A DNA stretch of 64,000 bases from Chloroflexota bacterium (GTDB lineage: Bacteria > Chloroflexota > UBA11872), in NCBI GenBank assembly GCA_022821645.1, contig JAJEDE010000026.1, positions 1 to 64,000 of the forward strand. Direction: 5' to 3'. Below are positions 1 through 64,000 of this stretch, piece after piece. Under the pieces are notes generated by a model. That model was given only the letters and a program-made list of their open reading frames with translations, was not told where the DNA came from and did no database searches. Numbering within the stretch: the stretch's first letter is position 1; each line of letters opens with the position of its first letter. Position numbers and translations under genes: made by a program.

Positions 1-1
1 C

Positions 2-328
2 GCCAACGACCCGCGCGCCATTGCCATCGCCGAGGCGGCTCGCCGGCTGGTGGAACTTCGTGACCGGTGGCTGAATCCTCCGGAGTGGGTGGAGTGGGTG
101 GATGAGCCGGTGGCGGGGTATCCGAAGCGGCCGGTGCCGACCAAGGCGGCTCCGGTGCGGGAGCTTGGGCGGCGGACGCTGACAAATTTGTACAACGAGC
201 GGCCACAGTGGTTGGTGGATGCGCATGGGGCGTTGGATGCGGCGGTTGCCAAGGCGTATGGCTGGTCACTCGATATCTCTAGTAACGATGCACTGGCAAG
301 ACTTCTGGATATGAATCAATCACGCTAG
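2..328 (+). CDS. C-terminal part of a class I SAM-dependent DNA methyltransferase (5' end outside window)
   Basis: The reading frame is open from the first bases of the window, so only the last ~108 codons are present. The residues resemble the C-terminal tail of large class I DNA methyltransferases of restriction/BREX-like type: an ...LRDRWLNPPEW... segment, then RTLTNLYNERPQWL and a final AKAYGW helix. No catalytic motif lies in this part, so function rests on tail similarity recalled from the family. The GTG at 50 is internal and not the true start. The gene borders an AT-rich stretch with two unknown genes, a context seen for defence genes. It could equally be an orphan methylase. Confidence 0.6.
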   Translation, partial: ANDPRAIAIAEAARRLVELRDRWLNPPEWVEWVDEPVAGYPKRPVPTKAAPVRELGRRTLTNLYNERPQWLVDAHGALDAAVAKAYGWSLDISSNDALARLLDMNQSR

Positions 329-853
329 CCAACACATCGTGCATCTACTCCATTCGCATCCGCGAGTCTCATGATTCATCCTCAACACGGGCTCAATGAT
401 CAGGGCGTCTATTGATCCCAAGCTTATACTTGATTTCAATGTACTGAAACAATAGCCGTGCATTCAAATATAAGAAACGCCAATAAGGAGTACTTTCAGT
501 AACATCCAAACTCATCTTGGTAAATATACCGGAGATCTGAATCACACGCGATATGGGCATCGCGAGTCATCTGAAATAAACCCTACTCCATAGAAATATG
601 CAGCAAGGGATTAAGCGTTCACTTACAGGCTACTTGAGAGGGCTGAAAGTTTCCTTGTCAAGAATCATCAGCGCACATCCAATCTACAAAAGACTCTTTT
701 CATGGCGACCGTCGGGGAGAGGGTGGTATGCGATCTTCTTGTCCCACGGAAATCCCCGACCAGACCGCATGACACGAGTTGTGCATGGCTTGATATCTGG
801 CTGTGGTATTCGAAGGCTGCGAACAATAATCAAGATTGACTTGATCGCAGCGA
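329..853. other. AT-rich intergenic stretch, no gene recognised
   Basis: These 525 bases are much AT-richer than the rest of the window; one 60-base line is about one third GC. No ORF here has a convincing ribosome site or family resemblance. No tRNA, CRISPR repeat or clear terminator is visible. The composition suggests recently acquired DNA continuing into the two genes to the right. Confidence 0.5.
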
Positions 854-1423
854 CTAACGGAACCAGCCAGTCCACTTCAGAAGTCTGCGCCATATGCCTC
901 TAAACGTCCAATAAAACCGAGGCGGTTTAGGCACGTTCAGAAGGTCTACGTGTCCGGTGGAGCTCTTTATCGCGAACATATATTGGCCATCGAATCGATA
1001 AACATAAGGGTACTCGACCCTCATCAGTTTGGGATCAAAGATAACTGAACCATGATCAGTGTATTCTATTGGTGACACCGAAGATAGTCTTCGCATCGAA
1101 GCTTCGATGCTGGGTGGTAGAAGCTGTTGAATGGAATGATCCCACTCTTCCATCTCAACTAATCCCAATCCCCGTTGACGCACAACCCCCTGCCGCATCT
1201 TTACTTCAATTTGCAAAAAGTACCGATAAGCATCGACCCACGAGCCTACATCTGCATACAGTGCTTCCCAAGAATCGCCGGTCTCTTCTGAAAAAACGAC
1301 CCGGCGACGACGCTCCGCACTTTTCACATGAATGCCATCATCGAAATACACAGGCTTGAGCCACTCATCATTGACTTGCCTATGTATTTGGGAAGTCTCC
1401 CGAGCACTACTCATCAAGGGCAT
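854..1423 (-). CDS. Hypothetical protein, second gene of an overlapping pair
   Basis: This 189-residue protein is not recognised. It is soluble-looking, with no signal peptide or membrane segment, and ends in an aromatic and basic stretch (RFYWTFRGIWRRLLKWTGWFR without its last residue is the extreme tail). Its start lies inside the 3' end of the upstream gene (17-bp overlap, or 8 bp if the Met four codons in is used), so the two are probably translationally coupled. GC content is clearly lower than in the housekeeping genes, suggesting transfer. A defence, toxin or immunity role is possible from context only; nothing in the sequence proves it. Confidence 0.55.
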   Translation of the reverse strand: MPLMSSARETSQIHRQVNDEWLKPVYFDDGIHVKSAERRRRVVFSEETGDSWEALYADVGSWVDAYRYFLQIEVKMRQGVVRQRGLGLVEMEEWDHSIQQLLPPSIEASMRRLSSVSPIEYTDHGSVIFDPKLMRVEYPYVYRFDGQYMFAIKSSTGHVDLLNVPKPPRFYWTFRGIWRRLLKWTGWFR

Positions 1424-2102
1424 CCACTAGGAGATGTGCACGATTCCATACATCGACGAACCCAGCGTACACATCATCGATAGTTGATGGAATACGTTCT
1501 TTGGGATGACCGACATGGCAATTTACGGCCAAGTAGATGTTTTGAGCATACGGATCACTCAGGCGCGGCTCAAATCTAGCCGACCACAATCGCTGACCCA
1601 CCCTAAAATAGATTTGTGCTGTTCCGCCAGCTACCCCTTCACCACCGATTCGCTCCGACAATTGAGGGTCAAAAAACGACTCGGCAATATACTGCAAAGC
1701 GCTGTCATGAGTATCTTGCGAGTAGACGACTTGGACATTGTAACCAAAGGCTATAGTATCGCCAAGCTCTTGATCACCTATCTCTGTGTTACCAATCGCC
1801 AAATGAACGATTTCTGATAAACGGTGCAAGTCGTCGACGGAACTTGGGAACTTACGACTTACTATGTTTCGCTCATCATTTGGGTATAGTCTTAACTCAA
1901 TCCTATCTTGCTCAAAGACAAAGCGATCACTTCCGCCAATTGCACTTGACAGGTCACTTGCTACAATGTCAACCCTAGGATGAAAATCTACCTCGGCTTT
2001 TGAGTCCGCGACAAATCCTCGCTTTTGTTCTGGCGACTCAAGCAAGTTGGCTTCAAGCAGAACAAAGCTCGCCTCAAGCACAGACTCAACGTCTGTAGAC
2101 AT
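1407..2102 (-). CDS. Hypothetical protein, first gene of an overlapping pair
   Basis: This 231-residue acidic soluble protein is not recognised. It has alternating strand-like segments and a C-terminal helix (near DDVYAGFVDVWNRAH) that is loosely reminiscent of small uncharacterised families such as TIGR04255, but that match is unverified. It precedes and overlaps the 854-1423 gene. Upstream, an inverted repeat GTCAG-N5-CTGAC sits at 2155-2169 and could be an operator. Base composition is AT-rich relative to the genome, and the nearest left neighbour is a DNA methyltransferase fragment. An accessory or defence role is inferred from location alone. Confidence 0.55.
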   Translation of the reverse strand: MSTDVESVLEASFVLLEANLLESPEQKRGFVADSKAEVDFHPRVDIVASDLSSAIGGSDRFVFEQDRIELRLYPNDERNIVSRKFPSSVDDLHRLSEIVHLAIGNTEIGDQELGDTIAFGYNVQVVYSQDTHDSALQYIAESFFDPQLSERIGGEGVAGGTAQIYFRVGQRLWSARFEPRLSDPYAQNIYLAVNCHVGHPKERIPSTIDDVYAGFVDVWNRAHLLVDALDE

Positions 2103-2396
2103 CGCTACAGCCTTGCCCTGAAAATGGCCGACTCGCGATATCGGCCGACACGGTCAGTATGCCTGACGAAATACGGCGCGACAACCACAGGGAAGACCTT
2201 CCAGGGTGCACTCGACCACCAAGTGGGCCGGCTCTATTTTTTGCGGGCAAGCTGTGGACGCGTCACTGGGGAGTGAGGTGGACACCTGAAATTGGTCGAG
2301 ATCCCGGATGGAGGCGGTGGACGGGGGCGGGAGCAGTGGTTGCGGCGGGGTTCCGACTGGGGATGGTCCAGAAGGCTTGGTTGCTGTGAGTTGTGC

Positions 2397-2872
2397 GGTT
2401 CGACACGAGTGTCCGAAGACTTCCGGGCGGCTCACTATGAACGGAGGGGAGCCGGCGAGCGTCCAGAGAGCTTGGGTGCTGTCGGCTGTCTGGTTCGATA
2501 CGGGCCGCCGGTGGACTCTGGGTCGGCTCACCACGAACGGGGGGTAGGGAAGGAGTGAGTTGAGAGTAGTGAGCGTTGAGAGGCGGAGTCGGAGGTTGGG
2601 AGGTCTTGGTCGGGGTGGTTGCCAGGGGTGGCTTGGGAGTGCTTTTGGGGTGGGTTGCTACTGGGTCCCGGCCGGGGACGCCGGGATGGCGGAGGGGAAG
2701 GAAGACGGGCGGGTGACAGGCGCGGCCCCTACGGAAGACAGGACGGAGGTGTGGTTCGACACAGTCTTCCGCGGACTCCAGACCGGTTCGCCACGAACGG
2801 GAGGGTGACCCGGGGGATGTGGTTCGACACGGTTCTCCGACGGACTCCGACCCGGCTCACCACGAACGGGGG
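2397..2872. repeat. Four degenerate copies of a ~52-bp GGTTCGACAC...CACGAACGG repeat
   Basis: Copies lie at 2397-2449, 2492-2544, 2753-2803 and 2821-2872. Each begins with GGTTCGA(C/T)AC and ends with GGCTCACCACGAACGGGG or close variants. The ends are imperfect inverted repeats (GGTTCG against CGAACG), so each unit can fold as a hairpin. Units of this kind (TTCGACA...GAACGG) are widespread extragenic palindromes in environmental bacterial genomes. Together they fill most of the 2.1-2.9 kb gap, which otherwise holds no supported gene. Another hairpin of the GGCCCCTACG family lies at about 2699-2736. Confidence 0.8.
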
Positions 2873-3460
2873 CTAGATGAGGCGGGACCAGGGGGTGGCG
2901 AGGATGGTGGGGGTGATCCAGTCGAGGAGGGTTCCGGTGTGGAGGAGGAGGCCGGCCCGGCTGCGGTGGCCGTATTCGGCCTGGAAGGTGCGCAGGGCGG
3001 TGGTGTCGCGGAGGCGGGGGCGGGTGGTGGCTTTGATCTCGATGGGAAGGAGCCGGTCGCCGGTCTCGATGACGAAGTCGACTTCTTCGCCGATGGTGGT
3101 GCGCCAGTAGAAGATTTGGGCGGGATCGAGGCGGGCGTCGCGCCAGGCGAGGAGGTCGTGCAGGACGAGGTTTTCAAGGTGGGCGCCGCGGGGTTGGGTT
3201 TCCTGGCTGAGGTGGAGGGCGACGCCGGTATCGCCCCAATAGATCTTGGGGGACTTGATGAGGCGCTTGGTGCGGTTGACGGCGTAGGCGGGCAGGCGAA
3301 TGAGGAGGTAGGAGGTCTCCAGCAGGTTGAGGTAGCGACGGACGGTTGGCTGGGGCAGGCCTACATCGCGGCCAAGCTGGGTCTGGTTGACGAGTTGGCC
3401 CAGGCGGAGGCAGGCGGCGCGCATGAGGCGCCGGAAGTCGGGGAGGGCGGCGATGGTTGA
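2873..3460 (-). pseudogene. 5'-truncated ATPase with DUF4143 domain
   Basis: The 183-residue readable part (ATG at 3424) is the C-terminal half of an AAA-type ATPase of the DUF4143 family: a winged-helix-like segment (QTQLGRDVGLPQPTVRRYLN), then the nuclease-like region with VDFVIE and LPIEIKAT, positioned like a PD-(D/E)xK core. The frame continues upstream through about 12 family-like codons (STIAALPDFRRL) to about 3460 and then runs into repeat sequence. The whole N-terminal P-loop half is missing. It is therefore a remnant, probably cut by repeat-associated rearrangement. The natural stop at 2873 abuts a repeat copy. Confidence 0.8.
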
Positions 3461-3518
3461 GAGGGGCCTTTGACAGGCTCTTCTTGGACGGTTTGGGGAG
3501 CCGAGATGTTGGTTGCTC

Positions 3519-3637
3519 GGAAGACGGGCGGGTCGGGGACGCCGCCCCTACGAGAGAATCGCGGGCGGGGCGAGGGCAGGGTGGATCGGTTGGATCACGA
3601 CCGGAAGACGGGCGGGTCGGGGACGCCGCCCCTACGA
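3519..3637. repeat. Pair of identical 35-bp REP-like units 84 bp apart
   Basis: The two units at 3519-3553 and 3603-3637 are identical over 35 bases, starting GGAAGACGGGCGG and ending GCCCCTACGA. The core folds as a hairpin (GGGCGG pairing with CCGCCC). Related units lie at about 2699-2736 and 3895-3930, the latter with a GGCCGGTT/AACCGGCC stem. They sit immediately before a RAYT transposase remnant, the usual partner of REP sequences. Confidence 0.8.
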
Positions 3638-3657
3638 ATGAACCGCGGGGAGCTCGA

Positions 3658-3867
3658 CGGCAGGGGTTGTCGGAGGTGGTGCGGGGGTTTAAGTCGATGT
3701 CGGGGCGGCGGGTGAATGGGTTGCGGGGGACGCCGGGGACGGCGGTGTGGCAGCGGGGGTTTTATGAGCATGTGGTTCGGAATGAGGAGGATTTGAACCG
3801 GATCCGCGAGTACATCGCGGGGAATCCGATGCGGTGGTGGTTGAAGCGGGAGGGGGAGTCGGGGTAG
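3658..3867 (+). pseudogene. C-terminal remnant of a REP-associated tyrosine transposase (RAYT, IS200-like)
   Basis: About 70 codons match the C-terminus of RAYT/Y1 transposases: ...VVRGFKSMSGRRVN, then GTPGTAVWQRGFYEHVV, RNEEDLNRIREYI and NPMRWW. The catalytic HUH and Tyr region should lie upstream but is replaced by REP-like repeats, so the gene is dead. RAYTs mobilise or maintain REP palindromes, so finding a remnant amid REP-like units is consistent with how these repeats spread. The frame is open further upstream, but only through repeat sequence. Confidence 0.8.
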
Positions 3868-3894
3868 CGGCGTTGGGGTGGGGTCTTGGGATCA

Positions 3895-3930
3895 CGAGCG
3901 GAAGAGGCCGGTTAGAAACCGGCCCCTACG
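3895..3930. repeat. REP-like hairpin at the 3' end of the aro operon
   Basis: An 8-bp perfect stem (GGCCGGTT, loop AGA, AACCGGCC) is followed by CCTACGA. It overlaps the last few bases of aroB and lies directly downstream for leftward transcription, so it may protect the mRNA 3' end or weakly terminate. There is no T-run for a canonical intrinsic terminator. Confidence 0.65.
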
Positions 3931-5020
3931 AAGAGGTGAGGGTGTGGACGGTTTGGGTGACGAGGGTGGGGTCGAGTTCTACGTTGACGGTGGCGTGGCC
4001 GAGGGTGGTGGGGAGGACCCAGCGGATGATGCCGTTTTGGACTTTTTTGTCGCGGAGCATGGCGTCGAGGACGTGGGCGGGTTGGATGCCAGTAAACGTA
4101 GTGGGGAGGCCGATGGCGGCGAGGAGGGTGTTCTGGCGGGTGGCTTCGGCCTCGGTCCAGTGGCCGGTTTGGGCGGCGAGGCGGCCGGCGCCGACCATGC
4201 CGATGGCGACGGCTTCGCCGTGACGATACGCACCGTAGCCGGCGACGGTTTCGATGGCGTGGGCGATGGTGTGGCCGTAGTTGAGGATGGCGCGGATGCC
4301 GCGGTCTTCGGGGTCTTCGTCGACCACTTTGGCTTTCCAGCGGACGCAGCGTTGGACGAGTTGGGCGAGTAGTTCGGGATCGTCGAGCTTGTGGGTTGAG
4401 GCTTCGATGAGGTTGAAGAGGTCGGCATCGAAGATGACGGCGGTTTTGATGACTTCGGCGTAGTCGGCGATGAGCTGGGGGCGGGGGAGGGTGGCGAGGG
4501 CATTGGGATCGATGATGACGCGGTGGGCGGGGTAGAAGGCGCCGACGAGGTTTTTGCCGGCGGGCAGATCAACGGCGACTTTGCCGCCGATGCTGCTGTC
4601 GATCTGGGCGAGCAGGGTGGTGGGGATCTGGACGAAGGGGATGCCGCGGGCGTAGGTGGCGGCGACGAAGCCGACGAGGTCGCCGACACACCCGCCGCCG
4701 AGGGCGATGAGGGGTTCGCGGCGTTCGGCGCGCCGGGCGGCGAGCCAGTTGTAGATGCCGGCGGCGACCTGGAGGGACTTGCTTTCCTCGCCGGGACGGA
4801 CCGCGTGTGTCTCCACGCGTAGACCGGCGGAGGTGAGGGCGTGGGTTACGGGATCTCCCAGGATGCCCATGACGTTGTCGTCCGAGCAGAGGAAGACGCG
4901 GCGGGTTGGGGCTACGTCCTTGACGATCTGGCCGGTGCGGGCGAGGAGGCCGCGGGCGATGGTGACGCCGTCGAGGGACTTTGGGGTACTCCGTGGGTGG
5001 GTGTCCGGGAGACCGCTCAT
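3926..5020 (-). CDS. aroB: 3-dehydroquinate synthase
   Basis: AroB converts DAHP to 3-dehydroquinate, step two of the shikimate pathway. The 364-residue protein has the NAD-binding GGGCVGDLVGF motif near residue 108, the IPTTLLAQIDSSIGGK segment, and metal ligands in AEVIKTAV, NYGHTIAHAIE and HGEAVAIGM. The ATG at 5020 is chosen because GGAGG lies 11 bases upstream; a further-upstream ATG at 5062 would add residues read from a repeat. Even so, the first ~14 residues (MSGLPDTHPRSTPKS) are encoded by the end of a MITE-like element, so the N-terminus looks repeat-derived. It is the last gene of the leftward aro operon, separated from aroK by a repeat-filled gap. Confidence 0.95.
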   Translation of the reverse strand: MSGLPDTHPRSTPKSLDGVTIARGLLARTGQIVKDVAPTRRVFLCSDDNVMGILGDPVTHALTSAGLRVETHAVRPGEESKSLQVAAGIYNWLAARRAERREPLIALGGGCVGDLVGFVAATYARGIPFVQIPTTLLAQIDSSIGGKVAVDLPAGKNLVGAFYPAHRVIIDPNALATLPRPQLIADYAEVIKTAVIFDADLFNLIEASTHKLDDPELLAQLVQRCVRWKAKVVDEDPEDRGIRAILNYGHTIAHAIETVAGYGAYRHGEAVAIGMVGAGRLAAQTGHWTEAEATRQNTLLAAIGLPTTFTGIQPAHVLDAMLRDKKVQNGIIRWVLPTTLGHATVNVELDPTLVTQTVHTLTSS

Positions 5021-5093
5021 CCCAACCCTTTCCTCCAAGAGAGGGAGTAAGAGCGGACGCATCTTCGAGGTCGAGAGGCGTTGTGCAAAGGTC
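4977..5093. mobile_element. 117-bp MITE-like element overlapping the aroB start
   Basis: It aligns along its length with the 117-bp element at 12115-12231 and has the same length. The left end is GACTTTGGGG and the right end GTTGTGCAAAGGTC, which is the inverted repeat of GACCTTTGCACAAC. It contains a central C/T-rich to A/G-rich hairpin half (CTTTCCTCC...GAGAGGGAG). No target duplication is visible at this copy. It covers the aroB ribosome site, start codon and first ~14 codons. Confidence 0.65.
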
Positions 5094-5164
5094 TCAAGAG
5101 AGGGAAAGGACGACGGCGAGGGGGTGGCGTGGGTGGCTCGGGGCTTGGGAGGGATTCCGGGCTT

Positions 5165-5460
5165 TCGACCCTCACCCTAGCCCTCTCCCTGCCAGGGAGA
5201 GGGAATAAGACGGCGGCTCCTTTGAGAGACCTGTGCGTAACCCGGGAGTGGGTGCGCGGAAGACCCTCACCCCGGCCCTCTCCCATGGGGAGAGGGAGCA
5301 AGAGGGGAGGCGTGATTGCAGGCGGTTGCTGGACCTGTGGGTGGGTGGTGGGGGTGGCAGCCACCCTCACCCCAGCCCTCTCCCTCAAGGGAGAGGGAGG
5401 AAGAGGCGGGCCTGGAGCGCAATAGCGTTCGCCCCCACTCTCTCTCGCGGGAGAGGTATT
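5165..5460. repeat. Array of CCCTCTCCC/GGGAGAGGG hairpins between aroK and aroB
   Basis: Three near-perfect hairpins lie at 5181-5203 (10-bp stem), 5276-5296 (9 bp) and 5376-5397 (9 bp), each preceded by CCCTCACCC and followed by A-rich GAATAAGA or GAGCAAGA. A weaker fourth lies near 5430-5453. The sequence before the second (5228 onward, GACCTGTGCGTAAC) is the left arm of the 117-bp MITE family, and the third begins with a decayed left arm at 5332. The gap thus appears to be nested and truncated MITE copies. No gene is seen in it. Confidence 0.75.
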
Positions 5461-5486
5461 GAGGACTGCGGCGGCTTCGAGGGCGT

Positions 5487-6017
5487 TCACGATTCGGCCT
5501 GGAGGGTGGTGGCGATTTCGGTGGCGATGGTGTTGATGGATTTGTGGTTGGCGCTGATGTGGAGGTGGGCTTGCTGGTAGGCGGCGAGGCGTTCGGCGCG
5601 GAGGGCGCGGAGGCGGCCGACAGGGTCGTCGCCGAGCATGGGGCGGGGTTCGTCGGCGAGGGCGGGACCCAAGCGCTCGGCGGCTTGGTCGGGGTCGACG
5701 TCGAGCCAGACGACGAGGCCGCGGCGGAGCAGGGCGGCGCGGGTGAGGGGGTTGACGAAGGCGCCGCCGCCGAGGGCGACGACCTGGCGGGGGCGGGCGG
5801 CGAGTTCGAGGACGGCGGATTGCTCGAAGCCGCGGAAGACGGCTTCGCCCTTGTGGCTGAAGAGCCAGGGGATGGTGCGGCCGGTGCGGCGTTCGACCTC
5901 GGTGTCGGTGTCCTGGACTTTCCAGCCGAGGCGGCGGGCGAGGACGGTGGCGACGCTGGATTTGCCGGCGCCGCTGATGCCGACGAGGAAGACGCGGTCG
6001 ACGTTGGGCGGGGTCAT
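5487..6017 (-). CDS. aroK: Shikimate kinase
   Basis: This 176-residue kinase phosphorylates shikimate at O3 using ATP. The Walker A GISGAGKSS is at residues ~13-21, DTDTEVERRTG follows as the shikimate-binding/Mg site, F-R-G-F-E lies in the substrate pocket, GGGAF is the Walker B-like loop, and RPML sits in the lid region. Length is normal for the family. Its start overlaps the aroC stop by 4 bp (ATGA), so it is coupled to aroC. Downstream, a 467-bp repeat-filled gap separates it from aroB. Confidence 0.95.
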   Translation of the reverse strand: MTPPNVDRVFLVGISGAGKSSVATVLARRLGWKVQDTDTEVERRTGRTIPWLFSHKGEAVFRGFEQSAVLELAARPRQVVALGGGAFVNPLTRAALLRRGLVVWLDVDPDQAAERLGPALADEPRPMLGDDPVGRLRALRAERLAAYQQAHLHISANHKSINTIATEIATTLQAES

Positions 6018-7198
6018 GCGGACTCGGAACCGACGGCGTAGGTCTGGCGGAAGCGTTGGAGGTTGTCGCGGGTTTCGGGGAGGCTGTCGCCGCCGAATTT
6101 GTCGAGCACGGCGTCGGCGAGGACGAGGGCGGTCATGGCTTCGCCGATGACGCCGGCGGCGGGGACGACGCAGACGTCGGAACGCTCGAAGTGGGCGGTG
6201 GTGGGTTGGAGGGTGGCGACATCGACGGTGCGCAGGGGGCGGCGCATGGTGGAGATGGGCTTGAGGGCGCCGCGGACGACGATGGGCTGGCCGTTGGTCA
6301 TGCCGCCCTCGAATCCGCCGGCGCGGTTGGAGAGGCGGGCCCAGCCGCGGTCGGGGTCGATGGCGATTTCGTCGTGGACGTCGTGGCCGCGGGCGGCGGC
6401 GTTGGCGAAGGCGGGGCCGATTTCAGCGCCCTTGACGGCGTTGATGCTGACGATGGCCTGGGTGAGGCGGGCATCCAGCTTGCGGTCCCATTGAACATGG
6501 CTGCCGAGGCCGACGGGGGCGCCCCAGGCGACGACTTCGAAGACGCCGCCGAGGGTGGAGCCGTCGACGCGGGCGCTGTCGATCTCGGCCATCATCTGGT
6601 CGGCGCGCTCGGGGGTGACGGCGCGAACGGGGGAGGCTTCGACGTCGTCCCAGGGCCAGTGTTCGGGGCGGGCGTGGTCGAGGCCGGGTTCGTCGACGAT
6701 CGAACCGATGCGGGCGGTGCGGCTGCGGATGCGGATGCCGAGTTCGGCGAGGAATTTGCGGGCGATGGCGCCGACGGCGACGCGGGCGGTGGTTTCGCGG
6801 GCGCTGGAGCGTTCGAGGATGTTGCGGAGGTCGCCGGTGCCGTACTTGATCATGCCGGCGAGGTCGGCGTGGCCGGGGCGGGGCTTGGTGACGGGGGGGA
6901 TGTCGAGTTGGGGGGCCTCGATGGCCATTTTTTCGACCCAGTTGGCCCAGTCGCGGTTTTCGATGAGGAGGGTGATGGGGCTGCCGAGGGTTTCACCAAG
7001 GCGGATGCCGCTGCGGATGATGGCCTGGTCGCGCTCGATTTTCATGCGGCCGCCGCGGCCGTAGCCGCCCTGGCGGCGGGAGAGGTCGGGGTTGATGTCC
7101 TGGACGCCCAAGGGCACGCCGAGGGGGAGGCCCTCGACGATGACGGTGAGGCCGGGGCCGTGGGATTCGCCGGCGGTGAGGTAGCGGAGGTTGGCCAT
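6014..7198 (-). CDS. aroC: Chorismate synthase
   Basis: AroC makes chorismate from 5-enolpyruvylshikimate 3-phosphate using reduced FMN. The 394-residue protein has the N-terminal GESHGPGLT signature, RRQGGYGRGGRM, the RSSARETTARVA signature and the C-terminal RSDVCVVPAAGVI region. Length is typical. It lies 16 bp downstream of aroE and overlaps aroK by 4 bp. It completes the common trunk to Phe, Tyr, Trp and folate. Confidence 0.97.
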   Translation of the reverse strand: MANLRYLTAGESHGPGLTVIVEGLPLGVPLGVQDINPDLSRRQGGYGRGGRMKIERDQAIIRSGIRLGETLGSPITLLIENRDWANWVEKMAIEAPQLDIPPVTKPRPGHADLAGMIKYGTGDLRNILERSSARETTARVAVGAIARKFLAELGIRIRSRTARIGSIVDEPGLDHARPEHWPWDDVEASPVRAVTPERADQMMAEIDSARVDGSTLGGVFEVVAWGAPVGLGSHVQWDRKLDARLTQAIVSINAVKGAEIGPAFANAAARGHDVHDEIAIDPDRGWARLSNRAGGFEGGMTNGQPIVVRGALKPISTMRRPLRTVDVATLQPTTAHFERSDVCVVPAAGVIGEAMTALVLADAVLDKFGGDSLPETRDNLQRFRQTYAVGSESA

Positions 7199-7214
7199 GG
7201 GGTGTGGGTGGTTC

Positions 7215-8071
7215 CTACGAGTGGTCGGCGTTCAGGGCGGCGCGGGCGGCTGTGAGCATGGTACGCGCCGGGGCGGGGCGGCCGGTCCATTGCTGGAGGC
7301 TGGCGGCGCCCTGCATGACGAGCATTTCGAGGCCGCCGAGGGTGGGGGCGCCGCAGCGTTGGGCGGCGGCGAGGAGGGGTGTGAGGGCGGGGCGGTAGAC
7401 GATGTCGTAGACGAAGAGGTTGGGGTGGAGGCAGCCGGGGGGGACGGGGCTGGCGCCGGGGGCGGGGCCGCCGGACATGCCGACGCTGGTGGTGTTGACG
7501 AGGAGGTGGGCGGCGGCAAGGCGTTGGGGGAGGCGGGTGTCGGTTAGCGCACAGGCGTCGATGGGGATGTCGCTGGGCGGTTGGAGGTCTTGCACGAGTT
7601 GGTGGGCGCGGGCGGGGGTGCGGTTGGCGAGGAGGATGCGGCGGGCGCCGGTGTCGAGGAGGGCGAGGACGGCGGCTCGGGCTGCGCCGCCGGCGCCGAG
7701 GACGACGACGGAGGCGCCGGCGGGGTCGAAGTTGCCGAATTGGCGGAGGGCTTCGCTGAAGCCGTAGGGGTCGGTGTTGTCGCCGAGGAGGCGGGGGCCG
7801 TCGCGGATGACGGTGTTGACGGCGCCGGTGCGTTGGGCGGCGGGGGTGAGGCGGTCCATGGCGCGGAAGGCGGCGAGCTTGTGGGGGATGGTGACGTTGA
7901 GGCCGGCGAGGCGGCCGGCGCGGACGTCTTCGAAGCGATCGGTCTCGGTTCCCGGGGGCGTGGGGAGGGCGGTGTAGGCGGCGTCGAGGCCGAGTTCAGC
8001 GAGGGCGGCCTGGTGCATGACGGGGGAGAGGGTGTGACCGAGGGGCCAGCCGATGACGGCGTAGGCGGCGC

Positions 8072-8075
<4 letters not shown>
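7215..8075 (-). CDS. aroE: Shikimate dehydrogenase (NADP+)
   Basis: AroE reduces 3-dehydroshikimate to shikimate. In 286 residues the N-terminal substrate domain carries the GxPxxHTLSPxMH-like motif (GWPLGHTLSPVMH), the catalytic Lys in NVTIPHK and the Asp in NTDPYGF. The NADP-binding loop is VLGAGGAARA, followed by LANRTPARA. The start overlaps the aroA stop by 4 bp. No aroD or aroQ dehydratase gene is present in this window, so that pathway step must be encoded elsewhere. Confidence 0.96.
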
Positions 8076-10404
<2,329 letters not shown>

Positions 10405-10449
10405 CGGGCGGGCTCCTGCTGGGGACGGTGGGGCGAGTGGTCGGAGAAA

Positions 10450-10476
10450 GAAAAAAGCAGAGGCGGGGGCCTCTGC
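10450..10476 (-). terminator. Intrinsic terminator in the aroF leader (attenuator)
   Basis: On the minus strand an 8-bp perfect stem GCAGAGGC/GCCTCTGC with a CCCC loop is followed directly by six T residues. It lies between a leader peptide ORF and the aroF start codon, so it would stop transcription before the operon unless prevented. That position is the hallmark of transcription attenuation. Confidence 0.85.
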
Positions 10477-10495
10477 TGCCGGCGTCTGCGAGTCG

Positions 10496-10598
10496 TTGGA
10501 CTACATGAGGTCACGACCCGGCTGCGCCGGCCCTGGAAACGCGAAATAGACGCCGCAAGCTGGGGCGTGACCGTGGGTCATGCACACTCGTAGTCCAA
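10496..10598 (-). promoter_or_regulatory. Long-range stem bracketing the leader peptide
   Basis: TTGGACTAC (minus strand, 10598-10590) pairs perfectly with GTAGTCCAA (10504-10496). Three more pairs (GAG with CTC) follow after a two-base bulge. The 3' arm contains the leader-peptide stop codon, so a ribosome finishing the peptide would open this stem. A second possible helix pairs GCCGGCG inside the leader ORF with CGCCGGC just before the terminator. These are alternative RNA folds expected of an attenuator; the dynamics are inferred. Confidence 0.55.
10501..10581 (-). CDS. Putative aromatic leader peptide of the aro operon
   Basis: A 26-codon ORF begins ATG ACC CAC and contains the run V-Y-F-A-F, three aromatic codons (TAT, TTC, TTT) within four positions, ending ...RDLM and TAG. 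It lies about 100 bases before aroF and just upstream of an intrinsic terminator. By analogy to pheL and trpL, ribosome stalling at scarce Tyr-tRNA or Phe-tRNA would alter downstream folding and allow aro expression. The ribosome site is weak. The peptide is too short to recognise by homology, so the case is positional. Confidence 0.6.
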   Translation of the reverse strand: MTHGHAPACGVYFAFPGPAQPGRDLM

Positions 10599-10707
10599 GA
10601 ATTCCGGGGAGAGTGTGCGCGAGGTTGGGGCGGGCGTCAATAGGGCACACTAAGATATTGTTGTGGGGTAGTGTGGCGGGGATTGCGGCTGTTGAAGGCA
10701 AGGGCCG

Positions 10708-12090
10708 GTGGGTAGAGTCGGAGACCCGCCGCGGCCGGCGACCGAAGCCGAATTGGTGCAGTTGTGGCTGGAGGCCGCGACGCGGGTTGGTCCCATGCGC
10801 GATTCGCTGGGGCGCTCGATCGAGGTGGTGTATCCCGGCCGCCGCACGGGGCTGGCGGGACCGGACCTGCAGGACGCGATCGTCAGTATTGACGGGGGTC
10901 CGGCGCGGCGGGTGGACGTGGAGGTGCACCTGCACGAGGCGTCGTGGGAGCGGCACGGGCACGATACCGACGCGCGCTACGCCGGTGAGCTGTTGCACCT
11001 GGTGTGGACGGCGGCGCGGGGCGGTTCCGGGCGTCCGCCGTACATCCTGGCGCCGCGGGCGCTGGCCGGTGGACGAGCGCGAAGAGGGCGGCAAACGAAG
11101 GCGGATGGCTGGCCGTGCTGGAACGCCGCGGGTCGGCCGGCGGACGGAGCCGAGGTGCGAGGGGCGATTCGAGCGGAGGGCGTCCGGCGGCAGGCGGAGC
11201 GGGCGGCGGCGCTGGAGAGTGACATCGAGGCGCTGGGCGCGGACCAGGCGCTGTACCGGGCGGTGATGCGGGCGCTGGGATACAGCGCGAACACGCGGCA
11301 GTTCGAGGCGGTGGCCGAGGCGGCGCCGATCGAGCTGCTGGGCGCACTGGCCGGGCCGTCGCTGGGTGAGCGGCGGGTGCGCGTGGAGGCGGAGTTGCTG
11401 GGGGCGGCGGGGTTGTTGCCGAGCCAGCGAGGGCAACCCGCGGAGCATCCGCATGTGCGGGCGCTCGAGGAAGCCTGGGCATACACGGCGCCGAGGGCGG
11501 CGCCGGCGGTCGGGGACTGGACGCTGGCGGCGGTGCGACCGCATAACCGGCCGGCGCGGCGGCTGGCGGCGGCGGCCAGGCTGTTGAGCACGGCGCCGCT
11601 GGCGCGGCGTTCACTCTCGGAGCGAGTGGCGGGGCTGGTGCTGGCCGCCATCGACCGGGGAAGCGGCCGGGACCTGGTGGGATGGTTCGAGGTGCGGGTT
11701 GGGCCGGAAGACTTCTGGGCGCGGCACCTGGACGTGGGGCGGCGGGCGGCGCGGCCGCTGCCGGCGCTGATCGGGCGCGGGCGGAGCCAGGAACTGCTGG
11801 TCAACGCGGTGCTGCCGTTCACGGCGGCGCTGGGGGGCTGGTCGAAGCGGCCGGAACTGGTTGCGGCGGCCGGGTCGGTGCTGGCCGACCTGGGGGCGGT
11901 GGGTTGGAACCGGCACACGCGCTACATGGCGGACACGCTGCAGCTGGAGCGGCGGGGGCTGGGATCGGCCCTGGCGCAGCAGGGGCTGCTGCGGATTTAC
12001 CGCCGCTGGTGCCGGGCGAAGCAGTGCGGCGAATGCCCGGCGGCGAACGCGGCCGCGGCGATTCCAGCGGGTGCGGGCGCCGGCGAATAG
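10708..12090 (+). CDS. DUF2851 family protein
   Basis: This 460-residue protein has the DUF2851 hallmarks: an early GRRTGLAGPDLQDA region, then RVDVEVHLHEASWERHGHDTD (usually GDVEIH...W..HGH) at ~65-90, and a C-terminal RRWCRAKQCGECPA motif whose two cysteines may bind metal. Biochemical function is unknown for the family, which occurs in Chloroflexota and Bacteroidota as recalled. The GTG at 10708 is the earliest start that avoids the divergent aro promoter region. It stands alone between the divergent aro operon and the heat-shock operon. Confidence 0.85.
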   Translation: MGRVGDPPRPATEAELVQLWLEAATRVGPMRDSLGRSIEVVYPGRRTGLAGPDLQDAIVSIDGGPARRVDVEVHLHEASWERHGHDTDARYAGELLHLVWTAARGGSGRPPYILAPRALAGGRARRGRQTKADGWPCWNAAGRPADGAEVRGAIRAEGVRRQAERAAALESDIEALGADQALYRAVMRALGYSANTRQFEAVAEAAPIELLGALAGPSLGERRVRVEAELLGAAGLLPSQRGQPAEHPHVRALEEAWAYTAPRAAPAVGDWTLAAVRPHNRPARRLAAAARLLSTAPLARRSLSERVAGLVLAAIDRGSGRDLVGWFEVRVGPEDFWARHLDVGRRAARPLPALIGRGRSQELLVNAVLPFTAALGGWSKRPELVAAAGSVLADLGAVGWNRHTRYMADTLQLERRGLGSALAQQGLLRIYRRWCRAKQCGECPAANAAAAIPAGAGAGE

Positions 12091-12114
12091 CGCGGCGCGG
12101 GGGGCGCCGGTAGC

Positions 12115-12231
12115 GACCTTTGCGCAACCCGGGGTTGGTTGCGCGGAAGACCCCTCACCCCAACGCTCTCCCCCAGGAGAGGGAGCAAGAACGGCCGAGC
12201 TTCCAGAGGCGCAGGGCGTTTTGCAAGGGTC
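12115..12231. mobile_element. 117-bp MITE-like element with 9-bp target duplication
   Basis: Terminal inverted repeats GACCTTTGCGCAAC (12115-12128) and GTTTTGCAAGGGTC (12218-12231) match at 11 of 14 positions. The element is flanked on both sides by the identical 9-mer GCCGGTAGC (12106-12114 and 12232-12240), the footprint of transposition. Inside is a CTCTCC/GGAGAG hairpin preceded by CCCTCACCCC. It has no coding capacity, so it must be mobilised in trans. A related 117-bp copy lies at 4977-5093. Confidence 0.85.
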
Positions 12232-12307
12232 GCCGGTAGCGAGACGGTTGCGAGGTCTGGATATGGGTGGGTGCCGAGATGATACTGACTGGAACTAAGT
12301 AAGATTA

Positions 12308-12337
12308 CTTGACAGTTACTCGCTCAATATCTACTAT
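12308..12337 (+). promoter_or_regulatory. Sigma70-type promoter overlapped by a HAIR-like HspR operator, in front of lon
   Basis: TTGACA (12309-12314), 17 bases, then TACTAT (12332-12337) form a good promoter with predicted start near 12344. Over the -35 box lies CTTGACA-N7-GCTCAAT (12308-12328), matching the HspR inverted repeat CTTGAGT-N7-ACTCAAG at 5 of 7 positions in each half with exact spacing. hspR is in the same operon, so autoregulated repression is likely. A 14-bp palindrome AAGTAAGATTACTT (12297-12310) abuts it upstream. Confidence 0.75.
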
Positions 12338-12347
12338 CGCTCGTGAC

Positions 12348-14798
12348 ATGACTGGATCAATGCACGCCGAAGCCGATTCCGACGGCGCCGAGGGCCGCGC
12401 GAGCGGGAATGCCGCGCCGCGGCGCACGGTGGTTTCGGTGCAACCCGAATCGACGCGTCTGCCATTGGTGCCGCTGCCGGACTGGGTGGCGTACCCGGAG
12501 CTGACGATGCCGCTGCATGCCAGCCGGGCCGTCTCGGTGGACGCGCTGGCGGCGGCGGCCGCGTGCGGCGACCTGGTGGTGGTGGTGACGCAGCGCCGGG
12601 CGCGCAAGACCGTGGATCCGCAGCACCTGTGCTCGGTGGGCACGGCGGCCAAGGTGATCCGGCGGCTGCGCATGCCGGACGGCGGCGTGCAGGTGCTGCT
12701 GGAAGGCCAGTACCGGGCGTCCGTTGACGACATTGCACCGGTCGGCGAGCACTACGAGGCGCGGGTGACGCCGCTGAGCGTGCGCTATGCGCCGTCGCTG
12801 GAGCTGGAGGCGCTGCGGCGCGTGGTGGTGACGCACGTGGAGGGAGTGGCGGAGGAGACGAACATGTTCGCCCCCGAGACGGTAGCCATGACGCGGCGCA
12901 CCGGCGATCCCGGCTGGCTGGCGGACTACGTGGCGTTCTCGTCGGACATGTCGCCGCACGAGCGGCAGACGGTGCTGGAGACGCTGGACCTGACGGAGCG
13001 GCTGCGCTTTGTGGCGCGCTACCTGGCCAAGCAGGTCGAGATTCTCAACATTCGCAACAAGATCCAGGGCGAGATCCAGGACGGGATCGAGAAGGTGCAG
13101 CGCGACTATTACCTGCGCGAGCAGCTACGGGCGATTCAGCGCGAGCTGGGGATATCCAGTCCGCAGACGGACGACGCGCAGGACCTGAGCGACCGGGTGG
13201 ACGCCTCGGACCTGCCGAAGGACGTGGCGACGAAGGCCCGGCAGGAGATTTCGCGGCTGGACGCGACGCCGCCGACCTCGCCGGAGGTGGGGGTGATCCG
13301 CAGCTACCTGGACTGGCTGCTGACGCTGCCGTGGGCGCACGAGACCCGCGACCACCGCAGCCTGGCGCGGGCGCGGCGGGTGCTGGACCGCGATCACTAC
13401 GGGTTGGAGAAGCCCAAGGAACGGGTGCTGGAGTTCCTGGCCGTGCGCGCGATTTCAACCAAGTTCCGCACGCCCATCGTCTGCTTTGTCGGACCGCCGG
13501 GCGTGGGCAAGACGAGCCTGGGCCGCTCGATCGCGCGGGCGCTGGGGCGCGAGTTCGTACGCATCTCGCTGGGCGGGGTGCGCGACGAGGCGGAGATCCG
13601 CGGGCACCGGCGCACCTACGTGGGGGCGCTGCCGGGCCGGATCATCCAGGCGCTGCGACGGGCGGGCTCGCGCAATCCGGTGATGCTGCTGGACGAGATC
13701 GACAAGATCGGGCGCGACTTCCGGGGCGATCCCTCGTCGGCGCTGCTGGAGGTGCTGGACCCGGAATACAACCGCAGCTTTTCGGACCACTACCTGGAAG
13801 TGCCGTTCGATCTCTCGCGGGTGCTGTTCGTGACCACGGCGAACACGGCCGAGGACATAGCGCCGGTGCTGCGGGACCGCATGGAAGTGATCGAGTTGAG
13901 TGGATACACCGAGTACGAGAAGGTGCGGATCGCGCAGGGGTTCCTGTTGCCGCGGCAGATCCGCAGCCACGGCTTGCGGAAGTCCGGCGTGACGTTTACC
14001 GATCGGGCGGTGCGCGAGGTGATTCGCCACTACACGCGCGAGGCGGGCGTGCGCAACCTGGAGCGGGAACTGGCGGCGGTGTGCCGCAAGCTGGCCCGCC
14101 GAATTGCGGCCAACAACCGAACGGCGGCGCGGGTGACGCCGCGCCGGGTGCGAACGGCGCTGGGGCCGGCGAAGTTCCTGCCGGAGGACGAGTCGCGCAC
14201 GCCGGAGGTGGGCGTGGCGACGGGGCTGGCGGTGACGCCCGTCGGGGGCGAGGTGCTGGACGTGGAAGCGGCCTGGATCGCGGGCGCCGGCAAGGTGCGC
14301 CTGACCGGGCAGCTGGGCGACGTGATGAGCGAGTCGGCGCGGGCCGCGCTGTCGTTTGCGCGGGCGCGCACCGGCGTGCTGGGCGTCGATCCCGGGCTGT
14401 TCGCCGAGCGCGACCTGCACGTGCACGTGCCGGCCGGCGGGGTGCCGAAGGACGGGCCGTCGGCCGGGATCACGATGGGCGCGGCGATTATTTCGGCGAT
14501 GACCGGCCGCCGCGTGCGGCGCGAGATTGCGATGACCGGCGAAGTGACCCTGCGGGGGCGCGTGCTGCCGATCGGCGGGCTGAAGGAGAAGGTGCTGGCC
14601 GCGCATCGCGCCGGTCTGCACACGGTGGTTGCGCCGGAGGAGAACCGGCCGGACCTGGACGACATCCCCGCGCGCGTGCGCAAGCAGATGCGCTTCGTGT
14701 GGGTGAAGGACATGGACAGCGTGCTTGCAACCGTATTGATGAACGACTCGGCGGCGCCGGATCACAAGGGACCGGCGGCCGCGTCCGGACCAGCCTAG
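12348..14798 (+). CDS. lon: ATP-dependent protease Lon (endopeptidase La)
   Basis: Lon degrades misfolded and regulatory proteins in the cytoplasm. The protein has an N-terminal substrate domain ([16 protein letters not shown]), the AAA+ module with Walker [10 protein letters not shown] near residue 382 and Walker [10 protein letters not shown], and the protease domain with catalytic Ser705 in KDGPSAG and Lys746 in GGLKEK. The frame is open back to a TTG at 12309, but that lies in the promoter, so ATG 12348 (816 residues) or ATG 12360 is the real start. The message would be nearly leaderless. It is first in the HspR-controlled operon. Confidence 0.95.
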
Positions 14799-14808
14799 GA
14801 GGCAGCAG

Positions 14809-16713
14809 ATGGCGAGCAAGATCATCGGAATTGACCTGGGGACGACGAACTCCGTCGTGGCCGTGATGGAGGGCGGCGACCCGAACGTGGTCACCAACTC
14901 CGAAGGCAGCCGCCTGACGCCCTCCGTGGTGGCGTACGGGGCCGGCGGCCAGCGGCTGGTGGGGCAACTGGCCCGGCGGCAGGCGGTGATGAATCCCAAG
15001 AACACGATCAATTCGTCCAAGCGGTTCGTCGGCCGACGGCTGACGGAGGTCGCGGACGAGTCGGCCGCGGTGACGTTCGACGTGACCGAGGGCCGCGCGG
15101 GCGAGGTGCTGATCAAGATCCCGGAGAGCGGGCGCGAGGTGACGCCGGAAGAGATTTCGGCGGTGGTGCTGCAGAAGCTGAAGGCCGACGCGGAGAAGTA
15201 CCTGGGCGAGGACGTGAGCGACGCGGTGATCACGGTGCCGGCCTACTTCAACGACTCGCAACGCCAGTCCACGCGCAACGCCGGCGAGATTGCCGGCCTG
15301 AACGTGCGGCGGATCATCAACGAGCCGACGGCGGCGGCTCTGGCCTACGGGCTGGACAAGCGGGGCGCCGAGACGATCCTGGTGTGGGACCTGGGCGGCG
15401 GCACGTTCGACGTGACCATCCTGGAGGTGGGCGACGGCGTGTTCGAGGTCAAGGCCACGAACGGCGACACGCACCTGGGCGGCGACGACTACGACCGGCG
15501 GGTGGTGGACCACGTGGCCGACGAGTTCCTGCGGGGCGAGGGCATTGACCTGCGCAAGGACCCGCAGGCGCTGCAGCGGCTGATCGAGGCCTCGGAGAAG
15601 GCCAAGCAGGAGCTGTCGTCGGTGCCGACGACGCAGATCAGCCTGCCGTTTATCACGGCGGACCAGACGGGCCCGAAGCACCTGGACGTGTCGCTGACGC
15701 GGGCCGATTTCGAGCGCCTGACGCAGGACCTGACGCAGCGCTGCGTGGAGCCGTTCCAGCGGGCGCTGGGCGACGCCGGCATCCGGGCCGCCGAGATCAA
15801 CGAGGTCGTGCTGGTAGGCGGCTCGACGCGCATGCCGGCGGTGCAGGCGCTGGTGCGCGAGCTGACCGGCAAGGAGCCCAACCAGGGCGTCAACCCGGAC
15901 GAGGTGGTGGCGATCGGCGCCGCGATCCAGGGCGGCGTGCTGGCGGGCGAGGTAGAGGACGTGGTGTTGCTGGACGTGACGCCGCTGTCGCTGGGCGTGG
16001 AGACGCTGGGCGGCGTGCTGACGGCGCTGATCCCGCGCAACACGACGATCCCCACCAGCAAGTCGGAGATTTTCTCGACGGCCGACGACGGGCAGACGGC
16101 GGTGGACATTCACGTGCTGCAGGGTGAGCGCCCGATGGCGCGGGACAACACGACGCTGGGCCGGTTCCGGCTGGAAGGCATCCCGTCGGCGCCGCGCGGC
16201 GTGCCGCAGATCGAGGTGACGTTCGACATCGACGCGAACGGGATCGTGAACGTGTCGGCGAAGGACCTGGCGACGGCCAAGGAGCAGCGCATCACGATCA
16301 CGGCCAGCACGAACCTCTCGGACGAGCAGGTGGACGCGCTGGTGCAGGAGGCCGAGCAGCATGCCGCGGAGGACCGCCGGCAGCTGGAGGAGGCCGAGCT
16401 GCGCAACAACGCCGACAGCTTGGCGTACCAGACCGAGCGCCTGATCAGCGAGAACGGCGACAAGATCGAGGCGGACGACCGGCAGGCGGCCGAGCGGGCC
16501 ATCGCCGACGTGCGCGCGGCGCTGGAGGGCGAGGACCTGGAGGCGATCCGCAGCGCGTTTGCCGTGCTGCAGACGGCGGCCCAGAAGCTGGGCGAGCAGA
16601 TGTACCAGGCGGCCCCAGGCGCTGACGGGGCCGACGCGGCCCCAACGGCGGACGAAGCCGCGGCGGACGACGACGTGGTCGACGCCGAGTTCGAGGCCGC
16701 GGACGAGAAGTAG
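14809..16713 (+). CDS. dnaK: Chaperone DnaK (Hsp70)
   Basis: This 634-residue Hsp70 starts GIDLGTTNS, carries the second phosphate motif [10 protein letters not shown], the adenosine motif [12 protein letters not shown] and the substrate-binding domain with DVTPLSLG. The tail ends in a D/E-rich stretch with VVDAEFE, typical of bacterial DnaK. An AGGAGG ribosome site lies just before the start, 11 bp after lon. Partners GrpE and DnaJ follow. It is the only dnaK in the window, although two grpE-dnaJ pairs are present. Confidence 0.98.
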
Positions 16714-16720
16714 GGGTTCG

Positions 16721-17221
16721 ATGAACGCTGATGCACGCGAGCGCGAGGCCGTTGCCAACAGCGAGCGCGAAGCCGAGCTGGAGGCGGAGGTGGAGGCGCT
16801 GAACGACCAGCTGCTGCGCCTGCGCGCCGAGATGGACAACTTCCGCAAGAGGGTGAACCGCACGACGGACGACCTGATCCAGCAGGCCAAGTCGTCGCTG
16901 TTGGGCGACATCCTGAACGTGGCGGACGATCTGGATCGGACGCTGGCGGCGCTGGACGCGGGAGCGGACGCGGCGAGCGCGCGGGAGGGCGTGCAGCTCA
17001 CCCGCGGGCGGCTGGACGCGCTGCTGCGAGCGCGGGGGGTCCGCTCGATCGAGACGGACGGCGCGTTCGACCCTCACTGGCACGAGGCGGTGGCCACGCG
17101 GCCAAGCGCGGACGTGCCGCCGGGCACGATCACGGCGGAGTTGCAGCCGGGCTACCGCTGGGGCGACGACGTGCTGCGCGCGGCGCGGGTTGAAGTGGCC
17201 GTGTCGGACGACGGGCTGTAG
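16721..17221 (+). CDS. grpE: GrpE nucleotide exchange factor (heat-shock operon copy)
   Basis: This 166-residue GrpE releases ADP from DnaK. An N-terminal coiled coil ([30 protein letters not shown]) leads to the beta-wing ending in [23 protein letters not shown], the normal family signature (usual V...GY...RVLRPA.V.V). ATG 16721 gives the family-like start. It sits 7 bp after dnaK and before dnaJ. A longer, divergent GrpE is encoded at 40177. Confidence 0.93.
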
Positions 17222-17230
17222 GCGGCGCCC

Positions 17231-18163
17231 GTGGAATACAAGGACTACTACCAGACCCTGGGTGTTCCACGGAACGCGTCGCCGGACGACATCAAGTCGG
17301 CCTACCGGCGGCTGGCGCGGCGCTACCACCCGGACGTCAACCCGGACGATCCGGCGGCGGAGGCGCGGTTCAAGGAGATCAACGAAGCGCACGAGGTGCT
17401 GAGCGATCAGGAGAAGCGCCAGCAGTACGACCGGTTCGGCTCGAACTGGCGCCGGACCGGGTCGTTTGACGAGGCGTTTCGGCAGAGCGGCGTGCGGATG
17501 GACGGGTTCGGCGACTTCTTCGGCGGAGGGGCGTCAGGGTTCAGCGACTTCTTCGAGGCGCTCTTCGGCGGCCGCGCGGGACCGCAGCGTCCGCAGCGGC
17601 CGCGGCAGGCGAACGTGGAAGAGACGCTGCAGGTCAGCCTGCCGGAGGTCCTGAACGGGGGACGGCGGGCCCTGACGATGCGGGTGCCCTCGCCGGATGG
17701 CCGGGTGCTGCAGCGCCGGATTGACGTGACGATTCCGCCCGGCGTGCGTGACAGGCAGCGGCTGCGGGTGGCTGGCGAGGGGGCGGTGCGGGCCGACGGG
17801 TCGCGCGGCGACCTGTTCCTGCGGATCCGGGTGGAGGATGGATCCGCATTCACGCGCCATGGCGACGACCTGACGACGGAGGTTTCGATCGGGCTGACCG
17901 AAGCGGTGCTGGGCGCGCAGGTGGAGGTGCCGACGCCGGCGGGCTCGCCGCTGACGGTGCGGGTGCCGCCAGAAACGCAGCACGGCGCGCGGCTGCGGCT
18001 GCGCGGGCAGGGGCTGCCGCGGGCCGGCGGCAAGGGGCGCGGCGACATGCTGGTGCGAATCCTGGTGCGCCTGCCGCGCAACCTGAGCTCGCGCGAGCAG
18101 GACTTGTTCCGGGAACTGGCGCGGATTCGCGGCGAGGTTCCGACGCCGACGGCGGTGAACTGA
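17231..18163 (+). CDS. dnaJ: DnaJ-family co-chaperone without zinc finger (CbpA type)
   Basis: This 310-residue J-protein has a J domain with the HPD motif ([11 protein letters not shown], ~residues 34-44), a Gly/Phe-rich linker ([16 protein letters not shown]) and the two C-terminal beta domains. It lacks the four CxxCxGxG zinc repeats, so it is a type II J-protein like CbpA. The start is GTG. It stimulates DnaK ATPase. The zinc-finger DnaJ is encoded separately at 40836. Confidence 0.93.
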
Positions 18164-18164
18164 C

Positions 18165-18590
18165 GTGGTGTTCGACAGCGACGACGGCGACCGGCCCGGC
18201 GACGACCTGCGCTCGCGCCCGGCGTATTTCATCGGGGTGGTGGCGGAGATCACGGAGATCCACCCGCAGACGCTGCGCCACTACGAACGGATCGGCCTGC
18301 TGACGCCCAGCCGCTCGCCGGGCAACGTGCGGATGTTCTCGCAGGAGGACATCGAGCGGGTGCGGCTGATCCAGCGGCTGACCTCCGAACTGGGCGTGAA
18401 CCTGGCGGGGGTTGAGGTGGTGTTGAACATGCTCGAAAGCCATGAGCGTAAGACCGCCGAGCACGAACGGGTCCTGCGTGACATGACCCAGCGCTACGAA
18501 GCCGAGATTGCGCGTCTGCGCAATGCGCTGCGGCGGGCTACGCGAGACCCGGGCGCCCCGCCGTTCCGAAACAGGCGGCCGCCGCGATGA
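18165..18590 (+). CDS. hspR: Heat-shock repressor HspR (MerR family)
   Basis: This 141-residue MerR-type regulator has a winged helix (ITEIHPQTLRHYERIGLLTPSRS, then GNVRMFSQEDIERVRLI) and the HspR-typical LGVNLAGVEVVLNM, followed by a coiled coil. HspR represses heat-shock genes through HAIR operators, with DnaK as co-repressor in Streptomyces. A matching operator lies before lon. It starts with GTG one base after dnaJ and overlaps clpC by 4 bp. Confidence 0.93.
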   Translation: MVFDSDDGDRPGDDLRSRPAYFIGVVAEITEIHPQTLRHYERIGLLTPSRSPGNVRMFSQEDIERVRLIQRLTSELGVNLAGVEVVLNMLESHERKTAEHERVLRDMTQRYEAEIARLRNALRRATRDPGAPPFRNRRPPR

Positions 18591-21103
18591 TGAATTTCGA
18601 GAAGTTCACGGAGAAGGCGCAGGAAACGATCCAGACGGCGCAGTCGATCATGCTGGAGAGTAGCCACAACCAGCTGGACGCCGATCACGTGCTGATGGCG
18701 CTGCTGGATCAAAACGACTCGCTGGCGGTGCGGATCCTGCAGCGGCTGCGGGTCTCGCCGGACCTGGCGCGGGGCGAAGCCAAGCGGGCGCTGGGGGCGA
18801 AGCCGCGGGTGACCTCGGACCAGGCCGACGGGCCGATCGCGCAGGGGCAGATGTTCGTGACGCCGCAGGCGGTGGCGATCATCCAGGCGGCGGGGGAGGA
18901 AGCGGACCGGCTGGACGACGAGTACGTGGGCAACGAGCACCTGCTGCTGGCGCTGACCAAGTCGCAGGACACGCAGGCCGGGCGCATCCTGCGCTCGATC
19001 GGGATCGACGCGGAGAGCGTGTACCGGGCGCTGCGCGAGATCCGGGGCGCCCAGCGCTCGTCCACGCCGAGCGCGGAGAGCCGCTACGAGGTTCTGGAGA
19101 AGTACAGCGTGAACCTGACGGACCTGGCGCGCGCCGGGCGGCTGGACCCGGTGATCGGGCGGACGGCGGAGATTCGGCGGGTGATCCAGGTGCTGGCGCG
19201 GCGGACCAAGAACAACCCGGCGTTGATCGGGGAGCCGGGCGTGGGCAAGACGGCCATCGTGGAGGGCCTGGCGCAGCGGATTTCCAGCGGCGACGTGCCG
19301 GAACTGCTGCGCGGACGCGACGTGCTGGCGATCGACATGGGGGCGATGCTGGCTGGCGCGAAGTTCCGGGGCGAGTTCGAGGAGCGGCTGAAGGCCGTGA
19401 TCAACGAAGTCCGGGCCGGGGAAGGCCAGATCATCCTGTTCTTCGACGAGTTGCACCAGGCGGTGGGCGCAGGCGGGGCGGACGGCGCGATCGACGCCGC
19501 CACGATGCTGAAGCCGGCGCTGGCGCGCGGCGAGCTGCAAGCCATCGGTGCGACCACGCTCGACGAATACCGGCAGCACGTGGAGAAAGACAAGGCGCTG
19601 GCGCGACGGTTCCAGCCGGTGCACATCGAGGCGCCGGGCATCGAGGAGACGGTGCAGGTGCTGGAGGGCATTCGCAATCGCTACGAGGAACACCACGGGC
19701 TGACGATCAGCGACGCGGCGCTGCAGGCCGCGGTGGAACTGTCGGAGCGCTATCTGACGGAGCGGTTCCTGCCGGACAAGGCCATCGACCTGATCGACGA
19801 GGCGGCGGCCAAGGTGCGGGTGGACATCTTCGACGCGCCGGACGAACTGCGGCAGGCGATGAAGGTGATCGAGGACCTGAAGGCCGACGAAGAAGCGGCC
19901 TGGCGGCGGCGCGACTACGAGCTGGCGGCGAACCTGAAGTCCGAGGTGCTGCAGAACGAGGCGCAGCTGGAATCGGCCCGCAAGAAGTGGCTGGCCGAGC
20001 AGGACCTGACCGAGACGGTGGACGCGGACGACGTGGCGGAGGTGGTGTCGAGCATTACCGGCGTGCCGGTGGCGCGGATGTTCGAGGAGGAGGCGGAGCG
20101 GCTGCTGGGGATGGAAGCGGCGCTGCACCGGCGCCTGATCAACCAGGACGAGGCGGTGGCGGCGGTGGCGGACGCGATTCGGCGCTCGCGCAGCGGAATC
20201 GGCGACCCGGCCCGGCCGATGGGGTCGTTCATCTTCCTGGGGCCGACGGGCGTGGGCAAGACGGAACTGGCGCGGGCGCTGGCCGAGTTCATGTTCGACG
20301 ACGAGGCGGCGTTGCTGCGGGTGGACATGTCGGAGTACGGCGAACGGCATACGGTGAGCCGGCTGATCGGCGCGCCGCCGGGCTACGTGGGCTACGACGA
20401 CGCGGCGCAACTGACCGAGCGGGTGCGGCGGCGGCCGTACCAGGTGGTGCTGTTCGACGAGATCGAGAAGGCGCACCCGGAGGTGTTCAACGTGCTGCTG
20501 CAGGTGCTGGACGACGGCCGGCTGACGGACGGCCACGGCCGCCAGGTCAATTTCTCCAACACGATCATCATCATGACGTCGAACGTGGGGGCGCAGCAGA
20601 TCCGGCGGGAGAACCAGCTGGGGTTCGGGGTTCCGGCCGGGGACGACGCGGCGAGCGAGGCGCGCGACTACCGCGAGATGCGGGCGCGCCTGATGACGGA
20701 CCTGCGGCGGCGGTTCCGGCCGGAGTTCCTGAACCGGATCGACGAGATCATCATCTTCCACTCGCTGACGCAGCCGCAGCTGCGGGAGATCGTGGACCTG
20801 ATGGCTTCACAACTGGCCGAGCGGTTGGAAGGGCAGCGGATCGCGGTGGAGCTGACGACGGCGGCCAAGGACCTGGTGCTGGCGATGGGCTGGGATCCGA
20901 ATTACGGGGCGCGTCCGTTGCGCCGGACGATGCAACGGGAGATCGAAAACGTGATTGCGCGCATGCTGCTGCGGCACGAGTGCGGAGAGGGCAGCACGGT
21001 GCGGGTGGACGCGGCGGACGGCGAGTTCAGCTTTGACGCGGTAGGGCCGGCCGACGCGGAGGCGCCGACGGAACCGGTGGCGGAGGTCGCGGCCGGGGGA
21101 TAG
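18587..21103 (+). CDS. clpC: AAA+ chaperone of Clp protease, ClpC type
   Basis: The 838-residue two-ring AAA+ protein has a double Clp-N domain, D1 (Walker [10 protein letters not shown] ~215, Walker B LFFDELH) and D2 (Walker [10 protein letters not shown] ~552, VVLFDEIE). Between them is only a short UVR-like segment ([21 protein letters not shown], ~425-450), not the long ClpB coiled coil. D2 carries an LGF tripeptide near 678-680 in the position of the ClpP-docking loop. These point to a protease-linked ClpC, not the ClpB disaggregase commonly found in HspR operons. No clpP is in the window. Confidence 0.88.
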
Positions 21104-21209
21104 CTTGCCGGCGGCGCCGGGTGCGTAGCCTGGGGCGGCGGCCGGGTTGCCTTGCCAGTGTTCCCGCAACGGGGCACGATTCGCCGAATCGACGCTTCGA
21201 GGGCTCCCG

Positions 21210-22013
21210 ATGGCCTATACGGCGCTGGAACGTCTGAACCGCGATGAAGTGGGCGCGCGCGCGCCCGAGGCCGTGGCGATCATGCCGACGGCCGCGATCG
21301 AGCAGCACGGGCCGCACAACCCGATCGGGCTGGACACGATGTGCTGCATGGCCGTGGCGCGCGGGGCGGCGGAGGCGGCCGGCGAGCTTGACGTGATCGT
21401 GAGCCCGCCGCTGCATTTCGGGAGTTCGGACCACCACCGGCCGTTTCCCGGGGTGATGACACTGCGCAGCGGGACGTTCAGCCTGGTGCTGAACGAACTG
21501 CTGGAGAGCCTGACGCTGTCGGGGTTCCGGCGCATCCTGGTCCTGAACGGGCACGGCGGGAACATCCTGTTGATCCAGCAGGCGGCGCGGGACTTCGTGC
21601 TGGAGCATCCGGACGTGCGGGTGGCCGCGGGGGCGTATTGGGACATCGCCCGGCCGCGGCTGGAGGCGGTTGAAGCCAGCCGCCAGGTGCATGTGCCCGG
21701 GCATGGGGGCGACTTTGAAACGTCGCTGATGCTGCACCTGGACCCGGACCTGGTGCGGGACGACCTGCTGCCGATCGAGCACGCGGATCGCGACGATCCT
21801 CGAAGCTCGGGGTGGCCGAAGCTGGGGATGTCGACGATGGGCGGGTCGGTGAACGTGGCGGACGTGGTGTACATGTCGTTCCCGGGCGCGCGGATCACGG
21901 GGCTGAGCGACGACGCGCGGGCCTCGACGGCGGAACTGGGGCGGCAGTACTACGAGATTGCCGTGGAGGAAGTGGCCAGGCTGATCCGGATTATTTCGGC
22001 GGGGCCCAGCTGA
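21210..22013 (+). CDS. Creatininase family amidohydrolase
   Basis: This 267-residue protein carries the metal-binding set of the creatininase superfamily: IEQHGPHNPIGLDT near the N-terminus, SDHHRPFPG, NGHGGN and GHGGDFETS. Members include creatininase, the FAPy deformylase ArfB and the mycofactocin peptidase MftE, so the substrate cannot be fixed from sequence. ATG 21210 is chosen; the longer frame from 21147 lacks family-like residues. It is the first gene after clpC and is followed by a NUDIX hydrolase. No mycofactocin genes are nearby. Confidence 0.9.
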   Translation: MAYTALERLNRDEVGARAPEAVAIMPTAAIEQHGPHNPIGLDTMCCMAVARGAAEAAGELDVIVSPPLHFGSSDHHRPFPGVMTLRSGTFSLVLNELLESLTLSGFRRILVLNGHGGNILLIQQAARDFVLEHPDVRVAAGAYWDIARPRLEAVEASRQVHVPGHGGDFETSLMLHLDPDLVRDDLLPIEHADRDDPRSSGWPKLGMSTMGGSVNVADVVYMSFPGARITGLSDDARASTAELGRQYYEIAVEEVARLIRIISAGPS

Positions 22014-22054
22014 TCACGCGGATCCACATCAGGCGCAGCTGAACGCCAGGCGCG

Positions 22055-22564
22055 ATGTCGAGGGCCGGGCACCGGAACATCATCGGCGTCGGGGGCGTGG
22101 TGCGCATGGGCGACGGCGTGCTGCTGGTGCGATTGACGTACAGCGACATCAAGGGCCGCTTCATGTTTCCGGGCGGGAAGGTGGACCCGGGCGAGTCGCT
22201 GGAAGGGGCGCTGGTGCGGGAGGTCGAGGAGGAAGCCGGGGTTGTTGCCGAACCCGAGTCGCTGGTGGCGGTGCGGCATCGGGTCGATGCGGACGAGTTG
22301 AACACCTACCTGATCTTCAGCATGCGGTACGTGCGGGGCGAGCCGCATCCGAACGGCCAGGAGACGGACGCGGTGGCGGTGGTTGGCGCCGAGCAGTTGC
22401 GGACGCAGCCGGAGCGGTTTGCTTCGCTGGTGCCGGAGGTCGCGCTGCCGGTGCTGGCCGGGGCGACGCGGGGACTGTGCCGGCGGGACTACCTGCCAGC
22501 GCACGGTCGGTACGGGGCCGAGACGTTTCAACTGTACGCGGCGCCGAAGCGCGACGACGGCTAG
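22055..22564 (+). CDS. NUDIX hydrolase
   Basis: This 169-residue protein contains a full Nudix box, GGKVDPGESLEGALVREVEE followed by EAG (consensus GX5EX7REUXEEXGU), at ~residues 40-62. NUDIX enzymes cleave nucleoside diphosphates linked to another group, and the specific substrate is not evident. It is downstream of the creatininase gene by 41 bp and its last 4 bases overlap the end of the convergent acetyltransferase gene. Confidence 0.93.
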   Translation: MSRAGHRNIIGVGGVVRMGDGVLLVRLTYSDIKGRFMFPGGKVDPGESLEGALVREVEEEAGVVAEPESLVAVRHRVDADELNTYLIFSMRYVRGEPHPNGQETDAVAVVGAEQLRTQPERFASLVPEVALPVLAGATRGLCRRDYLPAHGRYGAETFQLYAAPKRDDG

Positions 22565-23763
22565 AAGCGGTCGGCGTTCCAGTACATGAACGGGGAATTG
22601 GGGAACAGGCGGCGCAGGTAGACGTCGACGTGGGGCGGGATATCCAAGCCGTCCAATGCCTCGTAGCCGCCGGGCAGGCCCAGGTAAAGATCGAGGAACT
22701 GGCCGCTGGTGAGTTCGACGACGGGCTCGCTGCCGTCAGGTTCGCCGATGATCACGTTGGCCAGAGGGGTTTCGATCCTTGCGGCTTCGCCATCGACGTT
22801 CAGAGCGAAGGGGGGGCCGGGCAAGGGGGCCATGCGTCGCCGGCGGCGGATGAGCTCGGGAACCACGCTCTCCAGGGCGCCGTGCAGCGAATTCAGCCTG
22901 ACCATGTAGTGCCGGGCGGGCTCGAGGGTCGCGTCGGCGCGCTTGCGTAGCAGGTCGAAGAGCTCGGATGCGGGGTGCAGTTCGCCGGTCAGGCGGCTGA
23001 CGCCGCGTTCGGCCGCGCGGGCCCGCCACACATTGAGCAGGGGAATCGCCAGGTTCTCGTACTGGACGCCGCCGTCCAGAATTGTCATTTCGTCGTCGGA
23101 GAGCTCGGTGATGGCGTAGGCCACGACGGTGCGGACCTGCACGAGCACGTCGAAGTGGACCTGGGTTCCCGGTCTCAGGCGCTGCAACCAGTCCATCATG
23201 GCCAGCCAGTAGGCCTCGCTGCGTTCGAGCGGGCCGACCCGGTCGGCGGCGATGTCGGCGTAGATTCCGGCTACGGCGGGCAGGTCGCGTGCCTCGAACG
23301 GACGAACCACGTAGCCGCCCGCCCACTCAATGTCTCCGCCGGGGAACTCGGCCTGGAGCCGCGCGGTGGGGACGGCATGCCAGCCGCGGCTGGCGTAGAC
23401 CGTGGGCGTGCCGGTGGAAAGCAGGGACAGCGGCTGGTCGTTGGCGCGCATTTGCTCGACAGCCGCGTCGAGCAGACGACGGGCGTGTCCCCGATTGCGA
23501 TGCGCGGGATCGACGGCGACGTCGGCAATGCCGCCGAAGCGTGTGCGCGCGATCCCGTAGCGCATGGTGCGGTCGGCGATCCAGAGTTGGCCGACGATGG
23601 CCCCGGCGTCCTCGACGACGAGGCTCTGCGCGACGTCCCAGGACGGGTCGGCGCTCTGGTGCCGTTCGAAGTAGTCGCGGGGCGTGTCGTCGAAGGCGCG
23701 ATCGGCGAGGTCAAGGGCTTCGTCGCGCCGATCAAGGGTCAGGGTGGAGACGGTGGGGTTCAT
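22561..23763 (-). CDS. Eis-like GNAT N-acetyltransferase
   Basis: The 400-residue protein is built like Eis: an N-terminal GNAT with the acetyl-CoA loop (DVAVDPAHRNRGHARRLL), a second degenerate GNAT region, and a C-terminal SCP2-like domain. Eis uses a Tyr and the C-terminal carboxylate of a Phe; here TVYASRGW supplies a Tyr and the protein ends in Phe. Eis enzymes acetylate aminoglycosides, polyamines or lysines, but the substrate here is unknown. ATG 23763 is preferred over the longer frame from 23859. It converges on the NUDIX gene. Confidence 0.85.
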   Translation of the reverse strand: MNPTVSTLTLDRRDEALDLADRAFDDTPRDYFERHQSADPSWDVAQSLVVEDAGAIVGQLWIADRTMRYGIARTRFGGIADVAVDPAHRNRGHARRLLDAAVEQMRANDQPLSLLSTGTPTVYASRGWHAVPTARLQAEFPGGDIEWAGGYVVRPFEARDLPAVAGIYADIAADRVGPLERSEAYWLAMMDWLQRLRPGTQVHFDVLVQVRTVVAYAITELSDDEMTILDGGVQYENLAIPLLNVWRARAAERGVSRLTGELHPASELFDLLRKRADATLEPARHYMVRLNSLHGALESVVPELIRRRRRMAPLPGPPFALNVDGEAARIETPLANVIIGEPDGSEPVVELTSGQFLDLYLGLPGGYEALDGLDIPPHVDVYLRRLFPNSPFMYWNADRF

Positions 23764-23968
23764 AGGCAAGGGGTTTGTGCGATGCGGGTACGTCAAAGCG
23801 GCCCGACGCGCGGGCGTCCGGGCCGGTAGGGAATATAGCAAAGGCAAGCCTTGATCCACGGCTAGACTCAGGTGGCTGTCTGAGCCATGAAGCGTCAGCG
23901 TTCAGCATGCATCCATCTCAGCGAGGCCGTCAGGGCGCCGGCACACGCCGGGCGCCGACGCGGATCGC

Positions 23969-24709
23969 GTGATCGGTCGTCCCCTGCTGCGCGATCTGTT
24001 GACGCTGCGCGGTTTGCTGTTTGCGGTGCTTGGGGTGCTGGCGCTTTCGGTGGCAGGGCTGCTGCTGGCGCTGGTCACGGCGCAGCCGCCGAATGCGACG
24101 CCATCGCAGGCTCGCGCTCGTCAAACCGCGCCGGTGCGTGGGGACCATTCAGGCCTGTTGAGCGAATCCGCGGTGCCCGATGTCGAGCGACTGCCGCGGA
24201 CGCCGCTGGTGCGATTGCCGCCGCGGCCGGCGCCGGCGCGGCTCCAGACATTGGAGGCGCTTCCAGTCAACATGGTCAGCGATCCGGGCTTGCGCTCATT
24301 TCTGCGCGAGGCGGATCGAGTGATCGCGGCGCTGGACCCCGCCACGGGGTATCTGGGGATGCTGGCGACCCAGGCGCTGCGCGACGAGAGCTCACAGTTG
24401 CGAGTTATTGCCGAGAGCGGGGGAACGGCCGCCGCGCTTGCCGACATCAGCCCGATCCGCGCGACGGCGGAGCTCCCCGCCGATGCCCAGACGCTGGCGC
24501 TTCTCTTGCGGTCGATGCTGACGACCAGTTCGGGTGGACAATTGGGTCTGCTCAACAATTTGGCGGGACAGCCGGCGATCACCGAGCGCATTCAGCAGGC
24601 CCGGGAAGCGCGGGCGCTGGGCCGGTTCATCGAGGTCCACGACGCGCTGGAGTTTGGCGCCGAGTTACGCAACCACATCGTGGTGTCGACGGCGATCGAC
24701 CGTCCCTAG
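23969..24709 (+). CDS. Hypothetical membrane-anchored protein
   Basis: This 246-residue protein is not recognised. One N-terminal membrane segment (LLFAVLGVLALSVAGLLLAL, ~15-35) is followed by a Pro/Arg-rich linker and an Ala/Leu-rich, probably helical outer domain. The start is GTG 23969. Its last four bases overlap the convergent propeller lipoprotein gene at 24706. Topology suggests an envelope role; no catalytic motif is visible. Confidence 0.6.
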   Translation: MIGRPLLRDLLTLRGLLFAVLGVLALSVAGLLLALVTAQPPNATPSQARARQTAPVRGDHSGLLSESAVPDVERLPRTPLVRLPPRPAPARLQTLEALPVNMVSDPGLRSFLREADRVIAALDPATGYLGMLATQALRDESSQLRVIAESGGTAAALADISPIRATAELPADAQTLALLLRSMLTTSSGGQLGLLNNLAGQPAITERIQQAREARALGRFIEVHDALEFGAELRNHIVVSTAIDRP

Positions 24710-26499
24710 CCGGCGGCCGGCTCAATCTCGGGTAGCTGCCAGGCTTCGATCGCCCGTTCGGCGTTGGCCGTCAGCAGAAGGTCGGCGGCGGGAGCGGCGG
24801 CGACGGCGCGGATCTCGGACGAGGTGACGAGCTGTCCGAGCTGCGTGCCATCGGATCGGATGACGACGAGGGCGCGTTCGGAAACTTGCGCGATCACGTA
24901 GCTATTGGTGACGAGCAGCCGATCGACGGTCAGCCCGGGCACCTGCCACAGCTGGTTGCCGGTGAAGCTGAAGGCGCCGAGCCCGTTGGGTCCGGCCAGC
25001 ACGATCGTGTCGTTCCGGGGCATGCGAATCGCGGCGGAGGATGGATAGCCGATTTGCCACACGAGGTCGCCACTGGCGCTATCGAAGATCTGTGAGCTCT
25101 GACTCGTGACGGCGACCGTGTGTTCGCCGGAGCTTGTGAAGAGCACGCTGTGCAGTTCGCCGTCGACGCCGAAGCGCTGATCCAGATTTCCCTGCGGTGT
25201 AATGAGAACGATCTGGTTCTCGCCCTGCTTGGAGGAGGCGACGGCCACGGTGCCCGTCCGCGGATTGAGCGCGACGCCGGCGGCGCTGATGTAGGGCTGC
25301 GTGCCCCAACGCGAGCCACCGCGGTCAAATGCAAACACGTGGCCCTGGCCGCTGGCATTGGTGGAGCGGGCCACGAGCCAGTTGCCGTCCGGCGCGAAGA
25401 CGACGTCCTCAAGCAGCTGGTTGTCGGGTCGTGCCGGCGAACGCCAGATCGGCTCGCCTTCCGAATCGAGCAGCATGAGGTCAAAGCCGTGCGCCGCCAT
25501 GAGCCCCCCGTCGTCCGAGACGGCCGCACGGGCGAGAGGAACCCGCAGACTGCGCGACCACAGCGGTTCACCGGAAGGCGCAAGCGCCTGGACCGCGCCG
25601 TTGCGGGCGATGGCGACTACGAGGTCTCCGGCCGCAGACGCGGCGAGGCCGGTGACGTCGAACTCGGTTCGGGACAGCCAGGCCCGCTCGGTCCAGCGGC
25701 CGGCGGACGGGGCGCGGAGTTCGTCCACGGCAAATGCAAGGTCAACCACGTCTTCGATGCGGGTTGCGAAATCCTCGAGTTGCCAGTCGCGAGCCGCAGC
25801 GTCGGCTTCGTCCGGCGTGGGATAGCGCCCGGCTTCCACCCAGCGGGGGTACACGCGGGACACTCGGATCGCGGGCAGGCGCTGCCCGATTCGCGCGCGA
25901 GCTTCCGCTTCATCCGCAAAAGGGCCGATCAGCACGGCGAGCATCGGGACGCGGACGGTCTGGATACGGAATGCGCCGAGTTCGTCGATGGTATTGAGCA
26001 GCCAGTCCTTGGTTCGGCCGGGACCGATGGCTTCGGCGAAGGCCCCGATGGCGGCGCGGGCGCGCTGCTGCAAGGTAAGCACGTGCACGATGCGCTCGGG
26101 TTCCTCGAGGTCGCGATAGGCCCGCACGGTTGGGATGATCTCGACGAGGGCATCAACGGCCATGGTGAGGTGCTGGTGGGCGACGCTGGCCGACGCCGGG
26201 GGCGTGAGCGGCACGAGGCCCTGCCCCAAGGCGCCAATGGTGTCGAAGCGAGCCTCGGCGGCGGCGGCGAATTGATCGGGCGTTTGTGAACCGGCGCCGA
26301 GTTCACGGATGTTGAGCTCGAATGTTCGCAGGACATCCAAGGCACCGGTCGCGACCCTGAGGGCCGGCTCCCAATACGGTCGCGCGGTGAGCCGGGCCGA
26401 GCGCGAGGCAGTTTCTCCACAGGCGGCGAGCATGGCCGCCAGACCCGACGCTCCAACGAACGCGCGCCGCGACACAGCGGTGCGCCGCAGGCCCAGCAT
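24706..26499 (-). CDS. Tat-exported lipoprotein with PQQ-like beta-propeller
   Basis: The N-terminus SRRAFVGASGLAAMLAAC combines a twin-arginine motif with a lipobox Cys (~residue 27), so the 597-residue protein is probably exported folded and lipid-anchored. Residues ~30-170 are helical. About 170-230 look SPOR-like (MLAVLIGPFADEAEARARIG). Residues ~290-590 are repeated beta-blades (for example DLVVAIARNGAVQALAPSGEPLW) like the PQQ/WD propellers of BamB-type proteins. The function is not known; a peptidoglycan or protein-binding role is an inference. It lies 7 bp downstream of miaB. Confidence 0.75.
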   Translation of the reverse strand: MLGLRRTAVSRRAFVGASGLAAMLAACGETASRSARLTARPYWEPALRVATGALDVLRTFELNIRELGAGSQTPDQFAAAAEARFDTIGALGQGLVPLTPPASASVAHQHLTMAVDALVEIIPTVRAYRDLEEPERIVHVLTLQQRARAAIGAFAEAIGPGRTKDWLLNTIDELGAFRIQTVRVPMLAVLIGPFADEAEARARIGQRLPAIRVSRVYPRWVEAGRYPTPDEADAAARDWQLEDFATRIEDVVDLAFAVDELRAPSAGRWTERAWLSRTEFDVTGLAASAAGDLVVAIARNGAVQALAPSGEPLWSRSLRVPLARAAVSDDGGLMAAHGFDLMLLDSEGEPIWRSPARPDNQLLEDVVFAPDGNWLVARSTNASGQGHVFAFDRGGSRWGTQPYISAAGVALNPRTGTVAVASSKQGENQIVLITPQGNLDQRFGVDGELHSVLFTSSGEHTVAVTSQSSQIFDSASGDLVWQIGYPSSAAIRMPRNDTIVLAGPNGLGAFSFTGNQLWQVPGLTVDRLLVTNSYVIAQVSERALVVIRSDGTQLGQLVTSSEIRAVAAAPAADLLLTANAERAIEAWQLPEIEPAAG

Positions 26500-26506
26500 G
26501 CGTGGG

Positions 26507-27844
26507 TCAGTCCGGGACGTCGGCGACCGCCGCGCCTCGCAGCGACCAGGGCGTGGCCGCCGTGATCTTGACTGAGCGCAGATCGCCCGCCGTGAGATCC
26601 GCCTGATGCGGAGTGAAGACCAGCTTGTTGGTGCGGGTGCGGCCCCTCCAGCGCGGTTCGTCGTTGCCGCCCTTGCCGGGCGTCAGCTCCTCGAAGAGAA
26701 CTTCGGGCGCGTTGCCGACATAGGCGCGGTTGATGTCCTCGGCGATGACGGTCTGCTCGCGCTCTATGCGGTGGAGCCGCCGCAGTTTTTCTTCCTGCGG
26801 GACGTCGTCGTCCCACTCAGCGGCGACAGTTCCCCGGCGGGGCGAGAAGGCCGCCACATGCACCTGATCAAAGCGCAAGTCGCGGACCAGCTGCAGGGAG
26901 TTTTGAAAGTGGGTTTCTTGCTCACCGCAGAAACCGACGATGACGTCGGTGGTGAGGGCAACACCAGGCACGGTGTCGCGCAGCATGGCGATGGTGTCGC
27001 GGTAGAAGCCCGCGGAGTAACCGCGGGCCATGCGCTTGAGAACCCAGTCGTCGCCGGACTGGACAGGAAGATTGATCTCTTCGCAAACGCCGGGAATGTC
27101 GCGCATTGCCTCGGCCAGCGCCGGTGTCATGTAGCGCGGGTGGGCGGTTGTGAAGCGAATGCGCTCGATGCCTTCGACGTTATCCACGGCCTCGAGCACG
27201 GTTGGCAGAGCCGTTCCGTCGAGATCGAACCCGTAGGCGTTGACGATCTGACCGAGCAGGACGATTTCGCGCGCGCCTTCGTCGCGGAAGCGGCGGACCT
27301 CGTCGATGATCTCGGCGAGGGGGCGGCTGCGCTGGGCGCCACGGCGAAACGGCACGATGCAGTAGGTGCAGCGCTTGTCGCAGCCGTAGATCACGTTGAC
27401 AAAGCGGGAGACGGCTCCGGCCCCGGGGGGCGGCTGGGCTTCAACGTCCTCGTATGCGGGCGCGTCGGCGGGAGCGGCTCGGGCCAGGTGGGCGAGCAGC
27501 GGCTCGGCGTTGAGCGTGTCGAACAGGACGTCGACGGGATCGAGATGGGGCGCCAGTTCACCCTCGTCCGCATGCACGGTGCAGCCGGTAAGTCCAACCA
27601 CGAGGTGCGGCTTCCGCTTTTTGAGCCCCTTGAGCATTCCGAGCATGCCCCAGACCTTGCGGTCGGCGTTGTCGCGGACCGAGCAGCCGTTGACCACAAC
27701 GGCCGTGGCATCGGCCAGGGTGTCGGCGGACCCGTGGCCGGCGCGCCGGAGTTCGCGTTGAATGCGTTCACCGTCGGCCCGATTCATCTGGCAGCCAATG
27801 GTCCAGATGAACACACGGTGGGCGGCGAGAAGTGTTGGGGGCAT
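26507..27844 (-). CDS. miaB: tRNA-2-methylthio-N6-isopentenyladenosine synthase
   Basis: MiaB adds the methylthio group to i6A37 of tRNAs. The 445-residue protein has the three N-terminal cluster cysteines (TIGCQMN, VNGCSVR, LTGCTVH), the radical-SAM motif YGCDKRCTYC, and a C-terminal TRAM-like domain (WRGRTRTNKLVFTP). It is divergent from the small gene at 27895 and upstream of the propeller lipoprotein. Related MtaB/RimO enzymes share the layout; the N-terminal pattern fits MiaB best. Confidence 0.9.
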   Translation of the reverse strand: MPPTLLAAHRVFIWTIGCQMNRADGERIQRELRRAGHGSADTLADATAVVVNGCSVRDNADRKVWGMLGMLKGLKKRKPHLVVGLTGCTVHADEGELAPHLDPVDVLFDTLNAEPLLAHLARAAPADAPAYEDVEAQPPPGAGAVSRFVNVIYGCDKRCTYCIVPFRRGAQRSRPLAEIIDEVRRFRDEGAREIVLLGQIVNAYGFDLDGTALPTVLEAVDNVEGIERIRFTTAHPRYMTPALAEAMRDIPGVCEEINLPVQSGDDWVLKRMARGYSAGFYRDTIAMLRDTVPGVALTTDVIVGFCGEQETHFQNSLQLVRDLRFDQVHVAAFSPRRGTVAAEWDDDVPQEEKLRRLHRIEREQTVIAEDINRAYVGNAPEVLFEELTPGKGGNDEPRWRGRTRTNKLVFTPHQADLTAGDLRSVKITAATPWSLRGAAVADVPD

Positions 27845-27894
27845 CGAGCGAATGAGACCTCGTGGAGGGGCAGGGGCCGAAATGCCGCGCTGTT

Positions 27895-28161
27895 ATGATA
27901 GCCCCCAAGGGTACGCGCACCGGATACACAAGCCTGGACGGTGATTTTCTGCGCTCCCGATTGAGATTCCCGCTCCGCCCCGCCGTAGTTGCATTTCTGG
28001 TCCTGGCGGCCGTTCTGACGGCCCTGGTCTTCGTGGTTTCGGCTGGACGCGCCCTGGGCGCGGCGCAGTACGCGGGTTTGGTGGCGGTGGCCGTGGTGAC
28101 GGCGGCGTTTGCCGTAGGGCTGATGTACGCCGACTCGGGATCAGGTGATTCGGGGTCATAG
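27895..28161 (+). CDS. Small hydrophobic membrane protein, unknown
   Basis: The frame encodes two closely spaced membrane segments (AVVAFLVLAAVLTALVFVV and GLVAVAVVTAAFAVGLMYA) and a short Ser/Gly-rich tail. The start is uncertain. An extended -10 promoter, TG-T-TATGAT, lies at 27891-27899, which would place transcription past ATG 27895 and favour TTG 27961 (66 residues). GTG 27862 is also in frame. The stop is followed one base later by the start of the rhamnose reductase gene, so it may lead the polysaccharide cluster. Confidence 0.5.
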   Translation: MIAPKGTRTGYTSLDGDFLRSRLRFPLRPAVVAFLVLAAVLTALVFVVSAGRALGAAQYAGLVAVAVVTAAFAVGLMYADSGSGDSGS

Positions 28162-28162
28162 G

Positions 28163-29008
28163 GTGACGGGGACGACAGTCGTCACGGGAGCCGGCGGTCA
28201 ACTGGGCATTGAATTGGCGCGGCGGCTGGATGGGCAGCAGGCCGTGACGTTAAACCGGTCGCAACTCGACATAACTGATGCGCGGCTGGTGGAGCGAACG
28301 TTGGCCGAGATCTCGCCGCGCCTGATCATCCACGCGGCGGCCGCGACCAATGTCGACGGCTGCGAGCATGACCGGGCGAAGGCTTACCGAACGAACGCGG
28401 TGGGGACATGGAACGTGGCACGCGCCGCCGAGCGGGCCGGCGCGCAGATGGTGTACGTGAGCACGAATTACGTCTTTGACGGCAAGAAACTCGGGCCCTA
28501 CCTGGAGTACGACGACACCGCTCCGCTCAGCGCCTACGGGTGGACCAAGCTGCACGGCGAACGGGCGGCGCGCCAAGTCCTGGAACGGCTATTCGTCGTT
28601 CGAACGAGTTGGCTTTACAGCCGATGGGGCCGCAATTTTCTCAGCCGTCTTACGAATGTCGAAGCGTCCGACGGTCCGCTGCGGTACGTCGGCGACCAGG
28701 TTGCCAATCCAACGAATGCCGGTGACCTTGCCGCCGCGATTCTGGACCTGGCGCAGACGGAGGCGTTTGGCGTGCATCATCTCGTGAACGAGGGGGCGAC
28801 AAGCTGGTACGGCTGGGCGGCGGCCGTGTTGACGGGGCTGGGACGCGCCGACGTCGCGCTGGAGGAAATCAGCGCGGACGATTTTCCGCGGGCAGCGGCG
28901 GTACCGGGGAATGCCGAACTCGCAAATGAGACGGCACGCGCCGTTGGCGTGACGCTGCGACCGTGGGGCGAGGCTTTGGCCTCGCACATCCGAGAGATCG
29001 CCGCCTAG
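28163..29008 (+). CDS. rfbD: dTDP-4-dehydrorhamnose reductase
   Basis: RfbD makes dTDP-L-rhamnose, a donor for surface polysaccharides. The 281-residue short-chain dehydrogenase has the NAD(P) loop VTGAGGQLG, the catalytic Ser/Thr in STNYVFDG and the YGWTK catalytic pair. GTG 28163 follows the preceding stop by one base. rfbA, rfbB and rfbC are not in the window. A glycosyltransferase gene begins immediately after its stop. Confidence 0.92.
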   Translation: MTGTTVVTGAGGQLGIELARRLDGQQAVTLNRSQLDITDARLVERTLAEISPRLIIHAAAATNVDGCEHDRAKAYRTNAVGTWNVARAAERAGAQMVYVSTNYVFDGKKLGPYLEYDDTAPLSAYGWTKLHGERAARQVLERLFVVRTSWLYSRWGRNFLSRLTNVEASDGPLRYVGDQVANPTNAGDLAAAILDLAQTEAFGVHHLVNEGATSWYGWAAAVLTGLGRADVALEEISADDFPRAAAVPGNAELANETARAVGVTLRPWGEALASHIREIAA

Positions 29009-29974
29009 GTGACGGCCAGCGGTGACGCAGGCTCGCCGCGCTGGTCGGTCTTGATTCCGACCTGGAATGGGCGGCATCTGCTAGAAGAAGCGCTGGACGG
29101 TCTGGATGCGCAGGTGATGCGGGACTTCGAGGTCGTGGTGGTCGACGATGGTTCCGACGACGATACGGTGGCGTGGATGCGATCAACGCGTCCGGCCGAC
29201 CGGGTGTTGGAGTTGGCGAGCCAGGGCGGACTGGCGGGAGCGCTCAATCAGGGCATCGCGGCAGCCCGCGGGACGTTCATCGCGCTGCTCAATAACGACG
29301 CCGTGCCGGAACCGGGATGGCTGGCGGCGCTGGACCGCGCATTCACGACGACGCCGGAAGCGAGTTTCCTGGCATCGCGGATTCTGCTCTACGACGATCC
29401 GTCTCGCCTGCACGCCGCCGGCGACACGTTCAGCCGCGACGGGCTGCCGGGCAATCGCGGGGTCTGGCAGCCGGACGGCCCGAGCTACCGGGAGCCGTGC
29501 GAGGTCTTTGGCGCCTGCGCGGCCGCGTCGGCCTATCGGCGGGAATTGTTCGACGACATCGGCGTCTTTGACGAGGACCTGGTGATGTACTGCGAGGACG
29601 TCGATCTCGACTGGCGAGCGCAGATGGCCGGGCATCGATGCCGGTACGTGCCGGACGCCGTGGTGCGTCACCGCCTGAGCGCAACGGCCGGCGGACCGAT
29701 CGCCAGCTACCTGGTGGCGCGCAATCGACCGCTCGTCGCAGTGATGAACATGCCGGGGTTTCTGTGGCGGCGCGGGTGGTGGCGGATTGCGTGGGCTCAG
29801 CTTAAACTGGCGGTTGCGGCGCTGCGCGCGATACAGGGGCGAGCGGCGCGCGCCACGTTGGCGGGCCAGGTGGCGTCGTTTGCGCATATTCCCCGGGCCT
29901 GGAGCAAGCGGTCGCGCCGCCAGCGTTCACGCCGTGTGGCAGACGACTACATCGACGCCCTACTCGAGCATTGA
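29009..29974 (+). CDS. Glycosyltransferase family 2
   Basis: This 321-residue GT-A enzyme starts SVLIPTWNGRHLLEEAL, with the nucleotide motif VVVDDGSDDDT, LLNNDAVPEPGW as the DxD region and a C-terminal CEDVDLDWR acceptor-site ED-like motif. It resembles rhamnosyltransferases. The GTG start follows the rfbD stop directly. The acceptor is unknown; the neighbours suggest exopolysaccharide or O-antigen repeat assembly. Confidence 0.88.
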   Translation: MTASGDAGSPRWSVLIPTWNGRHLLEEALDGLDAQVMRDFEVVVVDDGSDDDTVAWMRSTRPADRVLELASQGGLAGALNQGIAAARGTFIALLNNDAVPEPGWLAALDRAFTTTPEASFLASRILLYDDPSRLHAAGDTFSRDGLPGNRGVWQPDGPSYREPCEVFGACAAASAYRRELFDDIGVFDEDLVMYCEDVDLDWRAQMAGHRCRYVPDAVVRHRLSATAGGPIASYLVARNRPLVAVMNMPGFLWRRGWWRIAWAQLKLAVAALRAIQGRAARATLAGQVASFAHIPRAWSKRSRRQRSRRVADDYIDALLEH

Positions 29975-29992
29975 CGCAGGTGGAGGACAACG

Positions 29993-30367
29993 ATGGGCAT
30001 ATTCCGGAGACTCTTTGGCGGCGGCGACGAGGGACCGAAGGAACCCGTCGACACCGCGTGGCACTTCTACGTCAAGAGCAACTATGCGGACGAGATCATC
30101 GATATCCGCGTGGATCCGAATGCCGACCTTTCGCCGGAGTTCGACGGTCCGGGTGACAGCGCCTCCCACTACACATCGAACAAGGACATTATTGGGGCCA
30201 AGAGTTTCCGAACGATCAACCTCTACCTCGTTTTCGACTCAAGCCGGGCGTTTACCGGCGACTACACGATTCAGGGCGGTGAACTGGTCGATCAGGCGGC
30301 CTACGATGCCTGGAAGGCGCGAGAGACAGCCGAAAGCGCCGGCGACGGCGACACGGACGAGGGGTAG
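29993..30367 (+). CDS. Hypothetical protein in polysaccharide cluster
   Basis: A 124-residue acidic, soluble protein begins MGIFRRLFGGGDEG and ends in a D/E-rich tail. I do not recognise it. It has no signal peptide or membrane helix, and strand-like segments lie around residues 24-90. A GGAGG-type site (ggaggacaacg) precedes the ATG. It sits inside an otherwise coherent glycan operon, but nothing ties it to glycan chemistry. Confidence 0.6.
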   Translation: MGIFRRLFGGGDEGPKEPVDTAWHFYVKSNYADEIIDIRVDPNADLSPEFDGPGDSASHYTSNKDIIGAKSFRTINLYLVFDSSRAFTGDYTIQGGELVDQAAYDAWKARETAESAGDGDTDEG

Positions 30368-30397
30368 CTCGCCCACGATCTTCGGGGCGTCCGTGGG

Positions 30398-31783
30398 GTG
30401 ACTGCCGCCCGGCTGCCCAACGGGCGCGCGTCGCTGACGGTGCTGGCGGCGCTGGCTACCGCAGCCCTGCTGGCGGGTGTACTCGGCGGCGCCCGGCCGC
30501 CTCCAGCAGCCCTGGCAGGGGCGATTGCCGCATTGGGCGCGGTCGTCGGATTCGCGCGTCCGGCGGGTGGGCTCGGCGCAGCGCTGCTCCTGGCCTTGCT
30601 GGCGCCGTTTCTGGTCGTGCCCCAGCGATTCGGCGTGCAACCACCGGTCCTGGATGTGGTGGTTGCGGCAACGTATCTGGGCATTGCGATGCAGGCGATT
30701 CGGCGTCGACGCGGCGTTGTTTGCGCGTGGCCGCGGATTCCGCGCTGGCTTGTGCCGCTCGTTGCGCTGGGCGTGTTGCTGCCGTTGGCGGCCGGTGCGG
30801 CAGCTCTTGCAGCGTCGAGCGACAGGGAAGCGACGCAGGTTGCGGTCAAGATGTCGCTCTACGGGCTGACGCCGCTGATGGTCGCGCTTACCTGCCGTTC
30901 GGCCGACGTATTCCGGCGCGCGACAACGCTCGTGGTCGTCGCGACCGGGTTGCAGGCGCTGACCGCCATTGGCCTTCACCTCGCCGGGCCTAGCGGCATC
31001 GAGGCGCTGCGGTCGCTGGCCGCCGCCGGCTACCCGTCCACGAATGTCGCGCGGTTTCTCCCGGATGAAGCAACTCGTCGCGCCACGGGCTTGCTGGTGG
31101 ATCCGAACGTGCTGGGCGTCACCTTGGCGGCCGCGCTGCCGTTTGGCTTTACGTGGTTGGCGTTTGGCGTTCGTCGTACGGCGTTTGGAGCGGCCGCCCT
31201 GGTGGCAATTGGCTTGGCATTAGCGTTGACAATTTCGCGAGCGAGTTGGATTGCGGCGGCCGTTGGGGTGCTGACCTGGCTGGCGCTGATTCGCCCGCGG
31301 GCGGCCATGATGGCGGCGGCGTTGCTGGGCGGCGCCGTTCTGGTCGCGCCGGTGGATCCATTCGAGCGAATTCGCCAGGGATTCCTGGTCACCGACCGCT
31401 CCGCGGCGCTGCGGGTTGGTGAGATTCGCGAAGCAACGCGGGTTATCAGCCGGTTTCCGCTGCTGGGCGTGGGCTACGGCGACGCGCCGCATCCGGACAT
31501 TTTTGCGGGCGTATCAAATGCGTGGCTGTGGCTGGCCGAGCGCGCGGGCGTTTTGGCAGCGCTGACGCATCTCGCCCTGGTGGGCGGCGCGGCTCAGGCG
31601 GCCGTGCGGACCGTTGCCGCCGACCCGGCCTTGCGGCCGCCGCTCGCTTCGCTGGCGGCATTTGCCGTGGCGGGCGTTTTCGATCATCACATCGTGAGCT
31701 TTCCGCACCTGGTGTTTCTCGTGGGCGGACTCGTGGGCCTGATCGCGGCCCGTGCGTCCGGCCCCGCGGCGCGGGCGGCATGA
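30398..31783 (+). CDS. O-antigen ligase/polymerase-like membrane protein
   Basis: This 461-residue protein is almost wholly hydrophobic, with about ten to twelve predicted membrane segments. A hydrophilic loop near residues 230-250 (VDPNVLGVTLAAALPF) and the later GVGYGDAPHPDIF segment resemble Wzy/WaaL-like O-antigen ligase families. Such proteins polymerise or transfer lipid-linked glycans at the outer face of the membrane. The start is GTG. Its TGA overlaps the next ATG by 4 bp, showing translational coupling. Confidence 0.78.
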   Translation: MTAARLPNGRASLTVLAALATAALLAGVLGGARPPPAALAGAIAALGAVVGFARPAGGLGAALLLALLAPFLVVPQRFGVQPPVLDVVVAATYLGIAMQAIRRRRGVVCAWPRIPRWLVPLVALGVLLPLAAGAAALAASSDREATQVAVKMSLYGLTPLMVALTCRSADVFRRATTLVVVATGLQALTAIGLHLAGPSGIEALRSLAAAGYPSTNVARFLPDEATRRATGLLVDPNVLGVTLAAALPFGFTWLAFGVRRTAFGAAALVAIGLALALTISRASWIAAAVGVLTWLALIRPRAAMMAAALLGGAVLVAPVDPFERIRQGFLVTDRSAALRVGEIREATRVISRFPLLGVGYGDAPHPDIFAGVSNAWLWLAERAGVLAALTHLALVGGAAQAAVRTVAADPALRPPLASLAAFAVAGVFDHHIVSFPHLVFLVGGLVGLIAARASGPAARAA

Positions 31784-32847
31784 GGACCGTTGCGCTGGAC
31801 GGGCGGATGCTTCGCCATGATCGGGCCGGCATCGGTCGCTACATCTGGCGGCTACAGGAGGCGCTTGCGGCCCTTGCACCGGATGGAATCGATCTCCTGA
31901 TGCTGGTCGACCGGCGCGGCGGGCTGCCGGGCAGACCCGCGCTGCGTGCGCGGCCGGTCCTGGCTCCGGTGCGGGGCCGTCCGGAGCGGATCTTGCTGCC
32001 GCACGCGCTGCGCGGGGCCGACCTGGCGCACTTTCCGGATCACGGAATTCCCGACGGATCCTCGTGTCCGGCGGTGGTGACGGTTCACGACATTTCATTC
32101 CTGACGCACCCCGAAACCCATTCGGATTCCAGCCGACGCCATTACGAACGCGCCATTCAGACTCTTCGACGCGCGCGAGCGGTGATCGTGCTCTCGAGGC
32201 ACGCGCGAGCGGCGCTTGTGGGTCGGGGCCTTGCGGAAGCCGCGCAGGTGAGCGTGATTCCGAATGCGCCAGGCCTGCCGGCGCCAGCGGAAGGGTTGAA
32301 ATCAAGGGCCTGGCCTGCGCCGTATGCGCTGATGGTTGGAACGATTCAGCCGCGCAAGAACATCGCCCTGGCGGCGCGCGCCTTTGCCACATCGGCGTTT
32401 GCCCGGCAGGCAACGCTGCTGATCGCCGGGTCAATTGGCTACCGTGGGCCAGAGATTGTCCGCGCCGTGCGGAACCAGCGCGGCGCCGAAACCGTGCGGT
32501 TCCTGGGCCGGGTGAGCGACGACCTGCTCGTTCGCCTGATGGCCCAGGCGGAGTTTCTGCTGATGCCGTCGCTCGACGAAGGATTCGGTCTGCCGGCGGT
32601 GGAGGCCATGTCGTGCGGGACGCCTGTCATCGCGGCCCGGGCGGGTCCCGTCCCGGAAGTGGTCGGCGACGACGCGGTGCTCATCGAGCCCGACAACAGC
32701 GAGGAACTGACCGCGGCCATCGATCGACTGGGCGACGACGCGGAGCTGCGCGTCGCGCTTGGAGCGCGCGGCCGCGTCCGGTCCGCCGAGTTCAGCTGGG
32801 AGCGAACGGCGCGCGCGACGCTGGCGGTGTACGAGGCCCACGCATGA
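31780..32847 (+). CDS. Glycosyltransferase family 4
   Basis: This 355-residue GT-B enzyme starts VALDGRMLRHDRAGIGRYIWR, like mannosyl/rhamnosyl transferases of the GT4 family. The C-terminal half holds VGTIQPRKNI, MPSLDEGFGLPAVEAMSCGTP (first 20 residues at ~260-280, an EX7E variant) and the usual donor site. ATG 31780 lies in an ATGA overlap with the upstream gene, and the next gene overlaps by 4 bp too. It probably adds a sugar to the repeat unit. Confidence 0.88.
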   Translation: MRTVALDGRMLRHDRAGIGRYIWRLQEALAALAPDGIDLLMLVDRRGGLPGRPALRARPVLAPVRGRPERILLPHALRGADLAHFPDHGIPDGSSCPAVVTVHDISFLTHPETHSDSSRRHYERAIQTLRRARAVIVLSRHARAALVGRGLAEAAQVSVIPNAPGLPAPAEGLKSRAWPAPYALMVGTIQPRKNIALAARAFATSAFARQATLLIAGSIGYRGPEIVRAVRNQRGAETVRFLGRVSDDLLVRLMAQAEFLLMPSLDEGFGLPAVEAMSCGTPVIAARAGPVPEVVGDDAVLIEPDNSEELTAAIDRLGDDAELRVALGARGRVRSAEFSWERTARATLAVYEAHA

Positions 32848-34058
32848 GGATCCTGGCGATCACCTCCACGCCGCCGTGGCCGGCGACGCATGGCGCGGCG
32901 ATACGGAATAGCCTGCTGCTCGAAGCCCTGGCGACAGAGCATCGTGTGGACCTGGTCACGCTTGACCGGCCGGACGCGCCGATGCTCCCCGCGCCATCGT
33001 CGATCGGTGACGTCGTTCAAGTTCGGGCAGCGCCGCCGACCAAATGGCGACGGTTGCGGGGCGGGTGGCGGGGCGGAGTTCCAGACTTGCTGATACGCCA
33101 CGGATCTCGCGTCCTGCGCGGCCGGGTCCAGTTGCTGCTCAGCAGCGGCGCCTACGACGCGGTCCACGTGGCACAGGCCCAACTGGCTCCCCTGATCCGC
33201 GACGTTTGGACCGCGACGCCAGGAACGTCACGTCGACCGCGCGTCGTGTACGACGCGCATAACATCGAGTGGAAACTCCAGGCGGCGCTGGCGGGAGCAA
33301 GCGCGCGTCCGCGGGCACTCTGGGCTCGCCGGCAGGCCGGGTTGCTGCGCCGGGTGGAAGCCTGGATCGCGCGGACGGCCGACCTGGTGGTCGCGTCTTC
33401 GTCGGACGACCGGGCCGGACTGGCGGCGCTGGGCGCCGACTCGGCGGTGCATATCCCGCATCCGGTACGAGTTGGGACGTCGAATCCAGGTACGGATGAT
33501 CGGGCCGCGGATCCGCGCGTCCTCTTTGCCGCAAACTTCGCCTACCGTCCTAACATAATGGCGGCGGAATGGCTGTTTGGCCGGGTGTGGCCAGCCGTTA
33601 CGCGCGAGTTGGCAGCGGCCGAGCTACGAGTCGTTGGCCCGCAGTCGGAGCGCCTGCGACCGATCGCGCCCGTGGGCACAACGTTGGGCGGCACCGTGGA
33701 CGATATCGATCTCGAGTACCAACTGGCCTGGATTGCCGTTTCGCCAACTTCGGTCGCGGCGGGCGCGCCGTACAAAGTCCTTTCGGCCCTGGCGGCAGGC
33801 CGACCGGTCGTTGCGCGCGCTCAAGGATATGTGGGGCTGCGCTCGGGCGATGGGACAGGGGTGGTGTTGCCTGATCAGCCCGACGAGTTTGCAGCCGCCG
33901 TGACGGGCCTGGCGATGAATCCCCAGAGCTACAGGCGAACGGCAGAAGCCGGCTTCGCGTTCGTGAAGGCCGAGCATGATGCCGCGATCGTGGGTCGGCA
34001 GGTGTTGGATGCATACGCGGGCCTGGAGACGCCGGTCGTGGCGGACAGCGCCCCGTGA
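32844..34058 (+). CDS. Glycosyltransferase family 4-like
   Basis: This 404-residue GT-B protein starts MRILAITSTPPWPATHG. The middle has VVYDAHNIEWKL, like the EPS glycosyltransferases that read DxHN, and the C-terminal half has FAANFAYRPN and VGPQSERL. It ends with APYKVLSALAAGRPVVA, the donor-binding loop. The ATG at 32844 overlaps the upstream stop by 4 bp, and the downstream gene starts inside its stop. Confidence 0.85.
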   Translation: MRILAITSTPPWPATHGAAIRNSLLLEALATEHRVDLVTLDRPDAPMLPAPSSIGDVVQVRAAPPTKWRRLRGGWRGGVPDLLIRHGSRVLRGRVQLLLSSGAYDAVHVAQAQLAPLIRDVWTATPGTSRRPRVVYDAHNIEWKLQAALAGASARPRALWARRQAGLLRRVEAWIARTADLVVASSSDDRAGLAALGADSAVHIPHPVRVGTSNPGTDDRAADPRVLFAANFAYRPNIMAAEWLFGRVWPAVTRELAAAELRVVGPQSERLRPIAPVGTTLGGTVDDIDLEYQLAWIAVSPTSVAAGAPYKVLSALAAGRPVVARAQGYVGLRSGDGTGVVLPDQPDEFAAAVTGLAMNPQSYRRTAEAGFAFVKAEHDAAIVGRQVLDAYAGLETPVVADSAP

Positions 34059-34996
34059 ACGTCGCGGTCTGCGCCACCGTTCGGAATGAAGCGGCGGACG
34101 CCGCGACGCTGGTGGCGAGCCTGCGAGAACAGACGCTGGCGGCTAACGAAATCGCGATCGCGGACGGCGGGTCCACGGACGGAACGTTCGAGGCGTTGCG
34201 GGCGGCGGCGGCGGGCGACGCTCGGTTCACACTCATTCGCGCGCCGGGGACGAACATCTCCGCAGGACGAAACCGCGCGATCGCCGCGACGGAGGCGCCG
34301 CTGGTGGCGGTTACCGATGCCGGTTTGCAACGATCGCCGGACTGGTTGGGGTCTCTGGTTGCCACGGTGCGGGACGAGCCGTCGGCCGCCGGGGCGTACG
34401 GTTACATTCTGGCGGCGCCGGAAACGACGTTCGAGGCGGCGCTGGGCGCGGTGGCGCTGCCGCTGCCAGCACAGATCGACCCGACGCGGTATCCGCCGAG
34501 CAGCGGGTCCGCATTGTTCCGGCGCGAGTGGCTGCAGCGGGTCGGCGGATACCCCGAATGGCTTGCCCACGGCGAGGACCTCTGGCTGGATCGCGAGATC
34601 TGGCGCGCCGGCGGGTGGTTTCGGCATGCCGCGGGCGCCGATGTGGGCATTCGCCCGCGTTCCACGGCCACGGCCTTTTTCCGGCAGTACTTTCTTTACG
34701 CAGCCGGTGACGGACACGCTGGAATGCTGCTGCCAAGGCACGCGCTGCGGTACGGGGCGTATGCGCTTGGGCTGGCACTGCTCCAGGCTCAGGCGTCGGC
34801 GTGGCGGGTACTCCTGGTGCTCCTGGCCGGTGCGTACCTGGGGCGCTCCCTGCGCCGTTTGCCAGCGATGGTCCGGCACACGAGCAATGCCAATCCGTTG
34901 GTGGCGGGTGCGTTGGCACCGGCCCTGCGGGTGGTGGGCGACCTGGCCAAGATGACGGGCTTCGCCGCAGGACTGTCGCGCCGGTGGCGTCAATGA
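34055..34996 (+). CDS. Glycosyltransferase family 2, probable membrane-associated
   Basis: This 313-residue GT-A protein has NVAVCATVRNEAADAATLV, IADGGSTDGTFE, AGRNRAI and TDAGLQ, ending in a C-terminal hydrophobic region with one or two possible membrane segments (LGLALLQAQASAWRVLLVLL). The start is GTG in a GTGA overlap. It probably acts on the lipid-linked repeat unit at the membrane. Donor and acceptor are not evident. Confidence 0.83.
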   Translation: MNVAVCATVRNEAADAATLVASLREQTLAANEIAIADGGSTDGTFEALRAAAAGDARFTLIRAPGTNISAGRNRAIAATEAPLVAVTDAGLQRSPDWLGSLVATVRDEPSAAGAYGYILAAPETTFEAALGAVALPLPAQIDPTRYPPSSGSALFRREWLQRVGGYPEWLAHGEDLWLDREIWRAGGWFRHAAGADVGIRPRSTATAFFRQYFLYAAGDGHAGMLLPRHALRYGAYALGLALLQAQASAWRVLLVLLAGAYLGRSLRRLPAMVRHTSNANPLVAGALAPALRVVGDLAKMTGFAAGLSRRWRQ

Positions 34997-35889
34997 TGGT
35001 CGAAAGCCCAGATGTGGCCGTGGTTATAACGACGTACAACGTGCGTTCGCTGCTGGAGCGGTGTCTCGACAGCCTGGATGCGGCTCGGGGCTCGCTGGCC
35101 GCGGAGGTCGTGGTGGTGGACAACGGTTTCGGCGACGACACGTGGCCGATGTTGCTGGCCCGTGACGACGTGCGCGCCATTCGCGGCTCGCCGGCCCTCG
35201 GATTCGGCGGCGCAAACAACATGGGCGCAGCCGCGACGACCGCGCCGCTGGTGCTGTTTCTGAACCCCGATACGGAGCCGGAGCCCGGCTCGATCGAGAC
35301 GCTGGCAACCGAGCTCGGCCAGCGGCGGGCGGCGGCCGCGGCCGGGCCGCGGCTCACGCTTCCCGACGGGCAACTGGATCCCGCCGCCCGGCGGCACTTT
35401 CCGCGTCCAGCTAACGCCCTGCACCGTCTCCTTGGGTCACCGCGTATTCTCGGACCGCGACCCGCGCAGCCGTATAACCCCGGCGATCCCTCAGACTCTT
35501 CCGTGAGTGAAATCGACGCCGTGTCAGGCGCCTGCCTGCTGGTTCGCCGCGAGGCGTTTCAGGCCGTTCGCGGGTTTGACCCGCGGTTCTTCATGTATGG
35601 CGACGATCTCGACTTGCATCGGCGCCTTGCCAACGACGGCTGGACGTCGCTCTACGTGCCCACGGCCCGCGTCTGGCATCACAAACGCCAATCGTCGCGG
35701 CAACGCCCGCTCCGCACACGGTTTGAGTTTTACAGGTCAATGTGGCGCTACTACACGAAGCACCACGATGAAGATCCATGGCCGCTGCGCCTCCTGGTGC
35801 TGTCGGCAATTGCCGTTGTGGGGTGCGGCGGGGTGTTGCGCGCACTCGCGATGTCCCGACCACTGCGATCGGACAGGCCGCGGTGCTGA
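34993..35889 (+). CDS. Glycosyltransferase family 2 (rhamnosyltransferase-like)
   Basis: This 298-residue protein starts VAVVITTYNVRSLLERCLDS. It has VVVDNGFGDDT, FGGANNMGA and LFLNPDTEPEPG, then FMYGDDLDLHRRLANDGW, the typical WbbL/rhamnosyltransferase pattern. ATGATG at 34993 overlaps the upstream stop, and the second ATG is possible. Together with rfbD this suggests rhamnose-containing glycan. The next gene begins 7 bp before its stop. Confidence 0.87.
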   Translation: MMVESPDVAVVITTYNVRSLLERCLDSLDAARGSLAAEVVVVDNGFGDDTWPMLLARDDVRAIRGSPALGFGGANNMGAAATTAPLVLFLNPDTEPEPGSIETLATELGQRRAAAAAGPRLTLPDGQLDPAARRHFPRPANALHRLLGSPRILGPRPAQPYNPGDPSDSSVSEIDAVSGACLLVRREAFQAVRGFDPRFFMYGDDLDLHRRLANDGWTSLYVPTARVWHHKRQSSRQRPLRTRFEFYRSMWRYYTKHHDEDPWPLRLLVLSAIAVVGCGGVLRALAMSRPLRSDRPRC

Positions 35890-37295
35890 TCTGGGCACGA
35901 CGCAACTGGGGAGGCATCGTCTCCACGCTGTCGCTCGGAGCCGATATCGCGACGGTGGTGCTGGCGTTTATCGCCGCCTACTACATGCGCTATCGCTTTG
36001 GGTGGTTTGAAGGGACGCCGCCGAACCGATTCCTGTTTCTTGCCCCGGTGGCGATTTCCTTTGCCGTTGCCACGGTGATCGGCGGACTGACGGTGGGTAT
36101 GTACTCCAGGTTCCGAACGGCAGGGCCATTCGACAGGGTCGCTCGCAGCGCAGGCATGGTCACCATTGGTGCGCTGCTTGCCGTTGCCGCGACGTTCTTT
36201 GTCTTTACGGACCGCCTGGAACCTGTGCGCAACGTGATGCCCATTGCCTGGCCGCTCGGCATCGTCTTCGTGGCGTTCGGCCGATCGCTGCTGGCCGGTC
36301 TGCTGCGAATCCTGGCCGTGCGCGGACACGGGGTGCAACGGGTGCTCGTCGTCGGCGCCGGGGCCGAGGGCCGCGAGGTCGGGGGACGACTCCTCGGGGA
36401 TCCGAGCCGCCGCTATCAGCTGGTTGGCTTTGTGGATGATTTCGAGTCGCGGGTGACCATTGGCGAACGGGAATGTCCAGTGTTGGGGGCGTCGGCCGTA
36501 CTGGCAGACGTGATCGCGGAGCACGAGATCGACAAAGTGGTTGTGGCTATCCCGTCGCTTTCTCACGAGGATCTGCTCTCGATACTGTCCGACGTCGAGG
36601 CGTCCTATGCCGACGTCTGGCTCTTGCCCGATCTGTTTCAGTTGATGGTGTCGCCGGTGATTGAAGGCGGCGTGCGGGGGCTTCCGCTGATTGCGGTCAA
36701 CGAGGTGCGGCTGCGAGGCCTGAGCCGGTTCAGCAAACGAACGCTTGACCTGGTGGTGGCTTCGATTGTGCTGGTGGCGGCATCGGTGCCGATGCTGCTC
36801 ATCGCCCTCATCATCAAGCTAGACTCCAAGGGACCGGCCTTTTACGTGCAGACCCGCGTGGGCCGCGACGGACGGCCGTTTCCGATCGTGAAGTTCCGCA
36901 CGATGGTCAGTGGCGCCGATGAGTATGGACAGACGTGGACGGTTGCCAACGACCCGCGGCAAACACGTGTCGGACGACTCCTCCGACGCTACTGGATTGA
37001 CGAATTGCCACAACTGCTGAACGTGATTCGAGGCGACATGAGCCTGGTAGGACCGCGTCCGGAGCAGCCCGACTATGTGACCAGGTTTCGCAGCGAGTTT
37101 TCTCGCTACATGGTCCGCCACCGCGAGCGCGCCGGCGTGACCGGCTGGGCGCAGGTCAATGGAATGCGCGGCGACTCGTCGATCGCCGACCGAACGCGAT
37201 ACGACTTGTACTACGTGGAGAACTGGTCGGTGCTCTTTGACCTGCGGATTCTGTTGCGAACGCTGCTCATCGTGATCCGTGGCGATGCGAAGTAG
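35883..37295 (+). CDS. Polyprenyl-phosphate sugar-1-phosphate transferase (WbaP/EPS type)
   Basis: This 470-residue enzyme starts the repeat unit by moving a sugar phosphate to undecaprenyl phosphate. N-terminal membrane segments (about four in residues 20-140) are followed by a CoA-binding-like domain (VLVVGAGAEGREVGGRLL). A re-entrant helix region precedes the catalytic domain (GPAFYVQTRVGRDGRPF, KFRTM, DELPQLLNVIRGDMSLVGPR, RAGVTGWAQVNG). The GTG at 35883 overlaps the previous gene. It is of the exopolysaccharide polyprenyl glycosylphosphotransferase family. Confidence 0.92.
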   Translation: MLIWARRNWGGIVSTLSLGADIATVVLAFIAAYYMRYRFGWFEGTPPNRFLFLAPVAISFAVATVIGGLTVGMYSRFRTAGPFDRVARSAGMVTIGALLAVAATFFVFTDRLEPVRNVMPIAWPLGIVFVAFGRSLLAGLLRILAVRGHGVQRVLVVGAGAEGREVGGRLLGDPSRRYQLVGFVDDFESRVTIGERECPVLGASAVLADVIAEHEIDKVVVAIPSLSHEDLLSILSDVEASYADVWLLPDLFQLMVSPVIEGGVRGLPLIAVNEVRLRGLSRFSKRTLDLVVASIVLVAASVPMLLIALIIKLDSKGPAFYVQTRVGRDGRPFPIVKFRTMVSGADEYGQTWTVANDPRQTRVGRLLRRYWIDELPQLLNVIRGDMSLVGPRPEQPDYVTRFRSEFSRYMVRHRERAGVTGWAQVNGMRGDSSIADRTRYDLYYVENWSVLFDLRILLRTLLIVIRGDAK

Positions 37296-40080
37296 CCGGA
37301 GGTTGAGCCCGGTATCACGCCGGCGACTCCTCGGCCTGCTTGCCGCGGGATCGGCCGCCTCGGCGTGCGAGATTGGCGGGTTTGGGGGAGATTCGGCGTC
37401 GACGGCCGATCCGGCCGCGGCCCGGATTCCGCCTCCATATCTGGCGCCGCTTTCGCAGCCGCTGCCACCGCCAGTTCGACTGCCGGCGCTGCTTGCGGAC
37501 TTTGCGGGGTCGGGAGCGCTGGGTGACGCAGGCGACGGCGGCCCGGCCATTGCTGCCGAGTTCCGCAGCGTTGGGGGCATTGCGGTCGGCTCGGACGGGC
37601 AGATTTATGTGTCGGATCCGAGCGCAAGTCGCATCCGACGGATCCGCCCGGATGGAGTTATCGAAGCGCTGGCAGGAACGGGCACCCGAGGGTACGGGGG
37701 CGACGGCGGCCACGCGCTGGCGGCGGACTTTACCGATCCGACGCGCCTGCTTGTCGATCAGGCGGGCACGCTTTTTGTTTCGGAGCTGGATCGTGTGCGC
37801 CGGATCGATCCCGGTGGCCTGGTGTCGACGATTCTGGGCGACGGCCACGCCGGTCTGGATGGCGACGGCGGGCCGGCCGCGTTCGCACGGACCGCAGGCA
37901 ACGAAGGCATGGCGATCGATGGCGATGGCAATCTGTTTGTTGCCGAGCGGGCGGCGCATCGAGTTCGGCGCATCGATACGCTCGGCAACGTGGCCACGGT
38001 AGCCGGGACGGGCACGCCCGGCAGCGATGGCGACGGAGGGCCGGCGCTGGTCGCATCGCTTAACCAACCGGTGGATGTTGACGTGGATGGTTCAGGCAAC
38101 CTGCTGATTGCCGAACTGGCGGGCAATAGGATTCGCCGGGTTTCCACCAGCGGGTTGATTGACACGGTGGCGGGTACGGGGATTCCCGGTGGCGCCGGCG
38201 ATGGCGGCCTGGCCGCAAGCGCCGAGCTTCACGGGCCGCAGAGCGTCGTTGTGGATGCCAGCGGGGCCGTGTTCGTCGCGGACTGGAACAATCGGCGAAT
38301 TCGCCGAATCGATCCCGACGGAACCATTCAGACGGTCGCCGGGCTGGTGGGTGGTCGCGTGGAGTCGGGTGGTCCGGCGCTGGAGACTCGACTGACCTTG
38401 CCGCTGGACGTTGTGCCGACGCTGGACGGCAGGCTCTTGATCGTGGAGCAAAGCGCCCGGCGGATTCGGGTGCTCGTCCCGGCGCCCGGCGGCGAGGCAG
38501 CGCCGTCAGCCCCGGCGTCCCAGGCGCCCGGGTCGGGGGACAGTCAGCCGATCGAGGCGCAACCGGCAGCGGCAGCCCTGGTGGCGCCGGCGCCCGCCCT
38601 GCCGAGCGGCGCACCGCTCGCGGGTGATCTTGTGGCCGAAGTCTTTGCCGGTACCGGCGAGTCCGGCAACGCCGCCGACTCGGAGTTCCGACTGAATGCC
38701 GCCCTGGCCTCGCCGCGAGGGATCGCCATTGATGGCGTTGGGCGACTTCTGATCGCCGACACGGGCAACCATAGAATCCGCCGGATCGAGCCCGACGGTC
38801 GTGTGAGCGTCGTCGCCGGCACGGGCGAGCCAGGCAGCGGCGGCGACGGTCTGGCAGCTATCGCAGCTCAACTCAACCGTCCATCAGCGTTGGTCGTCGA
38901 TTCAAGCGGGTCGATCTTCGTGGCCGACTCGGGCAATTTCCGCATTCGAAAAATCGACCCGGATGGTGTGATCACGACGTTTGCGGGCGGTACGCAGCCC
39001 GGTGTCGCGGGCGATGGCGGTCTCGCGCGGGAAGCTCAGTTCACGGAACCCATTGGGCTAGCCCTGGGATCTGACGGATCGCTGTATGTGGTTGACGGGC
39101 CTGTGCACCGGGTACGCGTCATCCGACCTGACGGCCTCATTCACTCGTTCGCGGGGAGTGGCGTGGACGGCAGCGGCGGCGACGGTGGCCCGGCTTCGGA
39201 GGCGGCGCTCGGATTTCCGCAGCGCGTGGCACTCAATGCCGACGGCTCGGCGCTCGTGACCCAACTCCACGCGGGCGTCGTGCGCCGAATTGGCGCCGAC
39301 GGCGTGATCAATCTCCTGGCGGGCTCGGGACGGTCGGACGTGTCCGCCGAGGGCCCGGCCCGCGAGATCGGGTTAGACGCGCCGATTGGGGTCGCCACGG
39401 ACGTTGTCGGCGCCGTTTACGTCGTGGCGAGCGGGAGCGGCCAGATCGTGCGAATCGAACCCGGCGGGCACGCTCAGATCATTGCCGGTAACCCGCTGGG
39501 CCAGGGCCAGTCCGGCGATTCGGCACGAGAGATTCCGCTCTTTACCGCGCTTGATTTTGCGTTAGGCCGGGACGGCACGGCGTATCTGCTGGAGGCGCGC
39601 GGCCTGATCTGGCGAATCAGTTCCCTAAACCCGGGCGCCGCGCCGGCCGCCGCGGAAGCGGCGGCAACACCGACGCCGACCGCAACCGGGACTCCGACCG
39701 TGGACGTTGGCGCCGTGGAATCGGCCGAGGCGAATAGCGTTGTGCTCGCGCTGCAATTAGGGCCGGGGCAGGAGCCTGTCCAGCCCTCGCTCACGTTTCA
39801 TCCCGGCGAGCGCGTCAACGTCTCGATTGAGTTCGTGAATGTCAGGCAGGGCTCACGTCTCGGAATCCGCTGGTTTGCCGGCGATTCCCTGCAGGGCACC
39901 TTCCTGACGGATCCGCAGCCGGCCTACAGCCGGGCGCGATTTGGGTTCTGGTTTGGCCTGCCACCCAGCGCCGCCGCCGGCCCGTGGCGCGTTGAAGTCA
40001 TGGTTGGCACCAGGCCCATTGCTTCGGCGGACTTCGTTGTGACGCCAGGCGACGTGCGAGTCGTCGCGCCTCCGGCCTAG
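37279..40080 (+). CDS. Tat lipoprotein with two six-bladed NHL propellers
   Basis: The 933-residue protein begins with a twin-arginine signal and lipobox (SRRRLLGLLAAGSAASAC). Twelve NHL repeats follow, each ending like RIRRIDPDG. Six span ~60-400, then comes a Pro/Ala-rich linker (~405-450), then six span ~450-780. Two separate six-bladed propellers are predicted. Residues ~830-933 are an Ig-like beta domain. It overlaps the sugar transferase by 17 bp, so it is coupled to the glycan operon and may bind or scaffold envelope glycan; that role is inference. The start could be GTG 37279 or ATG 37285. Confidence 0.82.
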   Translation: MAMRSSRRLSPVSRRRLLGLLAAGSAASACEIGGFGGDSASTADPAAARIPPPYLAPLSQPLPPPVRLPALLADFAGSGALGDAGDGGPAIAAEFRSVGGIAVGSDGQIYVSDPSASRIRRIRPDGVIEALAGTGTRGYGGDGGHALAADFTDPTRLLVDQAGTLFVSELDRVRRIDPGGLVSTILGDGHAGLDGDGGPAAFARTAGNEGMAIDGDGNLFVAERAAHRVRRIDTLGNVATVAGTGTPGSDGDGGPALVASLNQPVDVDVDGSGNLLIAELAGNRIRRVSTSGLIDTVAGTGIPGGAGDGGLAASAELHGPQSVVVDASGAVFVADWNNRRIRRIDPDGTIQTVAGLVGGRVESGGPALETRLTLPLDVVPTLDGRLLIVEQSARRIRVLVPAPGGEAAPSAPASQAPGSGDSQPIEAQPAAAALVAPAPALPSGAPLAGDLVAEVFAGTGESGNAADSEFRLNAALASPRGIAIDGVGRLLIADTGNHRIRRIEPDGRVSVVAGTGEPGSGGDGLAAIAAQLNRPSALVVDSSGSIFVADSGNFRIRKIDPDGVITTFAGGTQPGVAGDGGLAREAQFTEPIGLALGSDGSLYVVDGPVHRVRVIRPDGLIHSFAGSGVDGSGGDGGPASEAALGFPQRVALNADGSALVTQLHAGVVRRIGADGVINLLAGSGRSDVSAEGPAREIGLDAPIGVATDVVGAVYVVASGSGQIVRIEPGGHAQIIAGNPLGQGQSGDSAREIPLFTALDFALGRDGTAYLLEARGLIWRISSLNPGAAPAAAEAAATPTPTATGTPTVDVGAVESAEANSVVLALQLGPGQEPVQPSLTFHPGERVNVSIEFVNVRQGSRLGIRWFAGDSLQGTFLTDPQPAYSRARFGFWFGLPPSAAAGPWRVEVMVGTRPIASADFVVTPGDVRVVAPPA

Positions 40081-40176
40081 GCGACCGTCGCATTGACGGA
40101 GCGCACGGCGACCAGGCAGGGAGGTTCGAGTCCAGCCGTAGAATGTCGCTGAACGTCCCCGGAAGTACAACACTGC

Positions 40177-40839
40177 ATGGCAGATGACAGAACCGACGCC
40201 GACGCCGTCGATGCGGAACCGCAGGTCGAGTTGAAGGTCACCGACCATCGGTCGGCCTCGGCTCTCGATGACGACTTGACCGAGGCCGCCGAGAAGGACG
40301 ATGCGCCTGAAGCGCCGGCGGACGAGCTTGAGGAGTTGAAGGCGGAAGTCGCAAAGCTTGACGCGCGCCGACAAGACGTGCTGAACCGGCTGACGCGCGC
40401 GCAGGCCGACTTCGCCAACTACCGTCGGCGAACGGCTGAAGAGGCTCAGGAAATCGTCAAGTTCGCAAACCAGTCGTTTGCCTTCGAGTTGCTGAGCGTG
40501 ATGGATGCCCTGGAGCGGGCGTTTACATCGATTCCTCGCGAGTTACGGCTGCTGACCTGGATTGACGGCGTTGCGCTGATCCAGGCGCAGCTGCACCGGG
40601 TGCTGGAGACCGCGGGGGTAACCCCAATTGAATGTCGCGCGGGCGATCCGATCGACGTGTCAATTCACGAAGTGGTGCTGACCGAGGGCGATGACGCGAC
40701 CACCGTTGTTTCCGAAATGCAGCGGGGTTATCGCATGCATGATCGCGTGATTCGGCCCGCCCTCGTCAAGGCTGGACCGGAGCCGGCGGACGACGAATCG
40801 GCTGATCCGTCGCCAGAAGACTCCAGCGAGACCGAGTGA
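40177..40839 (+). CDS. grpE: GrpE nucleotide exchange factor, second copy
   Basis: A 220-residue GrpE, longer than the copy at 16721, has an acidic N-terminal extension, a coiled coil (DELEELKAEVAKLDARRQDV), QADFANYRRRTAEEAQE and a C-terminal beta domain (VVSEMQRGYRMHDRVIRPALVKA). A -10-like TAGAAT at 40139-40144 may drive it, without a clear -35. It is coupled by a GTGA overlap to the zinc-finger dnaJ. No dnaK is adjacent. Confidence 0.92.
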   Translation: MADDRTDADAVDAEPQVELKVTDHRSASALDDDLTEAAEKDDAPEAPADELEELKAEVAKLDARRQDVLNRLTRAQADFANYRRRTAEEAQEIVKFANQSFAFELLSVMDALERAFTSIPRELRLLTWIDGVALIQAQLHRVLETAGVTPIECRAGDPIDVSIHEVVLTEGDDATTVVSEMQRGYRMHDRVIRPALVKAGPEPADDESADPSPEDSSETE

Positions 40840-41942
40840 GCGCCAAGCCCGACTATTACGACGTCTTAGGCGTCGAACGTACGGCTGGACCCGACGATAT
40901 CCGGAAGGCGTATCGCGATCTCGCGCGACGGCATCACCCCGATGTCAGCCGTGAGCCGGATGCCACCGAGCGATTTCAACAGATCAACGAGGCCTACCAA
41001 GTTCTGCGCGACGAGGAGAAGCGGGCGACATACGACCGCTTTGGGCACGATGGTCCTGGAACTCCTTTTGGCGCGGGGTTCGATGACTTCAGCGGCATCG
41101 GCGATGTGTTCGACGCCTTCTTCGGCGGCGGGCGCCGGTCGAGGCCCGGGGCGTCGCAGCCGGGTACGGACGCGCGGGTGCAAGTGGACCTAGAGTTCCT
41201 TGACAGTGTGTTCGGCGTTGAAATCGACGTGAGCTACCGGCGCCTTGAGCCGTGTGGTACGTGTGGCGGCAACGGCGCGGCGCCCGGCACGAGTCCCAGT
41301 ACCTGCGGGGCCTGCCGAGGCACGGGGCAGGTGCAGCGAGCTCAGCGGTCAATCTTCGGGCAGTTTGTCAACGTCGCGACCTGCGACCGCTGCGGCGGGG
41401 CGGGGCAAGTTGTCGAGAGCAAGTGTCCGACCTGTACAGGGATCGGACTGGAGCGCGTAGCCGTGGATCGTGCGGTGCGGGTGCCCGCCGGACTTCAGCC
41501 GGGGACCGAACTGAGACTGACGGGCGAAGGCAACCACGGGCCGCGTGGCGGCGCGCCCGGCGATTTGTATATCAGTGTCGACGTCAAGCCGCATCCCGTC
41601 CTCGAGCGCGACGGCGACAGTATCTTGAGCAACGTGGTGATCAACGTGGCCGAGGCGGCACTGGGCGCCAGCTTGGAGGTGGAGACTGCCGATGGGCCCA
41701 GTTCCGTCAAGATTCCGGCCGGCATCCAGGCCGGAACACCTATTCGACTGCGCGGAAAAGGCGCGCCACGCCTGCGCGGCTCAGGACGCGGTGATCACTT
41801 TCTCTTCGTTCACGTGGCTACGCCAACAAAGCTGAGTCGCAAGCAACGTGATCTGCTCGAACAGCTGCACGAGACCCTGCCCGGCGGCAGCGATTCGGGC
41901 GGTCGCAGCTTTGTGGAGAAGATTCGAGCCGCCTTTCGGTGA
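40836..41942 (+). CDS. dnaJ: Chaperone DnaJ (zinc-finger type I)
   Basis: The 368-residue protein has a J domain with HHPDVS, a Gly-rich linker and all four zinc repeats, CGTCGGNG, CGACRGTG, CDRCGGAG and CPTCTGIG, then the C-terminal dimerisation domain. This is the canonical DnaJ, unlike the zinc-less one in the heat-shock operon. GTG 40836 lies in a GTGA overlap with grpE, and prmA starts in its stop. The dnaJ-prmA order is common in bacterial dnaK operons. Confidence 0.95.
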   Translation: MSAKPDYYDVLGVERTAGPDDIRKAYRDLARRHHPDVSREPDATERFQQINEAYQVLRDEEKRATYDRFGHDGPGTPFGAGFDDFSGIGDVFDAFFGGGRRSRPGASQPGTDARVQVDLEFLDSVFGVEIDVSYRRLEPCGTCGGNGAAPGTSPSTCGACRGTGQVQRAQRSIFGQFVNVATCDRCGGAGQVVESKCPTCTGIGLERVAVDRAVRVPAGLQPGTELRLTGEGNHGPRGGAPGDLYISVDVKPHPVLERDGDSILSNVVINVAEAALGASLEVETADGPSSVKIPAGIQAGTPIRLRGKGAPRLRGSGRGDHFLFVHVATPTKLSRKQRDLLEQLHETLPGGSDSGGRSFVEKIRAAFR

Positions 41943-42844
41943 GTAGCCGGTGGGCAGCGATCAGCGTGCCCATGCGACCGGAAGCCCTGGACGATGTGTC
42001 CGTAGCGATACAGCGCCTGGTCGGTCAAGCCTTCGCCGTGGAGACCCGACCGCGATCCGAGGAATCTGACTGGCCAGTTACGGCCCATGCGTACGTGGCA
42101 CCCGGCGAGCGCCAGGAGACGGCGCGCCACGAGCTGCTGCGGGCGCTCGACATGCTGCGAATCGCCGGGGACGGCCTCGTTGGCGCGGCAACGGAGACGT
42201 TTATCGACGCGGACGCCTTGCGTACGAGCTGGCGGGAGTATTACGGGCCTCTGGCGGTCGGCCGCCGCCTGTTGATTGTTCCGGCGTGGCTAGATCAGCC
42301 GCGGGAGCAGCATGAACGGATTCCGATTCTGCTCGACTCGGCAATGGCGTTTGGTACCGGACACCATCCCACGACCCAACTTGCGTTGGCGGCGCTGGAG
42401 GATGCGCTGCAGCCAGGCGACATAGTCGCCGACATTGGGACCGGGTCGGGTGTGCTGGCTATTGCAGCGGCAAAGCTTGGCGCGTCTCGCGTCTATGCCT
42501 TCGACCGAGATCCCGAAGCTGGTCCGACGGCTGCCGCCAATATCCGGCGAAACGGTGAAGCCGACCGAATCGAGCTATCGATTCCCAGCTCGACCCTGGT
42601 GATGCCCGAGCCAGCGGCCTTGGTCGTTGCCAACATCGTGGCGGCGGTGCACGTAAAGTTGATGCCGGAATATGCCGAGCTCGTGAGACCCGCCGGCCGC
42701 TTGTTACTCGGCGGAGTGATTGACGCTCGAGTTGACGAAGTGGTCGCTGCGGCGCAGCCCTTCGGATTCCGTGTGCAAGCAACCGCGGCGGACGAGGAGT
42801 GGCGGCTGCTCGACTTCACAAAAGTGTCACCGCCGATTCAATAG
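41939..42844 (+). CDS. prmA: Ribosomal protein L11 methyltransferase
   Basis: PrmA trimethylates ribosomal protein L11. The 301-residue protein has an N-terminal L11-recognition domain, then the SAM fold: AMAFGTGHHPTTQLAL, VADIGTGSGVLAIAAAKLGA, YAFDRDPEA and VVANIVAAV. GTG 41939 overlaps the dnaJ stop. The linkage of dnaJ to prmA is conserved in many bacteria. Confidence 0.94.
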   Translation: MSSRWAAISVPMRPEALDDVSVAIQRLVGQAFAVETRPRSEESDWPVTAHAYVAPGERQETARHELLRALDMLRIAGDGLVGAATETFIDADALRTSWREYYGPLAVGRRLLIVPAWLDQPREQHERIPILLDSAMAFGTGHHPTTQLALAALEDALQPGDIVADIGTGSGVLAIAAAKLGASRVYAFDRDPEAGPTAAANIRRNGEADRIELSIPSSTLVMPEPAALVVANIVAAVHVKLMPEYAELVRPAGRLLLGGVIDARVDEVVAAAQPFGFRVQATAADEEWRLLDFTKVSPPIQ

Positions 42845-42872
42845 TGGAAGGGGAGGCCGCCATGGGAGATCG

Positions 42873-43238
42873 ATGCCAATGAGTTCCGACGCCAGTGAGG
42901 CGGGCTGCATCTTTTGCGCCATTGCCCGCGGGGACATACCCAGCGACGGGGTGTATGCGGACGACCATGTGATTGCGTTTCGAGACATCAATCCGCAGGC
43001 GCCGTCGCACGTGCTCGTAGCACCCCGCCGGCACGTGGCGAGCATTGACGAACTTAGGGACGACCGTGAATTGCTGGGCCGCGTAATGTCGGCTGCCGTC
43101 CTCGTAGCCCAGACCGAGAAGCTGGCGGAGTCCGGCTATCGACTTGCGACAAACCACGGACGCGACGGCGCACAGTCGGTTGCGCATTGGCACGTTCACG
43201 TACTGGGCGGGCGCGCCTTGAGCGGGCAATTGGGATAG
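42873..43238 (+). CDS. HIT family hydrolase
   Basis: This 121-residue protein has the HIT triad HWHVHVL at the C-terminus and the N-terminal CIFCAIARGDIPS, the histidine-triad pattern of nucleotide phosphoramidases (HinT-like). ATG 42873 follows GGAG by four bases; ATG 42879 is also possible. It probably hydrolyses AMP-linked compounds. It ends the grpE-dnaJ-prmA gene run. Confidence 0.93.
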   Translation: MPMSSDASEAGCIFCAIARGDIPSDGVYADDHVIAFRDINPQAPSHVLVAPRRHVASIDELRDDRELLGRVMSAAVLVAQTEKLAESGYRLATNHGRDGAQSVAHWHVHVLGGRALSGQLG

Positions 43239-43300
43239 GACGCCATCCCAGGCTCTGATCGTCCGGCGCCCCTGGACGCACAAGGACGTCTCGTGTTGGC

Positions 43301-43329
43301 TTGGAGTGCGGACGACCTCGTGGTAGGAT
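43301..43329 (+). promoter_or_regulatory. Candidate rpoB leader promoter
   Basis: TTGGAG (43301-43306), 17 bases, then TAGGAT (43324-43329) fit a weak sigma70 promoter. An overlapping TATAGT at 43329-43334 is an alternative -10. A transcript from here would meet the hairpin terminator about 80 bases later and, if it reads through, enter rpoB. Confidence 0.45.
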
Positions 43330-43389
43330 ATAGTTCACGTGGGGGTGCCCGAATAGCTGCACGGCCTCGATTCAACTGAATAACGACTG

Positions 43390-43418
43390 CCCAACCGGTG
43401 TGTGCCGGTTGGGTTTTT
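43390..43418 (+). terminator. Intrinsic terminator upstream of rpoB
   Basis: A perfect 9-bp stem, CCCAACCGG and CCGGTTGGG, with a TGTGTG loop is followed directly by TTTTT. It could end the upstream grpE-dnaJ-prmA-HIT transcript. Given the promoter just before it, it could instead attenuate rpoBC transcription. Confidence 0.85.
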
Positions 43419-43643
43419 GTGCCTTGCGAACAACGGACGCCAAATTGAAGACGGACGTGACGCGCTGACGCAGTTTTTTCCGCAGGTTTCCCTGTCATTC
43501 GCGACTTGCGAGTGTCGGGGCCCCGCGTACATCCACCGGTCCCGCGATTGGTTGCACACCAGGGCTCGCCGCGTGCGCCGTGGCAACGGCGTCGAGAGGC
43601 GAGATCGATTCCGCACCTCGTCGAACGAAGGAGCAGGCAATTG

Positions 43644-46600
43644 ATGAGTTCAAACGGCACGACTACGGGCATTACGGAGCGGCACTACGGGCGTGTCCCG
43701 AGCGTCCTCGAGATGCCACACCTGGTCTCCACGCAGCTCGAGTCGTTCGAACGATTCAAGAACGAATACCTGCAGGAACTGTTCGCCGAGATCTCGCCCA
43801 TCCAGGACTTCACCGGGAAGAACCTGGAGCTTCACTTTGAGGTGCCTGACGACGCGTTTGACCAGCCGCAATACAGCGAAGAGGAGTGCCGCGAGCAGGA
43901 CCGCACGTATCAGGCGCCGCTGCGGGTCAAGGCCCGGCTGCACAACAAGCAGACCGGAGAAATCAAGGAGATGGTCGTGTACATGGGCGACTTCCCGCTC
44001 ATGACGCGCCAGGGCACGTTTATCTACAACGGGGCCGAGCGGGTCGTGGTGAGCCAGTTGGTGCGGTCGCCCGGCGTCTACTTCTCGGCTGAGATCGATC
44101 CCTCGACCAGGCGCCGGAGATTCGGCGCCAAGCTCATACCCAAGCGCGGCGCCTGGCTGGAATTCGAGACGAGCAACCAGTCCGTGGTGAACGTTAAGAT
44201 CGACCGAAAGCGGAAGCTGCCGGTCACGACCTTTCTACGCGCGATCGAGCCGGCGCTGGGTAGTGACGCGGCTCTACTCGAAGCGTTTGCCGACGTCGAT
44301 ACCGACCCTGAGCATCGGTTCATCGAAACGACCGTCGAAGAAGATCGTCGCGACGGGGTGTTTAATGCAGACGCGGCACTGATTCGTCTCTACGGCCGGT
44401 TGCGTCCCGGTGATCCCGCCACGGTTGACAACGCCCGCTCGTTGATTGAGCAGACGTTCTTCGAGAAGCGACGCTACGACTTAGGGCCGGTTGGGCGCTA
44501 CAAGCTGAACAAGCGCCTCGAAATCGGGACGGACGAGGCGACGCGCACGCTTGAGCCGAATGACCTGGTTGCCATAGTGCGCGAGATTGTTCATCTGAAT
44601 GTGACGCAGGGCATGCCGGACCACATCGACCACCTGGGCAACCGGCGTGTCCGAGCCGTTGGCGAATTGCTGGCCGACCAGTTTCGTGTTGGCCTGCTTC
44701 GCATGGAGCGCGTGATCAAGGAGCGGATGAGCATTCAGAACGCTGCGGAAGCCACGCCGTCCGGATTGATCAACACGCGGCCCGTGACCGCGGCCGTGAA
44801 GGAATTTTTCGGCGGCAGCCAGCTGTCCCAGTTCATGGACCAGGCCAATCCAATGGCGGAGTTGGCCCACAAGCGGCGGTTGAGTGCCATGGGGCCAGGC
44901 GGCCTTTCACGGGAGCGCGCCGGATTTGATGTGCGCGACGTGCACTACAGTCACTATGGACGCGTGTGTCCCATCGAGACGCCCGAAGGGCCGAACATCG
45001 GGCTCATTAACACGCTTGCAACGCTTGCCCGAGTCAACTCGTATGGGTTCATCGAGACGCCGTATCGGCGTGTGATCACACGCCTGCCCGCCACGGACGC
45101 CGAGGGGCTGCTTGGTCGGACGGTTGCCGAACCGTTTGGCGTGAGCGCCGAGGGCGCGCCAGTGGCGCAGGTTGGCGATGTGATTGATGAGGCCCTGGCG
45201 GCGGCCATTGGCGAGGTTGAAAGCGCCGAGGCATTGGACGTGCGCATTCGGCCGGTGGTGACTGATGAGGTTGAGTACCTGGCGGCCGACCAAGAAGAGC
45301 GTCACACGATCGCGCAGGCCAAGACACTGCTCAATTCGAAGAACGAAATCGAATCGAAACGTGTGTCCGTTCGGCGGGGACCGAATTTCCACGAGGCGGA
45401 CGCGAGCACGGTCGAATACCTGGACTCGTCGCCGCAGCAGATCGTGAGCCTGGCGACGGCCATGATTCCGTTTCTCGAGCATGACGACGCCAACCGCGCG
45501 CTCATGGGCGCCAACATGCAGCGGCAGGCCGTGCCGCTGATCAAGCCGGAGGCGCCGCTGGTGGCGACCGGCATCGAGGAGGTCAGCGCGCGCGACTCCG
45601 GGCACATGATCCACGCCGAAGACGCCGGCTTGGTCATGCGGGTGACCGCCAACGAGATCCTGATTGACCACGGGACGGACAAGCAGACCTACGACCTGCA
45701 CAAGTCCGACCGCGCCTCCGCCAAAGACGATAACGCCGTGCAGCCGATCGTCGTTGTGAACGACACGGTTTCTAAAGGTCAGGGGATTGCCCGAAGCAAG
45801 TCCGGTCAAACGGTCCAAGCAAAGGCCCCGGGCATGGTGGTGCAGGTCACAACCCGCAAAATCGTAATTGACCACAAGAAACGCCCGTATCGCTTGCGCA
45901 AGTTTGATCGCTCCAATACCGCGACCTGCATCAGCCAGCGGCCGGTGGTGGACGCCGGCGACACGGTAACGGCCGGTCAGACGATTGCCGAGAGCATGGC
46001 CACGGCCGACGGCATGATCGCCCTGGGCCAGAACATCGTGGTGGCTTTCATGTTCTGGGAAGGCGGGAACTACGAGGACGCCATCGTCGTGAGCGAGCGT
46101 CTGCTGAAGGATGACGTCTTTACGTCAATCCACATCGAGAAGTACGAGGTGGAGGCGCGAGACACGAAGCTGGGGGCGGAAGAGATCACTCGCGACATTC
46201 CGAATCAGAACGAGGAGGCTCTTCGCAACCTGGACGACACCGGTGTGGTGTATGTGGGCGCCGAGGTTGGGCCGGACGACGTTCTTGTTGGCAAGATCAC
46301 GCCCAAGGGTGAAACCGAACTCTCGGGTGAGGACCGTTTGCTGCGCGCGATTTTCGGTCGCGACGCCAGGGAAGTGAAGGACACCTCGAAGCACGTACCA
46401 GCCGGCGAGTACGGCCGCGTGATCGATGTTCGCCGGTTCTCAGCGGAGGAGGGCGACGATCTTCAGGCCGGCGTGACCGAGATGATCCGGGTCAGCGTGG
46501 CTTCGAAGCGAAAGCTGATGGTTGGCGACAAGATGGCGGGCCGCCACGGCAACAAGGGCGTCATCTCCATGATTCTGCCGCAGGAGGATATGCCCTACCT

Positions 46601-47297
46601 GGCGGATGGAACGCCTGTCGACATCATTCTCAACCCGCTGGGCGTCGCCTCACGCATGAACGTGGGCCAGACGCTGGAGACGCACCTTGGATGGGCCGCC
46701 GACAAGCTTGCCTTTCGCGCAATCAGCCCGGTGTTCGACAGCGCCGATGAAGACGTAATTGCCGACGCCCTGCAGGAAGCCGACTTGCCGGCCGACGGCA
46801 AGGCTGTGCTGTATGACGGGCGCACGGGCGAGGCGTTCGACCAGGAAGTCACGGTTGGCGTGATTTACATGATGAAGCTTGGGCACATGGTGGACGACAA
46901 GATCCACGCCCGGTCGACAGGGCCGTACTCGCTGATCACCCAGCAGCCGCTGGGCGGCAAAGCGCAGATGGGCGGTCAGCGATTCGGCGAGATGGAGGTC
47001 TGGGCACTGGAGGCGTACGGGGCGGCCCATACGTTGCAGGAGATGCTGACGGTTAAGTCCGACGACATCCTCGGCCGTGTCAAGACCTACGAAGCCATTG
47101 TCAAAGGCGAGTCGATTCTCGAACCCGGCATCCCCGAATCCTTCCGGGTGCTGGTGAAGGAACTGCAGAGCCTGGGCGTTTCCGTGGACATCCTGGACGA
47201 CGCCGAGGAGGAAATCGCGCTGGCCGGCGAGCACATGCACGACCAGCTGCCCGACCTGGATGGCATCAACATCCAGGGCCGTGAATACCGCCTCTAG
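43644..47297 (+). CDS. rpoB: RNA polymerase beta subunit
   Basis: This 1217-residue protein is the catalytic beta subunit. ATG 43644 follows AGGAG; the in-frame extension to 43506 lacks similarity. Landmarks include the rifampicin-pocket region [55 protein letters not shown]-like [10 protein letters not shown], and the C-terminal [13 protein letters not shown] and [18 protein letters not shown]. It contains two similar consecutive modules (codons at 45603-45770 and 45837-45968) ending IVVVNDTV and PVVDAGDTV, an apparent internal duplication. rplJ and rplL do not lie upstream here. Confidence 0.98.
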
Positions 47298-47311
47298 GAG
47301 GACCCGAACGA

Positions 47312-51901
<4,590 letters not shown>

Positions 51902-51973
51902 TAGGCTTTATCCCGTCGTGGCTGGCCGTGTGCCGCCGCGCGTTTTCTTCGTAAGGGCTCTGTAGGTTTCGAC

Positions 51974-52387
51974 TTGCCGACAATTAATCAGCTCGTTCGC
52001 AACGGGCGCAAGCGGCGCCGAAGCAAGCTCAAGGCGCCCGCGTTGCATTACTCGTACAACGGACTGCGGCGCCGCATGCAGCGGGGCGACGGCTCACCCC
52101 AAAAGCGTGGCGTGTGTACGTTGGTGCGGACGGTTACGCCGAAGAAGCCGAACTCGGCGCTGCGCAAAGTTGCGCGAGTTCGACTCTCAAACGGGATTGA
52201 AGTCACGGCCTACATACCGGGCGAAGGTCATCGGCTGCAGGAGCACTCTGTGGTATTGATCCGCGGTGGCCGCGTCCGCGATCTGCCGGGCGTGCGGTAC
52301 CACATTGTGCGCGGAACCCTGGACGCCGACGGTGTCGAGGGACGTCGACGCAGCCGGTCAAAATACGGCGCGAAGCGCGACGCGTAG
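51974..52387 (+). CDS. rpsL: 30S ribosomal protein S12
   Basis: S12 lies at the decoding centre. The 137-residue protein has [24 protein letters not shown] and GVRYHIVRG. Compared with the usual ~124 residues it has an insertion, [16 protein letters not shown], before PQKRG. I recall similar insertions in Chloroflexota. The start is TTG at 51974. The wild-type Lys positions linked to streptomycin sensitivity are retained in PKKPNS. It opens the str operon. Confidence 0.97.
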
Positions 52388-52459
52388 CTGGCTGAATCGA
52401 AATCTCCAGCCAATGACGTTGACCGCAGCAGCCATTCCGCCACGGGCCAGCAGCGCCTG

Positions 52460-52930
52460 ATGCCGCGTCGCAAGCGGCCGGAGCGTCGCGTAATCCCGCC
52501 TGACCCTCGCTTCAGCAACCGTACGGTGCAGCGGTTCATCAACAAAATCATGCGCAGCGGCAAGAAGTCGGTGTCGCAGCGGATCGTCTATAGCGCCTTC
52601 GACATTATCGAAGGCCGAACCGGCGCCCCGGCAATTGACGTATTCGAGGCTGCCGTACGTAATGCCATGCCCCAGATCGAAGTGAAGCCACGTCGTGTTG
52701 GCGGCGCCAACTACCAGGTCCCCGTGGAAATCCGCGGGGACCGGCGCTATTCGCTGGCCGTGCGGTGGTTGATTGACGCAGCCCGCAGCCGGGGCGGCCG
52801 ATCTATGCCTGACCGTCTGGCGGCGGAACTGATGGAAGCGGCTGACGGGCAGGGAGGCGCGGTGCGTCGCCGTGATGAGATGCATCGGATGGCGGAAGCG
52901 AACCGAGCGTTCGCGATTTACGCGTATTAG
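52460..52930 (+). CDS. rpsG: 30S ribosomal protein S7
   Basis: S7 nucleates the 30S head by binding 16S rRNA. The 156-residue protein has the RRKRPERR start, MRSGKKSVSQRIVYSAFDII and VRRRDEMHRMAEANRAF near the end. Length is normal. It is second in the str operon, 72 bp after rpsL and 32 bp before fusA. Confidence 0.97.
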   Translation: MPRRKRPERRVIPPDPRFSNRTVQRFINKIMRSGKKSVSQRIVYSAFDIIEGRTGAPAIDVFEAAVRNAMPQIEVKPRRVGGANYQVPVEIRGDRRYSLAVRWLIDAARSRGGRSMPDRLAAELMEAADGQGGAVRRRDEMHRMAEANRAFAIYAY

Positions 52931-52962
52931 CTCGTCTGTCTGAGTCCTAGAACACGAGGCCC

Positions 52963-55035
52963 ATGAACACCCTGGATATTTCGCGTACGCGCAACATCGG
53001 AATCATTGCGCACATCGACGCTGGCAAGACAACCACCACCGAACGGATTCTGTTCTTCTGTGGCCGAATCCACCGTGTGGGCGAGGTGCACGAGGGCAAC
53101 GCCCAGATGGACTGGATGGCGCAGGAACGTGAGCGCGGCATCACGATAGTGGCCGCCGCGACCACGGCGTCCTGGAATGACCACCGGATCAACATTATCG
53201 ATACGCCAGGCCACGTTGACTTCACGGCTGAAGTGGAACGTTCGTTGCGTGTCCTCGATGGTGGTGTCGTGGTGTTTGATGCGGTCAACGGCGTTGAACC
53301 ACAGTCGGAGACTGTCTGGCGGCAGGCTGACCGATATAGCGTCCCGCGAGTGGCTTTCATCAACAAGATGGACCGGCGCGGCGCGGACTTTGACGCAACG
53401 ATCGAGTCGATTCGGGACCGGCTTGGAGCCAATCCGGTGCCCATTCAGATTCCCATTGGCTTTGAAGCGGAGTTTGAAGGGGTGGTGGATCTGGTGACCA
53501 TGGAGGCCGTTCGATGGTCGCAGGACCATCTGGCGGCGCCCGAACGCGGCCCGATTCCACCCGAGCTTGAAGGATCCGCTTTGGACGCCCGTGAGCGGAT
53601 GGTCGAGGCGCTGGCCGAACTTGATGACGAGGTGGCTGTCAAGTACCTCGATGGTGAGGACCTGAGCACCGCAGAGTTGATCGCGGCCCTGCGTCAAATG
53701 ACGGTTCAGGCACAAGGGGTTCCCGTACTCATGGGCTCGGCGCTGCGCAACAAGGGAATCGAGCCGTTGCTCGACGCGATCACTACCTACTTGCCCTCGC
53801 CGCTCGACGTACCGCCAGTGACCGGGATCAATCCCAAGACTGGCGCGGAGGAACAGCGCCGTCCGGCCGAAGACGATCCGTTCACAGCGATTGCATTCAA
53901 AATCGTGGCTGATCCACATGCCGGCAAGCTGGCGTACTTCCGGGTGTATTCGGGCTCAATCGAGCCTGGCGGCACGGTGCTCAATACAGCCGCCGGTAAG
54001 CGGGAGCGCCTGTCGCGGGTGCTTCGCATGCATGCCGACAAGCGCGAGGAAGTTTCGGAGGCGATCCGATACGGTGACATTCTGGCCGCCGTCGGCGTCC
54101 GGTCCACTAATACCGGGGATACCCTGACGGATCCCAAGTATCCCCTTCAGTTGGAGTCCATCAGCTTTCCGGAGCCGGTGGTTACGATCGCGATCGAGCC
54201 GAAGAGCCGCGGCGACCAGGACAAGATCATCGACGCGCTGCGACGGCTTGGCGAGGAAGATCCGACTTTTCGCATTAGCGCCAATGAAGAGACAGGGCAG
54301 ACACTGATTGCGGGGATGGGCGAGTTGCATCTCGAAGTCATCGTGGACCGGTTGCTGCGTGAATATCGCGTGGGCGCCAATGTGGGGCGGCCACAGGTGT
54401 CGTATCGGGAGCGGCCGCGCAAGGAAGCCAGTGGGCGCGGGCGCTTTGTGCGACAGACCGGCGGTCGTGGACAGTATGGAGACGTAACGGTTGAACTGGA
54501 GCCGCTGCCCTTGGGCACGGGAGTTCAGATTGAACGTCGCATTGTCGGTGGTGCGATTCCGGTTCAGTTCATTCCGGCGGCCGAGCGCGGGGCGGCGCGT
54601 CGGCTGACAAGCGGGCCGCAGGGTATGGAAGTCACTGACGTGCGCATAACGCTGGTGGACGGGTCGTACCACGATGTCGACTCGTCAGAACTTGCTTTTG
54701 AGATTGCTGGCGCCATGGCTGTGGAGGACGCGCTGCACAGGGCGCGAACGGATGTCATGGAGCCGATGATGGGCGTCCAGGTGGTCGTTCCCGAGGAATA
54801 CGTGGGCGATACGCTGGCCGGCCTGGCCGCGAAGCGAGGCACGATTCACGGCGCTGATATGCGGGGCGGCTCGCACATTCTCGCGGCGGAGGTACCGCTG
54901 GCGTCGATGTTCGGGTACGCTAACGAGTTGCGTTCGGCGACCCAGGGTCGCGGAACGTTCTCAATGGAATTCTCCCACTACGCGGTGACCCAGCGAGCGG
55001 GCGCCGCGGATGGACTGCTGACACCGGTTTCGTAA
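52963..55035 (+). CDS. fusA: Elongation factor G
   Basis: EF-G is the GTPase that drives ribosomal translocation. The 690-residue protein has the P-loop [26 protein letters not shown] and [10 protein letters not shown], followed by domains II-V with normal length. It lies in the standard str order rpsL-rpsG-fusA-tuf. Confidence 0.98.
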
Positions 55036-55064
55036 CCGCCCACTGCGCAGGAGCACAGGAGCGA

Positions 55065-56267
55065 ATGGCACGCCAACACTTCGAACGAACCAAGCCGCAC
55101 GTAAACGTAGGCACGATCGGCCACGTTGACCACGGCAAGACCACGCTGACCGCCGCCATTACGAAGGTCCTTTCGTACAAGCAACTGGCCGATTTCATGG
55201 CCTTTGACGAGATCGACCGCGCGCCGGAGGAGAAGGAGCGCGGGATTACGATCTCGATCACGCATGCCGAGTACGAGACCGAGAGCCGGCACTACGCGCA
55301 CATCGACGCGCCCGGCCACCGCGACTACATCAAGAACATGATCACGGGCGCCGCTCAGATGGACGGCGCGATTTTGGTCGTGGGCGCGGACGACGGTCCG
55401 ATGCCGCAGACGTACGAGCACGTGCTGCTGGCTCGCCAGGTGGATGTGCCGGCGATCGTGGTGTTCCTCAACAAGGCGGACATCGTCGAGGACGAGGAGT
55501 TGCTGGAGCTTGTCGACCTGGAGCTCCGGGACTTGCTGAACAAGTACGACTTCGACGGCGACAACGCGCCGATCATTCCGGGCAGCGCACTGCTGGCGCT
55601 GGAATCGGAGAGCACCGACCTCGACGCTCCGGAGTATCAGCCGATCCTCGAACTGATGGAGGCGGTGGATACATACATCCCGCAGCCCGAGCGTCCGGTC
55701 GACCAGCCGTTCCTGATGCCCGTGGAGGATGTCTTTGGCATCAAGGGTCGTGGAACGGTTGTGACCGGTCGTGTCGAACGCGGCAAGGTCCAGGTTGGCG
55801 AGGAAATCGACATCGTGGGCATGCGCAGTGAAATCGATCAGCGCGTGGTTACCGGTGTCGAGATGTTCCGCAAGACGCTGGATGAGGGTGTGGCCGGCGA
55901 CAACGTGGGTTGCCTGCTACGGGGTATCGAGCGCGATGAGGTCGAACGCGGGATGGTACTGGCGCAGACAGGTTCAATCACGCCGCACACCGAGTTCAAC
56001 GCACAGGTCTACGTGCTGACCCGGGATGAGGGTGGGCGCCATACGCCGTTTTTCAGCGGCTACCGCCCGCAGTTCTACATTCGAACGACGGACGTCACCG
56101 GTGAGATTGAGTTGCCGGCTGGGACCGAGATGGTGGTGCCCGGCGACAATGTGGAAATGACCGTTCGTTTGCACCAGCCGATCGCACTGGAAGACGGCGT
56201 GAACTTCGCTATTCGCGAAGGCGGCGTCACTGTCGGTGCGGGCGTCGTAACGAGCATCCTCAAGTAG
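55065..56267 (+). CDS. tuf: Elongation factor Tu
   Basis: EF-Tu delivers aminoacyl-tRNA to the ribosome. The 400-residue protein has [26 protein letters not shown] and the usual domains II and III. It departs from the usual bacterial DCPGHADYVKN by reading [15 protein letters not shown], the form seen in archaeal/eukaryotic EF1A and some bacteria, and MPQTYEH replaces MPQTREH. An AGGAG site precedes the start. This is the only tuf in the window. Confidence 0.97.
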
Positions 56268-56270
56268 CCG

Positions 56271-56663
56271 ATGGCACAAGCGCGCGCCAGGCCCTCCCGT
56301 CAGGCTTCGTTGGAAGCCGCGTCGCGGCGTGCGCCTGCGCGGCCGCGGCGGCAATCGCCCACGCAGCGGATCAGGATTCGCCTGAAGGCGTATGACCACC
56401 GCGTGCTGGATGACGCCGCTCGACGCATCATCGAAACGGCGGGCCGGACAGGCGCCGACGTGCGTGGGCCGATTCCGCTTCCCACGGAGCGCAAGACGTG
56501 GACGGTAATTCGATCACCGTTCATTGATAAGGACTCGCGCGAGCAATTTGAGATGCGGACGCACAAGCGTTTGATCGACGTGATCGATCCTACGCCTCAG
56601 ACCATGGACGAACTCTTGCGGCTGCAATTGGCCGCCGGAGTCGACATTGAGTTGAAGTCGTAG
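56271..56663 (+). CDS. rpsJ: 30S ribosomal protein S10
   Basis: S10 binds 16S rRNA and also takes part in NusB-linked antitermination. The 130-residue protein has the core [42 protein letters not shown] and [10 protein letters not shown]. An N-terminal basic, Ala/Arg-rich extension of ~30 residues precedes the core; the family is usually ~100 residues. A later start within the extension is possible. It opens the S10 operon. Confidence 0.95.
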
Positions 56664-56665
56664 CC

Positions 56666-57307
56666 ATGTCAGTGGGGCTGATCGGTCGCAAACTCGGAAT
56701 GACGCAAGTGTTTGACGACCACGGTCGTGCACTTGGCGTTTCCGTCATCCAGGCCGGGCCGTGCCATGTCACGCAGATAAGAACCGGCACGACCGACGGC
56801 TATTGCGCCGTGCAACTCGGCTTCGATGCCGGGCCCGAGCGTCGGCTCACACGAGCCGAGCGCGGGCACCTTGGCCGTCTGCCGTCGTACCGCGTGCTGC
56901 GAGAGTTTCGAACACCGGGCGCAACTGACCTTTCCGTCGGTGACGAGTTAAACGTCGCCAATGTGGACCTCGGGCCGCGCGTGGATGTCGTGAGCGTGTC
57001 CAAGGGCAAGGGCTTCGCAGGTGTGGTGAAGCGTCATGGATTCAGAGGCGGCAAGCGAACCCACGGCCAGTCGGACCGGGAACGCGCGCCAGGGTCGATT
57101 GGCGCCGGGACGTCTCCCAGCCGGGTGTTCAAGGGCACCCGCATGGCGGGCCGAATGGGCGGTGGCCGCGCCACGTCCCGAAACCTGGCGGTGGCAAGCG
57201 TTGACCTCGACCGTGGCTTAGTTTTGGTGGTTGGGGCCGTGCCGGGGCCGCGCGATACGGTCGTGACAATCCGGCCGGCTGGCAACTCCAGTCGAGGTGC
57301 CGACTGA
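56666..57307 (+). CDS. rplC: 50S ribosomal protein L3
   Basis: L3 is an early 50S assembly protein near the peptidyl transferase centre. The 213-residue protein begins GLIGRKLGMTQVF and has SKGKGFAGVVKRHGFRGG, SIGAGTSPSRVFKGTRMAGRMG and the usual C-terminal end. It follows rpsJ by two bases and overlaps rplD by one. Confidence 0.97.
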   Translation: MSVGLIGRKLGMTQVFDDHGRALGVSVIQAGPCHVTQIRTGTTDGYCAVQLGFDAGPERRLTRAERGHLGRLPSYRVLREFRTPGATDLSVGDELNVANVDLGPRVDVVSVSKGKGFAGVVKRHGFRGGKRTHGQSDRERAPGSIGAGTSPSRVFKGTRMAGRMGGGRATSRNLAVASVDLDRGLVLVVGAVPGPRDTVVTIRPAGNSSRGAD

Positions 57308-57918
57308 TGGCCGCCGCGAATGTAGCTCCAGACACACTTGCACCCGTGCCAAGCGACTGTTTCGGCAGCGCGGACGTGCCGGCCGAAATGTTGAAGCGAA
57401 TGCTGACCGTGCATGCGGCCAACCAGCGCCAAGCCACAGCCAACACGAAGAGTCGTGGCCAGGTTGCGGCCAGTACAGCCAAGCTCTATCGCCAGAAGGG
57501 CACCGGTCGCGCGCGCGCAGGCAGTGCGGGTTCGCCCGTTCGGCGGGGCGGTGGCGTCGCGTTCGGTCCCACGCCAGGTCGTTCGCGTGCTCGAATGAAC
57601 AAGCGTGAGCGCAAAGAGGCGGTACGTGCTCTGTTGGCAGGCAAGGCGGCCGACGCGTGCATTCGAGTAGCGGCGTCGTGGGGCGATTCACCGAAGACTC
57701 GTGACCGCGCCGCATGGCTGGCCGCTCGCGGACTCTCCGGGCGTGTGCTCCTGGTGGATATTGAGCCTACGGAGGACTTGCGGCGCTCGGCTCGCAACAT
57801 TCCCAACGTGGACGTCGCACGGGTCGACACGCTCAGCTTTTACGAAATTGCCGTGGCCGACCACATTGTGGCGAGCCAGGCAGCCCTGGATGCGCTGCAG
57901 GATCGAGTTGGCGCATGA
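57307..57918 (+). CDS. rplD: 50S ribosomal protein L4
   Basis: L4 lines the exit tunnel and in E. coli autoregulates the S10 operon. The 203-residue protein has ANQRQATANTKSRGQVA, RQKGTGRARAGS and FGPTPGRSRARMNKRERK. It overlaps the rplC stop by one base and rplW by 4 bp. No upstream autoregulatory hairpin was recognised. Confidence 0.96.
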   Translation: MAAANVAPDTLAPVPSDCFGSADVPAEMLKRMLTVHAANQRQATANTKSRGQVAASTAKLYRQKGTGRARAGSAGSPVRRGGGVAFGPTPGRSRARMNKRERKEAVRALLAGKAADACIRVAASWGDSPKTRDRAAWLAARGLSGRVLLVDIEPTEDLRRSARNIPNVDVARVDTLSFYEIAVADHIVASQAALDALQDRVGA

Positions 57919-58199
57919 ATCCGGCCGATGTCATCACGCGCCCAATCGTTACGGAGAAATCCACTGCGCTTGGCGAACTTGGAAAGTACGTGTTCCAGGT
58001 TCGAAGCGGGGCATCCAAGCATGCCGTCAGGCGAGCGGTGGAGGTCATGTTTCACGTAGAAGTCGCCTCGGTCAACGTGATGAACGTGCGAGGAAAGCCA
58101 AGGCGCATGGGGCGATTCGAAGGCCACCGGGCGAGCTGGCGCAAGGCCGTGGTAACGCTGCGCGAAGGCCATTCCATCGAAGTGGTTCCAGGGGTCTAG
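57915..58199 (+). CDS. rplW: 50S ribosomal protein L23
   Basis: L23 sits at the tunnel exit and docks trigger factor and SRP. The 94-residue protein has VITRPIVTEKST and KHAVRRAVEVMFHVEVASVNVM, then GKPRRMGRFEGHR. Normal length. The ATGA overlap couples it to rplD. Confidence 0.96.
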   Translation: MNPADVITRPIVTEKSTALGELGKYVFQVRSGASKHAVRRAVEVMFHVEVASVNVMNVRGKPRRMGRFEGHRASWRKAVVTLREGHSIEVVPGV

Positions 58200-58202
58200 C
58201 CA

Positions 58203-59033
58203 ATGGGGTTGCGTAACTTCAATCCAACGTCGCCGGGCCGGCGTGGCTATGTGGCTGTTGACAACGCTGAGCTCTCAGGCGACCGGCCCCTCAAGAAGCT
58301 GCTGCGGCCGCTTACGAAGCGTGCCGGTCGCAATAACACGGGAAGGGTTACCGTGCGGCACCGTGGTGGCGGCGCTAAGCGGCGATACCGGGTTATCGAT
58401 TGGCGTCGCGATAAAGCTGGCGTGCCGGCTGTGGTGGCCAGTGTTGAATACGATCCCAATCGATCGGCTCACATAGCTCTCCTGCACTATCGCGACGGTG
58501 ACAAGCGATACATCCTGGCGCCGGTTGGCATCGGCGTGGGCAGCGAACTCGTTTCCGGCCCAGGCGTTGAGCCGAGACCCGGGAACGCCATGCAACTCGC
58601 TCGGATCCCGTCGGGAACCGAGATTCATGCCGTCGAGATGACCCCCGGGCGTGGCGCACAACTGGTGCGATCGGCCGGCATGGTGTGCCAGCTCATGGCC
58701 AAGGATCGCGGACTCGCGACGCTTCGATTGCCGTCGGGCGAGATGCGCCAGGTATCCGAGGCCTGCATGGCGACCGTGGGCCGTGTTGGCAATGTGGACC
58801 ACAGCAACCAGTCGGCGGGAAAGGCTGGTCGGGTACGCTGGCGTCGCCGCCGCCCGCAGGTACGCGGCGCGGCCATGAACCCTCACGATCATCCGCATGG
58901 TGGTGGCGAAGGTAAGGCGCCAGTCGGCATGCCGGGACCAAAGACGCCGTGGGGCAAGCCCACGCAGGGCCGGCGAACACGCGTCGGGCGTCGTCCCAGC
59001 GATAAGTTCATCGTGCGCCGACGGAATAGGTAG
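58203..59033 (+). CDS. rplB: 50S ribosomal protein L2
   Basis: L2 is required for subunit joining and peptidyl transfer. The 276-residue protein has [33 protein letters not shown], and the C-terminal [17 protein letters not shown] with the conserved His, followed by [13 protein letters not shown]. Length is typical. Confidence 0.97.
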
Positions 59034-59039
59034 GGCGAA

Positions 59040-59324
59040 GTGTCACGAAGCACCAAGAAGGGGTGGTACATCCATCCAAAGCTCGAAAAGCGTGTGGCGG
59101 AAGCCTCGCGCAGTCGCCGCAAGCAGGTCATCCGAACCTGGAGTCGGGCGAGTGTGGTGCATCCCGAAATGGTCGGACTGACCATCGCCGTCCACGACGG
59201 ACGACGGCATGTGCCGGTGTACGTCTCCGAGAACATGGTTGGGCACCGGCTTGGTGAATTCGCTCCGACGCGAACGTTTCGCAGCCACGCGCGCGGTCGC
59301 TCCACATCGCCCATGGGGGCCTGA
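59040..59324 (+). CDS. rpsS: 30S ribosomal protein S19
   Basis: S19 binds 16S rRNA in the head with S13. The 94-residue protein has [34 protein letters not shown] and [16 protein letters not shown] start, six bases after rplB. Confidence 0.96.
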
Positions 59325-59327
59325 CGC

Positions 59328-59666
59328 ATGGAAGTTTCCGCGACGGCCAAGTACGTGCGGATGTCACCGCAGCGCGGACGCGCCATTGCGCGTGAATTGG
59401 CAGGCCTTGAAATTGACCAGGCAATGTCCATGCTGGCGTTTATGCCCAATCGAGCGGCTGCTGAGATTGCCAAGGTGGTCAAGTCCGCGACGGCCAACGC
59501 CGAGCACAACTACGCCCTGGACCGCGAGGTACTACGAGTCCAGTCGGTTGTAGTCAATGACGGGCCGGCGTTGCGGCGCTTTCGGCCAAGGTCGCGCGGC
59601 CGGGTGGGGATGTACCTGAAGCGCTCTGGTCACATCACGGTGACCGTCGAAGACGGGATGGCGTAG
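59328..59666 (+). CDS. rplV: 50S ribosomal protein L22
   Basis: L22 contributes a beta-hairpin to the tunnel constriction where macrolides bind. The 112-residue protein has AKYVRMSPQRGRAIARELAG, EIAKVVKSATANAEHNY and the hairpin GPALRRFRPRSRGRVG. Normal length. Confidence 0.96.
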   Translation: MEVSATAKYVRMSPQRGRAIARELAGLEIDQAMSMLAFMPNRAAAEIAKVVKSATANAEHNYALDREVLRVQSVVVNDGPALRRFRPRSRGRVGMYLKRSGHITVTVEDGMA

Positions 59667-59668
59667 GC

Positions 59669-60418
59669 ATGGGTCGCAAGGTCCACCCCATTGGCTACCG
59701 CCTCGGCTACACGACCCGCTGGGAGAGTACGTGGTACGCCGATCGTGACTACACCGAGTTGTTGCTGGAAGACCTGGCAATTCGGAATCTCGTCCGTCAA
59801 TACCTTGAAGCGCCCGGTGGACGCGATGGCGCTCGTCGCGGCGGCCGCCGGCGTGGCAGCTACGGGGCCGGGGTGTCAAAGATCGAGATCGAGCGCCAGG
59901 TCAGCCAGGTGCGAGTCGTGATCCATACGGCGCGCCCAGGCATTGTGATTGGGCGCGGCGGGAGTAATCGCGAGGAGATCCAGAACCGCATCGAACGGCA
60001 CACCGGCAAGCGAGTTGTCGTGGACGTGGAAGAAATCAGCCAGCCTGAACTCGACGCATTCCTGGTCGTTCGAAACGTGGCCGACCAACTGGAGCGCCGG
60101 GTTTCCTTCCGTCGCGCCATCAAGATGACCGCGGAACGAACCATGCGGGCCGGCGCGCAGGGTGTGAAGATCATGGTGAGCGGCCGCCTGGGCGGACGCG
60201 AAATGTCGCGAAGCGAGTTCGAGCTTCTCGGTACCGTTCCACTGCAGACGCTGGACGCGGACATTGACTACGGGTTTACCGAAGCGCGAACAACCGCCGG
60301 TCGCATTGGCGTCAAGGGGTGGGTGCATCGCGGCGCAGCTCGTGACGCGGCCGAATTGCTGTCCGAGTCAGTATCCCGCCCGGTCGCGGGCCGTCGCCGT
60401 CGGCCGCCGCGAGGCTGA
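59669..60418 (+). CDS. rpsC: 30S ribosomal protein S3
   Basis: S3 lines the mRNA entry channel. The 249-residue protein starts [20 protein letters not shown] and has a KH domain ([18 protein letters not shown]) and the C-terminal domain with [14 protein letters not shown] Gly/Arg-rich insertion ([12 protein letters not shown]) sits before the KH domain. Confidence 0.96.
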
Positions 60419-60420
60419 AC

Positions 60421-60846
60421 ATGTTGATGCCAAAGCGTACGAAGTTCCGCAAGATGCACCGGGGCCGCCGCCGGGGCCGGGCCGGGCGCGGCAACTCGCT
60501 CGTTTCCGGTGACTTTGGTCTGCAGGCCACGACCGTGGGTTGGGTGGACAGCCGCGAAATTGAGGCGGCCCGTCGTGCCATCACCCACTCGGTTCGTCGA
60601 ACCGGTCAGCTGTGGATTCGCATATTTCCGGACAAGCCCATCACGCAGAAGCCGGCCGAGGTTCGCATGGGCAGTGGAAAGGGCAATGTTGAGAGTTGGG
60701 TCGCCGTGGTTAAGCCCGGCCGAATCCTCTTTGAACTTGCCGGCGTTGAAGAAAGTATGGCTCGTGAGGCCATGCGCCTAGCGTCACACAAACTCTCGGT
60801 TCAAACGCGTGTCGTGTCGCGTTCCGCGGAGGTCGCCGTTGGCTAA
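60421..60846 (+). CDS. rplP: 50S ribosomal protein L16
   Basis: L16 helps position A-site tRNA. The 141-residue protein starts [19 protein letters not shown] and has [36 protein letters not shown] and [18 protein letters not shown]. It overlaps the rpmC start by 8 bp. Confidence 0.97.
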
Positions 60847-61054
60847 GGCTGATCAGTTCCGGGATCTGAGCGACGACGAGTTGGTGACGCGGATTGCCGA
60901 AACCAAGGAAGAACTCTTCAGGCTGCGTGTCCAGCACGCGACGCTGCAATTGGCGGACACCTCGCAGTTGCGCCAGGTTCGACGCGATATCGCGCGCATG
61001 CTGACCGTGCAGCGTGAGCGTGCGCTGGCGTCTTTCGAGATGGAGGAGGCGTAA
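60839..61054 (+). CDS. rpmC: 50S ribosomal protein L29
   Basis: L29 is a small helical protein at the tunnel exit. TTG 60839 with GGAGG six bases upstream gives 71 residues starting [18 protein letters not shown], with [20 protein letters not shown] and a basic helix. The longer frame from 60809 is antisense-free but not family-like. Confidence 0.93.
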
Positions 61055-61057
61055 CCC

Positions 61058-61405
61058 GTGGCTGGAGCTCGTGCTCGACGGGTCGGTCGTGTTGCAAGCG
61101 ACCGGGCCGACAAGACCATCATCGTTGAGGTGGAATCGGTCCGCCGCCATCGAATCTATAAGAAGCCGGTACGCATTCGTCGCAAGTTCATGGCGCACGA
61201 CGCGAACAATAGCTGCCGCGTTGGCGACCTGGTGCAGATTGAGGAATCGCGTCCAATGAGCCGGCGGAAGCGATGGCGGCTGGTTGAAGTCATTGAACGC
61301 ACGCAGCTAAGCGCCGAGGAACGCCAGGCGGCTTTTGGCGCCGGGGCGGCGGAAGAGGCCTCGGTTGCCGCTCCCGGCGAATCGGAGCACGTGGAACGGC
61401 AATGA
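61058..61405 (+). CDS. rpsQ: 30S ribosomal protein S17
   Basis: S17 binds helix 11 of 16S rRNA. The 115-residue protein has [19 protein letters not shown], then [21 protein letters not shown] and [15 protein letters not shown]. It carries an extra C-terminal Ala/Glu-rich tail of about 30 residues beyond the usual ~85. Its stop overlaps rplN by 4 bp. Confidence 0.95.
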
Positions 61406-61767
61406 TTCAACAGCAGAGCCGGCTCAGGGTTGCCGACAACAGTGGGGCGCGCGAGATCATGTGCATCCGTGTCCTGGGTGGCTCGTCCCGCAAATACGCG
61501 CGCGTGGGCGACATCATTGTGGGCAGTGTGAAGCAAGCGGCCCCCAACAGTGCGGTCCCGAGAGGCTCGGTGGTTCACGCAGTGGTTGTGCGGGTCAACA
61601 AGGAATATCGGCGACCGGACGGCTCGCGCATTCGCTTTGACGACAACGCCGCGGTTCTGCTTGAAGGCGACGTGCCACGTGGCACGCGCATATTCGGCCC
61701 GGTCGGTCGCGAGTTGCGTGACCGACGATTCATGCGCATCGTCTCTCTGGCGCCAGAGGTCATTTAG
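61402..61767 (+). CDS. rplN: 50S ribosomal protein L14
   Basis: L14 forms an inter-subunit bridge. The 121-residue protein starts [20 protein letters not shown] and has [33 protein letters not shown] and [20 protein letters not shown]. Typical length. ATGA overlap with rpsQ. Confidence 0.97.
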
Positions 61768-61769
61768 CT

Positions 61770-62099
61770 ATGTCCGTGCGGCGCTTTCGCATTCGAAGAG
61801 GCGACACCGTTCAAGTGTTGCAGGGGCGTGATATCGGGCGACGCGGCGTGGTTGAGCGGGTGGTGCCGGAGGCTGGCCGCGTGGTGGTGGAAGGCGTCAA
61901 CGTCCGCAAGCGCCACGCCAGACCGCGGGCGATTGGACAGCCGGCGGGTATTATTGACTTCAACGCTCCCCTTGACGTCTCGAACGTCATGCTGGTGTGT
62001 CCCGTCTGCGGCCAACCGACTCGAGTCGGGTACACGATTGGCGACGATGGCGTGAAGCGGCGTATTTGCCGCAAATGCAACGAACAGATTGACGAGTAA
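61770..62099 (+). CDS. rplX: 50S ribosomal protein L24
   Basis: L24 starts 50S assembly by binding 23S rRNA. The 109-residue protein has the KOW motif (RGDTVQVLQGRDIGRRGVVE) and a C-terminal zinc-ribbon-like pair VCPVCGQPTRV and RICRKCNEQ. It shares one base with the rplE start in a TAATG. Confidence 0.95.
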   Translation: MSVRRFRIRRGDTVQVLQGRDIGRRGVVERVVPEAGRVVVEGVNVRKRHARPRAIGQPAGIIDFNAPLDVSNVMLVCPVCGQPTRVGYTIGDDGVKRRICRKCNEQIDE

Positions 62100-62653
62100 T
62101 GGCCCGTCTACTCACGCGCTTTCGAGAAGAGATCCGACCGCAGATGATGCGGGAGTTCGGCTATTCAAATCCGCTCGCTGTCCCGCGCCTGGACCGGATC
62201 ATCGTGAACATCGGGCTGGGCGAGGCCCTGGAAAACGATTCCGCCGTGGACCACGCAGTCCGAGACGTCGCGACCATTACCGGGCAACGTCCCGTGGTGA
62301 CGCGGGCTCGAAAGAGCGTGGCGGCGTTCAAGCTGCGCGCTGGTCAGCGCGTTGGTGTCAAGGGCACGCTGCGTGGTGCCCGCATGTATGAGTTCCTGGA
62401 CCGGCTTGTTACGGTTGCGCTACCGCGTATGCGCGACTTTCGTGGGGTTCTACGTACGTCGTTCGACGGTCGTGGCAACTACTCGCTGGGACTCACCGAG
62501 CAGTTGATCTTTCCGGAGATCGACTATGACCAGATTGATCGAATTCGTGGTTTGCAGGTTGTCATTGTGACGACCGCGCTACGTGACGGCGAGTCGCTGC
62601 GGCTGCTGGAACTCCTCGGCATGCCGTTCCAACGCCTCGACGAGGCGGCCTGA
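62099..62653 (+). CDS. rplE: 50S ribosomal protein L5
   Basis: L5 binds 5S rRNA and bridges to the 30S head. The 184-residue protein has PRLDRIIVNIGLGEA, TITGQRPVVTRARKSVAAFK, RGVLRTSFDGRGNYSLGLTE and the usual end GMPF. Length normal. Confidence 0.97.
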   Translation: MARLLTRFREEIRPQMMREFGYSNPLAVPRLDRIIVNIGLGEALENDSAVDHAVRDVATITGQRPVVTRARKSVAAFKLRAGQRVGVKGTLRGARMYEFLDRLVTVALPRMRDFRGVLRTSFDGRGNYSLGLTEQLIFPEIDYDQIDRIRGLQVVIVTTALRDGESLRLLELLGMPFQRLDEAA

Positions 62654-62662
62654 GGTTCGGAT

Positions 62663-62902
62663 ATGGCGAGAAAGGCAAAGATCGAAAAGTGGAAGCGCGA
62701 GCGCGAGGCCTGGCTTGACCCTGAGTTTGAGACCAAGTCGATTCGCGGGCGCAAGCTGCGGTTTAAGGTGCGGTATCGCAACCGGTGTCGACTCTGCGGT
62801 CGGCCACGCGCGCATATCCGTCGATTCGGCATATGTCGCATCTGCTTCCGAGAACTGGCCGTGAAAGGTCACATTCCCGGCGTGACGAAGGCGAGTTGGT
62901 GA
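62663..62902 (+). CDS. rpsN: 30S ribosomal protein S14 (zinc type)
   Basis: The 79-residue protein carries the four zinc cysteines CRLCGR and CRICFREL and ends [13 protein letters not shown], the short zinc-binding type Z S14. It has about 18 extra residues before the zinc region ([18 protein letters not shown]) compared with the usual 61-residue form. Confidence 0.95.
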
Positions 62903-62909
62903 GCCGACG

Positions 62910-63299
62910 ATGACCGACCCGATTGCGGACATGCTCACTCGGCTGCGGAACGGTGTGGCGGCTCGTCACACGAAGGTGCGCATTCCTCACTCAAAGACGA
63001 AGGCGCGGATCGCGGCGCTGCTGGCGGATGAAGGCTTTATCGGATCCATCGAGACGGTCCATGAGGGCCATCGAGCCTGGTTGGACGTGACCTTGCGCTA
63101 CCTGAATGGCGAGCCGGCATTCGGCGGCGCCAAGCGAGTCAGTCGCCCCGGGCTGCGTATCCATACGCGGTCTCGAGAGATTCCGCGGGTGATGGGCGGT
63201 ATTGGAACGGCCGTAATCTCCACGTCTCAGGGCATCATGTCGGGCCGCGAGGCCGCCAAACGTCGCCTCGGTGGCGAAGTCGTCTGTTTCGTCTGGTAA
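62910..63299 (+). CDS. rpsH: 30S ribosomal protein S8
   Basis: S8 binds helix 21 of 16S rRNA and in E. coli represses the spc operon. The 129-residue protein has TDPIADMLTRLRNGV, the KRVSRPGLRIHTRSREIPRV region and the end GGEVVCFVW. Typical length. Confidence 0.97.
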   Translation: MTDPIADMLTRLRNGVAARHTKVRIPHSKTKARIAALLADEGFIGSIETVHEGHRAWLDVTLRYLNGEPAFGGAKRVSRPGLRIHTRSREIPRVMGGIGTAVISTSQGIMSGREAAKRRLGGEVVCFVW

Positions 63300-63303
63300 T
63301 CCC

Positions 63304-63855
63304 ATGTCCCGCATTGGAGTGACACCCATTGACGTGCCCGACGGCGTCAGCGTTACCTTTGACGCGGCCAATGTTGTGTCCGTGAAGGGTCCCAAGGGCG
63401 AAGTGACGCAAGCGCTCCCGCACGTCATTAAGTTTGCGCGCGACAACGGGCGTTTGCACGCCAGCCGTCCCAACGACGATCACCGTACACGCGCCTTGCA
63501 TGGATTGGCTCGCCAGTTGGTGGCCAACATGATTGTGGGCGTGACGCAGGGCTACGAGAAACGTCTGGAGATCCAGGGGACTGGCTACCGAGCGCAGCTT
63601 CAGGGCAATACGCTTGACTTGCAGTTGGGGTTCACACACCCGCAGCGGCGCCAGGCGCCCGACGGCATCGAGTTTGAACTTCCCGACCCGACGCACATCG
63701 TTGTCCGTGGAATCGACAAGCAGGCCGTGGGCCAGGTAGCCGCAGACATTCGAGCCATACGGCCGGCCGACCCCTATAAGGGGCATGGCCTTCGCTACCA
63801 GGGCGAGGTCGTACGGCGGAAGCCCGGCAAGACTGCCGCGACCGCTGTCGCCTGA
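63304..63855 (+). CDS. rplF: 50S ribosomal protein L6
   Basis: L6 sits near the GTPase centre. ATG 63304 gives 183 residues beginning SRIGVTPIDVPDGV, with VKGPKGEVTQALP, GTGYRAQLQGNTL and RPADPYKGHGLRYQGE. The earlier frame from 63271 overlaps rpsH and is not family-like. Confidence 0.97.
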   Translation: MSRIGVTPIDVPDGVSVTFDAANVVSVKGPKGEVTQALPHVIKFARDNGRLHASRPNDDHRTRALHGLARQLVANMIVGVTQGYEKRLEIQGTGYRAQLQGNTLDLQLGFTHPQRRQAPDGIEFELPDPTHIVVRGIDKQAVGQVAADIRAIRPADPYKGHGLRYQGEVVRRKPGKTAATAVA

Positions 63856-63867
63856 GTGACCTGACAT

Positions 63868-64000
63868 ATGGCCCAACAGACTCGACAGGCGGCACGCAAG
63901 CGGCGACATCGCCGTCTTCGCCGGCGAATCGTCGGTCGGCCCGAGCGCCCACGCCTCGCCGTGTTTCGCAGCCTCAAGCACATCCACGCGCAGGTGATTG
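63868..64000 (+). CDS. rplR: 50S ribosomal protein L18 (3' end outside window)
   Basis: The first ~44 codons of L18 are present: [20 protein letters not shown], then [20 protein letters not shown], the usual start of the 5S rRNA-binding protein. The gene is cut by the window end. It follows rplF in normal spc order. Confidence 0.9.

Follow-up and report, generated by a model that had tools for sequence, protein, structure and literature searches.

Here we describe a leader region before the aro operon of a Chloroflexota bacterium that very probably works by ribosome-mediated attenuation, in which a short peptide-coding frame serves to sense Tyr-tRNA and Phe-tRNA. Comparison with related genomes points to a recurring arrangement of parts: a leader ORF with Tyr and Phe codons, a helix (X:X') lying at a fixed distance from the last of these codons, an intrinsic terminator lying at a fixed distance from the helix, and a change of the sensing codons where the same arrangement stands before tyrS and pheS. 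The fuller explanation, that the leader with X:X' is an attenuator sensing the charging of tRNA-Phe and tRNA-Tyr, we regard as likely; within it, we propose more tentatively that X:X' brings the stalled ribosome to the terminator. The features are given below with positions in the window, by which we mean the whole 64,000-nucleotide stretch of DNA that was analysed.

10612 to 10640, minus strand: probable promoter TTGACG-17-CACACT, hexamers read by eye
10496 to 10598, minus strand: long stem, TTGGACTAC (10598-10590) with GTAGTCCAA (10504-10496), a perfect 9-bp match in the window
10501 to 10581, minus strand: leader ORF of 26 codons, MTHGHAPACGVYFAFPGPAQPGRDLM, ending in GVYFAFPGPAQPGRDLM and a stop codon; read from the sequence, aromatic run kept in relatives
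10537 to 10548, minus strand: codons TAT TTC GCG TTT; the proposed sensor is the last Phe codon (10539-10537), 8 nt before X
10525 to 10531, minus strand: X, the 5' arm of the helix, GCCGGCG, from helix comparison across relatives
10478 to 10484, minus strand: X', the 3' arm, CGCCGGC, from helix comparison; directly abuts the terminator
10451 to 10477, minus strand: intrinsic terminator, AGCAGAGGC CCCC GCCTCTGCT plus T tract, from the sequence and aligned relatives
10413 to 10417, minus strand: probable ribosome-binding site of aroF, AGGAG, from the sequence, 8 nt upstream of the ATG
9373 to 10404, minus strand: aroF, DAHP synthase, start at 10404; Pfam DAHP_synth_1 and DAHP_snth_FXD
3926 to 9379, minus strand: aroA (start approximate), aroE, aroC, aroK and aroB, by Pfam

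The aro leader and its occurrence in relatives

The whole aro operon and every part of its leader sit on the minus strand, the coordinates having been rechecked, and Pfam assigns all six genes of the complete aroF-A-E-C-K-B unit that the original prediction had read from the sequence. The 26-codon frame with its Val-Tyr-Phe-Ala-Phe run lies at 10581-10501 as predicted, and the perfect 8-bp terminator with six T before the aroF start is present as described: its core is GCAGAGGC-CCCC-GCCTCTGC, the six T follow, and a flanking A can join the first T in an optional ninth pair (hairpin 10477-10456). The hairpin GCAGAGG..CCTCTGC has a single copy in the window's genome, which is that of the aroF leader. 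Upstream of the frame, the promoter spacing is identical and the hexamers nearly so, by eye, in same-genus and same-family relatives; a consensus promoter scan called no promoter. We infer that transcription of aro starts near 10605. A gene for a DUF2851 protein (10708-12090, plus strand) is divergent to aro, and the proposed aro promoter lies between both. Rfam gave no family match in the window, T-box RF00230 included, which speaks against a T-box riboswitch; among 20 related loci RF00230 matched only at L093, on the strand opposite to aroF and about 500 nt from the aroF start.

Upstream regions of aroF came from two sources: whole genomes at the level of genus, family, order, class and phylum, with a selection of the phylum matches, and named contigs, the nearest of which bear the title Chloroflexi or Chloroflexota bacterium. 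Most of the named relatives are metagenome-assembled genomes. A detector for a leader ORF with at least three Tyr or Phe in seven codons, ahead of a terminator, was run on the 188 upstreams of at least 300 nt, out of 191, and found leader ORF and terminator together in 86 of them, against 0 of 376 dinucleotide-shuffled controls. Close relatives without the leader ORF or the terminator would speak against the original prediction, and what we found is that 36 of the 41 class loci (window included) carry both, as do 18 of the 69 loci from the rest of the phylum and 32 of the 78 named contigs, some of which repeat genomes already counted. Among the five class misses, L007 has a leader that is intact by eye and two changes in the 3' arm of its terminator, while L131, L134, L135 and L136 are further gene copies in genomes whose other aroF copy has the leader. 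L003 lies on a contig without upstream sequence, and its genome has the leader on another contig (L266). By sequence comparison, conservation of the leader extends across the class and reaches some distant families. The 86 detected leaders reduce to 77 unique ones, from which 39 representatives were used for codon counts and 34 for the helix, distance and folding analyses.

Eight loci (L074, L083, L086, L052 and L071, L093, L112, L120), in Anaerolineae-type and Clostridia-type records, have aroF leaders with very dense aromatic runs (e.g. AFYFYFYFGF) and terminators and are without an abutting X:X'; they are apparently other, separate aroF attenuators.

Thirty-one of the 39 representatives end their aromatic residues with Phe, and the codon is TTT in 30 of these; the sole exception, L123, concerns a Phe downstream of the aromatic run. 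By comparison, TTT makes up 11 of the 108 Phe codons in eleven window genes. The stop codon falls 15 nt past the last aromatic codon in 12 of the 39 and 36 nt past it in 16. The X element GGCAUGA is common to L161, L174 and L192, where it supplies a Met codon, and to L032 and L137-L139, where it supplies the stop codon; its retention across differing reading frames suggests that the RNA is conserved beyond the peptide.

The conserved helix X:X'

The helix analyses rest on 34 representatives picked by hand after the format had been recognised, about one per lineage and from leaders showing the format; the Anaerolineae and Clostridia aroF leaders with aromatic runs, which lack X:X', were excluded from them. 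In a separate alignment of 20 leaders from two families, 93.6% of cells are paired in X:X' and 94.9% in the terminator, counts that are too low because the alignment misplaces X' in some rows of family f2. The mean X:X' helix score of the 34 hand-picked lineages is 26.7, against 15.1 for chimeras in which the X region of one species is joined to the X' region of another, and in 0 of 2000 partner permutations did the exchanged arms pair as well as the real ones. Taken individually, 18 of the 34 leaders lie above the 95% point of the chimeras, the window ranking at 0.158 and the weakest, L188, at 0.467. The sequence of the arms varies by family with the pairing retained (GCCGGCG/CGCCGGC, GCCGGAGGGT/ACCCTCCGGC, CCCGGTGTG/CGCACCGGG), and some helices reach 16 uninterrupted pairs. 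When the region of the codons and X was paired as a duplex with the region of X' and the terminator arm, p was at most 0.05 against the shuffled control in 50 of the 77 unique leaders and in 30 of the 34 representatives.

Both ends of the helix keep their distances. In a search broad enough to return other arrangements, 28 of 34 leaders have the start of X 5-10 nt downstream of the last aromatic codon, counted from its first base (0.156 in shuffled sequences), and 33 of 34 have an X' that ends at -2 to +4 nt relative to the terminator (0.219 in shuffled sequences). The window is one of the six exceptions for the position of X, an 8-pair alternative at offset -16 having beaten the 7-pair X:X' by 22 to 21. 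The original prediction had put GCCGGCG/CGCCGGC forward as a possible antiterminator; the helix itself is borne out by its conservation and by the permutations, and the classical role, mutually exclusive with the terminator, falls away, as X:X' ends where the terminator arm begins. Another pairing can be drawn in the window between 10555-10548 and 10487-10480, where the Gly-Val-Tyr codon region CGGCGTCT matches AGACGCCG and overlaps X'; it occurs also in some same-genus relatives and is absent, by eye, from L005, L009 and L011.

The same format before other genes

Searching with the terminator pattern led to loci other than aroF as well. At three of these (L271, L276, L277) Pfam identifies the downstream gene as a tyrosyl-tRNA synthetase, and the leaders end in GCAYIGPARVALPLS, GGYSYRIPV and GDYPYLIPV, each followed by a stop codon, so that the aromatic residue is Tyr; in all three, X begins 8 nt downstream of the last Tyr codon, counted from the codon's first base. 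A Tyr codon, X:X' and a terminator stand together in seven of 35 regions upstream of presumed tyrS, tyrS identity having been checked by Pfam for three genes only and several of the genes lacking the motif used to place their starts. Tyr leaders in the helix-terminator format were noted at L285, L286, L290 and L374-L377. Three more of the 35, from a sister genus (L298, L307, L382), have a Tyr leader (..AYRRPAV..) and X:X' and no T-tailed terminator that we recognised; from their sequences we propose that they may be a decayed or differently working version. Most of the 35 presumed tyrS upstreams showed no leader, and the match at L295 looks like chance.

Before pheS, four of six loci in family f4 (L343, L345, L346, L347) have a terminator of the same kind and a leader whose single Phe codon is TTT; of the other two loci, L341 begins at a contig end and L342 was not counted. 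The TTT stands 9 nt before X, by eye. The frame that holds it is open in all four, with a purine-rich box before its ATG, again by eye. These leaders also hold one or two upstream Trp codons, some carry a Tyr codon at some distance from X, and three of the four have an overlapping second frame that includes a Tyr codon, so that the sensing of Phe at these leaders is likely rather than proven.

Two single loci extend the series. A gene for a fusion of a methyltransferase and a type I chorismate mutase (L254:1563-2687, plus strand) follows a Phe/Tyr leader whose helix and terminator are similar, and at L370 (G030:C34) a leader reading ..WYRYAYFRRPV and then a stop codon stands before another DAHP synthase gene, one of several in its genome. 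No Trp leader was found at 30 Anth_synt_I_N (trpE) loci (L193-L222), where the one weak match, L212, is on the opposite strand; no Leu/Ile/Val leader at 26 HMGL-like (leuA-type) loci of families f1 and f2, where the gene may be operon-internal; and 30 pheA-type loci gave neither a Phe leader nor a Tyr/Phe leader with the helix. On these comparisons the sensing codons appear to follow the downstream gene, with Tyr and Phe at aroF, Tyr at tyrS and Phe at pheS.

Mechanism, alternatives and known systems

The leader has the parts of an attenuator of the broad kind: a short ORF with regulatory codons, a terminator between that ORF and the gene, and codons matched to the pathway. In its short ORF with regulatory codons, its intrinsic terminator and the biosynthetic operon that follows, it resembles pheL/pheA and trpL/trp of E. 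coli. That the attenuation is mediated by the ribosome is argued by the gene-matched choice of codons, the intrinsic terminator and a stop codon that lies within or past X. The sensing of Tyr-tRNA and/or Phe-tRNA foreseen in the original prediction is supported, at the level of sequence, by the conserved leader and by the change of codon at tyrS and pheS.

We propose that the leader would work as follows. When Phe and Tyr are plentiful, the ribosome would pass the Tyr and Phe codons, enter X, open X:X' and end at the stop codon, at least 22 nt from the terminator, which would then fold and stop transcription of aro. When Phe or Tyr is short, the ribosome would come to a halt at the aromatic codons, and the X:X' helix immediately in front of it would stay closed. 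In the 34 leaders 53-83 nt lie between the last aromatic codon and the terminator. X:X' would loop out this stretch and shorten the path to about 8 nt; the halted ribosome, together with the abutting helix, would then crowd the base of the terminator hairpin, and RNA polymerase would read into aroF-A-E-C-K-B. If the last aromatic codon occupies the A site, the mRNA entry of the ribosome would coincide with a stem starting 8 nt downstream, as judged from the ribosomal helicase and from frameshift spacers; a ribosome on that codon would leave X:X' intact, and one further translocation would begin to open it. It counts against this scheme that in the window X and the stop codon are 21 nt apart, and a ribosome at the stop therefore does not cover X. 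The need for stalling and the direction of control are what we infer, the latter from the part that the genes play in biosynthesis.

That X:X' together with the stalled ribosome keeps the terminator from acting is a step to which we would give a little less than an even chance, and the distances between stop codon and terminator are what lowers it: they are at least 22 nt in 34 of 34 leaders and 22-27 nt in 14 of these, among them the window, at 23 nt. In E. coli, according to the accessible part of PMC4824070, a terminator several bases past a gene is almost fully repressed by ribosomes, and full termination returns with the stop codon more than 27 nt away, so that in those 14 leaders the normal stop lies where an E. 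coli ribosome still weakens termination. The same distances make us more tentative still about the general formulation, which is that of a modular Chloroflexota format in which a non-overlapping hairpin may dock a codon-stalled ribosome about 8 nt from the terminator, the proximity of the ribosome replacing a competing RNA structure, and in which the sensing codon (Phe, Tyr or both) would be exchanged for aroF, tyrS, pheS and chorismate mutase.

The nearest rival to docking is a steric effect of the abutting helix alone. X:X' would by itself keep the terminator stem from closing at its lowest pairs within the RNA exit channel, and the ribosome would only decide whether X:X' survives. The small gap between X' and the terminator in 33 of 34 leaders fits this, as does the prediction that X:X' forms while the ribosome is stalled on the last codon (mean pairing 0.98). 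The constant distance from codon to X makes sense under it only as a way for the ribosome's next step to open the helix, and we found no precedent for it in the open-licence literature; we consider it unlikely, though a serious competitor.

Somewhat less probable again is a classical attenuator. In textbook attenuators the antiterminator takes up the 5' arm of the terminator, and here the later aromatic codons and X would pair with X' and the terminator 5' arm, forming a mutually exclusive antiterminator when the ribosome stalls on the first aromatic codon. We folded the RNA that lies between the edge of the stalled ribosome and the last base of the terminator 5' arm, at the stage when the 3' arm is still to be transcribed. 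For a ribosome placed on the first aromatic codon, the arm was paired above 0.5 in 13 of 34 leaders (0.55 in the window), through the RNA of the later codons, and the corresponding extensions are visible in duplex predictions. With the ribosome on the last aromatic codon, however, mean arm pairing was 0.11, and it was above 0.5 in only one of the 34 and at or below 0.5 in the other 33, where the arm is left mostly unpaired; no antiterminator mutually exclusive with the terminator 5' arm was seen in these 33 leaders at the last-codon stall. The leaders of E. coli gave 0.71 (trpL), 0.83 (pheL) and 0.64 (thrL) with the ribosome on the last regulatory codon and 0.00-0.09 at the stop, the hisL control giving only 0.15-0.25 (0.25 at the last codon, 0.11 at the stop), which shows the measure to be imperfect. 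Unlike pheL and trpL, in which the arm is paired before its partner exists, the Chloroflexota leaders thus have an X:X' that ends at the arm and an arm that is mostly unpaired. Folding at equilibrium did not discriminate, the terminator being near 1 in both the stalled and the stop state, and likewise in the four leaders from E. coli. A match between the codon run and the terminator arm, regular by eye and in duplexes, was also considered by itself and was rejected: the codon region pairs with the arm not clearly better than do swapped partners (p 0.07), and the native codons have no advantage in pairing over synonymous ones (mean z -0.07).

The original prediction had further proposed the long stem bracketing the ORF, with the leader stop codon in its 3' arm. 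Both the stem, as a perfect 9-bp match, and the position of the stop codon hold in the window, but the stem is not conserved: over the 20 leaders of the two-family alignment 59.8% of its cells are paired, the true arms match each other no better than exchanged arms do (p 0.26 for the genus and 0.70 for the family), and it is missing in close relatives that retain the other parts, so that as the switch it is largely refuted and highly improbable. A chance ORF and terminator that merely lower basal expression, with no regulation, are just as improbable, given the absence of leader and terminator from all 376 shuffles, the conserved codons, the fixed geometry and the gene-matched codons at tyrS and pheS.

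In the pyrBI leader of E. coli, a ribosome near the terminator prevents its folding, and the leader ORF reaches or passes the terminator. The Chloroflexota leader is alike in that a nearby ribosome is proposed to block the terminator, and it differs in that the ribosome would be brought near by a hairpin after a codon-specific stall; an ORF running up to or past the terminator was found in none of the 34 leaders, as the stop codon always lies upstream by the distance given above. The pyrBI attenuator is named in the accessible text of PMC4824070.

Attenuation at aroF by a leader peptide is already described from Corynebacterium and has been predicted for Acholeplasma. In Corynebacterium glutamicum, by the portions of PMC4046766 and PMC11802643 that are accessible, aroF is attenuated through the aroR leader peptide with its Phe-Tyr-Phe, and PMC11802643, on Neshat et al. 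2014, has stalling of the ribosome raise transcription under Phe limitation; a lack of response to Tyr is reported. The likeness to aroR, an actinobacterial leader, is that of an aromatic leader peptide before a DAHP synthase gene, by description and not by RNA structure. In Acholeplasma, the motif uORFC-13-1 is a predicted uORF with at least one Phe codon directly upstream of an apparent terminator at aroF, and the excerpted text of PMC8632094 describes it only in Acholeplasma and in unassigned environmental sequences; a uORF with Phe codons and a terminator at aroF is again what is shared, as compared by description and not by consensus structure. A survey of Actinobacteria had, in its accessible part, no conserved RNA structures at Phe or Tyr operons (PMC1262725). 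Another, which included five Chloroflexi genomes, has T-boxes there and calls the amino acid attenuator motifs probably gamma-proteobacterial in origin; as far as its accessible text goes, it relied only on Rfam motifs for histidine, leucine, threonine and tryptophan (PMC3766115). We found no description of such a leader from Chloroflexota in Rfam or in the open-licence literature, outside which most subscription journals lie and which includes the accessible parts of PMC4833913 and PMC9413887.

What is already known, then, is attenuation of aroF by a leader peptide; what is new is its occurrence in Chloroflexota, the non-overlapping helix at fixed distances and the exchange of the sensor. If our explanation is true, a specific control by amino acids would become known for a large phylum that is mostly uncultured. 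The leader would also be an attenuator without a competing antiterminator, and so a natural case of how close a ribosome must come to block the folding of a terminator, a question that can be tested directly by small insertions, since the two distances are fixed, at about 8 nt and about 0 nt.
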